A stretch of DNA of 39,068 nt from the IMG/VR virus record IMGVR_UViG_3300032241_002908, positions 1 through 39,068 of that record; one strand, given 5' to 3'. Shown here piece by piece: positions 1 through 39,068 of this stretch. Source of the stretch: a virus. Each line of letters starts with the position of its first letter. Within the stretch, counting starts at the first letter, position 1. The translations under genes were made by a program, and so were the position numbers. The notes under the pieces are model-generated. The model made no database searches. It was given only the letters and a program-made list of their open reading frames with translations, and was not told where the DNA came from.

Positions 1-255
1 AAGCATGATGCTGAAGAATCTGGAAAATATACCAAAAACTATGATTTTCAAGGAAATATAAGTGAATCATCATGGATGAGCACAAGAGCTGGAGCTTTAG
101 GTGAAGTATTTGGCGAAGCTCCAAGATTATCACAATGTTGCCAACAAGAAATTGTAAATAATGAATATTGTTCCCATTGCGGAAAGAAATGTAAGGAAAT
201 GCCTACTGAAGGCAGTTTAAATGAGGAAATAAATAAGATTAAAAAACTATTCTAA
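1..255 (+). CDS. Partial hypothetical protein with C-terminal zinc-ribbon-like cysteines
   Basis: The reading frame is open from the left edge and encodes the last 84 residues of a protein whose start lies outside the window. The visible part carries a Cys-Cys pair, then about ten residues on a C-x-x-C pair and one further Cys (residues roughly 45-62 of the visible part). This resembles a small zinc ribbon. The C-terminus is charged and probably helical. The next gene starts three bases after the stop, so the two are probably co-transcribed. Function unknown. Confidence 0.7.
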   Translation, partial: KHDAEESGKYTKNYDFQGNISESSWMSTRAGALGEVFGEAPRLSQCCQQEIVNNEYCSHCGKKCKEMPTEGSLNEEINKIKKLF

Positions 256-258
256 AAA

Positions 259-399
259 ATGGCAAAAGAAACATCAAATGTAAGAACTTTCGCAAAGAAA
301 GAATCAAGAAGAAGACCAGGAATCCACTCGAAAAACAAAGCTGGTAGGAACAAAGGTTCTAAAAATTATTTGAAACGTTATAGAGGACAAGGTCGTTAA
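259..399 (+). CDS. Small, very basic hypothetical protein (46 aa)
   Basis: A 46-residue frame starts with ATG three bases after the preceding stop and ends just before a terminator hairpin. The protein is extremely rich in Lys, Arg, Ser and Asn, with an SRRRPG segment near residue 16 and a RYRGQGR end. It has no hydrophobic core or membrane segment. The composition suggests a nucleic-acid-binding or DNA-associated peptide, which is inference only. The tight spacing, the terminator placement and the consistent basic character support a real gene. Confidence 0.65.
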   Translation: MAKETSNVRTFAKKESRRRPGIHSKNKAGRNKGSKNYLKRYRGQGR

Positions 400-401
400 T
401 T

Positions 402-432
402 AAAAAAACCCAACATTAAGTTGGGTTTTTCT
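402..432. terminator. Bidirectional rho-independent terminator
   Basis: The stem CCCAAC/GTTGGG (409-414 and 420-425) has a five-base loop and is flanked by A-runs and T-runs. It can therefore end the plus-strand small gene and the convergent minus-strand helicase gene. Confidence 0.85.
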
Positions 433-433
433 T

Positions 434-1810
434 TTAAAATATCATGAAGTAAACTTCGTGCATTGGTCTTGTTACGGCCACATAGTGAACATTTCTTTCT
501 TCTTGGTCAATGTCACCATCTTTAGTTAAGTAAGTGTAATCATCATCAACACCATATCTTTCTGCTAATTCTGGATCGAGCGAATTAACAATAACACATC
601 TTGGGAATTCTCTACCTTTACTTTTGTGAATACTGGTAATAAATTTCATTGACTCTTTGTTTGCTTCAATAAACTGTACCAGTTTTTCAACGCTAACAAA
701 ATATGGGGTAATTCTATCCAATCTACGTTTCAACGATGGATTTATATTGTTTTCCTTAATATGCCTAAGCTCATCATTAGTTATAAAATTATTATATCTT
801 ATCTTAAGTTTACTTTTAAGACAATATTCTTCGAGGTCTTTAATAACATTATTGGTTCTAACAAGAATTGCCAATGGTCTATCATCATTTATCATTTCAA
901 TTAAATCAAACTTATCAATAAGATCATATTTAACACTACCATCATTTTCAGAGTGTGGTATAGCTGTGATTTTACTGTACTTATTAGCGTGTTCAACTAT
1001 TTTTTTATCAGACCTGAAGTTTTTTGTTAAGGTCATTCTTGTGGTCTTATGTTTTGATGTAAGTAGTTGTTCAATCATATCACAGTTTGCACCTGAGAAC
1101 CCATAAATAGATTGATTTTCGTCACCAATAAGATAGTATTGTTTGGCTTTTATAGCCAACAATATTTTTAGTTGTAAAGTTGATGTATCTTGGTATTCAT
1201 CAACAAATATGTGGTCGTAAAGACCCTCAAAATATTTAATATATTTTGGATCACGTGATAGCTTTTCAGTGTCTATCAACATGTCAGCAAAATCTCTTGA
1301 TTGAGTTTCTCTTAGGAATTTGTCGTAATCAACGTAATGTTCAGGCTTTGGTAATTTGAATCCATCTGATGTTTGTAATTTAAACGCTGAGAACGATGCT
1401 GATACCTGATTTCCTTCTTCATAAAAGAAGGTTAACATTTGTTGATATTCATCTTTAATATTTTTGGGTGCTCTTGGAGCTGGTTTATACTTTTCTTTAT
1501 ACCAGTTCACAAAATCATAAAATGAGGCAATCTTTTTAAATTTACCCATTTTACCAAGTAAGGATGCTGTAAAACTATGAATTGTTGTAATTTTAACGTC
1601 ATGTTTGATACGGCGTTTCAATTCATCAACAGCGTCATTTGTAAAGCTAAAAAATATGATTTTTTGAGGATCCACCCCATTGTCAACCATTTTATTTAAT
1701 CTACCAACAGTTGAATGTGTTTTACCTGAGCCAGCTGTTGCGGAAAGAATTATTGAATCGGTGCCAGAATAATTGATAAAATCTAATTGTTCATCGGTGT
1801 AATTTGCCAT
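434..1810 (-). CDS. UvrD/PcrA-like superfamily 1A DNA helicase (458 aa)
   Basis: This is an ATP-dependent 3'-5' type DNA helicase acting in phage replication or recombination. Visible motifs in order are a Walker A ATAGSGKT (residues 24-31), motif Ia (FFSFTNDAVDEL), a Walker B VDEYQDT (203-209), motif III GDENQSIYGFSGA (229-241), motif IV (TKNFRSD), motif V (SIHKSKGREF) and motif VI (YVAVTRP) near the end. At 458 residues it is shorter than cellular UvrD (about 720), as is usual for phage versions. The frame is open up to 1888, but a host-type promoter at 1831-1861 lies inside that extension, so I place the start at the ATG ending at 1810 (MANYTDEQ). It converges on the small gene at 259-399. 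Confidence 0.93.
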   Translation of the reverse strand: MANYTDEQLDFINYSGTDSIILSATAGSGKTHSTVGRLNKMVDNGVDPQKIIFFSFTNDAVDELKRRIKHDVKITTIHSFTASLLGKMGKFKKIASFYDFVNWYKEKYKPAPRAPKNIKDEYQQMLTFFYEEGNQVSASFSAFKLQTSDGFKLPKPEHYVDYDKFLRETQSRDFADMLIDTEKLSRDPKYIKYFEGLYDHIFVDEYQDTSTLQLKILLAIKAKQYYLIGDENQSIYGFSGANCDMIEQLLTSKHKTTRMTLTKNFRSDKKIVEHANKYSKITAIPHSENDGSVKYDLIDKFDLIEMINDDRPLAILVRTNNVIKDLEEYCLKSKLKIRYNNFITNDELRHIKENNINPSLKRRLDRITPYFVSVEKLVQFIEANKESMKFITSIHKSKGREFPRCVIVNSLDPELAERYGVDDDYTYLTKDGDIDQEERNVHYVAVTRPMHEVYFMIF

Positions 1811-1830
1811 GATATTTTTTCTATTTTCAA

Positions 1831-1861
1831 CAAATGTAAGAAATATTTTCCAAAACACAAA
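1831..1861 (-). promoter_or_regulatory. Bacteroidota-type promoter for the helicase gene
   Basis: On the minus strand, TTTG (1858-1861), a 19-bp spacer and TACATTTG (1831-1838) match the Bacteroidota sigma-A consensus TTTG-N19-TAnnTTTG. Transcription would begin about 10-15 nt before the ATG at 1810, giving a very short leader. Confidence 0.8.
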
Positions 1862-1893
1862 AATAATGTTTATTTTTTTTTGACCCATTATTA

Positions 1894-1900
1894 TATTTAT
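1894..1900 (+). promoter_or_regulatory. TATTTAT element (candidate phage promoter)
   Basis: A sense-oriented TATTTAT lies immediately upstream of the 5' arm of an 11-bp inverted repeat (1904-1914) and about 100 bases before the start of the zinc-ribbon gene. A transcript starting here would begin close to that repeat arm. Confidence 0.4.
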
Positions 1901-1903
1901 TGC

Positions 1904-1914
1904 TGGAACCTCGT
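1904..1914 (+). repeat. 5' arm of an 11-bp inverted repeat bracketing the zinc-ribbon gene
   Basis: TGGAACCTCGT is the exact reverse complement of the sequence at 2790-2800. The arms lie in the leader and the 3' end of one transcription unit and are unusually GC-rich for this window. The intervening leader also holds a small hairpin AGTT-gtct-AACT (1945-1956) and a TTGCC/GGCAA pairing (1920-1924 with 1957-1961). Confidence 0.6.
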
Positions 1915-1998
1915 GTTATTTGCCTTGAGTCCTTGTGGCTTTGGAGTTGTCTAACTGGCAACAAAAAGGTAGGTAAATTAAAAAAAGAGGAAAAAAAT

Positions 1999-2778
1999 AT
2001 GTATCACACAACGTACACCTATAACAATGGGTCAACACCGTCTGCATATTTAACAGTCGGTAAAAACAGAGTTAAACAGTACAACAATACTGTTTACATG
2101 AATGATAAACAAGAATTCGAGATTGAACTGTTCAATCCAAAAACCACATCTGTTCTTGTAAAAATAAAATTAAACGGAAATTATATCTCAACCAGAGGTA
2201 TCTATTTGAAACCAGGTCAACGCATATTCTTGGATAGATTTATTAATAACAACAATAAATTTTTATTTTCAACATATGAAGTTGGTGCTTCGAATGAGGT
2301 TAAAAAGGCAATAGCTAATAATGGTGATGTTGAAATCGAATTTTATGATGAATACATTGCTCCAATACTGACAACTAATACTTTCTGGTATTCAAGTCAG
2401 CCAATAACCAATAACTGTCTAAATAACCCAACTGTTATGACTACCGCTACCAATACTTTGAATAACACGAGTATGGTTGGTCAAGTTAGGTCAAGATCAT
2501 TATATAGTTCAAGTTCTAATAGTTCAGCAACCATGGATTCATTAGAAAGTATTGAAACTGGTAGAATTGAAAAGGGTGATGTTTCAAACCAATCATTTAC
2601 AGAAGTTAATGGTAGTTTTAACACCTATTACTCAACCAGAACCTACTGGAAAATAATGCCACAATCACAAGAACCTGTGCAATATGCTGCTGTGCAGAAC
2701 TATTGTACTTCTTGCGGTACCAAAATTAAGAAAGAATCCTACAATTTTTGCCCAAAATGTGGGAATAAATTAAAATAA
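1999..2778 (+). CDS. Hypothetical protein with C-terminal zinc ribbon (259 aa)
   Basis: The final 25 residues form a clear zinc ribbon, with two C-x-x-C knuckles (YCTSCGTK and FCPKCGNK) about 15 residues apart. The preceding ~230 residues are rich in Asn, Ser, Thr and Tyr, look beta-rich, and are not recognised. I chose the ATG at 1999 because a GAGG-containing purine stretch lies just upstream, which is rare in this window. The frame remains open to 1900, but that part reads as a leader, not protein. The gene is followed by a terminator at 2803-2828 and bracketed by an 11-bp inverted repeat. Function unknown; another zinc-ribbon-like protein ends at 255. Confidence 0.75.
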   Translation: MYHTTYTYNNGSTPSAYLTVGKNRVKQYNNTVYMNDKQEFEIELFNPKTTSVLVKIKLNGNYISTRGIYLKPGQRIFLDRFINNNNKFLFSTYEVGASNEVKKAIANNGDVEIEFYDEYIAPILTTNTFWYSSQPITNNCLNNPTVMTTATNTLNNTSMVGQVRSRSLYSSSSNSSATMDSLESIETGRIEKGDVSNQSFTEVNGSFNTYYSTRTYWKIMPQSQEPVQYAAVQNYCTSCGTKIKKESYNFCPKCGNKLK

Positions 2779-2789
2779 TAATAAAATCT

Positions 2790-2800
2790 ACGAGGTTCCA
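2790..2800 (+). repeat. 3' arm of an 11-bp inverted repeat bracketing the zinc-ribbon gene
   Basis: ACGAGGTTCCA is the perfect reverse complement of 1904-1914. It sits between the stop codon at 2778 and the terminator hairpin, so it would lie close to the 3' end of the mRNA. Confidence 0.6.
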
Positions 2801-2802
2801 AG

Positions 2803-2828
2803 AAAAAGTGATAGAAATATCACTTTTT
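2803..2828 (+). terminator. Rho-independent terminator after the zinc-ribbon gene
   Basis: The stem AAAAAGTGATA/TATCACTTTTT has a GAAA tetraloop and is followed by more T residues. The terminator at 19964-19988 uses the same GAAA loop. Confidence 0.85.
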
Positions 2829-2853
2829 TTATGTCTTTTAGCTAAATATAAAC

Positions 2854-2860
2854 TATTTAT
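2854..2860 (+). promoter_or_regulatory. TATTTAT element (candidate late promoter)
   Basis: AACTATTTAT occurs 19 bases before the ATG at 2880, after the terminator of the previous gene. The same RACTATTTAT form recurs before 16752, 31846 and 35818. Confidence 0.45.
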
Positions 2861-2879
2861 TATAAAAATATCATTTATT

Positions 2880-3623
2880 ATGGCAGTAAAATATAGAATT
2901 ACAGAAGCTCAATTGATGAGCATTCATAAACACTTAAACGAATCTGTTGAAGACGAATCCATGATGGAAACTCCTATGGAAGATGAAGCTATGATGGAAA
3001 CTGAAGAAGAGGAAGATGAAACAGTTAAAGAAGCTGAAGCAACTGCTCTACCTAAAAAACCTTATGCTCCTGAAGCTCACAATCCAAAGTACATGGCTAA
3101 GGGTTCTATGCATGAAGAAGTTGGTAAAGAAAAATTTACTGGTACAAAGGTAGCTGGAACTAAAGGTGAAGGTACTTGGGATAAAAACCTTAAGAGCGGT
3201 AAAACTCCAAAAGATGGTATCAAATCTGGTGGTAAATCTACAGATATTGAGAAGGCAAAAGCAGCTACTGGTGTATGGGATGGTGTGAGCAAAAAATCGG
3301 CAGATGCTACGGCTCACGTTGTAAAAGGAATGAAAGCTGGTGACGTTAAAAATTCTATGGGTGCTCCAAAGAGTGCAACTAAAGATACAGCAAAAGCAAC
3401 ATCTGGTGTTGCTAAAGAGGCTACTAAGCACGTTGAAAAATCGTTGAGAAGTGGTGGTACTATGAAAGATATCGAATCTGCAAAAGCTAAGACTGGCACG
3501 TGGGAAGATGCTAAAACTGGTAAAGTTAACGAAGAAAAGAAAGAGTCTTTAACACCAAAGCAAATGAAAGACAAGAAAAAAGAAGCTATGGAAGCTATGA
3601 ACGCTAAAATGGACAAGAAATAA
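2880..3623 (+). CDS. Putative internal head protein, acidic N-terminus and Lys/Ala-rich repeats (247 aa)
   Basis: The N-terminal ~21 residues (helical, ending H-L-N-E-S) resemble a capsid-targeting propeptide with an L-x-E prohead-protease site at 19-21. An acidic Met/Glu stretch (about 22-60) follows, then a Lys/Ala/Gly/Thr-rich region in which SGG...DIE.AKA.TG.W recurs twice (roughly residues 119-139 and 213-232). No known enzyme fold is visible. The low-complexity basic body fits a DNA-associated protein packaged in the head, by analogy with T4 internal proteins (inference). The ATG at 2880 was chosen because it starts the conserved-looking N-terminus just after a TATTTAT element. The longer frame from 2808 would run through the terminator of the previous gene. 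Confidence 0.7.
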   Translation: MAVKYRITEAQLMSIHKHLNESVEDESMMETPMEDEAMMETEEEEDETVKEAEATALPKKPYAPEAHNPKYMAKGSMHEEVGKEKFTGTKVAGTKGEGTWDKNLKSGKTPKDGIKSGGKSTDIEKAKAATGVWDGVSKKSADATAHVVKGMKAGDVKNSMGAPKSATKDTAKATSGVAKEATKHVEKSLRSGGTMKDIESAKAKTGTWEDAKTGKVNEEKKESLTPKQMKDKKKEAMEAMNAKMDKK

Positions 3624-3646
3624 TATTTAATTGGCAATATCACAAA

Positions 3647-3674
3647 AAAAAGCGACTATTCTTGGTCGCTTTTT
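3647..3674. terminator. Bidirectional terminator overlapping the peptidase stop codon
   Basis: The stem AAAAAGCGAC/GTCGCTTTTT (3647-3656 and 3665-3674) has an eight-base loop. The final codons and stop of the convergent metallopeptidase gene lie inside the hairpin, so one structure serves both strands. Confidence 0.85.
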
Positions 3675-4516
3675 GTTTTTCTGGATAAAAATTTATATTT
3701 TAATTGTTGTATACTATCAATATGTTCAAATAAGACATCCCTGGTTTTAGATATAAATTCATATTTTTTTGTTCCTAATGTATTAATCATGTCTTTAGCA
3801 ATTTCAACAGTTCTGAGAGTTGTGTTAACATCAACAAATTCTTCTCTTGTGTGCATGTTGTGATATCCAACAGAAATATTGATACAACTAAAATCGTATT
3901 TATTTTTTAACACACATACGTCTGTATAAGGATGATTACCAAGAATAAATTTACCCATATGCTTCTCAAGTATTGGTTGTATATGATTGTAGAATTCGCC
4001 ATTTTCGTCAAACAATTTGACACCGTATGAAACGTGTGATACCCAGTTATGTAATGGGGCATCGAATTGTATTGCATACCCAACATTATCAAAAAAATTA
4101 GGGTTGGCCATTCTTGCGCCATAACAACCGAATTCTTCACCTACCAGAAATACAGCCTTAATATTGTTTAAGGATTTGATAACCTCAAGACAAACAAAAA
4201 CGCCACATTTATCATCTCCCCCAATACCAGTGGGCATACCGCTATCGTTGTATGCTGATAGACATAACATTCCATGATCTAATGTCTCTCTGATATTTAT
4301 TGATTCCAATTCATGTACTGTATCTGTATGGGCAACAACACAAGGGTAAAATTCAGCTTCTCCTTTTGTTACATAAATGTTACCGACATCATCAACTTCA
4401 TACGATACATTATTTTCTTTTAAAATATTACATATTTTCTCAACCAATTTATCTTCGTTTGCAAAATATGTAGGAGTTGATAATATATCTATCAGGTTTT
4501 TAATTTTTTGTTGCAT
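3656..4516 (-). CDS. M20-family-like zinc metallopeptidase (286 aa)
   Basis: A complete set of M20/M28-type metal and catalytic residues is visible: H63-T-D65 (VVAHTDTVH), Asp in GIGGDDKCG (101/102), the E127-E128 pair in LVGEEFG, D152 in IQFDAP, and His in GYHNMHTREE (219/222). This is the layout of the M20 aminopeptidase/dipeptidase clan (PepT-like), two-metal hydrolases that remove amino acids from peptides. At 286 residues it lacks the separate dimerisation domain of cellular M20 enzymes (about 370-470 aa). The start overlaps the stop of the lytic transglycosylase gene by 17 bases, so the two are co-transcribed and probably translationally coupled. A role in lysis or in peptide recycling is possible; the sequence does not decide between them. 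Confidence 0.8.
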   Translation of the reverse strand: MQQKIKNLIDILSTPTYFANEDKLVEKICNILKENNVSYEVDDVGNIYVTKGEAEFYPCVVAHTDTVHELESINIRETLDHGMLCLSAYNDSGMPTGIGGDDKCGVFVCLEVIKSLNNIKAVFLVGEEFGCYGARMANPNFFDNVGYAIQFDAPLHNWVSHVSYGVKLFDENGEFYNHIQPILEKHMGKFILGNHPYTDVCVLKNKYDFSCINISVGYHNMHTREEFVDVNTTLRTVEIAKDMINTLGTKKYEFISKTRDVLFEHIDSIQQLKYKFLSRKTKSDQE

Positions 4517-5033
4517 ATAGGTAATTCTGTGTGTTAACTATTTTTGTTAAACTGAATTTGCTGATATTTTTTGAATACTTGTTTACAACAGGTTTACCTG
4601 TATTATAGGCTCCTAAAGCCAACTTCCAGTTTCCATATTTATCATGAAGTGTCTTTAATAGCTTGAATGAAAGTATTACATTAAGTTCAGTATTATTCAA
4701 TAATTGCTTTTTTGTTATGGTTGAATCACAAACAGCATTAGCTGTCTTTAATTTTAGTTGCATTGCCCCATAAGCCTTTGATTTTGAAGTTCTTTTTGGG
4801 TTATAGGTAGTATCAGTAGGCCCTTTATAATTGGTTTCGTAATAAGGTATACCATAAGCAATATTTCTTGGGATACCATATTCTTTTGAATATTTCTCAA
4901 TATAAAAATACATTTTAACAGATTCTGGAAAATTAACAAATTTTTCAGATCTAAAAAAATTATTATATGAGAACCATGAGCATAATCCAATCGAAATAAC
5001 CGACAAAACAATTACAAACAATTTCTTTTTCAT
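4500..5033 (-). CDS. Exported lytic transglycosylase (SLT/lysozyme-like), candidate endolysin (177 aa)
   Basis: The N-terminus MKKK followed by a ~17-residue hydrophobic stretch (residues 5-21) is a signal peptide or signal anchor. The rest matches the SLT lysozyme-like fold: catalytic Glu at 66 in PYYETNYKG, GAMQL at 89-93, and AYNTG at 142-146, the canonical three-motif order. It would cleave peptidoglycan glycan strands in the periplasm. The signal-anchor start suggests a Sec-exported or SAR-type endolysin that may not need a classical holin (inference). It is preceded by a hairpin and a TATTTAT element and overlaps the M20-like peptidase downstream. It could instead be a virion-associated muramidase. 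Confidence 0.85.
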   Translation of the reverse strand: MKKKLFVIVLSVISIGLCSWFSYNNFFRSEKFVNFPESVKMYFYIEKYSKEYGIPRNIAYGIPYYETNYKGPTDTTYNPKRTSKSKAYGAMQLKLKTANAVCDSTITKKQLLNNTELNVILSFKLLKTLHDKYGNWKLALGAYNTGKPVVNKYSKNISKFSLTKIVNTQNYLYATKN

Positions 5034-5047
5034 ATGTTATAGTTTTT

Positions 5048-5079
5048 AAAAATAAATATGCCACTTATTGCTAAGTGGC
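5048..5079 (-). terminator. Hairpin terminator after the ClpC-like gene
   Basis: The stem GCCACTT/AAGTGGC (5060-5066 and 5073-5079) has a six-base loop. On the minus strand it is followed by an AT-rich, T-containing stretch. The T-run is imperfect, so termination may be partial. Confidence 0.6.
5052..5058 (-). promoter_or_regulatory. TATTTAT element (candidate late promoter) for the lysis pair
   Basis: On the minus strand GCATATTTAT lies 18 bases before the ATG at 5033, directly after the terminator hairpin of the ClpC-like gene. The transglycosylase-peptidase pair therefore looks like an independent unit. Confidence 0.45.
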
Positions 5080-5112
5080 ACAAATATACTAAATAGTGTG
5101 GAAATATCCAAA

Positions 5113-7575
5113 TTAAGGTGTGGTTATTTTGATATTTAACTTATCATTTTTCTTATCGTAACCAACGGTAATATGTGCAAATTTAGGCATATGTTCCTTT
5201 AACAATTCCTCAGAAATAGGGTCTTCGAGATATTTTTGAACAGTGCGTTGAATTTCTCTGGCTCCGTAATTTTTGTCATAACCTTGTTTTAATACGTATT
5301 CTTTAACGTTTTTACCGATTTCAAGTGTATAACAAGATTCGAGTAATCTCTCTTCAAGATCGTTTAATTGTATGTCGATAATTTTTAATATACTTTCATC
5401 TTTAAGGTAATTGAAGTAAATTATATCATCTAACCTATTTAAAAACTCTGGTTTAAATTGCTTTTTCAAAGCTTTTTCTATGATATAATTTGCGTTTTTC
5501 AAATCATCTTCTGAACCATCGGCGCTAAAACCAATTTTGGTTCCGAAATCTTGAACTTCTCTAATACCGATATTAGATGTCATAATGACGATGGTATTTT
5601 TAAAGTTTATTTTTCTACCTGATGAATCTGTAAGATGACCTTCATCCAGTAATTGGAGTAGGATATTAAAAACATCTGGGTGCGCTTTCTCGATTTCATC
5701 GAACAATATTAATGAATAGGGTTTATTCTTAATTTTTTCGGTAAGTTGGCCGCCTTCTTCATAACCAACATATCCTGGAGGTGAACCTATAAGTTTACTT
5801 ACATTAAATTTCTCACCGAATTCAGACATATCAAATCTGATTAAAGCATCTTGTGTTCCGAAGATTTTTTCAGCGAGAGTTTTGGCAAGTTCTGTTTTAC
5901 CAACACCTGAAGGGCCTATAAACATGAAAGAACCAATTGGTCTACTTTTTCTGCTTATACCAGTTCTATTACGTCTGATAGCTGAAGCAACTTTTTGAAT
6001 TGCTTCATCTTGACCAATAACAGAATCTTTTAATTCAGTGTCTATTTGAAGTAATCTTTGAATTTCGTTTTGTGAAACCCTACTTACAGGTATACCAGTC
6101 ATTGATGATACGACATCGGCTATCATATTTTCATCAATCACAACTCTATCTATTTCGAGGCTTTTTTTCCAAATAGCAGATTCTTTGTCAAGTTGTGTTA
6201 AAAGTTTCTTTTCTTTATCTCTAAGGTCTGCCGCTTTCTCAAAATTTTGTGTTTTGACAACATTTTGTTTATCAACTTTAATTTCATTAATCTCGTCTTG
6301 TAGATCTTTAATGATTTGAGGTGGTTTTATATTAATGTGTGTGCGTGAGCCAGCTTCATCAAGTATATCAATAGCTTTGTCTGGGAATTCACGATTGGTA
6401 ATATACCTATCAGCAAGTCTTACAATTTCATCAACAGCATCTTCAGTATAAGTTACTTTATGATAGTCCTCATACTTGTTTTTTATGTTCATTAAAATAT
6501 CTCTGGTTTCAGTAATTGATGGTGGGTTAACCATTACTTTCTGAAATCTTCTATCAAGTGCACCATCTTTTTCAATGTGTTCACGATATTCGTCAAGAGT
6601 TGTTGCACCAATACATTGTATTTCACCACGAGCAAGAGCTGGTTTGAAGACATTTGCTGCATCAAGTGAACCAGAAGAATTACCAGCACCAACCATGGTA
6701 TGCAGTTCATCAATGAATAATATAACTTGATCGTTATCACGAACTTCATCAAGTAACGCTTTTATGCGTTCTTCAAATTGGCCACGATATTTTGTACCAG
6801 CAACCATTGAGGTTAAATCAAGCGTAACAAGACGCTTACCTTGCAATGTTCTGGGACAATCGTTATTTGCTATTTTAATGGCCAATCCTTCAACGATAGC
6901 TGTTTTACCAACACCTGGATCACCAATAAGAACTGGGTTGTTCTTTTTGCGTCTGGTGAGGATTTGGGCAACACGTTCAACTTCAGCTTCTCTACCAATT
7001 ACAGGATCGAGTTTACCCTCAATTGCAAGAATGGTTAAATCACGACTGAAGTTATCCAAAACTGGGGTTTTAGATTTTTGTCTATTTGAATTATTGCCAT
7101 CATATCTCTTTTCGAAGTTTTCATCGAGTGGGAATGTAGAGGCAGTTGGTGTTAGTTGTTTAAGTCTTCTTTGCATAAATGATTTTGTTATACCGTATTC
7201 GTTCATTATTTTGATGATTTGATTATCGAGATCAAAACAACTCATAAAAAATGTGTTGACTGTAATTGCATCATTAGATTTTTGGGCACATTTTTTTACC
7301 AATACCTTAAGGGAATCTTCGAAATTAAGAACTTTTTCTGTCCTTAATTCTGGGTCAATATCTTCCGATATACTTCCGTTATGATCTTCAATGTCATTTA
7401 TGAAAACATCAAAATCCTCAAGTTTTTTACTAATTATTTCACTGATGATATTGTTTGTAGTGAGTATACCGTACAGAACGTGTTCAATTCTAATTAGACT
7501 ATCATTTAAAATTATTGCTGATTTATAACCCTTTTGAAAAGCTATCCTCAGCTCGTTGCTCATTTTTTCTTGCAT
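5113..7575 (-). CDS. ClpC/ClpA-like AAA+ unfoldase with ClpP-docking loop (820 aa)
   Basis: This is a two-ring Hsp100 ATPase. It has an N-terminal Clp repeat region (about 1-150), D1 with Walker A GDPGVGKT (218-225) and Walker B FIDE (287-290), a short UVR-like middle segment (about 435-465), and D2 with Walker A GPSGVGKT (554-561) and Walker B LFDE (about 623-626). The short middle domain and the length fit ClpC, not ClpB (about 860 aa with a long coiled coil). In D2, about ten residues after [10 protein letters not shown], the tripeptide IGF (681-683) sits where ClpA/ClpC carry their ClpP-docking loop. That predicts loading of a host ClpP protease. Start: the ATG at 7575 follows a strong host-type promoter; a second Met four codons later (MSNELR) is also possible. 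No clpP gene is in the window. Confidence 0.93.
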
Positions 7576-7593
7576 CTATAATTTGATTTTATA

Positions 7594-7624
7594 CAAATGT
7601 AATAATAATTTCCGAAACAACAAA
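7594..7624 (-). promoter_or_regulatory. Bacteroidota-type promoter for the ClpC-like gene
   Basis: On the minus strand TTTG (7621-7624), a 19-bp spacer and TACATTTG (7594-7601) repeat the helicase promoter almost exactly. The leader to the ATG at 7575 would be about 10-15 nt. Confidence 0.8.
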
Positions 7625-7640
7625 ATGTTTTTATCAAAAA

Positions 7641-7671
7641 TTGTTTTTATCCGCTTTTTTTAGTATATTTG
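7641..7671 (+). promoter_or_regulatory. Bacteroidota-type promoter for the KTSC/HAD operon
   Basis: TTG (7641-7643), a 20-bp spacer and TATATTTG (7664-7671) match the -33/-7 consensus on the plus strand, divergent from the ClpC-like gene promoter. The ATG follows at 7696. Confidence 0.7.
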
Positions 7672-7695
7672 TAATAATATAAAATAAATATTGTT

Positions 7696-7935
7696 ATGAA
7701 TAAATCAAAAGCTATCTTAGGTACTAAAATCTTATGTGAATATGACTCTTCAAATATTCATAAAGCTCAATATGATATTGAGTCTAAATTACTTGAAATT
7801 ACGTTTAGTAATGGTTCAACTTATGAATATGATAATGTAGACCATAAAACATTCACGGAGTTTGACATGGCAGAAAGCCAGGGTAAACACTTTAACAAAA
7901 ATATAAATAAAAAATTTACATTTAGAAAAAAATGA
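7696..7935 (+). CDS. KTSC-domain protein (79 aa)
   Basis: The whole protein matches the small KTSC domain pattern: an early Tyr-Asp before the repeat-like strand (CEYDSSNI), then L-E-I-T-F-x-x-G-S-x-Y-E-Y, then a V-D-H...F..F..A.S.G..FN..I segment. This domain occurs alone in phages and bacteria and as a fusion to lysyl-tRNA synthetase; its biochemical role is not established. It is first in an operon with a host-type promoter, and its stop overlaps the next start by four bases (ATGA), implying translational coupling. Confidence 0.8.
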   Translation: MNKSKAILGTKILCEYDSSNIHKAQYDIESKLLEITFSNGSTYEYDNVDHKTFTEFDMAESQGKHFNKNINKKFTFRKK

Positions 7936-8411
7936 AACTAATATTTCTTGATCATGATGGCGTGATGTGTCTTCAACCGCAATGGGGTTCAAGAGCGAAA
8001 AGACCAAACAAATATGATGTTGATTATTTTGATAAGGGTTGTGTACAAATATTAAATGAAATTTTAATAGAAGTACCTGATGCTGAAATAGTTGTATCTT
8101 CTGATTGGAAATACCATTTATCTTTACCTATGATGAGGGAAATGTACTCTTGGCAAGGTGTGATTAAACAACCGATAGGTTTCACAGGTACATTCAATAA
8201 TAGTGTTGCAACTACCCTCGAATTTAATCGTGCACAAGAAATCAATCAGTGGTTAAATGTGCATAATATTAATGAACCATGGGTGGCAATTGACGACCTT
8301 GATATGAAGACATGGTTAACCGACCATTTTGTAATTTGTTCGAAAGATAATGAAGGTATAAAACAAGATGGTATCAAAAATAAAATAATCAAAACATTAA
8401 ATAATATTTAA
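7932..8411 (+). CDS. HAD-superfamily phosphatase, RNA-repair-associated type (159 aa)
   Basis: HAD motif I is FLDHDGV (Asp7 nucleophile, Asp9), motif II is VVSSDWK (about 55-60), and motif IV is WVAIDDLDM with an Asp pair at 121-122. The small size and the S-S-D-W motif resemble HAD domains linked to RNA end-repair proteins (HAD_SAK-type). A phosphatase acting on nucleic acid ends or nucleotides is plausible, but the substrate is inferred. The start overlaps the KTSC gene by four bases. Confidence 0.82.
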   Translation: MKLIFLDHDGVMCLQPQWGSRAKRPNKYDVDYFDKGCVQILNEILIEVPDAEIVVSSDWKYHLSLPMMREMYSWQGVIKQPIGFTGTFNNSVATTLEFNRAQEINQWLNVHNINEPWVAIDDLDMKTWLTDHFVICSKDNEGIKQDGIKNKIIKTLNNI

Positions 8412-8412
8412 T

Positions 8413-8586
8413 ATGATTAAAGATATTTTAAAAAAAATTACCCAACAGATTGATAATATCCTTGAACATGAGGATGGTTTGAGTAAACATGATAAAGAGG
8501 AACTTAATCGTCTTTTATTGGAAAAAGCAAAAATTGAAAAGGAATTGAGGGATTTGTCAGCAGAATTGGATAAATTAACCCAATAA
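8413..8586 (+). CDS. Small coiled-coil protein (57 aa)
   Basis: The ATG follows the HAD stop by one base and the frame runs 57 codons. The product is almost entirely helical and charged, with heptad-like Leu/Ile spacing from about residue 30 (LNRLLLEKAKIEKELRDL), typical of a dimeric coiled coil. There are no Cys residues and no membrane segment. The spacing with neighbours on both sides supports a real gene. Function unknown. Confidence 0.7.
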   Translation: MIKDILKKITQQIDNILEHEDGLSKHDKEELNRLLLEKAKIEKELRDLSAELDKLTQ

Positions 8587-8592
8587 TACGTA

Positions 8593-8599
8593 TATTTAT
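8593..8599 (+). promoter_or_regulatory. TATTTAT element four bases before a start codon
   Basis: TATTTAT ends four bases before the ATG at 8604. The same four-base spacing is seen before 11578, 15944 and 35818. If this is a -10-like element, the transcript would be nearly leaderless. Confidence 0.3.
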
Positions 8600-8603
8600 A
8601 CAT

Positions 8604-8849
8604 ATGGATTATAGTAATAGAAATTTCGTAATATTTTCAGCTTCTGAGCTTGATAAGATTGATTTCAATCAAATTCTTGAGGACAGTCATGAAACTATAA
8701 GAAAATCACTTGATGGAACTTTGGTTTTGATGAAGTATGATGGTGATGTTCCAGGATTTTTATCTGATATGACAACTATTGTTGGTACATATACATATGA
8801 TGAAATTTTACCTATATTGGGTACTTCGGTTTGGAATGTAGTAATTTAA
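8604..8849 (+). CDS. Hypothetical protein (81 aa)
   Basis: An 81-residue, mildly acidic protein of mixed alpha/beta composition. It has SELDKIDF near residue 13 and ends in a hydrophobic strand-like segment. No family recognised. It lies 17 bases after the coiled-coil gene and just before the adhesin array, in the same direction. Confidence 0.65.
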   Translation: MDYSNRNFVIFSASELDKIDFNQILEDSHETIRKSLDGTLVLMKYDGDVPGFLSDMTTIVGTYTYDEILPILGTSVWNVVI

Positions 8850-8861
8850 TATTTTCATGGA

Positions 8862-8868
8862 TATTTAT
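8862..8868 (+). promoter_or_regulatory. TATTTAT element (candidate late promoter) for the adhesin array
   Basis: GGATATTTAT lies 17 bases before the ATG at 8886, the first of three LamG-type genes. Confidence 0.4.
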
Positions 8869-8885
8869 TCATAAAGATAGGATAA

Positions 8886-10523
8886 ATGTCCAACGTAATT
8901 AAATATTCCAATACCTATATCAGTAATACCCTAAGAAAGGGTAATATAGCGATTGGTAGTAATAATGTGGATTATAGTCCAACAGTTACTACCAATTTTT
9001 ATAGTGGTAAAACTCCACCAAATAACGGTTATACAATATATTTTTTAGATAATGTGAACAATTTGCATATCAGAACAGCATCCTCTGATTCTGAAATGAT
9101 TACAATTGCCACACAATTTGGTGGTACCAACATTAATACAATTTCAAACGCATTAAATTATATGTCTTCTTTATCAACAGTAAATGTTGTAGACAGAGAT
9201 ATTGAAAATATTGTAACTAATGGCTTAGTTTATTATACTGACGCTTCATTATGTTTGTCTTACCCTAAAGGTAATTCTACACTTTATGATTTGAGTGGAA
9301 ATGCTAATAACTCAACACTACAAAATTCACCTTCATTTGTTACATCAACAGGTGCAACAGGAAACTATATTCAATATGCGTCTGCAAGTTCACAATATGC
9401 TACAATTCCTGAACTTGGTGATTTAACTAATTTCACTGTTTGTTGTTGGGTGTATTTTAATAGTGTACCCACATCTAACACTTACCCAGCTTTGATAACT
9501 AACCAATATGATCTTGTTTCGAAAGTTAATTATGCTCTTGGTGTACTTAATGCAACATGGGATGGTAAGATAGCTGGTGGTTACTATAATTCAGGTTGGA
9601 AAATAACTGCTGGTTTCACACCCTCAATTAATACGTGGTATCATGTTGCAGTAACATACGATGGGAATACCATTACATTATATCAAAATGGAAGTTCATA
9701 TTCGACAACAAGTAGCACAACATCGGCATTATCAAGTGGGCTGGGTGGTTATATTGCCAGAAGATGGGATAGCGCAGAGTATATAAATGGTATAATACCC
9801 ATAGTTTCTATTTATAATAGAGCACTATCAACATCTGAGATATTACAAAACTATAACGCTCATGTATCCAAATATAGTTCTGGTGTTATATCTTCTGGTT
9901 TGGTTATGAATTTATCAACAGCACCAAGCTCTGGTACAAACTGGGTTGATTCATCAGGGAACGGTAATGTTGGTACAGTTAATGGTACTTTTACTTATGT
10001 AAGTAATAATGGTGGTGGAATAACAACAACGGCAGTTGGTAATTCTTACATATCAACAGCTGTAAATCTAACAAACACATTTACTGTTAGCATGGTTGCC
10101 AGTTTATCTCCAGGTGGTTATTGGGCGACTTGGTGGGGTAACGATAACTATAATTCTGGAAAAGGTTACTTTGCTTACATGCCTGGAACAAACAACTTAG
10201 AATTTGGTAGTGTAACAGGTGGTTCAGTTTATAGTACTGGTGGTTCACATACAGGAATACATGTTTGGGATTTCGTTTTGAATGGAACATCTTATGTTAT
10301 ATATAAAGATGGAGTCAGCGTATCCACAGGTTCGATTACAGCACCAAGTGGAGGTAGTTCAACTGTAGGTACATATTTTGGTGCAAGACACGGAAATACA
10401 GGTACATCTTTTACAGATTTATGTCCTGGTACATATTATAGTATGAGAATATACAACAGATATTTAAGCAGTACTGAAATAAGTTCTAATTACACGACTT
10501 TAAAATCAATTCATGGTTTATAA
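8886..10523 (+). CDS. Tail fibre/adhesin with two LamG-like domains (545 aa)
   Basis: After an N-terminal module of about 110 residues shared with the next two genes (KYS...N.VAIG..V.Y.P...T.F), there are two concanavalin A-like/LamG domains (about 112-325 and 330-545). Each shows the family pattern: F-T-V...W.Y/..., a W-Y-H-V-A-V-T-Y-D-G-like strand, I-x-L-Y-x-N-G-S, and a terminal Y-N-R-x-L-S-x-x-E-I signature. Such domains bind glycans. The shared N-terminus probably attaches the protein to the virion while the C-terminal domains contact the host surface (inference). It is the first and largest of three tandem paralogues and lies outside the structural cluster. Confidence 0.8.
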   Translation: MSNVIKYSNTYISNTLRKGNIAIGSNNVDYSPTVTTNFYSGKTPPNNGYTIYFLDNVNNLHIRTASSDSEMITIATQFGGTNINTISNALNYMSSLSTVNVVDRDIENIVTNGLVYYTDASLCLSYPKGNSTLYDLSGNANNSTLQNSPSFVTSTGATGNYIQYASASSQYATIPELGDLTNFTVCCWVYFNSVPTSNTYPALITNQYDLVSKVNYALGVLNATWDGKIAGGYYNSGWKITAGFTPSINTWYHVAVTYDGNTITLYQNGSSYSTTSSTTSALSSGLGGYIARRWDSAEYINGIIPIVSIYNRALSTSEILQNYNAHVSKYSSGVISSGLVMNLSTAPSSGTNWVDSSGNGNVGTVNGTFTYVSNNGGGITTTAVGNSYISTAVNLTNTFTVSMVASLSPGGYWATWWGNDNYNSGKGYFAYMPGTNNLEFGSVTGGSVYSTGGSHTGIHVWDFVLNGTSYVIYKDGVSVSTGSITAPSGGSSTVGTYFGARHGNTGTSFTDLCPGTYYSMRIYNRYLSSTEISSNYTTLKSIHGL

Positions 10524-10534
10524 AATATTAATAT

Positions 10535-11560
10535 ATGGATAACGGTATAAAATATTCAACAACAACACCCTCAAATGCTTTAAGAGTAAATAATGTTGCA
10601 ATTGGTGCAAATCAAGTTCAGTATGGGCCAACAAGTACAACAGATTTTTGGACTGCGGTTAATCCAGGTTCAAATTATTGTGTTTATTATTTTGTTGGAA
10701 CATCTGGTGCTCCGAGAATTTATTATGTTGATTCAATACAAATTATAACTTTGGCCAACCAACTTGGTGGCTCTGGGATAACAACATTTAATGGTGCGTT
10801 AAATTATTTTGAAACGAAATCAAATATCCTTGTGACAAATAGAATATATGAAAATATTGTAACAAGCGGACTTGTTTTTGACATTGATTCAGGTTTTATA
10901 CAATCATATCCACAAAATGGTACCTCATGGTGGGATATTTCTGGTGGTAATATTTCTGGTACTTTAACAAATTCACCAACTTGGAACTCTGGTAATGGTG
11001 GTTATTTATCTTTTGATGGTGCTTCAAGTTATATAAATTTTGGTTCAAATAATCTTGGTGTGGATGTTGCCAATAAAACAGCGTGTGCATGGATATATCC
11101 CACATCATCACCAAGTGGTGTTGCTGGAATTATTGATAAAGAATATGATAATACAGGTAGCGGAGGATCATCAGCTTATGGGGGATGGGGTTTTTGGTTA
11201 AACAGTAGTAATAAATTACAGTTCTGGCCTCACGCTAATAAAGATTTAGTTGATACAGGTACAGCATTAACGTTAAATACTTGGAATTATGTTTGTGTAA
11301 CATGGAATACAAGTACCAAAACAGCCATATTTTATCTTAATGGGTCGACTACAACAACCCAATCAAATTCAGCAATTGTTGAACAATCTTCAACTGGTGT
11401 TAGTTTGGGTATTGGTTTGATAAGACTTGGAGGCCCTGGTGGTGGTACATCCAATTTTTTTCCTGGTAGAATAGCAATATGTCAGGTATATAACAAAATA
11501 TTATCATCAACAGAAATAAGTCAAAATTTTAATGCTCAGAGGTCGAGATTTGGTATATAA
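10535..11560 (+). CDS. Tail fibre/adhesin paralogue with one LamG-like domain (341 aa)
   Basis: The N-terminal ~110 residues align clearly with the preceding gene. One LamG-like domain follows (about 115-341), with W-N-Y-V-C-V-T-W-N, I-F-Y-L-N-G-S and a final Y-N-K-I-L-S-S-T-E-I-S-Q-N-F-N-A signature. The spacing of 11 bases to the previous stop suggests one transcript. Duplication of the first gene followed by loss of one LamG unit is the simplest history. The receptor is not predictable from sequence. Confidence 0.8.
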   Translation: MDNGIKYSTTTPSNALRVNNVAIGANQVQYGPTSTTDFWTAVNPGSNYCVYYFVGTSGAPRIYYVDSIQIITLANQLGGSGITTFNGALNYFETKSNILVTNRIYENIVTSGLVFDIDSGFIQSYPQNGTSWWDISGGNISGTLTNSPTWNSGNGGYLSFDGASSYINFGSNNLGVDVANKTACAWIYPTSSPSGVAGIIDKEYDNTGSGGSSAYGGWGFWLNSSNKLQFWPHANKDLVDTGTALTLNTWNYVCVTWNTSTKTAIFYLNGSTTTTQSNSAIVEQSSTGVSLGIGLIRLGGPGGGTSNFFPGRIAICQVYNKILSSTEISQNFNAQRSRFGI

Positions 11561-11566
11561 AGTTAA

Positions 11567-11573
11567 TATTTAT
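11567..11573 (+). promoter_or_regulatory. TATTTAT element before the third adhesin copy
   Basis: TATTTAT ends four bases before the ATG at 11578 of the decayed paralogue. Confidence 0.3.
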
Positions 11574-11577
11574 TAAC

Positions 11578-12242
11578 ATGGGTAATGCAGTAAAATATTC
11601 AGCAACTTCTTTAACAGGTACAATAAAAAAAAGGTAAGGTTTTATTGGGTACCGATACTATTGCTTATGGCTCAACTGCTACTACAGATTATTGGTCAGG
11701 TGTTGATCCAAGTTTGGTATATATCGTTTACTATTTTCCAGGTACTTCTGGAGGGCCTCAAATATATAGTGTTGATGACACAACTATTATAAATTTGGCA
11801 AATCAATTTTACACATGAGTGTTCTTTTACATTTTTTATTAAACCTGATCCAGGGTGGCCTTCCTATTCTGTTATGATTGACCAATCTACTTCTGGTTTA
11901 GATTATAGGATTCAAAGATATAGCAATACATCTAACTTAGAATTTTTTGATGGTACGAATACTATCAATGCTGGCACAATATCAACAAGTTCATGGAATC
12001 ATATTGGTGTTACAATATATTACGGAACATGTACATTATACATAAATGGTACTCAAGTTGCACAGAGTTCCTGTAAAGACCCATTATCATCATCAGGTGG
12101 TTCAACATATATAGGTAGATATAGTGGAAGTGGTGCGCTATATCAAGGTTACATGGGTGCAATACAAATGTATAACAGAGGCTTATCTGCCACAGAAATT
12201 TCACAAAACTTTAATGCTCAAAGAGCTAATTACGGAATTTAA
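11578..12242 (+). pseudogene. Decayed third LamG adhesin paralogue
   Basis: The ATG at 11578 opens a paralogue of the two upstream adhesins (MGNAVKYSATSLTG) that hits a stop straight after an A8 run (11624-11631). With one A fewer, the frame continues GKVLLGTDTIAYGST..., aligned with the paralogues, to about 11816. There the frame is lost again and about 100 codons present in the paralogues are missing. The rest of the LamG domain is open from about 11814 to 12242 (internal ATG at 11874), ending with the shared SQNFNAQRANYGI tail. Two independent lesions argue for a pseudogene or silent cassette; the poly-A lesion alone could be a phase-variable tract. Confidence 0.8.
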
Positions 12243-12274
12243 TTTGTTTTATTCAAAATTATTTCGTATATTTG
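12243..12274 (+). promoter_or_regulatory. Bacteroidota-type promoter positioned for a leaderless transcript
   Basis: TTTG (12243-12246), a 20-bp spacer and TATATTTG (12267-12274) match the consensus. The ATG at 12279 begins only four bases after the -7 box, so transcription should start at or near the start codon. Confidence 0.75.
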
Positions 12275-12278
12275 TTCT

Positions 12279-12482
12279 ATGAACAATGTTAATTCAAGTT
12301 ATAAAGCATTTATTCAGGAAAATTATCCACAATATGCTGTGTATGAAAAGGTACCAGCACATGGTAGTGCGATAAATAATGTTATACTTGCGCCATACAA
12401 ATCTGAACAAGAAGCTCAAGAAGCCAGAGAAAAATATGGATATAACAATGATAACTATTACATAGGTAAAATATACTTTTAA
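12279..12482 (+). CDS. Small hypothetical protein, probably from a leaderless mRNA (67 aa)
   Basis: The 67-residue product is Tyr-, Asn- and Glu-rich, with an SEQEAQEAREKYGY segment (about 43-56) that looks like one amphipathic helix between short strands. No family recognised. A host-type promoter directly abuts the start codon. The gene sits between the adhesin pseudogene and the thyA region, two bases before the duplicated thyA 5' fragment, so it may lead the thymidylate synthase operon. Confidence 0.7.
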   Translation: MNNVNSSYKAFIQENYPQYAVYEKVPAHGSAINNVILAPYKSEQEAQEAREKYGYNNDNYYIGKIYF

Positions 12483-12484
12483 TT

Positions 12485-12571
12485 ATGAATAAATTAGATT
12501 TAGATTACCAAACCCTATTAAAAGACATTTTAGAAAATGGTGTGGAGAAAAAAGATAGGAACAGAGTATAA
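12485..12571 (+). pseudogene. Truncated 5' fragment of thyA
   Basis: A 28-codon frame begins MNKLDLDYQ and matches the N-terminus of the intact thyA at 13342 almost residue for residue for about 20 codons, weakening to the RN at codons 26-27, then stops. The nucleotide copies differ at several synonymous sites, so this is an old or separately evolving duplicate, not an assembly artefact. It breaks at the RNGGT/RTGT segment, which carries the dUMP phosphate-contacting Arg in thymidylate synthases. A homing endonuclease gene follows immediately, suggesting the original thyA was cut and invaded here. Confidence 0.85.
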
Positions 12572-12608
12572 AAATAAGATAGTAGGTATTTATAATAAAA
12601 ATGAGATT

Positions 12609-13340
12609 ATGATTATCTACAAAACAACAAACAAACTAAACGATAAAATCTATATCGGACAAGACAAAAACAATAACCCACATTATTTTGGTAGTGGTAA
12701 AAAACTACAAAAAGCAATAAAAAAGTACGGTAAAGAAAATTTTACAAAGGAAATTTTGGAAGAGTGTGTTGATGAAAGTCATATGAATGAAAGGGAAGTT
12801 TATTGGATATTATTTTACAATAGTCAAGATAGGGAAATTGGGTATAATATAAGTGACGGAAGTAAAGAAGGTGATAGGAAGATTGGTCAAAATATTGCTA
12901 AAAATGGAATTTACAACTATTGGGTTGAGAGATATGGTAAAGAAGAAGCAGATAAGAGACATGAAGAATGGAGATTAAAGATATCTAAATTTCAACAGTA
13001 TAAATTAGAAAATGGGTGGAAACATTCTGATGAAACGAAGGAAAAAATATCACAATCCAGATTAGGTAAAAAATTATCGGAAGAAACCAAAAATAAAATG
13101 AGAAAACCAAAACCAAAAGGGTTCTCTGAAAAATTATCACAAATAAAAAAAGGTATATCAACAGGACCATCAAAAAGAAGAAAAGAAGTTGAACAACTTG
13201 ATTTAAATGGTGATTTTATTAAATCTTGGGAAAGTATAACTAAAGTTGAAAAGGAATTAAAAATATATAATATAAATGCTGTGTGTAAAGGTAAACAAGA
13301 AACTGCTGGTGGTTACAAATGGCAATATAAAATTAAATAA
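12609..13340 (+). CDS. GIY-YIG homing endonuclease with NUMOD-type DNA-binding repeats (243 aa)
   Basis: The N-terminal domain has the GIY-YIG core as I-I-Y-K-T-T-N (2-8) and I-Y-I-G-Q (about 13-17), followed by the usual Y-F-G-S-G-x-x-L-Q-x-A-I-x-K-Y-G segment. The C-terminal half has NUMOD3-like helices (HSDETKEKISQSRLGKKLS, FSEKLSQIKKG) and a final NUMOD1/IENR1-type module with A-G-G-Y-K-W-Q-Y. This is the layout of free-standing phage enzymes that nick a conserved target gene. The start is set at the ATG at 12609, directly before the GIY-YIG strand. The gene ends one base before the intact thyA start, and its target is probably thyA itself (inference). Confidence 0.9.
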   Translation: MIIYKTTNKLNDKIYIGQDKNNNPHYFGSGKKLQKAIKKYGKENFTKEILEECVDESHMNEREVYWILFYNSQDREIGYNISDGSKEGDRKIGQNIAKNGIYNYWVERYGKEEADKRHEEWRLKISKFQQYKLENGWKHSDETKEKISQSRLGKKLSEETKNKMRKPKPKGFSEKLSQIKKGISTGPSKRRKEVEQLDLNGDFIKSWESITKVEKELKIYNINAVCKGKQETAGGYKWQYKIK

Positions 13341-13341
13341 A

Positions 13342-14484
13342 ATGAATAAATTAGACTTAGATTACCAAAATCTTCTAAAAGATATTTTAGAAAATGGTGC
13401 AAAGAAAGAAACAAGAAATGGTGGGACCATATCAGTATTTGGCAGACAAATTCGTCATAAAATGAGTGAAGGGTTTACCTTACTTACAACAAAGAAAATT
13501 CACTTTAAAAGTGTGGTAACCGAACTATTGTGGTTTTTAAAAGGAAGGACTGATCTCAGATCCTTGCTTCAGCATGATTGCCACATTTGGACAGGCGATG
13601 CATATAAAGTATATGACAAGGATTTTGATCGTGAGCACCCAGCCTTCAGTGCGCCATACCCAAAACGCCTCACGCAAAAGGAATTTGAAGAAAAGATCAT
13701 GTCGGATGATGAGTTTAATCGTATGTATGGAGATCTTGGCTTAATTTATGGTGCACAATGGAGAAATTGGGAATATTTAGAAGACTATGATTATCATGAA
13801 GGAGACTCATACCCAGGTACTAAATCTGTTGACCAAATTGCAAACCTTATTAATGACCTTAAAACAAATCCAGATTCAAGAAGATTAATGGTAAGTGCTT
13901 GGAATGTCGGTGAAATTGATTCTATGGTTCTGCCGCCTTGTCATTATGGATTTCAAGTATGGACGAGAGAATTATATTGGGGTGAAAGAGCTCAGACATT
14001 AGGATTTATGGAAGGGACAAAAGAAGAATTAAGAGCATCATATCTACGACACCCAAATAAGGAAAAGTACCCATTTAACGAAGCACACACCTTGGAAGAT
14101 ATGTTAGATATTTTAAATGCACCAAAACGAGCAATCTCACTAATGTGGAATCAACGTAGTGTAGATACATTTTTAGGTTTACCGTTCAACATCGCTTCGT
14201 ACGGTTTGTTACTTGAAATCATTGCTAAAATGGTTAATATGGTTCCTGATGAATTGATTGGAAACTTGGGTGATACTCACTTGTATTTAGATCATTTAGA
14301 TCAGGCAAAAGAACAAATGAGTCGCGAACCGTATTCTTTACCTAAGTTGGTGACAGGCAAAACTCCAGCGTTTTTTGAATCTTTATCAAACCATATATCG
14401 TTATTTGGTCATTTAGATCCTGATGATTTCAGAGTAGAAAATTATCAATCACATCCAGCAATTAAAGCACCATTATCAAATTAA
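13342..14484 (+). CDS. thyA: Thymidylate synthase, dUMP to dTMP (380 aa)
   Basis: The enzyme uses 5,10-methylene-tetrahydrofolate to methylate dUMP and feeds dTMP to phage DNA synthesis. The catalytic Cys200 lies in LPPCHYGFQVW; the N-terminal RNGGT (25-29) is the phosphate-binding segment; DSRRLMVSAWN (about 178-188) and SLMWNQRSVDTFLGLPFNIASY are further signatures. At 380 residues it exceeds the E. coli enzyme (264) because of insertions at about 85-125 and 208-260, seen in some ThyA families. The start is the ATG at 13342, one base after the homing endonuclease stop. Its first ~25 codons are duplicated at 12485. It pairs functionally with the dNMP kinase at 20258. Confidence 0.97.
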   Translation: MNKLDLDYQNLLKDILENGAKKETRNGGTISVFGRQIRHKMSEGFTLLTTKKIHFKSVVTELLWFLKGRTDLRSLLQHDCHIWTGDAYKVYDKDFDREHPAFSAPYPKRLTQKEFEEKIMSDDEFNRMYGDLGLIYGAQWRNWEYLEDYDYHEGDSYPGTKSVDQIANLINDLKTNPDSRRLMVSAWNVGEIDSMVLPPCHYGFQVWTRELYWGERAQTLGFMEGTKEELRASYLRHPNKEKYPFNEAHTLEDMLDILNAPKRAISLMWNQRSVDTFLGLPFNIASYGLLLEIIAKMVNMVPDELIGNLGDTHLYLDHLDQAKEQMSREPYSLPKLVTGKTPAFFESLSNHISLFGHLDPDDFRVENYQSHPAIKAPLSN

Positions 14485-14489
14485 ATTTT

Positions 14490-14753
14490 ATGAAAATACA
14501 AATTAAAAAAATCGAAACTCCAGAGGGAGAAATGAAACAATTAACTTTTCAGCAAACATTTACTAATGAATATTTATCAGACATGAGAGCGATGGGTTTA
14601 TTAGAAGCGATGTTAGATACAATAGCACTTGAATTTAAACAAATGGCAAAGGAAGCTTTAGTTGACGGTGCTGGACAAGAATGTGAAATAGTGAATCAAA
14701 AACGTGTGTTAACCAAAATAGAAGATGGTAATATAACTTTTAATATTGAATAA
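14490..14753 (+). CDS. Hypothetical protein (87 aa)
   Basis: The gene starts five bases after thyA. The protein has a beta-like N-terminus (KIQIKKIETPEGE), an amphipathic helix (about 28-60: LSDMRAMGLLEAMLDTIALE) and a C-terminal strand. It has one Cys and no recognisable catalytic motif. The position suggests co-transcription with thyA. Function unknown. Confidence 0.7.
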   Translation: MKIQIKKIETPEGEMKQLTFQQTFTNEYLSDMRAMGLLEAMLDTIALEFKQMAKEALVDGAGQECEIVNQKRVLTKIEDGNITFNIE

Positions 14754-14762
14754 TATAACAAT

Positions 14763-14993
14763 ATGAGGTTTGGTAAAAAATTTATTGGGTTTTGCGGATA
14801 TTTTGCTATAAGTAGAAAATACTTTTTTGAGTATCAGTTATTAGCACCTATTAGATCTTTAACAGACGGTCTTACATTTTTAAAATTCAATATTAATTGG
14901 GATCGATATAAAGATAATCATAAACCTTCGTTTGAAATAACATTAAATATATTAAACATATATAATCAGGTTAAAATTTATAAAAATGAGTAG
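14763..14993 (+). CDS. Hypothetical protein (76 aa)
   Basis: A 76-residue basic protein with many aromatic residues (FGKKFIGFCGYFAISRKYFF). The N-terminal half is moderately hydrophobic but interrupted by charges, so it is not a clear membrane segment. It begins nine bases after the preceding gene and overlaps the next by eight. No family recognised. Confidence 0.6.
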   Translation: MRFGKKFIGFCGYFAISRKYFFEYQLLAPIRSLTDGLTFLKFNINWDRYKDNHKPSFEITLNILNIYNQVKIYKNE

Positions 14994-15225
14994 AATTAAT
15001 AGAAAAAATTTAGATCCTTCATATATGGGACTTTTAGGTCGTGGAGGTATTTTTGATGCTTTTGATAATGTTATTAAAAGTTATTATCGTATATCCGATG
15101 ATGAATATGATATAATAGCTGAAAAAGCATCGGAAGATGAATTGGGTATTTTTTTGGATGAAAATCCAAACTTCGCACAAAAAAGAAAACAAATAGAATT
15201 ATTAAACAAATACGTACAATATTAA
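14986..15225 (+). CDS. Hypothetical acidic/helical protein (79 aa)
   Basis: It overlaps the previous gene by eight bases. The N-terminus is Gly/Arg-containing (LGRGGIFDAFD) and the C-terminal two thirds are helical and charged (DDEYDIIAEKASEDELG...KRKQIELLNKYV). No known motif. Tight packing within a row of small plus-strand genes supports its reality. Confidence 0.65.
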   Translation: MSRINRKNLDPSYMGLLGRGGIFDAFDNVIKSYYRISDDEYDIIAEKASEDELGIFLDENPNFAQKRKQIELLNKYVQY

Positions 15226-15226
15226 T

Positions 15227-15388
15227 ATGGGAGATGTTACAGGAGATTTTATAGAAATCAAAAAGGAATCTTTTGAGCAAAAACTTGGAAGATATAAAAA
15301 TAGGATGGAACTTGTTAGAACGTTAATAGGTCTAATAGTTCTTTGTATTCAATTTTTTATTTTATATCATTTATACAATCAGAGATAA
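15227..15388 (+). CDS. Small single-pass membrane protein (53 aa)
   Basis: The ATG lies one base after the preceding stop. Residues 1-26 are hydrophilic and helical, residues about 27-47 form one hydrophobic transmembrane segment (VRTLIGLIVLCIQFFILYHL), and a short NQR tail ends the protein. The topology with a cytoplasmic N-terminus resembles small phage membrane proteins such as pinholins, spanins or inhibitors of host envelope functions, but nothing specific identifies it. Confidence 0.6.
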   Translation: MGDVTGDFIEIKKESFEQKLGRYKNRMELVRTLIGLIVLCIQFFILYHLYNQR

Positions 15389-15435
15389 TACTTTACTTTG
15401 GGTGATATCATTATTATTTTTAAAATAAAAAGAAT

Positions 15436-15534
15436 ATGAATATTAATGAGGATATCGTACCAGATCATAATAGTGGTACTTTGGATTTGGACGCAATGCC
15501 TAAGGCATGGGAACCGAAAATGGAAAATGGATAA
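15436..15534 (+). CDS. Possible very small acidic protein (32 aa)
   Basis: A 32-codon frame from ATG at 15436 ends at the TAA overlapping the next gene start by eight bases (ATGGATAA). The product is acidic (NINEDIVPDHNSGTLDLD) with no motif. It may be a genuine short protein or a leader peptide that couples translation into the following gene. Confidence 0.4.
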   Translation: MNINEDIVPDHNSGTLDLDAMPKAWEPKMENG

Positions 15535-15904
15535 TAGATTCTATTTTACATTTCCAGAATACTTTGATATAAAACCATGGATGGTAAAATCTGTTGAAAG
15601 ACCATATATAATGGTTGGTCAAACTATAGAATATAGTACCATGAGAGTTACATTATACGATCCATTAGATTTTTCAGTAGCACATAGATTATACAAAATC
15701 ATGGATAATATAAAAAATGGTAATCCAGATTACAATGAATTTGTGGTTTATTTGGATATGCTCGATCCTACAGGTATGTCTCGTGAAAAATGGGAATATA
15801 CATGTTCCTTAGATATGATTTTATCTTCGGACTTAGCTTATGATATTGATAATATTTCCACACACACAATAACATTATCAGTCCACGATACCAAATTAAT
15901 CTAA
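15527..15904 (+). CDS. Putative tail-tube-fold virion protein (125 aa)
   Basis: The 125-residue protein is beta-rich. Its order of segments, D-x-x-G-M-S-R-E-K-W-E-Y (about 82-92), then a strand with LAYDIDN (about 103-109) and a final H-T-I-T-L-S-V-H-D-T-K-L strand, resembles the closing strands of the T4 gp19/gp54 tail-tube family, where a W follows a short loop and an alternating strand ends the domain. The assignment is by pattern only. The ATG at 15527 was preferred over the open frame from 15446 because it overlaps the stop of a small frame and begins a natural domain start. Confidence 0.45.
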   Translation: MDNRFYFTFPEYFDIKPWMVKSVERPYIMVGQTIEYSTMRVTLYDPLDFSVAHRLYKIMDNIKNGNPDYNEFVVYLDMLDPTGMSREKWEYTCSLDMILSSDLAYDIDNISTHTITLSVHDTKLI

Positions 15905-15932
15905 TTAAGATAGATATTACCTATTTTCAAGA

Positions 15933-15939
15933 TATTTAT
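15933..15939 (+). promoter_or_regulatory. TATTTAT element before the nucleotidyltransferase
   Basis: AGATATTTAT ends four bases before the ATG at 15944. Confidence 0.35.
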
Positions 15940-15943
15940 AGGT

Positions 15944-16696
15944 ATGAATAATATTTTAAAAAGTTTCAAATTTAAAGATACACTATCACCAGAAATATGG
16001 GATAATGTTGAAACTAAGGATTTTTCTCAGATCAAGTTAAACCCAGAAGTCAGAAAACACATGTTGGAGGCTGCTCAGGTTTTCATTGAGTCTATTAATA
16101 TTGAACCTTTGGATGTTCATGATATAATGCTTGTTGGTAGTATTTGTAATTACAATTGGTCAAGTTTTTCCGACCTGGATATTCATATTGTTGTTGATAA
16201 AAGCAAAATAAGTGATAATCAAGATCTTGTGGATGAATTTTTAGATACCAAGAAAAAAGAATTTACTCAAAACCATGATATTAAGATAAAAGGTTTTGAT
16301 ATTGAAATGTACGTTCAGGATATTAATAGAGAAGATTTAAAATCTAAAGGTATGTACAGTGTTTTATATAACAAATGGGTATCTGAACCAATAACATATG
16401 GTGAAAAAATAGACAAGGAATCTATATTGAAAAAAGTCAAATCTTTTTATAAAGATTTGGATCATATAAAAGCTTCCACAAATACCGATGACAAGCTTAA
16501 AATGATCGAAAAATTGAAGGAAAAGATTAAAAGGTATAGACAGTCAGGATTGGATAAAAACGGCGAATTTGGCACAGAAAACATGGTTTTCAAATACTTA
16601 AGAAGGGTTGGATTCAATGAAGAATTGAGCGATTTGAAATACTCATTAATTGATAAGAAATTATCACTTGAAAACGAAGAAATGAATACTTTTTAG
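15944..16696 (+). CDS. Pol-beta-superfamily nucleotidyltransferase (250 aa)
   Basis: The signature is L-V-G-S (63-66), then S-D-L-D-I-H-I-V-V-D (76-85), with the metal-binding Asp pair at 77 and 79, and a third acidic residue in G-F-D-I-E-M-Y-V-Q-D (119/121). This is the minimal nucleotidyltransferase core that transfers an NMP to protein, RNA or a small molecule. The C-terminal ~100 residues are helical and charged. The N-terminus KSFKFKDTLSPEIWD is typical of phage members of this family. The substrate is unknown. The gene sits directly upstream of the putative internal head protein genes. Confidence 0.8.
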   Translation: MNNILKSFKFKDTLSPEIWDNVETKDFSQIKLNPEVRKHMLEAAQVFIESINIEPLDVHDIMLVGSICNYNWSSFSDLDIHIVVDKSKISDNQDLVDEFLDTKKKEFTQNHDIKIKGFDIEMYVQDINREDLKSKGMYSVLYNKWVSEPITYGEKIDKESILKKVKSFYKDLDHIKASTNTDDKLKMIEKLKEKIKRYRQSGLDKNGEFGTENMVFKYLRRVGFNEELSDLKYSLIDKKLSLENEEMNTF

Positions 16697-16735
16697 TATT
16701 TATAAACTATTTATAATAAGAATAAGACTATTTAT
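16697..16735 (+). promoter_or_regulatory. Three helically phased TATTTAT elements
   Basis: TATTTAT occurs at 16697-16703, 16708-16714 and 16729-16735. Starts are 11 and 21 bases apart, about one and two DNA helical turns. The last copy lies 16 bases before the ATG at 16752. Confidence 0.5.
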
Positions 16736-16751
16736 ATTAAATTAATTATAT

Positions 16752-17108
16752 ATGAGACCAATTGGTTCAGAAAAAATTCAAAATGTTGATGATAAATTAG
16801 CAAGAATTAAGCAAATTGCTGGCATCACTGAAAGTTCTAACAAAAATGATGTTAGTTCAACCATCATCCATGAAGCTACGGCTTCTAATGGTGATGAATA
16901 TGCTATTGTTCAAGAGAACAAATATGTTTATATCAAGAAAAAGATTAATGAATCATATGAGTATATGAGTGGTGTTAATAACATTAAAGAATTCTCATAT
17001 AAAACAACTGCTGATGCTCTTAAACATCTAAATTTGATGTTTAAAGAAATCAACGAATTGAATGAACACGCTCAACAAGTTGATATTTTAAAAAAAAAAG
17101 TAGTATAG
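16752..17108 (+). CDS. Putative head-associated protein, N-terminal part of a likely frameshift pair (118 aa)
   Basis: The first 27 residues end in A-G-I-T-E-S, fitting an I-x-E prohead-protease site after a helical targeting segment. The rest is a compact alpha/beta domain (EYAIVQENKYVYIKKKINE) with a helix DALKHLNLMFKEINEL. The gene ends in ILKKKVV across an A10 run. In the -1 frame the run continues KKKSSIDERFVIKVKQPAQ into the next gene, which has no ATG at its start. The two frames probably encode one protein, either by -1 frameshifting on the A-run or because the run is miscounted. Confidence 0.7.
   Translation: MRPIGSEKIQNVDDKLARIKQIAGITESSNKNDVSSTIIHEATASNGDEYAIVQENKYVYIKKKINESYEYMSGVNNIKEFSYKTTADALKHLNLMFKEINELNEHAQQVDILKKKVV
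17091..17101 (+). other. A10-G slippery run joining two reading frames
   Basis: Ten consecutive A residues (17090-17099) precede G-TAG-TATAG. In the zero frame the codons are TTA AAA AAA AAA GTA GTA TAG. A slip of -1 on A-AAA-AAA gives AGT AGT ATA GAT and an open frame to 17953. A-rich heptamers of this type are known -1 frameshift sites (for example in dnaX). Confidence 0.55.
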
Positions 17109-17119
17109 ATGAACGTTTT

Positions 17120-17953
17120 GTGATCAAGGTTAAACAACCTGCACAAGCATCTATTCCTGTACAACCTACTCAAGAAGCAATCCCTCAACCAGATATGACG
17201 GCACCGACACCTGATGTTGGTGCTGTTGATTTTTCACAACAACCTCAACCTATGGCCGACCCAAATGCGTCAGCTGCCCCAGAAGTTCCGATGACAACAC
17301 CTGATATGGGCGCTGGTACTGAAGGTGGTGAGGAAATGACATTTAATGAAATACAAAAAACAACTGGAAAACTTGCTCAAGACATGCGTGAGATTGCACA
17401 ACAACTAACAAATAAAGAATATAAATATATAATTAATTCTGTTTTATCCGCTGTTGATGTTACTAAGTTAACAGATAAGGACAAGGAACAGATTATGAAT
17501 AAATTGAATGGTAAAGAAGAGGCTCAACAAGATGCAAATCTTTCTGAGGTAGAAGGAGATGATGATAATGAAGACAACACTTACGCATGGGTTAAAGACT
17601 TCATGGCTGTACCTATAATTTCCAAAATAGTTAAAATGGCTGGTTTGGATAATTATGAAAATCAAGCAAGTTTAGCATTCGATATATCTGACGCAATAAG
17701 AGTGTATATCAATGATTATAATGAGGATATACCTTTTATCCACTATTTAGAATCTATTTTATACAAATTTAAGTACAAACCAAGTCCACTTTTGAGAGGT
17801 TATAACGATCTTGATGAAGATGGTAAAGATGTGTATCTTTCACTTGTAAAATTTGGTGAAATGGAAGATAGCCAAAAGATGATTAATGAGGAAAAACAGA
17901 CTATTTATAGTGATATAATAAAAGACATTAAAAAAAAGTTAAATAAAATATAA
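17120..17953 (+). CDS. Putative head-associated protein, C-terminal part of the frameshift pair (277 aa)
   Basis: Residues about 5-75 are a Pro/Gln/Ala/Thr-rich linker, then a helical domain follows (about 75-277, EMTFNEIQKTTGKLAQDMREIA onward) with an acidic patch around 140-150. The only nearby start is GTG at 17120, and the frame is open upstream into the A10 run that ends the preceding gene. I therefore think it is normally made as the C-terminal part of a ~400-residue fusion. The stop overlaps the next ATG by one base (TAATG). No enzyme motif is present. Confidence 0.65.
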   Translation: MIKVKQPAQASIPVQPTQEAIPQPDMTAPTPDVGAVDFSQQPQPMADPNASAAPEVPMTTPDMGAGTEGGEEMTFNEIQKTTGKLAQDMREIAQQLTNKEYKYIINSVLSAVDVTKLTDKDKEQIMNKLNGKEEAQQDANLSEVEGDDDNEDNTYAWVKDFMAVPIISKIVKMAGLDNYENQASLAFDISDAIRVYINDYNEDIPFIHYLESILYKFKYKPSPLLRGYNDLDEDGKDVYLSLVKFGEMEDSQKMINEEKQTIYSDIIKDIKKKLNKI

Positions 17954-18714
17954 TGGAAAAGAAATTATCATTAAACGAATCCCTTGATAGACAAAGAAAA
18001 CTAATGGGATTGAACGAAACAATGAGCTACGAATTTAAGGAAGGTGGCTACGCTGAATATTCTAAACCAATGGAAGAAAGTGAACATGATGAAGAGGAAG
18101 GTGAATTGGATGAAATTTTTGGTATAAATACCGCTATTAAAGGTGCTATTGGGGGTGCAATGCAAGGTGCTAAAAAAGCTATAATGCTGAGAAAGATTAA
18201 CAACCAAATTAAAGCATTGCAAAAAACCATTCAACAAATGACTCAATTTGTGAACAAAAGTGATGGTCAATTTAATCAGCTTAAATCGATGCAACAGCAA
18301 GTAGCTCAATTAGGTGCTAATGACCCAATCGTTAAACAAATGACAACAGTATTTGGTAACATGGGTACTACATGGAAAGCTCAAAAAGATTCTTTAGCTC
18401 AAATGTCACAATTTGTAACATCATTGAGCCAAGCGTCTGCAACTGGAGCAGCACAAGCTGATAAAGAAGCAGCAACGCAATCTAACGCTCAGGGTGCGAC
18501 TGCTCAAAGTGGACAAACTACCCAACCAGCTCCAGGAACAACTGGAACAACAACACAGGCTCCAGAAACACAAGCGGCTCCAGGAACAGCTGGAACAACA
18601 ACACAGGCTGCAAAAACTCCAGAAGTTGATAAAAATGGTAAACCATTGAATCAAAGTCAATTAAATGCAAGAAATGCTGCAAAAAATAATAAAGCTGCAA
18701 CAACAACAGTATAA
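17953..18714 (+). CDS. Putative internal head protein with capsid-targeting-like N-terminus (253 aa)
   Basis: The N-terminus contains SLNESLDRQRKLMGLNET, nearly the same as that of the next gene, with L-N-E at 7-9 and 20-22 as candidate prohead-protease sites. After an acidic stretch (about 30-52) there is a Gly/Ala-containing segment (FGINTAIKGAIGGAMQGAKKAI), a Gln-rich helical region (about 75-165) and a low-complexity Ala/Thr/Gln/Pro tail with a 16-residue repeat. No enzymatic motif. By analogy with T4 internal proteins it is probably packaged in the prohead and trimmed (inference). Confidence 0.7.
   Translation: MEKKLSLNESLDRQRKLMGLNETMSYEFKEGGYAEYSKPMEESEHDEEEGELDEIFGINTAIKGAIGGAMQGAKKAIMLRKINNQIKALQKTIQQMTQFVNKSDGQFNQLKSMQQQVAQLGANDPIVKQMTTVFGNMGTTWKAQKDSLAQMSQFVTSLSQASATGAAQADKEAATQSNAQGATAQSGQTTQPAPGTTGTTTQAPETQAAPGTAGTTTQAAKTPEVDKNGKPLNQSQLNARNAAKNNKAATTTV
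18529..18609 (+). repeat. 33-nt direct repeat, two copies, inside the internal head protein gene
   Basis: Copies at 18529-18561 and 18577-18609 differ at one base and are offset by 48 bases (16 codons). They encode the A-P-G-T-x-G-T-T-T-Q-A low-complexity tail. Length variation by slippage or recombination is likely here. Confidence 0.8.
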
Positions 18715-18717
18715 TAT

Positions 18718-19959
18718 ATGAAAAAACCACTATTAGAATCACTTAATAAGCAAAGAAAACTAATGGGTTTAAATGAATTTTTAGATCCATCAGTTAATAT
18801 TGACGCTAAGGGTGCTCTATCTGGTAATAAACTTGATCTTGGTATTATTCCTTTAGAGGAATTCGAGGAAGAAGATCCAGAACCAGATGAACAAGACGAT
18901 GACATGGATTATCACGATGATGATATGGATCATCATGATGATGACCCTGAAGATTATCGTAGCGATGATGAACGTGATTTCTATAGACTAAAATCCAATG
19001 ATGATTTTGCGGATAGGTTCGAAAGAGATTATCCAGATCCAAATGAAAGAGAATGGATGTACAATAGATATAGTCCTGATTGGGGGATGAATGAAGATTA
19101 TTATAAGGGAGATGAGGATTATAGCAATATAACTGAAAATTTAATCAACAGATTAAACAATATCAATGAAGGTCTTGCAACATATTGGTTACCAAAAGGA
19201 CAAAAACCTTTACAAAATATTGGAACACCTGATTGGGGTTTAAAAACTGGTTTCAAAACTGGTGTAAATGCTTATACATTTAATTTTTATGGTAAAAGAT
19301 GGAGTTCTATAGCCAAAAGAATTACTAAAGATTTAAATAATAAGGTTATGCCAACGTTGAATAAATTAATACCGCTTGTTTCTGAGTTAAACAAATTATA
19401 TGTTGATGTTCAAAAAAATGGTGCTGAGTTCGAAGAATTTAAACCAATAGAAAAACTACAGAATGATATAAATAATTTTTTTAATATCATAAAAAAGGCT
19501 CAAGCAGCACTTTCATCAGATGATAAAGGGGTTGACAATTCATCTGCTCAAGAACCAGAGGTTCAAGCTTTGGCTAATAAAGCTAATCAAGCTATAAAGT
19601 CTAACGATCCAAATCAAAAAAATGATGTTGCGAAACAAACACAGAAGGAGTTACAAAAGGCTAATCAAGAAGGAGATACAATAAGTGTTAAAGCCCTTAC
19701 AGATATATTAAAATCTTTGAATATAGGTTATAATATTACAAACGTTAATGCTAATGGTACAGATAACACAAATATTTTAAGTCAAAATGCTGCTCAAAAT
19801 AAAAAAGTTGTACCAGCAAAAGCGGCTCCAAAAAAAGTACCTAAAAAAACTCCAACTAAACAAAAAAAATCTGATTCAAAAACCCCATCTAATCAAACCA
19901 ATACTGGTGTACCAAAATTTAATACTTCCACAACTACTGACGATAATACAAATACTTAA
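18718..19959 (+). CDS. Putative internal head protein with capsid-targeting-like N-terminus and Asp/His-rich tract (413 aa)
   Basis: The N-terminus SLNKQRKLMGLNEF copies the targeting-like segment of the preceding gene, with L-L-E at 5-7 and L-N-E at 18-20. Residues about 42-80 form a striking Asp/Glu/His tract (repeated D-D-M-D-x-H-D-D units). A Tyr/Asp-rich stretch, a central domain (about 150-260: TYWLPKGQ...) and a Lys/Pro/Thr-rich tail follow. The Asp/His tract could bind metal, and the basic tail could bind DNA; both are inference. The gene ends right before a strong terminator, closing the 15.9-20 kb unit. Confidence 0.7.
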   Translation: MKKPLLESLNKQRKLMGLNEFLDPSVNIDAKGALSGNKLDLGIIPLEEFEEEDPEPDEQDDDMDYHDDDMDHHDDDPEDYRSDDERDFYRLKSNDDFADRFERDYPDPNEREWMYNRYSPDWGMNEDYYKGDEDYSNITENLINRLNNINEGLATYWLPKGQKPLQNIGTPDWGLKTGFKTGVNAYTFNFYGKRWSSIAKRITKDLNNKVMPTLNKLIPLVSELNKLYVDVQKNGAEFEEFKPIEKLQNDINNFFNIIKKAQAALSSDDKGVDNSSAQEPEVQALANKANQAIKSNDPNQKNDVAKQTQKELQKANQEGDTISVKALTDILKSLNIGYNITNVNANGTDNTNILSQNAAQNKKVVPAKAAPKKVPKKTPTKQKKSDSKTPSNQTNTGVPKFNTSTTTDDNTNT

Positions 19960-19963
19960 AATT

Positions 19964-19988
19964 AACCCACAGAAATGTGGGTTTTTTT
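19964..19988 (+). terminator. Rho-independent terminator
   Basis: The stem AACCCACA/TGTGGGTT has a GAAA loop and is followed by a T-run, five bases after the stop at 19959. Confidence 0.88.
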
Positions 19989-20024
19989 ATTTGGTTTTTT
20001 GAATATTTTTTATTACTCGTGTTT

Positions 20025-20090
20025 ATGAACAAGTTAATAGGAATTATCGGTTTAAAACGATCTGGGGTGACGATTTTTAATATAGTTTAA
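20025..20090 (+). pseudogene. Truncated 5' fragment of the dNMP kinase gene
   Basis: The frame from ATG at 20025 begins MNKLIGIIGLKRSG, matching residues 3-15 of the intact kinase at 20258 (KKLIGCIGLARSG) at about ten of thirteen positions. It then diverges and stops within seven codons. The break falls inside the P-loop. A homing-endonuclease-like remnant follows, so this mirrors the thyA locus at 12485. Confidence 0.75.
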
Positions 20091-20218
20091 TTAAAGAACA
20101 CAGATCAATTGAGGATGCTATGAAATTTGTTAATGGGCGTGGAAGTGGTATTAGAAATGTTTGTAATAATAAACCTAATTATAAAACAGCTTATGGGTAT
20201 ATTTGGAAATTCAAATAA
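20081..20218 (+). pseudogene. C-terminal remnant of a homing endonuclease (NUMOD1/IENR1 module)
   Basis: An open frame of about 45 codons without a proper start encodes SLIKEHRSIEDAMKFVNG, then SGIRNVCNNKPNYKTAYG, and ends YIWKFK. This is the pattern of the NUMOD1/IENR1 DNA-binding module that ends many GIY-YIG and HNH homing endonucleases: a helix with S-I-x-D-A, then I-x-x-V-C-x-x-K, then A-x-G-Y-x-W-K. The nuclease domain is gone. The rest of the 298-base stretch between 19960 and 20257 shows nothing else recognisable. Confidence 0.7.
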
Positions 20219-20257
20219 TTTTACATATTATTGTAATAACTAAAAAATATAGATTAT

Positions 20258-20830
20258 ATGAAAAAAAAATTAATAGGTTGTATAGGATTAGCTCGTTCTG
20301 GCAAAGATACAACTGCCGATTTTCTTTGCAAATATCACAAATACAACAAATATAGTTTTGCTGACCCACTAAAACGTGGTTGTATGGCCATGTTCGGATT
20401 CACCGAAGAACAAGTGTTCGGTGATGCAAAAGATATTATTGATCCTGTATGGGGTTGTACTCCAAGAGATATATTAAAGGTTATGGGAACTGAGGTTTCT
20501 CAATATGATTTACAGAATCATATACCAGCTTTTAAAGAAATAGGTAGATTGATTTGGGTTAAAAGATTTGAACAATGGTATAAATCAAATACAGATAATA
20601 GTGTTGTAATATCTGATGTTAGATTTATACATGAAGCTGATTCCATTGTAAAAATGGGTGGGGAAATATGGAGAGTTGATAGACCAGGAATGAACGTTGG
20701 TGATTTCCACGCATCAGAAAAAGAAATGTTTGATATAAAATATAATCATTTAATAATTAATGATGGTACATTAGATGATTTATATTTTAAGGTTGATAAT
20801 ATTCTTATAAATGATATTGTATCAAAATAA
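20258..20830 (+). CDS. Deoxynucleoside monophosphate kinase, T4 gp1-like (190 aa)
   Basis: The P-loop GLARSGKDT spans residues 10-18. The downstream YSFADPLKRGC, a W-G-C-T-P-R-D-I-L segment (about 68-76), VVISDVRFIHEA and IWRVDRPG are characteristic of the phage dNMP kinase family that phosphorylates dTMP, dGMP and hydroxymethylated or unmodified dCMP in T4. The length (190) is close to T4 gp1 (241) minus insertions. It acts after ThyA (13342) to supply dNTP precursors. A broken copy of its first codons and an endonuclease remnant lie just upstream; the gene ends at a bidirectional terminator. Confidence 0.9.
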   Translation: MKKKLIGCIGLARSGKDTTADFLCKYHKYNKYSFADPLKRGCMAMFGFTEEQVFGDAKDIIDPVWGCTPRDILKVMGTEVSQYDLQNHIPAFKEIGRLIWVKRFEQWYKSNTDNSVVISDVRFIHEADSIVKMGGEIWRVDRPGMNVGDFHASEKEMFDIKYNHLIINDGTLDDLYFKVDNILINDIVSK

Positions 20831-20831
20831 A

Positions 20832-20859
20832 AAATGGCTGGAAAAAATTCCAGCCATTT
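20832..20859. terminator. Strong bidirectional terminator between kinase and capsid genes
   Basis: A perfect 12-bp stem AAATGGCTGGAA/TTCCAGCCATTT with a four-base loop separates the convergent dNMP kinase and major capsid protein genes. Confidence 0.88.
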
Positions 20860-20883
20860 CTGTATAGTGTATAGATAATTCGA

Positions 20884-22620
20884 TTATCTAAAGCTATCGA
20901 TACCAAATGATACCACATTTCTAACTTTGATCACACCATAGTAACGGTTGTTAACCATTTTCTTAGCGTACCTTGTCATCAAACCTTTCACAGGAGCGAA
21001 AGTGAATGGGTTATACATTGTTGGTGTCAATTGCATTGGCACGTATGGAGCGTACACATAACCAGTGTCTAACAATGATGTACCTTTGTGTCCCATAAGG
21101 ATTGTGTCTGCTGGGAAGTAAGGATCACGATAAACTTGGTAGCGACCACCTAAAGCACCGATTCTTTCGATACCCATGTTATATTTATCTTGCTCAGGAG
21201 CAGCGTTAGATACGTGGAAATATTCCAAGTCATCGAAGATAGCTGAAATTTCAGCAGAGCATACGATGAAGTTAGCACCACCTCTTAAAGTTGCTTTATG
21301 GATTTGAGCAGAAACTTGGTTGATAGCAGTCATCAAAGTTTGGTTCCATTCTTTTTGAGTATAGAATGCAGCAGTGTTTGATGTATCGATACCACGACCA
21401 GTAGAACCTTTATAATCCCATGCCAATCTCCAAGCAGCACCTCTACGTAAGTCACGTAAGATTTCTCTGTCGATTTCAGCAGCAACTTGTTCAGACAATA
21501 AAGCTGTCAATTCAGCTTCAGCGTCAATGTTGTGGAATGCACTAACATCTTGAGCAAGTTCTGGAGACCATTGTGCTCTTAATTTTCTTTCAATAACAGA
21601 TACAGTTACTGATTTAATCTCGAAGCTTACTTCACCCATATCATCAGCAAGTTCCAATGATTTGTAGATTTTAGCACCTACAGTAACGTTAGAAAGAGCT
21701 AATTTATTAGTGTCATAGTTATAAAGCTGTACATAAGTGTAAGCGTTTGTACCGTTATCAGTCATTAACTGTAATCCGTACTTTTGAGTAGCGAAATTAA
21801 AGTCTAAAGCTGCACCAGTTGCAACATTACCGTAACCAGCAGTAGCAGTCAAACTTAATGTTGACAAGAATTCTTCAGCGTTTTCGAACAAATACTGACC
21901 AGGATTTTCACCTTCATAAGTAGAAGTAGACAAACCTAATGATGTCAATACTTGGTTAACTGTAGAAAGTGCAAATTGTACTTTTACAATAGCGCTTGCT
22001 GGAACTGATGATGTACCACCAGAAATATTAACTACGAATGGAGCTATTGGAGCAAAACCATCGTTTGGTTGAGAGTGACCCCATGGAGTTCTTGTGTATG
22101 CGAAAGTATGAGCAGTAGCACCAGAGTAAGAACCTAAGCTACCAGTGATAGCTACAGCAGCACCCTTAGATTTATCATACATACCATCTTCACCATAGAA
22201 CGCATCGTAAAGATTTACGTTATCGCTGAAACCGTTACCAGCGTCCATTGCCATTTGGTTAGTACCAGTAGCACTGAAAGCAGATGAACCGATTTTAGGT
22301 ACGAAGTAGAACAATTTACCGATTGGTAAGTTCAACGCTTGTACTGAAACGATTTCGTTAGCTAATAATTTTGAGAATACTCTTCTCAAGATTGGAAACA
22401 CAACGGTTTCAAATGAACCCTCAACGCCTAAAGCAGTTGATTCGTTTAACATCCAAGAAGCTTGGTTCTCGAATAATTGAGCGATGTTTTCTTTAGAATG
22501 ACCTTTAAGACCTTCTAAAAGACCTAAGTCATCCCACCTGTTGATTACATCTTCTCTTACAAGTTTCAAGTGGTTAACGCTCACGTTACCAACTCTACCT
22601 GATTCTAATAATGCACCCAT
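20884..22620 (-). CDS. Major capsid protein, T4 gp23-like (578 aa)
   Basis: The N-terminal 60 residues form a propeptide ending in ENQASWMLNE, with L-N-E at 58-60. This corresponds to the T4 gp23 site cleaved by the prohead protease after residue 65. The mature part starts STALGVEG and continues with the conserved FPILRRVFSKLLANEIVSVQALN, the gp23 signature, then a HK97-type fold with a long insertion. The C-terminal region has PYVPMQLTPTMYNPFTFAPVKGLMTRYAKKMV, again gp23-like. Base composition is less AT-rich than its neighbours, as expected for a highly expressed gene. It lies 36 bases after the scaffold gene and closes the head operon. Confidence 0.95.
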   Translation of the reverse strand: MGALLESGRVGNVSVNHLKLVREDVINRWDDLGLLEGLKGHSKENIAQLFENQASWMLNESTALGVEGSFETVVFPILRRVFSKLLANEIVSVQALNLPIGKLFYFVPKIGSSAFSATGTNQMAMDAGNGFSDNVNLYDAFYGEDGMYDKSKGAAVAITGSLGSYSGATAHTFAYTRTPWGHSQPNDGFAPIAPFVVNISGGTSSVPASAIVKVQFALSTVNQVLTSLGLSTSTYEGENPGQYLFENAEEFLSTLSLTATAGYGNVATGAALDFNFATQKYGLQLMTDNGTNAYTYVQLYNYDTNKLALSNVTVGAKIYKSLELADDMGEVSFEIKSVTVSVIERKLRAQWSPELAQDVSAFHNIDAEAELTALLSEQVAAEIDREILRDLRRGAAWRLAWDYKGSTGRGIDTSNTAAFYTQKEWNQTLMTAINQVSAQIHKATLRGGANFIVCSAEISAIFDDLEYFHVSNAAPEQDKYNMGIERIGALGGRYQVYRDPYFPADTILMGHKGTSLLDTGYVYAPYVPMQLTPTMYNPFTFAPVKGLMTRYAKKMVNNRYYGVIKVRNVVSFGIDSFR

Positions 22621-22656
22621 TTTATTTGGTTTTTGTTTTTTGTTTTATTGTTATTA

Positions 22657-23886
22657 TTATTGTATTTTATTTATTAAATCTTTCATTCTCTCAACCTGTG
22701 GATTCTTGTACACTGTAGATTCGTTAATCGAAGCTGAAGTGCTGCTGAAAGCAGGTTTGTCAAGAACTTTATTTTCAAGAATTGTAGCAGCAGATGTTGA
22801 TTTCTTTGATTTAAATTGTTCTTCCAACGTAGTTGCTATGTTTTGAGATTCATTCAAAGTTTTTGCTTTGTCTAAAGTTGATAAAATTTGGAATTTTTCT
22901 TCTTTAGTTGTAGTGTTCTCTGTCATCAATTTAACAGCATAGGTTAAATTGGTAGTGAATAACGAAACTTCTTGAAGTTGTGTTTTAAGAACTTTGATAG
23001 CATTCTTATACTCTTTCTCATTTGAAACAAATGATTCTTTAAGTGTTTTGAAAGCATCTAATTCTTGTTTGATTTTTTTGTTTTCTGCAACAAGAGTTTG
23101 TAATTTTTTTCTTGTGTTAACAAGTTTCTCTTGTAAGCCTTCTGCTTGATTTTGAGGAGTGTTAGAATGTTTCAATTCCATTTTTTTACCTCTCATCATA
23201 AATTCATCCATGGTGCTTTCATCTTCTTCCTCACCTTTAGCTTCTTTAACAGCCTCATCTTCTTCCTCATCACCTTCTGCGATTTCGATCTCGTACATAA
23301 CACCTTCATCTTCTTCAGATGCTTCTTTCATGGATTCGTCTTCTTCTTCAGAAGCTTCGTCCATTGCTGGTGCCATTTCGTCTTCTTCTTCACCAGCTTC
23401 GTCTTCTTCTTCGCCAGCTTCATGATCCATTTCTGGGCTCATTTCACCTGGTTTTTCTTCAGATCCTTCTGGGTGGAATTTAATTTCGATACCGTCTCCT
23501 GTGCGAATAACTTCGATTTCGTCTGTAGGTTCCATAAGTTCAAATCTCTTTAGAACTTCTTCGTCTGATTTATCAGTTAGATCAATTACCTCGTCACCTG
23601 GAATTTCGTCACTTGGAGTGCCTTCAATGCCTGGTTCATCGGTCATTTCTTCTGAGTCAGAACCCATTTCTGAATCTAAGTCCATGCCATCTGTAGAGTC
23701 TGGATTCATATCTTCGATGTTTTCATCTTGTTCCTCATCACCCATTTCATCTAAACCCTTGTGAATTATTTCTTCCAATTCTTCTTTCAAGGTAGATTTC
23801 AATACGTGATTAGCATTTTTTTCTATAGCTTCTCTAATTTGTTGAACCTCATTTAGAGTATCAGCTAATATACTTCTTTTGCTCAT
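22657..23886 (-). CDS. Prohead core scaffold, T4 gp22-like (409 aa)
   Basis: The identification rests on position directly upstream of the capsid gene, on composition and on size. The N-terminus is helical (LADTLNEVQQIREAIEK), residues about 45-250 are a very acidic low-complexity tract (repeated E-E-E-D-E-x-x blocks), and about 250-409 is coiled-coil (KLVNTRKKLQTLVAENKK and onward). T4 gp22 likewise is acidic, helical and degraded by gp21. Several L-x-E sites, including L-N-E at 11-13 and LNES near 343, could be cut. The strong Glu codon bias produces long spurious open frames on the other strand. Confidence 0.75.
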   Translation of the reverse strand: MSKRSILADTLNEVQQIREAIEKNANHVLKSTLKEELEEIIHKGLDEMGDEEQDENIEDMNPDSTDGMDLDSEMGSDSEEMTDEPGIEGTPSDEIPGDEVIDLTDKSDEEVLKRFELMEPTDEIEVIRTGDGIEIKFHPEGSEEKPGEMSPEMDHEAGEEEDEAGEEEDEMAPAMDEASEEEDESMKEASEEDEGVMYEIEIAEGDEEEDEAVKEAKGEEEDESTMDEFMMRGKKMELKHSNTPQNQAEGLQEKLVNTRKKLQTLVAENKKIKQELDAFKTLKESFVSNEKEYKNAIKVLKTQLQEVSLFTTNLTYAVKLMTENTTTKEEKFQILSTLDKAKTLNESQNIATTLEEQFKSKKSTSAATILENKVLDKPAFSSTSASINESTVYKNPQVERMKDLINKIQ

Positions 23887-23927
23887 ATTTTATTTGTTTT
23901 AATAAAAACTATTATGCTTTCTTAGAT

Positions 23928-23934
23928 ATAAATA
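23928..23934 (-). promoter_or_regulatory. TATTTAT element (candidate late promoter) for scaffold and capsid
   Basis: On the minus strand TATTTATATCTAAG lies 41 bases before the ATG at 23886 and after a terminator hairpin, so it could drive the scaffold-capsid pair independently. Confidence 0.4.
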
Positions 23935-23979
23935 TATTATATTTTTCAAAAAACCAATTTATATAGTAAAAACAATAAA

Positions 23980-24014
23980 AAAACCCCAAAAATTGTTATT
24001 TTTTTTGGGGTTTT
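23980..24014 (-). terminator. Rho-independent terminator before the scaffold-capsid unit
   Basis: AAAACCCC/GGGGTTTT arms (23980-23987 and 24007-24014) with extended A/T pairing and a T-run on the minus strand follow the DUF4494-like gene. Confidence 0.75.
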
Positions 24015-24037
24015 ATAAAAAAAGTTTTTAAACTTTC

Positions 24038-24271
24038 TTAATCGTTGATCTCAATACCTTCTGGAAAGAATACTTGTTCGATCTTTGATTCGGTAACACT
24101 GAGGATTCTGAAGTCATCACTCATATTACTAAGTTGTGCAATTGCTTGTGTTTCAGCGTCAGTAACAGATACAGCTTTAAATAAATTTGTTTTCTTTTGC
24201 TTCTTCTGTCTTCCATTATCATCCGTGTAAATATCCTGGGATGAAACTAAGTACCAATAATAAGTTTTCAT
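24038..24271 (-). CDS. DUF4494-like small protein (77 aa)
   Basis: The pattern W/Y-x-L-V ... N-G-R-Q-K-K-Q-K-K-T-N-L-F-K-A-V-S-V-T-D-A-E-T-Q-A-I followed by FRILSVTESKIEQVFF resembles DUF4494, a family found mainly in Bacteroidota and their phages and without known function. I use the ATG at 24271 (MKTYYWYLV), since the open extension to 24325 is hydrophobic, AT-rich and starts only two bases after the protease stop. It sits between the prohead protease and the scaffold and ends before a terminator. Confidence 0.6.
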   Translation of the reverse strand: MKTYYWYLVSSQDIYTDDNGRQKKQKKTNLFKAVSVTDAETQAIAQLSNMSDDFRILSVTESKIEQVFFPEGIEIND

Positions 24272-24326
24272 ATTAAATATCTTTTTTATTACTACAATAA
24301 TAGTAAATAAGATCCATAAAAACAAA

Positions 24327-25037
24327 TTATCTGTTCAAAAATTTCTGTAGGTTCTTAAGAAAATCATTACCGTTGCTTGATTCTTCAATCTCATCTTTTT
24401 TATCTGGTAAAACCTCATCATATTTACCAAAATCATTTATATCTTGATAAAGATAGGAACCAGGTGTTGATGGGCTTGAAACAGCATCCCAACAAATAAG
24501 TTCAAAATCATCTTGAACCATGTTTTTGCCGTTAACTTTCTTCAATGTACCTATACCTCTTGAAGATATACCAACGGTCATACCATAGCTTAGATAATGA
24601 GCCAAAAGATCACCATTACATGATATGATGCCACTTCTTCTATAACCGTCTGATACAAGTACCTCAAGCTTACCAATTAAAGCGTTACCTTTCCAAAAAA
24701 GATCAACTATTCTGTATGGTGAACCACCTTTAAGTGATATTGTTGATGAATCTGGGTGATCCATTTCATGAAAAGATGCATTCTTTCTTATAACATCTTT
24801 GTATATCTCAACTTGACGTTTGAGTATGTCTTCAGGGTAGATTCTACCATTTCTATTTTCAACACCATATTTCTGAAGTGTCGCATAATAGAATATTGGT
24901 TTAGTTAAATCAATAGTTTCGTTTATGGTTCCCTCTTTTAAGAATCCTTTTGTAAATTCTTTTGAAATGAAACCAGAATCATGTTCTACCATCAATCCGA
25001 AACCTTCTTCACCCTCTTTTAATAGTTTTATAGCCAT
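24327..25037 (-). CDS. Prohead core protease, T4 gp21-like (236 aa)
   Basis: This serine protease of the herpesvirus assemblin-like fold matures the prohead by cutting after L/I-x-E. Visible motifs are GVENRNGRIYP (58-68), H-E-M-D-H-P with candidate catalytic His 90/94, and V-G-I-S-S-R-G with catalytic Ser 158/159, followed by the DFELICWDAVSSPST segment typical of gp21. Length is close to T4 gp21 (212). Downstream lie the scaffold and capsid genes it is expected to process. The putative internal head proteins at 2880 and 16.7-20 kb carry matching L/I-x-E sites. Confidence 0.93.
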   Translation of the reverse strand: MAIKLLKEGEEGFGLMVEHDSGFISKEFTKGFLKEGTINETIDLTKPIFYYATLQKYGVENRNGRIYPEDILKRQVEIYKDVIRKNASFHEMDHPDSSTISLKGGSPYRIVDLFWKGNALIGKLEVLVSDGYRRSGIISCNGDLLAHYLSYGMTVGISSRGIGTLKKVNGKNMVQDDFELICWDAVSSPSTPGSYLYQDINDFGKYDEVLPDKKDEIEESSNGNDFLKNLQKFLNR

Positions 25038-25058
25038 AATAAATATAATATTTCAATT

Positions 25059-25065
25059 ATAAATA
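25059..25065 (-). promoter_or_regulatory. TATTTAT element before the prohead protease
   Basis: On the minus strand TATTTATAATTG lies 21 bases before the ATG at 25037. A second copy at 25039-25045 abuts the start codon and is probably too close to act for this gene. Confidence 0.4.
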
Positions 25066-25090
25066 TTTAAGATTGTATTAAAAGATGGTT

Positions 25091-26032
25091 TCAGTCATCA
25101 TTTCTGCCAAACCCAATAGATTTTTCTATTATATTACCCTTTTTTATATCTTGTAGACTCTTTGCATAATCATTCTTGAATATGTATAATGATATGAATA
25201 ATTCTTTAAGATGAGCCATGCTCAAGTCTTTCGTGTCCTTTGCAAGTTTTTTAAGGTCATAGATATCCTTATCTTCTTCACAAACCATTCTGGTGAAATA
25301 TATTAACCTATCTTCATCTGTTGGTTTTTTTACTTCATATTTTTTATCGAAACGTGATGGTCTATTCTTTATCCTATCTGGTATTTCCCTTAAATTATTG
25401 GTTGTTGCAACATAAACAATATTTGATACAGAATTCAAACCATCAAGGAAATTTAAGAATATTTCTTCACCATTATTCTCGATCACACCGTCAATATCCT
25501 CAATAATACACAATATTGGCCTGTCTGGTTCAATTTTACGAATAAGTTTAGCTATTTCAATCCAAGTCTTTGGTGAATCAAAATATATAGAAATACCATC
25601 ATATTTCTTCATTTCTTCGATCAAAAGATAAATTAGAGATGTTTTACCGCCTCCTGGATCACCATGTAAAATTATACCCCTTTTAGTGGTTAGATTGTAT
25701 TTTTCATAGTTCTTTTTACTATCCCAAAATTTCTTAATATCAGATATAATTTCTTCATGGGGTAACGAAGGTAATACAAAATAGTCTTCAGATTTATAGT
25801 CCATTTTAGATAACCCAAAACCATTTGCTTCAGTAAATACGATAGAAAATAGGCCAGATGGTAATTTAGGTATACTTCTATAATTGAAGAAATAATCTTT
25901 ATTATTAATAGAAAACCAGGTTTCCATGTTTTCGCCAATCTTAGATAGATCTGAAGGATTTTCAATCATGATTTCATTAATGAGATTTTCATTTGGATCA
26001 ATGTCCATATAATCGCTATTTATTACGTTCAT
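25091..26032 (-). CDS. AAA ATPase embedded in the head operon (313 aa)
   Basis: Walker A GDPGGGKT is at 124-131, Walker B CIIEDID at 175-181, sensor-1 region VYVATTNNLREIPD, and an arginine-finger region NRPSRFDKKYEVKKPTDEDR. This is the BCS1/FtsH-like classic AAA module. The N-terminal ~100 residues are not recognised and may bind a substrate. The gene overlaps the upstream small gene by 17 bases and precedes the prohead protease. T4 has no equivalent at this position. A role as an unfoldase or chaperone in prohead assembly or protease control is inference. Confidence 0.85.
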   Translation of the reverse strand: MNVINSDYMDIDPNENLINEIMIENPSDLSKIGENMETWFSINNKDYFFNYRSIPKLPSGLFSIVFTEANGFGLSKMDYKSEDYFVLPSLPHEEIISDIKKFWDSKKNYEKYNLTTKRGIILHGDPGGGKTSLIYLLIEEMKKYDGISIYFDSPKTWIEIAKLIRKIEPDRPILCIIEDIDGVIENNGEEIFLNFLDGLNSVSNIVYVATTNNLREIPDRIKNRPSRFDKKYEVKKPTDEDRLIYFTRMVCEEDKDIYDLKKLAKDTKDLSMAHLKELFISLYIFKNDYAKSLQDIKKGNIIEKSIGFGRNDD

Positions 26033-26453
26033 TTTTTTTGGAGTTAAAATTGAATTTATTTTTTTGTAGTGTATTGATTATAACATTTGTTACTTCTTCA
26101 ACCTTTTGATTAAGTTCTTTTGATGTGAATTTAGGTTTGATTTTGGGGTATAAAGTAACTTCGAGCAACATAAATGATTTCCTTTTTGGATCCATTCCTG
26201 ATGCTCTTAAATCAAGATCAACAATAAAGTTTTGATTGAAAAAATTTGAATCAAGTTCATTATTGAGCGAAAGAATAACTTGTCTTCGCATTAAACGAAT
26301 ATAAGATTCGTAGCTTAAGGGTTCTTTTGGCTGAACCCAGGATTCAATATCTATGTATATTGAATTGAGTTTAAGGGCATCTATAGTCCCATATTTAACT
26401 CTGAAATTTGTGTTAGTAAATAACTTTCTTTCTTTGCCGAATTTGCAAAACAT
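26016..26453 (-). CDS. Hypothetical protein of the head operon (145 aa)
   Basis: A mixed alpha/beta protein of 145 residues with conserved-looking segments IYIDIESWVQPKEPLSYESYIRLMRR (about 32-57) and VDLDLRASGMDPKRKSFMLLEVTLYPK. The C-terminus is Lys/Asn-rich. No family recognised. The stop overlaps the AAA ATPase start by 17 bases, so the two are coupled and may work together. Confidence 0.75.
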   Translation of the reverse strand: MFCKFGKERKLFTNTNFRVKYGTIDALKLNSIYIDIESWVQPKEPLSYESYIRLMRRQVILSLNNELDSNFFNQNFIVDLDLRASGMDPKRKSFMLLEVTLYPKIKPKFTSKELNQKVEEVTNVIINTLQKNKFNFNSKKNERNK

Positions 26454-26532
26454 TTGATTTTAATCATTTTATTTAAATTTTTATTATTTAAAATAAAAGT
26501 AATAAAATAAAATGACAAAACCAAATTTTTAC

Positions 26533-27243
26533 TTATAAGATTGACTTCAAATCTAAAACTAATTCAATATTATTTACGTTAGCTTCCTTGGAAATAGCTT
26601 TAAGTTTTTTCTTAGCCTCCACCAATTTAACTACAGCTTCAGTTTCTTTCTTAGATTCAATGATTTTGTTATCCAAAAGTTCTTGTGTTTCGTTAATCAA
26701 ATTGGTATAATATTCATTAACTTTAGCTTCATCATTTTCAGCTAAAATACTTATAGCTTCGACTTGAGCTTCACTTAAGGTATTTAAATTTTCATTAATT
26801 TTATCAGCATTATTGATAAGATTGATCAAATTTTCATTGTTTTTGGTTTCATTAACTAATGAGTTAATTAACGCCACTTTATATTCAACTTTGTTCTTTA
26901 AAGATAATTTATCGTTGAAGGCCAATTCATCTAAGTAAAAATATCTTGAGTTTTTAGGTAAATTTTCATATGTTTCAGTCAAACTCTTTAAGTCATTTAA
27001 TTTAGACTTATCATATGATTTTAACTGATTGATTGATTCATTCACAAATTCTCTTGCAATAACCTCATTATCAAAATGAATATTCTCATATAAAGAATAT
27101 ATGTTATATATTTGTTTTAGATCTTTAGATTCTTTGATGGTTTTCATAAACGCATTGAATCCTTTTTTGAAGTCTTTTTCTCCTTTATCAAGATAGACTT
27201 TTTCTAAATTATTGATAATATTTTCTTTAAGTAGACCGAACAT
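26533..27243 (-). CDS. Helical protein between portal and protease genes, possible core protein (236 aa)
   Basis: Nearly the whole protein is predicted helical: rich in Lys, Glu, Asn, Leu, with few Gly or Pro and no Cys. Repeated amphipathic stretches (about 65-110, 150-236) suggest coiled coils. In T4 the small prohead core proteins gp67/gp68 lie between portal and protease; position and composition make this a candidate functional analogue, but no sequence signature supports that directly. It is preceded by a TATTTAT element. Confidence 0.65.
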   Translation of the reverse strand: MFGLLKENIINNLEKVYLDKGEKDFKKGFNAFMKTIKESKDLKQIYNIYSLYENIHFDNEVIAREFVNESINQLKSYDKSKLNDLKSLTETYENLPKNSRYFYLDELAFNDKLSLKNKVEYKVALINSLVNETKNNENLINLINNADKINENLNTLSEAQVEAISILAENDEAKVNEYYTNLINETQELLDNKIIESKKETEAVVKLVEAKKKLKAISKEANVNNIELVLDLKSIL

Positions 27244-27258
27244 ATTTGATTGTTTTAA

Positions 27259-27265
27259 ATAAATA
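27259..27265 (-). promoter_or_regulatory. TATTTAT element after the portal gene
   Basis: On the minus strand AAATATTTATTTAA lies 15 bases before the ATG at 27243, in the short gap after the portal gene. Confidence 0.4.
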
Positions 27266-27287
27266 TTTGTTTTTTTGGTAAAAGGTT

Positions 27288-29132
27288 TTATTCGTTTAAC
27301 ATTTTATCAATATCATCCAAAGTTTTGGAAATATTTTCACTTATTGACTGTCTTCTATTCAATAACATCTTTTTTACCATATTTTCTTGTAATTGTGTTT
27401 CTTCACCTGGCGTACCTGGCATTGGGGTTTCAGCCGTGCCAGCCTCTGGTGCAGCACCAGCTTCTGGTGTTGTTTCCGTTCCACCAATTTCAGGGGTTGT
27501 TCCACCTTCGAGTGGTGCTGTGAAATCTTGAGCTACGCCACCACCTGTTCCGCCACCTGGAGGAGTTTCTTGTTGTTGGTTTTCAGCAGGCGCTTGTCCC
27601 ATATTGTTAGGATCAATCTTGTATAATTTATACAAATCTCTAAACATACCTGTTTGTTTGATTGTTTCACCCAACATTTTAAGTTCTTCAGATGCTGCTT
27701 TTTCCACAACTTGTCTTTGAACATCAATTTTAATTTCATCATCACTGAATCCAAGAATTTCTTTCTTAGCCCAAGTTTGTGATACAGGCCCAAAACCATT
27801 ACCAAGATCTGTAACAGCGTCTTTGTAAAGTTGTATTTTAGCTTGCCAATTAGTGATTTTAAGCATGTCTGCTTGGGTAGAAGGATTAGATAAAGATAGA
27901 GTAAAATTATGTAAATCATCCTCATAACCTTTAACATAAAGGTGGATGATTGCCATTTTATTTAACTCTTGTATTATAGATCTTTGTAATCTATAAACAG
28001 CTCTTGCAAAACGTATATCAAGAATGGATAGGTTTTTACCGTCACCAACAGCTTGATCAAAACCTAAGAACGTTTTAGGGATTCTTAGAGCAGCCAACAT
28101 TTTATTTTGAATATATTGAATATCAGCTATTTCCCCAAGATTTTGAGCTCCTGGTAATGTTTCAATCGGCATTGGTAATTGAGGGTCTCTGGTTGGGATA
28201 AAAAAGTCTTGATCCACGGCCATAGCATTATATCTGGTATCTTGTTGTCCGTTTGATGAGTTTACCAAATTTGATCTTTTGAAGTTATTAGCGACTTTAT
28301 CTACGTAAGCATCGATGTCTTTTTCATCCATATTACCTACATAAACTTTGTAAACACGTCTTTCTGGCGCTCTGGTAACACGATAAACAAGCATAGCGTC
28401 TTCGGCTAAAAGTAATTGTTTCCAAATTCTTCTAACTTTTTCGAGCATACTTGTACCATAAGGTAAACGTCTATCATCACCCATGAGTCTGAAGTGAGAT
28501 ATCTCAAATGAGTTGAAATCAAGTTGTTTTTCCTTCCAAAAGAATTTAACATTCTTTTCTTTTTGGAAATCATCCATACTCATAACTTTTGAGAAACCTG
28601 GTTCAGCTCTTGTAATTTCGATGTTTGGTAATTGTGTTACACCTACAATACCTTTACCTGGAATAACCTTGTTATATAAAAAATTATCACCATATTTGCA
28701 TAGGTTTCTTGCCCAGCTGGTGATAACTGAATTGATATCGATTACATTATCAAAAAGGTCTGTTAATTCGTCTTTGATACGATTACTTTCCGAATATACT
28801 GTTAGAATTTTACCACTTTCATTAGGTGTTGTTGCCTCCTCAGAAAATATATCAAGCGCAGCAGCAATTTCTGGAGTGAATTCCATAGCCTCATAATCAT
28901 AATATGATGCGATTCTGGTTGGTTCGTAATAAACAGCTTTTTGATATAATTCGTTATCAATTTTTTTCCACTGATTCTGTAAATAGATGACCTGCTGTGC
29001 CTCAAGTCGTTTCATTTCGAGTTCCTGATCGTCAAGATTCTTGAATGAATTTGGGTCAATGGTATATTTAGGTGATTCTAATTCATTACCTAAAACTTTA
29101 TTTAATTTTTGAAATACTGTAAAATTTGCCAT
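27288..29132 (-). CDS. Portal protein, T4 gp20-like (614 aa)
   Basis: The central region matches T4-type portals: YYDYEAMEFTPEIAAALDIFSEEATTPNE (about 77-105), WARNLCKYGDNFLYNKVIPG, FRLMGDDRRLPYGTSMLEKVRRIWKQLLLAEDAMLVYRVTRAPERRVYKVYVGN, and a DFFIPTRD...ETLPGAQNLGEI segment. At 614 residues it is longer than T4 gp20 (524) because of a C-terminal Gly/Pro/Thr/Glu low-complexity stretch (about 505-575) followed by a short helix. The portal forms the unique-vertex dodecamer through which TerL packages DNA. The terminase lies just upstream and the protease and scaffold downstream. Confidence 0.94.
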   Translation of the reverse strand: MANFTVFQKLNKVLGNELESPKYTIDPNSFKNLDDQELEMKRLEAQQVIYLQNQWKKIDNELYQKAVYYEPTRIASYYDYEAMEFTPEIAAALDIFSEEATTPNESGKILTVYSESNRIKDELTDLFDNVIDINSVITSWARNLCKYGDNFLYNKVIPGKGIVGVTQLPNIEITRAEPGFSKVMSMDDFQKEKNVKFFWKEKQLDFNSFEISHFRLMGDDRRLPYGTSMLEKVRRIWKQLLLAEDAMLVYRVTRAPERRVYKVYVGNMDEKDIDAYVDKVANNFKRSNLVNSSNGQQDTRYNAMAVDQDFFIPTRDPQLPMPIETLPGAQNLGEIADIQYIQNKMLAALRIPKTFLGFDQAVGDGKNLSILDIRFARAVYRLQRSIIQELNKMAIIHLYVKGYEDDLHNFTLSLSNPSTQADMLKITNWQAKIQLYKDAVTDLGNGFGPVSQTWAKKEILGFSDDEIKIDVQRQVVEKAASEELKMLGETIKQTGMFRDLYKLYKIDPNNMGQAPAENQQQETPPGGGTGGGVAQDFTAPLEGGTTPEIGGTETTPEAGAAPEAGTAETPMPGTPGEETQLQENMVKKMLLNRRQSISENISKTLDDIDKMLNE

Positions 29133-29141
29133 ATGTTTAGA

Positions 29142-29363
29142 TTATTCAACGTATCCACATTCGAATACTGGGTTATGTACTTGGCGTTGTAATTTAATAT
29201 TCCATTGTGCGTCATATGCATAATTTACAAATGGGTCATCATAATTAGAACAAACCAAAGTAGCCTTTTTATTTACGTTTGTAGCTTCACTTTTTGTTGC
29301 ACTATTAACGCTTTGTCTTACAGCACCTGCTGTGTTAAACCTTGAAAATAACTGTCTACTCAT
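29142..29363 (-). CDS. Hypothetical protein between terminase and portal (73 aa)
   Basis: The 73-residue protein has a Ser/Arg/Asn/Thr-rich N-terminal half and a C-terminal half with aromatic residues (DPFVNYAYDAQWNIKLQRQ) and two Cys. It fits tightly between terL (5 bases) and the portal (9 bases). This is a conserved-looking slot but I recognise no family. It could be a small head or neck component. Confidence 0.65.
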   Translation of the reverse strand: MSRQLFSRFNTAGAVRQSVNSATKSEATNVNKKATLVCSNYDDPFVNYAYDAQWNIKLQRQVHNPVFECGYVE

Positions 29364-29368
29364 AGTTT

Positions 29369-30601
29369 TTAATTTTGAGGTTTATATTTATTAATATTAC
29401 CAAATAACCAAGAAAAGTCACGAGTATTTTGTAATATTTCTTCTTTATTACTATAAATACCCTGATTATCATAAATTTTATCGTTACTAACTAACGTATT
29501 AATATCATTTATCATATTTGCGGCTGTTGATTGGATGCTATTAGTTTGAACTTTCCAACTATCTAACATAGCTTTTGTTGTAGAAGTATTTTCAGATAAT
29601 CTTTTGAAAGAGGTATTTGCGACAAACAAACACATACCCAAGGCCATGATAAGGTCATCATGTGAACCTTTCATATGATCAGGTTTACCGTTCTTGAATA
29701 CAAATTTTTTCAATTCGTTTATTAATCTAACACTTCTAATTTTAAACCCACCACGACATACAGCTTCTTCGAGAGCCTGTACTATTTGTACACGTCTATT
29801 TTTTGAAGCAAAGTTGATTCCAGGTGTTTTGTCTGAGTCCGCACCATAAAATAATGTTAAATCGTTATCATCATCGTAATGATAAAGTTTAGATGGAAAA
29901 TTCATTTCCTTCAGCTTATTGATTGCGGCTATACCCATACCACCAGTTATATCGAAAGTGGTTAATGCATTATACATTTTACTATATTGCTCAACAATTA
30001 TCGCAGCAACGTCAGGTGGAACCTTACCATGGTATTCAAGAACTTGTTCAAAAGTATCAAAATCGATAATACTATATCCAGTAGCGTCCTCGGAATCTCC
30101 TCTGGATACGTCAAGGGCACCAATGTATCTGTGACCTTCCTCAGGATATTTCCATATCCATAATGTACTATCCCATCTTGAATCTTTAATTATTGGGTCT
30201 TGTACATTTATTTGTAATTGTTTTTCAAGTATTGCCGCATCAATTACGTTATCACCAGAACCAATAAACGCACAATTATGGGATAATATTTTATTAGTAT
30301 AATAAATGTTACCACCATCAACATCGATTAAGTCATAAACATTTGTAATTTCATTAATAGGCGTAATTGAGGTTATTATTAATTGTCCGTCAATACTTTC
30401 TAATTTATCCCCAATTTTAAGGTCTTTAGCTAAAACTTCAAGATTATTAATAACAAAAATATGATTAGATGTTATACCTATTTCTTCACCGTTATTAAAT
30501 GATATTTTCAAATAGGTGTTTTTTATTTGTTTTATTGCATAAAAATCTTTAAAACCATTTGGTGTTAAGACTTCATATTCAGTATTTAATTTAATATTCA
30601 T
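29369..30601 (-). CDS. terL: Terminase large subunit, C-terminal half with split-intein C-fragment (410 aa)
   Basis: Residues 1-109 are an intein C-fragment: an N-terminal strand region (YEVLTPNGFKDFYAIKQI), the block B motif T-S-N-H-I-F (44-49), D-L-K-I-G-D, block F (NVYDLIDVDGGNIYYTNK) and block G I-L-S-H-N (105-109). The extein begins at Cys110 (CAFIGSGDN). The extein holds the RNase-H-like nuclease domain: Asp165 in ALDVSRGD, Glu189 in VLEYHG and the H-D-D pair at 315-316, matching the T4 gp17 triad. Trans-splicing to the N-terminal half would give about 618 residues, close to T4 gp17 (610). The ATG at 30601 overlaps the end of the Vsr-like frame. Confidence 0.93.
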   Translation of the reverse strand: MNIKLNTEYEVLTPNGFKDFYAIKQIKNTYLKISFNNGEEIGITSNHIFVINNLEVLAKDLKIGDKLESIDGQLIITSITPINEITNVYDLIDVDGGNIYYTNKILSHNCAFIGSGDNVIDAAILEKQLQINVQDPIIKDSRWDSTLWIWKYPEEGHRYIGALDVSRGDSEDATGYSIIDFDTFEQVLEYHGKVPPDVAAIIVEQYSKMYNALTTFDITGGMGIAAINKLKEMNFPSKLYHYDDDNDLTLFYGADSDKTPGINFASKNRRVQIVQALEEAVCRGGFKIRSVRLINELKKFVFKNGKPDHMKGSHDDLIMALGMCLFVANTSFKRLSENTSTTKAMLDSWKVQTNSIQSTAANMINDINTLVSNDKIYDNQGIYSNKEEILQNTRDFSWLFGNINKYKPQN

Positions 30602-30809
30602 TTCTAATAAACGCCAAACATTTTTTGATTGTGTCTTCGTTTTTGTTTTTTCTATTATAATCTTTTTCGTTAAGTATTAAAAGATTTAATTTATTTTTTT
30701 TATAAAACACATTTCGTAATTCATCCAATTCTTTTCTATTTTTATGCCAATATTCGCCATCATATTCTATGACAAAATCACCACATTTAAAATCACCAGA
30801 AGTTAGAGT
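30591..30809 (-). pseudogene. Vsr-like endonuclease remnant between the two terL halves
   Basis: A 72-codon open frame without any start codon encodes GDFVIEYDGEYWHKN, then LDELRNVFYKKNKLNLLILN and EKDY. The D-G-x-Y-W-H motif followed by a charged helix and a hydrophobic strand before E-K-D is the core of the Vsr-type PD-(D/E)XK nuclease fold. It is preceded by two TAG codons and lies in a different frame from both terL pieces, overlapping the first by seven and the second by eleven bases. Vsr-like homing endonucleases are known from gene-breaking split-intein loci. The N-terminal part of such an enzyme is missing here, so I call it a remnant. Confidence 0.75.
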
Positions 30810-31846
30810 CTACTATTTAATTCTTCAATTCTTATATTTTCAATAACACCAGTACTTTTATTCCTAATCGTTACTAATGTTTCACCTATAACACAATTCA
30901 ACTCTTGGTTTATCATTCGTTTATTTAAGTTCATATCACGACACATATTCTCGAACCATTGTGAATGTGGTTGATAACCTTGTGTTATATAATTCATGAT
31001 TTGTTTATATAAATCAGGCTTAACGACACCATTTACTTCAGCTGGAATAATGTCTGTGAGAATCTCTTCATTTTTTTCTGCCTCAGGTTTTTGAATCCAG
31101 GTAATAATATCATCGGTTTTTATCATTTTTAAACCTTTGTTATATCTTGGATCTTCCCACCATTTGATCGCTGTAATTTTGAATTTGTTTGTACCGTCAA
31201 CAGAACCCTCATAAGCTTCATAGTATATTTCATCCATACCATTCGGTGTTGAGATAAGATATACTTTACCACCTGTTGAAACTGAAGCCAAACAAGCTGA
31301 CCATAATTCTTGACCACCTTCAATGAAGGCCGCCTCATCAAGAATCATGATTGTTGGTGTGTAACCACGCAAGGCATCTTTAGAAGTTGCAACCGCTTTG
31401 ATCTCAGAACCATTTTTAAATTTAACGTGCTTAGATGCACCTTTAGTGAAATCAATTTTACCTTCTTTATTAAAAGTTCCGATGTTTGTTAATAACCAAT
31501 TAGGTGATTGTTTAATAAAATCGGTTATCTTAGTTAGAAATTCAATCGCAGTTTCTTGCTTATTCGCAAGTATTAATATTCTTTCAGGATTTTCAGGGTT
31601 TGCCATTACCGCTTTAACCGCAGCATAAGCAGCAGTTACAGTTGTAATACCAGCTTGTCTGTATTTTAAGACAATGTTATACCTGTTAGCTTCATAATTT
31701 CTTATGAGCTCTTTTTGTCTTTCGAATAATTTGAATGGAACGTAACTTTCTCTTGTTTTATCGAATGTTACATAATAATTTTCAATAACATAACAAGGGT
31801 CAGCAACACATTTACCATATTCAATTAATAATTCTTTTTTATCCAT
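30803..31846 (-). CDS. terL: Terminase large subunit, N-terminal half with split-intein N-fragment (347 aa)
   Basis: Residues 1-317 are the packaging ATPase domain: Walker A-like RQAGITT (63-69), Walker B MILDEAAF (167-174) and coupling motif S-T-P-N-G (199-203). Residues 318-347 are a 30-residue intein N-fragment, C-V-I-G-E-T-L-V ... I-R-I-E-E-L, equal to block A only, then a stop. Splicing would join ...NQELN to CAFIGSG of the second half, between the ATPase and nuclease domains. The gene is incomplete as a terminase without the 29369-30601 product, so the phage depends on trans-splicing. It is preceded by a TATTTAT element. Confidence 0.93.
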   Translation of the reverse strand: MDKKELLIEYGKCVADPCYVIENYYVTFDKTRESYVPFKLFERQKELIRNYEANRYNIVLKYRQAGITTVTAAYAAVKAVMANPENPERILILANKQETAIEFLTKITDFIKQSPNWLLTNIGTFNKEGKIDFTKGASKHVKFKNGSEIKAVATSKDALRGYTPTIMILDEAAFIEGGQELWSACLASVSTGGKVYLISTPNGMDEIYYEAYEGSVDGTNKFKITAIKWWEDPRYNKGLKMIKTDDIITWIQKPEAEKNEEILTDIIPAEVNGVVKPDLYKQIMNYITQGYQPHSQWFENMCRDMNLNKRMINQELNCVIGETLVTIRNKSTGVIENIRIEELNSRL

Positions 31847-31865
31847 ATATTACAATAATATATAG

Positions 31866-31872
31866 ATAAATA
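31866..31872 (-). promoter_or_regulatory. TATTTAT element (candidate late promoter) for terL
   Basis: On the minus strand AACTATTTAT lies 19 bases before the ATG at 31846, the same form and spacing as before 2880. Confidence 0.45.
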
Positions 31873-31885
31873 GTTAATGTAAAGG

Positions 31886-33028
31886 CTAAATGTCAAATTG
31901 GGAAAAGTCAACTTCTGGTAAATCATCGTCAGAATCCTTATTTAATTCATATTCTGAGATCTTATCTAATATATCGTATGTAATATATTTAACCTTTTTT
32001 TCAGCAGATTTTGTGTCATTTAAAACATCATAGAAGAAATCAATAAACTCATCCGCTGGCAGTTTGAACACGTTACGTATGATTAGTTTTTTTATATGAT
32101 AATCTGATGGATGAATTAATTCATGAAATTTAACCCATAGTTCAGGGCCAATTCTGATACCCCACATTTCGTCACGTACAACGTCACATGTTTCGATAAC
32201 TTGTTTTGCAATATCTTTATCTTTTGGGTAACCTTGAGTTGCGAGTAATTCAATTACACCTTTAACCATTTCATGAACAAGTATAGGAAAAGAAAACGCT
32301 TTTGCTTCTATCACAGGAATATCACCATCAAAATTCAATTTAACATATGATGATGTTTGGTCGTTTTCAATGAAGTTATTAAAATCATCATCTGACATCA
32401 TGTAATAAAGAATATCGTTAGATAGTACTATTTTTTGATAACTATCTACTATTCCTGGGATTAAATCATTCAATTTATCACCAGCTAAATGAAACATAAA
32501 GTGACCTTTTTTTGCGGCACCCTGACATAGAGAATTAACAATTCTTCTTTTTACAATTTCATCTTTAATATTATCTAATATATCACTCTCTGATTCAAAA
32601 TCAAATTTATCTTCAGAATTCATACCTTCAGGAAAATTTATTGTTGGTGTATCCAGAATTTCAAGATCAAACAATAATTCAGATTTATCCAAATTATATT
32701 CAGACCTAACAATTTCTTCAGCAATTTTGATTAATTCGGTTTTGTGGGATTGTTCTAAACTCATCAATTGAAAAACACCTAAAATGGCTTCCATCTTAAT
32801 ATTTATAGGTTTTATTTCATTAATTTGACAATTATGTGTACGACAATATTCGTCAATTAAAAACTTATATCTATCTGAAGCAAGTAATTCTTCTTGATGA
32901 GAATTTTTATCATTATCGGAATAGATTGGCAAATTACCTAAAGGATGTTTTCTTGATGATAGGGTTGAGATATTTTTAGGGTGAATGAAATTTGGGTAAC
33001 CCTCAATTTTGATACCAGATTTACGCAT
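31886..33028 (-). CDS. Hypothetical protein upstream of terminase (380 aa)
   Basis: A 380-residue, mostly helical, acidic protein. Recognisable segments are LSSRKHPLGNLPIYSDNDKN (about 22-41), SLCQGAAKKGHFMFHLAGDKLNDLIPG (about 194-220) and FPILVHEMVKGVIELLATQG (about 265-284); none points to a known enzyme. The ending is Asp-rich (DSDDDLPEVDFSQFDI). I chose the ATG at 33028 because a terminator-like hairpin sits directly upstream; the frame remains open to 33130 but that part crosses the hairpin. Position before terL suggests a virion or packaging role. Function unknown. Confidence 0.75.
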   Translation of the reverse strand: MRKSGIKIEGYPNFIHPKNISTLSSRKHPLGNLPIYSDNDKNSHQEELLASDRYKFLIDEYCRTHNCQINEIKPINIKMEAILGVFQLMSLEQSHKTELIKIAEEIVRSEYNLDKSELLFDLEILDTPTINFPEGMNSEDKFDFESESDILDNIKDEIVKRRIVNSLCQGAAKKGHFMFHLAGDKLNDLIPGIVDSYQKIVLSNDILYYMMSDDDFNNFIENDQTSSYVKLNFDGDIPVIEAKAFSFPILVHEMVKGVIELLATQGYPKDKDIAKQVIETCDVVRDEMWGIRIGPELWVKFHELIHPSDYHIKKLIIRNVFKLPADEFIDFFYDVLNDTKSAEKKVKYITYDILDKISEYELNKDSDDDLPEVDFSQFDI

Positions 33029-33056
33029 AAAAAAGCCTTGTTTTATTAGACAAGGC
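33029..33056 (-). terminator. Terminator-like hairpin abutting a start codon
   Basis: On the minus strand the stem GCCTTGT/ACAAGGC (33050-33056 with 33035-33041, eight-base loop) is followed by six T residues and immediately by the ATG at 33028. It may end the upstream unit or form a 5' stem-loop of the next mRNA. Confidence 0.7.
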
Positions 33057-33063
33057 AAATTTA

Positions 33064-33070
33064 ATAAATA
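33064..33070 (-). promoter_or_regulatory. TATTTAT element upstream of the hairpin at 33029-33056
   Basis: On the minus strand TTATTTATTAAA lies 35 bases before the ATG at 33028. A transcript starting about 10 bases downstream would carry the hairpin at its 5' end. Confidence 0.35.
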
Positions 33071-33092
33071 ATTTTGGAAAAACCAAATATTT

Positions 33093-33218
33093 TTAAGCTT
33101 TTGGGGCTGGGTCAACACTTGGTTTTTCAATGTTAATCTTACTCGGATCTTGTGTTGGTGTGATCGTGGGAGTAATAGTAGGTGTTGTAATTGGTGCGTT
33201 AGCTGTTAAATTTTTCAT
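33093..33218 (-). CDS. Small Thr/Pro-rich protein (41 aa)
   Basis: A 41-codon frame overlaps the end of the preceding gene by 20 bases. The product contains the tandem pattern T-P-T-I-T-P-T-I-T-P-T (about 12-22) and ends DPAPKA. It is followed at a short distance by a terminator-like hairpin, which supports its being the last gene of that unit. No function can be assigned; extended Pro/Thr repeats suggest a flexible linker-like peptide. Confidence 0.5.
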   Translation of the reverse strand: MKNLTANAPITTPTITPTITPTQDPSKINIEKPSVDPAPKA

Positions 33219-34026
33219 CTTTCTTTGATTTTAAATATGATATAAAATCACCTTTTGATATTGTTGGGATTTCATTTTCAGCAATAATACTAAACATTTT
33301 AGAATTTACCAAATTTTCAGATAACATTTTTTCTTTCATACGAATCAAAGCGTTTAATGCTTCAGGAAATTTATCAAAATTTAATAATTTCATTACTTGA
33401 GCAAACTCACGGTCACTTAATAATTCGTTTTTTCTATTATTACTCAATTTGTCAAAATATGGGTATTCTTCTTTAGCCACAGGTTTCATTGGAAATAATG
33501 AACCTTGTATATCTTTCTTTTGGATAATTGTTGGTGGTTCTTCCTGTTCAGTGCCGAAATAGTATTTGAAACCAAACATAGATTTTAATAAATCGTTGAT
33601 ATGATCTTCAATTTCATATTTTCTTGTAGGTTCTTCATCCTCATTTTCCATTACAGGTATGCTATCGGCGGCCATATCTTTCATTCCCATAGGTGTTGAT
33701 GCGGCACCGATTGGAGGTACTCCAGCTTCTGGAACACTTTTAGGTTCATAGGCATGACTTTCACCTGTTCCGTCAACGGTACCAGGGTATGGTGAACCAG
33801 TATTTTCATCATCCTCTGATATCGGTGCACCAGAAGTTTGTTGTTGTCCTTTCAAACCAGATGCGGTCTGTACCAAAGTTTGGTTCTGTTTATTTAAATT
33901 ATCTTGAGCTTGAACAACTTTTTGAAGACTCTGAGTTATTTTTGGTAAATTTTGTTTATTTACCGCATTCAAATTTAAAACTGGTTGTTTTGATTGAAGC
34001 TCTTTTAATATTTCTTGTTTTGTCAT
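33199..34026 (-). CDS. Hypothetical protein with disordered centre (275 aa)
   Basis: The N-terminal ~70 residues are helical and Gln/Asn-rich, about 65-130 are Gly/Pro/Ser/Thr-rich and probably disordered, and about 130-275 form a helical domain (KYEIEDHINDLLKSMFGFKYYFG; LSNNRKNELLSDREFAQVMKLLNF). No catalytic motif. It starts two bases before the upstream gene's stop region in a compact minus-strand series, consistent with a virion-associated or assembly protein. Function unknown. Confidence 0.7.
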   Translation of the reverse strand: MTKQEILKELQSKQPVLNLNAVNKQNLPKITQSLQKVVQAQDNLNKQNQTLVQTASGLKGQQQTSGAPISEDDENTGSPYPGTVDGTGESHAYEPKSVPEAGVPPIGAASTPMGMKDMAADSIPVMENEDEEPTRKYEIEDHINDLLKSMFGFKYYFGTEQEEPPTIIQKKDIQGSLFPMKPVAKEEYPYFDKLSNNRKNELLSDREFAQVMKLLNFDKFPEALNALIRMKEKMLSENLVNSKMFSIIAENEIPTISKGDFISYLKSKKDEKFNS

Positions 34027-34028
34027 GA

Positions 34029-34424
34029 TTATGTTGTTTTTACTGTTTTTTTATTGTTGAAGGCTATATCTCTTTCGTATAGTTTATCTATAACACTTCT
34101 TTGTTCCTCACCAAAATGAAACACTAATCTGGTGTCATTATCAGGCGTTTCTTTTTCCCAACCTAAAGCTATGATATTTTCAACAGCCTCAAGCATAGAA
34201 AAATTATCTGAATATATAACTAATTCTAATTCGATATTTTCGTTTTGTAATACCTCAACATTTTTTATTTCAGAAATTGGTGGTGGTGTAAGTTGACCAC
34301 TTGATGCTGGATTAACCATCCAATCTTCACCAAGTTCTATTTCTTTTGAACCACTAAAAATAAATTCATATATAAATTCACCTTTGTAATTTCTACCTAA
34401 TGGGTTAATATAAACTAAATACAT
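34029..34424 (-). CDS. Hypothetical protein (131 aa)
   Basis: A beta-rich N-terminal half (YLVYINPLGRNYKGEFIYEFIFSG) is followed by a Pro/Ser loop and a helix-containing C-terminal half (ENIELELVIYSDNFSMLEAVENIIALGWE). It lies two bases downstream of the 34427-35818 gene and two before the next, so it belongs to the same operon. No family recognised; probably a structural or assembly protein by context. Confidence 0.7.
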   Translation of the reverse strand: MYLVYINPLGRNYKGEFIYEFIFSGSKEIELGEDWMVNPASSGQLTPPPISEIKNVEVLQNENIELELVIYSDNFSMLEAVENIIALGWEKETPDNDTRLVFHFGEEQRSVIDKLYERDIAFNNKKTVKTT

Positions 34425-34426
34425 AA

Positions 34427-35818
34427 TTAATTAAAAATTTTACTGTTAACTGTGAATTTCAATTCCTCATTATAAATATTCACTTCACCAGCTATAACAG
34501 TTTTGATGTCAATATAATAAGTTTGTGGTATCATCCAAGTTGTATTAATATTAAAGAAATGGCTATCATAAGATTTACCTATTTCTTGCCAATCTAATAC
34601 TTCTACCAAATTATTACCTTGTTTTACATATAATCTATAAAATACGTTATCAACAAAGTCATAATCATTTAAGGTATATGGTTTTCTCAATAATACATTA
34701 ACTCTTCTAATGTTTCCTTGGTCAAGAACTTCACCAAACTTAATACCACTCAATGAAACAGCATATTTGACTGGTTCTGAAGTGTTTGAACCTATCTGAT
34801 AATAACTTGAATTATCCAGCGGTATAAATTTAAGTGAAACGTTTGGTAAACTAACACCATTTACAACTAAACCAGACCAAATATCGTTATATTGGGTATA
34901 AGTATCGAACATATTGCTTGTTGCAGCTGGTACCGTTAAAAAATATACACCTTTATTCTTTTGTTGTACCGTATATGTGATACCACTTATGGTACATGTA
35001 GGTAAACTATCTAAATTAGTCGCATTACCTCTAACATTAACATATAAAAATAAATTATTATCCTTATTTGGGTAAAAATTTACACGATCATCTTTTACCA
35101 AATCATCGTAATAAGTTTCTATAAAAGGTTCGAAAAATGTTTGGGTATATTTTGTATATAAACCGAGGGTTCTTGTAATACCAGTCATAGCATTTTCGGT
35201 TTGATCTGTATATTTCAAACAAAAACCTTGATAGTTATGAGAAGTACCAGTATAAGTTGTAACTGTAACACCTGTTGTTAAAATAGCATTTACATAGTTG
35301 GTTATATCGATTTCAATATTTTCATCTCCATTGTCCATGTGTTGGGTACCAATAATCATATTGGTATCTGTTGCACCGCTAACATGGAAGCGATTATTTA
35401 TTGTCGCTTGGTACCAATTAGATGCTTCGGATTTAAAACTTTGATCACCCAGAAGTAATACTGGATTAAAATCATAACCTGTACCCTCATCCCAAAATTG
35501 TGTCATTGGTCTGAGCTCCAGATCTATTGATGTTGCTCTTTCACCATCACCAATAGCAAGATTATTATCAATATTGAGATAATCTTTTATATCAAAATCA
35601 GATGTATTTTTAATTTTTAATATATGTCTTGTGTTACTATCTAAAATTACACTCTTATCGGCAACCATGCTCGATAGCTCAGAAAAATTACAAAAGAAAA
35701 GAAATCGACTAATATTTGCGCCGCAATATAGTTCTGAAACAGGGTTTTTAGCCGTGTTTACATAACTATTCTTAACAATCGTATTATTTTTATCAAAATA
35801 TGTTCTATAAATACCCAT
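34427..35818 (-). CDS. Putative virion structural protein (463 aa)
   Basis: The protein is beta-rich with many Asn, Thr, Tyr and few Cys, typical of tail or baseplate components. The first ~60 residues (YRTYFDKNNTIVKNSYVNTAKNPVSELYCG) and a middle SIDLELRPMTQFWDEGTGYDFNP segment look conserved in style. The C-terminal ~130 residues contain a likely immunoglobulin-like or FNIII-like domain (VLLRKPYTLNDYDFVDNVFYRLYVKQGNNLVEVLDW). Nothing assigns it to a specific T4 gene. It follows the 35832-37457 gene by 13 bases and has a TATTTAT element in that gap. Confidence 0.7.
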   Translation of the reverse strand: MGIYRTYFDKNNTIVKNSYVNTAKNPVSELYCGANISRFLFFCNFSELSSMVADKSVILDSNTRHILKIKNTSDFDIKDYLNIDNNLAIGDGERATSIDLELRPMTQFWDEGTGYDFNPVLLLGDQSFKSEASNWYQATINNRFHVSGATDTNMIIGTQHMDNGDENIEIDITNYVNAILTTGVTVTTYTGTSHNYQGFCLKYTDQTENAMTGITRTLGLYTKYTQTFFEPFIETYYDDLVKDDRVNFYPNKDNNLFLYVNVRGNATNLDSLPTCTISGITYTVQQKNKGVYFLTVPAATSNMFDTYTQYNDIWSGLVVNGVSLPNVSLKFIPLDNSSYYQIGSNTSEPVKYAVSLSGIKFGEVLDQGNIRRVNVLLRKPYTLNDYDFVDNVFYRLYVKQGNNLVEVLDWQEIGKSYDSHFFNINTTWMIPQTYYIDIKTVIAGEVNIYNEELKFTVNSKIFN

Positions 35819-35822
35819 ATTG

Positions 35823-35829
35823 ATAAATA
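35823..35829 (-). promoter_or_regulatory. TATTTAT element before the 463-aa virion protein gene
   Basis: On the minus strand AAACTATTTAT ends four bases before the ATG at 35818. Confidence 0.35.
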
Positions 35830-35831
35830 GT

Positions 35832-37457
35832 TTAATTTAATCGTATATAATGGTTAAGAGTTACACTATTTTTATCGTCCTGTAAATCTTTTTGTAGGTC
35901 TTGTATTATGCTTGCCAATTCTTGCCTTGATGTTTCATCTAAAGAATCGGATACATTAACACCAGCAACGTGACCATGATTTAATAATAAACCAATTAGA
36001 CGTATTAAAATATTTAATAATTTGTCACCTCGAACTGCTGGGGATGCTAATTTGAATCTTTCTTCTTGTGAGCCAGAATTTTTGAATATTTCAGCAATTT
36101 TTTGTTGTGTTGTGCCGTCTACTGACGCAGTTTTTTCCACAAGTGGTATATCATTCTCTGTAGAATAAAGTAATATTTTATCCACATGTTGTATATGTAC
36201 ACTATCGGTTGTGTTTTGAAAACTATTAGTATCTGATGTTGTTGTTTCAACTTTAGACGTATTTTGTAATTTGGTTACAAAATTTTCATAAGTTCTTTGA
36301 GATACGAAATTTGCTATAGTGAGAAATTCAGGATCGTCAGAAATATTCTTAACACCGTATGTTGAGCTTAATGTGGCTTGACTCAATGTTGTAAAAGCTA
36401 CTTGGGTAATATCACCTATAACAACAAAATTATTATTTACTATGGTATTAGGTGTTTCTGGTAACGCACCACCATCATTGGGTAAAAATCCAAATTGATT
36501 AACAATGTTAATATTTTGAGTGCTATCAGTATAGGTAAAATCTTCGATGTTATAGTTTGAAGGGTACTTGTATATTAACTGATTTTTCATTGATGTTAAA
36601 ACATCAGTAAATGTTTCAATTAATTTATTCGCAGATTTAGTTGTTATTGTAAAAGTTATGACTGGATTATTTAATGTAGATCTAAAACCATCCGTGAAGG
36701 TAACCATAGATTTCTTTAGTCCAGACAAACCGTTTGGATTAATAATTTTTTTTGAGTCATAAATTTGTGTATAACAAGTTAGATTTTTATCATCAGCTGA
36801 AGTTGCTTGTTTATAGTCAAATTTTACCGAAACAACAAAATCTATACTAAAATCTATTTCTTTTACTTGTGTACTTGTTACAGTATCAATAGTTGATTTT
36901 GAAGGAAATTCAACAAATTGTATAAAAGGATAATTATCTTTTTTTTGTTTTTGTGATGTAAAATAATCTAATCTTTGTATTATACTATTACCACCAAGTA
37001 TAATTTGTTCATTATCTTTACCGTTTATTGTAAATTTAGAAGGGTCTGGAACAATACCAGATGCGCCATTATTATTTGGTCTGGACTTTTGAAGTCCCAT
37101 GTAATAACTTTGCTTTGATTGTATTATATCCGTTGTGATAGGTCCAACATATTCATATTTTTCAGGTTGTGTGTTGTATCTGATTAGTTTAACTAATTGG
37201 CCAGGATTTGGTACAATATTGAAAAATTTTGGTAAAAAGGGTTCTGACAGATATGGATCTGTTTTTTTGTTTCCTGTGGAATATCTCCATGGTAAATAGG
37301 TATTAGTATTATCATTAGCACCTATTATAGCTTCAATATCTTTAACTGTTCTTGTTGGATTTTCTAATAAGGAAACATCATAAAAACGGATCCTTTCTGA
37401 ATTATCAGGATCATCATTAAAAACACATACACCATATAATACTTCAATATTAGCCAT
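35832..37457 (-). CDS. Putative baseplate/hub-type virion protein (541 aa)
   Basis: The N-terminal ~130 residues (YGVCVFNDDPDNSERIRFYDVSLL and then FNIVPNPGQLVKLIRYNTQPEKYEYVGPI) resemble an OB-fold-like module of hub proteins. The C-terminus carries S-P-A-V-R-G-D-K-L-L-N-I-L-I-R-L-I-G-L-L-L-N-H-G-H (about 470-495), a pattern seen near the end of many myovirus baseplate proteins, followed by a helical tail. The middle is beta-rich. The family is inferred from these patterns; the T4 counterpart is uncertain. It overlaps the 70-residue gene upstream by eight bases. Confidence 0.65.
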   Translation of the reverse strand: MANIEVLYGVCVFNDDPDNSERIRFYDVSLLENPTRTVKDIEAIIGANDNTNTYLPWRYSTGNKKTDPYLSEPFLPKFFNIVPNPGQLVKLIRYNTQPEKYEYVGPITTDIIQSKQSYYMGLQKSRPNNNGASGIVPDPSKFTINGKDNEQIILGGNSIIQRLDYFTSQKQKKDNYPFIQFVEFPSKSTIDTVTSTQVKEIDFSIDFVVSVKFDYKQATSADDKNLTCYTQIYDSKKIINPNGLSGLKKSMVTFTDGFRSTLNNPVITFTITTKSANKLIETFTDVLTSMKNQLIYKYPSNYNIEDFTYTDSTQNINIVNQFGFLPNDGGALPETPNTIVNNNFVVIGDITQVAFTTLSQATLSSTYGVKNISDDPEFLTIANFVSQRTYENFVTKLQNTSKVETTTSDTNSFQNTTDSVHIQHVDKILLYSTENDIPLVEKTASVDGTTQQKIAEIFKNSGSQEERFKLASPAVRGDKLLNILIRLIGLLLNHGHVAGVNVSDSLDETSRQELASIIQDLQKDLQDDKNSVTLNHYIRLN

Positions 37458-37662
37458 TATCCTTAAATTTTAAACGTTTTTGTAACTCATTATAAACCTT
37501 ATCATAAGTTTCCTCAATCTCACCTAAAGCAATCGTTAATTCTAATAATGTTTCTTTCATAACATTAAAGTCATTATTCAAATTAACAGCAATTTTAGAT
37601 AAGTCTTTGTTAGATTTATCTTTATATGTTTTACAAATTTCTTCCAATATTTTATTTTTCAT
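37450..37662 (-). CDS. Small coiled-coil protein (70 aa)
   Basis: A 70-residue helical, charged protein with hydrophobic heptad positions (MKETLLELTIALGEIEETYDKVYNELQKRLKF). It lies two bases after the upstream large gene and overlaps the next by eight, so translation is probably coupled. It could be a chaperone or connector for the neighbouring virion proteins; no direct evidence. Confidence 0.7.
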   Translation of the reverse strand: MKNKILEEICKTYKDKSNKDLSKIAVNLNNDFNVMKETLLELTIALGEIEETYDKVYNELQKRLKFKDNG

Positions 37663-37664
37663 AT

Positions 37665-39068
37665 TTATTGAATTTGACCGTAACCAAATTGTAATACTGG
37701 GCTACCAGAAACGGCAACTGAAATATTAGCATTTGTTTTTATGTGTGTTATGGTTGCTTTCATGGTTTCTTCAATAGCAATCATCATATTATTTGGTGAG
37801 CCGTCTGGTAAAGTTGGTGCGGTCACAATTCCTTTTTGTTCTAAAGCAGATTTTATATCACCCATAAGTGCAACATGGTTCATACCAGGTTTCAAAGCTC
37901 CTGCAACAAGAATCAACGGTGGAGGAATTGGTGGCATTGGTGTTGCCAGATTTGCCAATTTTAAAATATTTAATAATTGGTCAAGGATACTTGTACAGTT
38001 ACTACTAAAACCGTTAAATATACCAAGTAAACCAAGTAATGATGAAAGACAAGCTAAATAATCTATACCTCTTTGTTTTAAATAATTCAACGCAAGATTT
38101 TTAGCGAGGTTAATCAAATCATTTTTGATCAAATTAAATATATTGTCAATAATAAGTTTTACAATTACTTCCCCAATTTTTGCAATGATAACAGACAATT
38201 GATTAACAACTTCAGTTGAAGCTTTTGTTGACGTATCACCAGATAAATAACCATACAATTTAGGTATAAGTAATAGTTTAGGTGAAATCATCATTTGCAT
38301 TGCTGCATATGGGATTGATTTTAAAATGTTTAATTGAAACTCAGCATTTATATTTGGTAAATCTACCTGTAAAGTAATTTCACCACCATTTAATAAATCT
38401 GTTAATCCTTGACTTATAGATGATGATAACATTTCTGTAGCCTGGTCAACATTTGGTTTAACATTTGTGTTATCGTATGCTGTTGGATCAGAATTAACTG
38501 GTAAATTTAAAGATGGATCAGATAATGCTGAATTACCTTTAGTGTAATCAACAATTTGTGTATCATTTTTTGAAATGTTGAACAAGCTATCTAATGCATT
38601 GATAACAGCCGCTGAATCAACTGGAACATCTAAGTTATCACAAGTTGAAAATCTTACTAAATTATCAGATTGTAATTGTGCTTGCGTATTAATTTCATCA
38701 AGTGTTGGTGCATCAAATGCAAAATAATCTGTTGTATCACCATTATTCAAATCATTTGTTTGTGTATCACCAAAATTTGTTGTTATAGCACCGTCACTAT
38801 TTGAATTACTTAAATTACCGTTTTGATTATTAAGATAACCTGTAGGAGATCCGTTCGTAACATTATTTCCAGTATTTGATTCACTACAAAACCCAAAAAT
38901 CTTTTGTAATGCCGCAAGTATGCTATTTTGTTGACTTAATTGTATTTGGGTTTTGGAACCACCAAATGATAAGGCACCAGTTACTAAATCTGTGATTGTT
39001 GATAAAAATAAAGCAAAATTAAATATTGGTGAAATTGCTGTTAAATAGTCTTCCAACCATACACCAAA
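37665..39068 (-). CDS. Putative virion structural protein, 5' end beyond the window
   Basis: The frame is open to the right edge: upstream of the TTG at 39056 it continues through F-G-V-W without a stop or an ATG, so the true start lies outside. At least 467 residues are visible. Segments include hydrophobic helices (ISPIFNFALFLSTITDLVTGALSFGG; AGALKPGMNHVALMGDIKSALEQKG), a long Asn/Asp/Thr/Ser linker (about 60-190), a helical amphipathic stretch (ELQ...IAKIGEVIVKLIIDNIFNLIKNDLINLAKNLALNYLKQRG) and a short beta C-terminus (SVAVSGSPVLQFGYGQIQ). No T4 counterpart is identified; context says tail or baseplate. Confidence 0.6.
   Translation of the reverse strand, partial: FGVWLEDYLTAISPIFNFALFLSTITDLVTGALSFGGSKTQIQLSQQNSILAALQKIFGFCSESNTGNNVTNGSPTGYLNNQNGNLSNSNSDGAITTNFGDTQTNDLNNGDTTDYFAFDAPTLDEINTQAQLQSDNLVRFSTCDNLDVPVDSAAVINALDSLFNISKNDTQIVDYTKGNSALSDPSLNLPVNSDPTAYDNTNVKPNVDQATEMLSSSISQGLTDLLNGGEITLQVDLPNINAEFQLNILKSIPYAAMQMMISPKLLLIPKLYGYLSGDTSTKASTEVVNQLSVIIAKIGEVIVKLIIDNIFNLIKNDLINLAKNLALNYLKQRGIDYLACLSSLLGLLGIFNGFSSNCTSILDQLLNILKLANLATPMPPIPPPLILVAGALKPGMNHVALMGDIKSALEQKGIVTAPTLPDGSPNNMMIAIEETMKATITHIKTNANISVAVSGSPVLQFGYGQIQ

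Follow-up and report, generated by a model that had tools for sequence, protein, structure and literature searches.

The dNMP kinase gene of the virus record analysed here likely lies behind what is left of a decayed homing element that carried a replacement 5' end of its target. The window (the whole of the 39,068-base IMG/VR virus record IMGVR_UViG_3300032241_002908) contains at this locus, in order, an old head of the kinase gene, a short endonuclease remnant and an intact kinase gene whose own head is of foreign type (Table 1). The layout recurs at thyA in the same window and at several genes in other phages, where it resembles a naturally occurring 'cut and rescue' gene drive.

Table 1. 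Parts of the kinase and thyA loci in the window
Feature	Position	Strand	Length	Remarks
Old kinase head MNKLIGIIGLKRSG, probably the displaced native 5' end of the dNMP kinase gene	20025..20066	+	14 codons	
Short junction	20067..20080	+		stop at its end in the tail frame
Predicted NUMOD1-type DNA-binding tail (C-terminal), decayed remnant of a homing endonuclease	20081..20218	+		
Leader of the replacement kinase head	20219..20257	+		read by eye
Intact dNMP kinase gene	20258..20830	+	190 aa	Pfam DNMK E=2e-21; PHROG dNMP kinase E=1e-47; replacement head = first ~45 nt
Old thyA head	12485..12562	+	26 codons	ends ...VEKKDRN; matches the intact thyA start of sister L077
Intact GIY-YIG homing endonuclease between old and new thyA heads	12609..13340	+		TIGR01453 65.9 bits, cutoff 56.05
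Intact thyA with replacement head MNKLDLDYQNLLKDILENGAKKETRNGGTI	13342..14484	+		tract foreign with respect to L077 extends to near 14368

Two heads at the kinase gene

The kinase likeness of the upstream fragment ends between the G and the K of the Walker A motif (P-loop), and the frame opened by its ATG then reads VTIFNIV before a stop. The initial annotation had described this fragment as a 14-residue copy of the kinase N-terminus broken in the P-loop, followed by a NUMOD1/IENR1-like tail, and both descriptions stand: no better match of the fragment to an unrelated small gene emerged, and the tail does resemble homing endonucleases (see below). The duplicate head is not a chance resemblance, because it lies directly after a terminator and promoter-like region conserved in relatives with an empty site, at the native start position. 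Such empty sites are found in L006 and in many relatives of 60% identity, where the terminator and promoter-like region are followed directly by one kinase start.

Of 22 distinct sequences with such kinase starts, 19 are nearer to the old head than to the new one and none is farther from it (33 nt compared); when L006, L027 and L062, which are out of register, are left aside, the count becomes 16 of 19. L006, itself an empty site, is 98% identical to the downstream leader and the first 45 nt of the gene and then 71-87% identical over most of the gene, and by eye the start of its leader is near-identical to that of the window. The simplest reading of these alignments is that the downstream kinase head was imported and that the upstream fragment would be the native remnant. 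The earlier interpretation is supported, with corrections: of the two heads the upstream ones appear to be native and the downstream ones imported, and rare mirror cases at the 3' end exist too.

By eye, the leader of the new head harbours a candidate Bacteroidota-type promoter (TTTG, 20 nt, then TATTATTG) that extends into the endonuclease tail. The motif has 8 matches in the whole window against 3.9 expected, and as this is weak we claim no host. A DNA search of the kinase-locus stretch against GenBank phages returned 0 matches. A group I intron or an intein at this locus was rejected, an Rfam search of the window having given no match and the downstream gene being complete with its own start.

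The endonuclease tail and its decay

The stretch between the two kinase heads reads YSLIKEHRSIEDAMKFVNGRGSGIRNVCNNKPNYKTAYGYIWKFK followed by a stop, in a frame that differs from that of the upstream ATG; since there is a stop upstream of it and no usable start, it is best seen as a decayed tail. The bare 45-aa tail gave no Pfam hit (14.1 bits for NUMOD1 on its own, below the cutoff of 22.8), yet NUMOD1 is matched at E<=0.01 by 15 of the 18 homologous tails in the alignment. When the query was lengthened by five residues (QFTKT) read in L003, a search of IMG/VR found 51 loci; full homing endonucleases, both GIY-YIG and HNH, with C-termini homologous to the tail come from about 45 other viral loci. 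The full ORFs read at matching loci end in ...KTAYGYIWKYK or a close variant, and A46, Y49 and W51 (the A-Y-W of TAYGYIW) are invariant across the aligned C-termini. Judged by these alignments, the tail is a NUMOD1-type C-terminal DNA-binding repeat.

No catalytic nuclease domain is present at the kinase locus in the window or in L003, both of which keep C-terminal, decayed parts only, and the element as sequenced is a remnant and not an active endonuclease. The same insertion is found in five relatives (L002-L005 and L007, 97% identical in the kinase), where it has decayed differently. L003 and four other records retain an extra upstream endonuclease piece, ANSGCFKKGSTSLNKDKKLSELTKEKIEKQG, which by eye is NUMOD3-like and has no NUMOD3 hit in Pfam; in the L003 group the old kinase head has been lost and the tail carries a frameshift and a 35-nt deletion. 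The difference between the window and this group therefore points to one insertion followed by two paths of decay. A search beside the same kinase head for the full endonuclease that the initial annotation had envisaged in related phages did not find one; it yielded L006, whose site is empty, and the L003 group, in which the element is decayed, and no others.

A younger insertion at thyA

At thyA the window has the gene order that had been likened to that of the kinase, namely old head, endonuclease (a tail at the kinase, intact here) and full gene. Compared with the sister record L003/L077, the window shows 97-98% identity on the left side of 12.5 kb and again beyond about 14.37 kb. In the sister, thyA is native and free of any invasion; in the window, the interval is taken up by the endonuclease, the new head and a thyA body that has diverged. 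Because thyA is native in a sister otherwise so close, the thyA invasion is the younger of the two. The kinase insertion, decayed in both lineages, is accordingly the older, in agreement with the earlier proposal of a second, older invasion. The further proposal that a nucleotide-binding motif was broken both times fails at thyA, where the break falls at the RTGTGT substrate loop and not at a P-loop.

Several details of this region may be recorded. The left junction (12470-12500, compared with L233) lies at a ATTATGAATAAA microhomology, and L077 carries 1.14 kb of small ORFs ahead of thyA that are absent from the window. At 13400-13430 the substrate loop of thyA has TRNGGT where RTGTGT is usual, a difference of one codon in length; the shorter allele recurs in many related phages both with and without an endonuclease. 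Farther upstream (10535-12242), neighbouring ORFs have near-identical C-termini (QNFNAQRSRFGI / QNFNAQRANYGI), and the sister phage differs there by an internal deletion.

The order old head, endonuclease, new head also occurs at the thyA loci L068, L070-72, L074/75, L079/80 and L085, as well as in L091 and L094 and the copies of each. New heads are near-uniform (MNKLDLDYQNLLKDILENGxKKETRNGGT) and old heads varied. Mean pairwise nucleotide identity over thyA codons 1-25 is 0.81 among carriers of the endonuclease and 0.68 among empty loci, against 0.71 and 0.70 over codons 26-50 and 0.71 for both over codons 51-75; the last 40 codons differ slightly (0.56 and 0.49). The contrast between the head and the next 50 codons gives p=0.0004 by label permutation, in which relatedness is ignored. 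Identity of the endonuclease correlates with that of the thyA head (r=0.46, p=0.025) and not with that of the body (r=-0.24, p=0.88). By these measures it is the new thyA head, and not the gene body, that is inherited together with the endonuclease, as a replacement 5' end carried by the endonuclease, the initial annotation's suggestion, would lead one to expect.

The head that travels is also recoded. Old thyA heads with a preserved end stop at KDR/SDR of the RTGTGT allele, and most new heads have ETRNGGT, one codon shorter, so that the DRTGTGT motif has become TRNGGT. An endonuclease adjoins 9 of 23 RNG alleles of thyA versus 2 of 35 RTG alleles, with L074 as an exception in which the endonuclease is present and the RTGTGT head is unchanged. 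The change from RTGTGT to RNGGT fits resistance through altered sequence, without amounting to proof of it. A scar of thyA head replacement with no endonuclease lies at 2789-3001 of L097, its leader and new head being nearly identical to those of L077; a head swap can thus be seen without the endonuclease, through loss or another route.

Recurrence in other genes

Among 120 GIY-YIG endonuclease units from IMG/VR, a geometry-aware scan in which a score of 40 or more counted as a head copy found the head of the downstream gene copied before the endonuclease in 14, compared with 1 of 1173 random pairings. The resulting 12% is no general frequency, the sample having been drawn by a few related endonuclease queries and L160 and L287 being near-duplicates; copies shorter than about 12 residues give protein scores that overlap with noise, and most miss the threshold used. 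Control ORFs other than endonucleases reached the same score in 8 of 411 cases, mostly tandem paralogues in which the copy is the ORF's own start. One duplicate from this control scan, at 229-2500 of L126, consists of tandem cytosine-methyltransferase-like genes with repeated end segments.

The genes whose heads are copied comprise, besides thyA, a 111-aa gene (L185, L367), a PITRxxK gene (L152, L160, L351), a terminase (L170), an 883-codon gene with an STGG head (L206) and a gene of an unnamed family (L266); weaker cases of the same form involve glycosyltransferases (L168, L307) and metallophosphoesterase-type genes (L191, L310). The repeatable mechanism proposed earlier is borne out to the extent that several other gene families show the order of old head, GIY-YIG gene and new head. 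At the endonuclease loci of isolate phages, a head copy was seen in 0 of the 11 examined.

In L079 and L085 an intact old head lies farther upstream, and by eye a decayed remnant adjoins the endonuclease; such stacks are arranged as expected if the events were repeated. The mirror arrangement, scanned for at the 3' end, was found in 3 of 120 units at a score of 36, against 5 of 942 in the null. In one of these three, at 862-2800 of L106, thyA with a new tail is followed by a GIY-YIG endonuclease and then by an old thyA tail fragment, IKHPHIKAPISN, an arrangement that from its sequence is a WHO-like 3'-end replacement in a phage (see below). A possible copy of the C-terminal segment of the upstream gene also follows the endonuclease at 2979-3840 of L222, with a moderate score for this 3' version.

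A proposed mechanism and its alternatives

We propose the following sequence of events for the kinase. A kinase gene sensitive to the endonuclease would be cut within a conserved motif near its N-terminus, in this case the P-loop, and repair of the break would draw on a donor that has, behind its endonuclease, a variant head of this gene. The recipient's own head would be left upstream as a dead fragment, and the imported leader and head would fuse to the recipient's gene body, so that a full-length gene is restored. If the new head has no cut site, the gene would now be resistant; the endonuclease, with no remaining target, could then decay, here down to its DNA-binding tail. The anatomy of the loci, the foreign head, its co-inheritance with the endonuclease (at thyA) and the decay are features of the sequences compared, from which we infer cutting, resistance and homing. 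We lean, with less assurance than for the kinase locus itself, towards the broader view that phages carry widespread homing cassettes (an endonuclease with a resistant replacement 5' end) that, with no intron or intein, may operate in essential genes as home-and-rescue drives of natural origin and repeatedly exchange conserved N-termini in phage enzymes.

The alternative that fares best, although we think it unlikely, is a one-sided repair accident: a free-standing endonuclease lying between two donor genes cuts the recipient, the left end is joined illegitimately, and a passive scar results in which the head copy belongs to no propagating cassette. Such free-standing endonucleases are common in T4-like phages, the foreign thyA tract of the window extends about 1 kb beyond the cut, and L097 has the head scar with no endonuclease, all of which an accident would accommodate. 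Against it, thyA carriers share the head alone and no more of the gene, and the left junction recurs: its leader, GATAGGAAC...AAATAAGATAGTAGATATTTATAATAAA, is common to the window, L084 and, in altered form, L091, under old heads that differ, and persists in decayed form in L079 and L085. A plain tandem duplication of the 5' end, with the endonuclease inserted later into the spare copy, would yield the same gene order, and neutral landing sites are favoured; it is nevertheless very improbable, given that the old and new heads are strongly diverged with the new one foreign in type, that empty-site relatives have a single head and that the thyA break falls at the same codon in separate phages. 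Least credible of all is a function of the upstream fragment as a leader peptide or decoy ORF that regulates the endonuclease or the kinase, its kinase likeness being incidental: the fragment does stand immediately behind the promoter region and ahead of the endonuclease, where translational coupling is possible, but neither its stop nor its length is conserved across loci, it has sequence identity to the native head, and it is lost in L003.

A homing cassette with a resistant head would account for the presence of free-standing homing genes within essential, conserved coding sequences of phages in the absence of self-splicing, the resistant head mending the cut. It would also be a source of chimeric genes that confuse thyA, terminase and kinase phylogenies, and would offer matched pairs of sensitive and resistant targets for endonuclease biochemistry.

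Comparison with known systems

Our literature search, thin on subscription journals, found no prior report of 5'-end replacement in phages. The closest systems described are the mORFs of fungal mitochondria, treated below, and the WHO elements of the yeasts Torulaspora and Lachancea, each integration of which replaces the 3' end of FBA1 (Coughlan et al. 2020, PMC7282813). Both they and the phage element combine a homing endonuclease with a replacement end of the target, the old end being pushed aside to decay, and in both, resistance is proposed from allelic differences and stacks would be built by repeated events (PMC7282813). WHO elements differ in acting at the 3' end, in yeast nuclei, with intein-type (LAGLIDADG-related) endonucleases that have zinc fingers (PMC7282813), whereas the phage element acts at the 5' end of several genes with GIY-YIG/NUMOD endonucleases, its 3' version being rare (L106). 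The mORF hybrids of fungal mitochondria (Allomyces atp6; Glomus atp6, atp9, cox2 and nad3) likewise associate an endonuclease, which for atp9 is GIY-YIG, with a terminal segment of foreign origin that takes the place of the native one, the latter being kept as a diverged duplicate; unlike in the phages, the replacement is C-terminal, mostly linked to LAGLIDADG enzymes and mitochondrial (Beaudet et al. 2013, PMC3630166).

Among phages, the free-standing seg and mob endonucleases of T4-like genomes share several traits with the element described here, in that Seg proteins are GIY-YIG, flanking DNA is co-converted and promoters of downstream genes are embedded in the endonuclease, but they mostly lie between intact genes or split one gene in two (PMC2988022); a duplicated gene head accompanies T4-type enzymes in 0 of the 11 isolate loci checked. 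Finally, engineered home-and-rescue drives also cut an essential gene and supply a recoded rescue copy; these are synthetic CRISPR systems, so that the likeness is one of analogy only and not of homology (PMC7968924), and the phage cassettes would be their natural counterpart.
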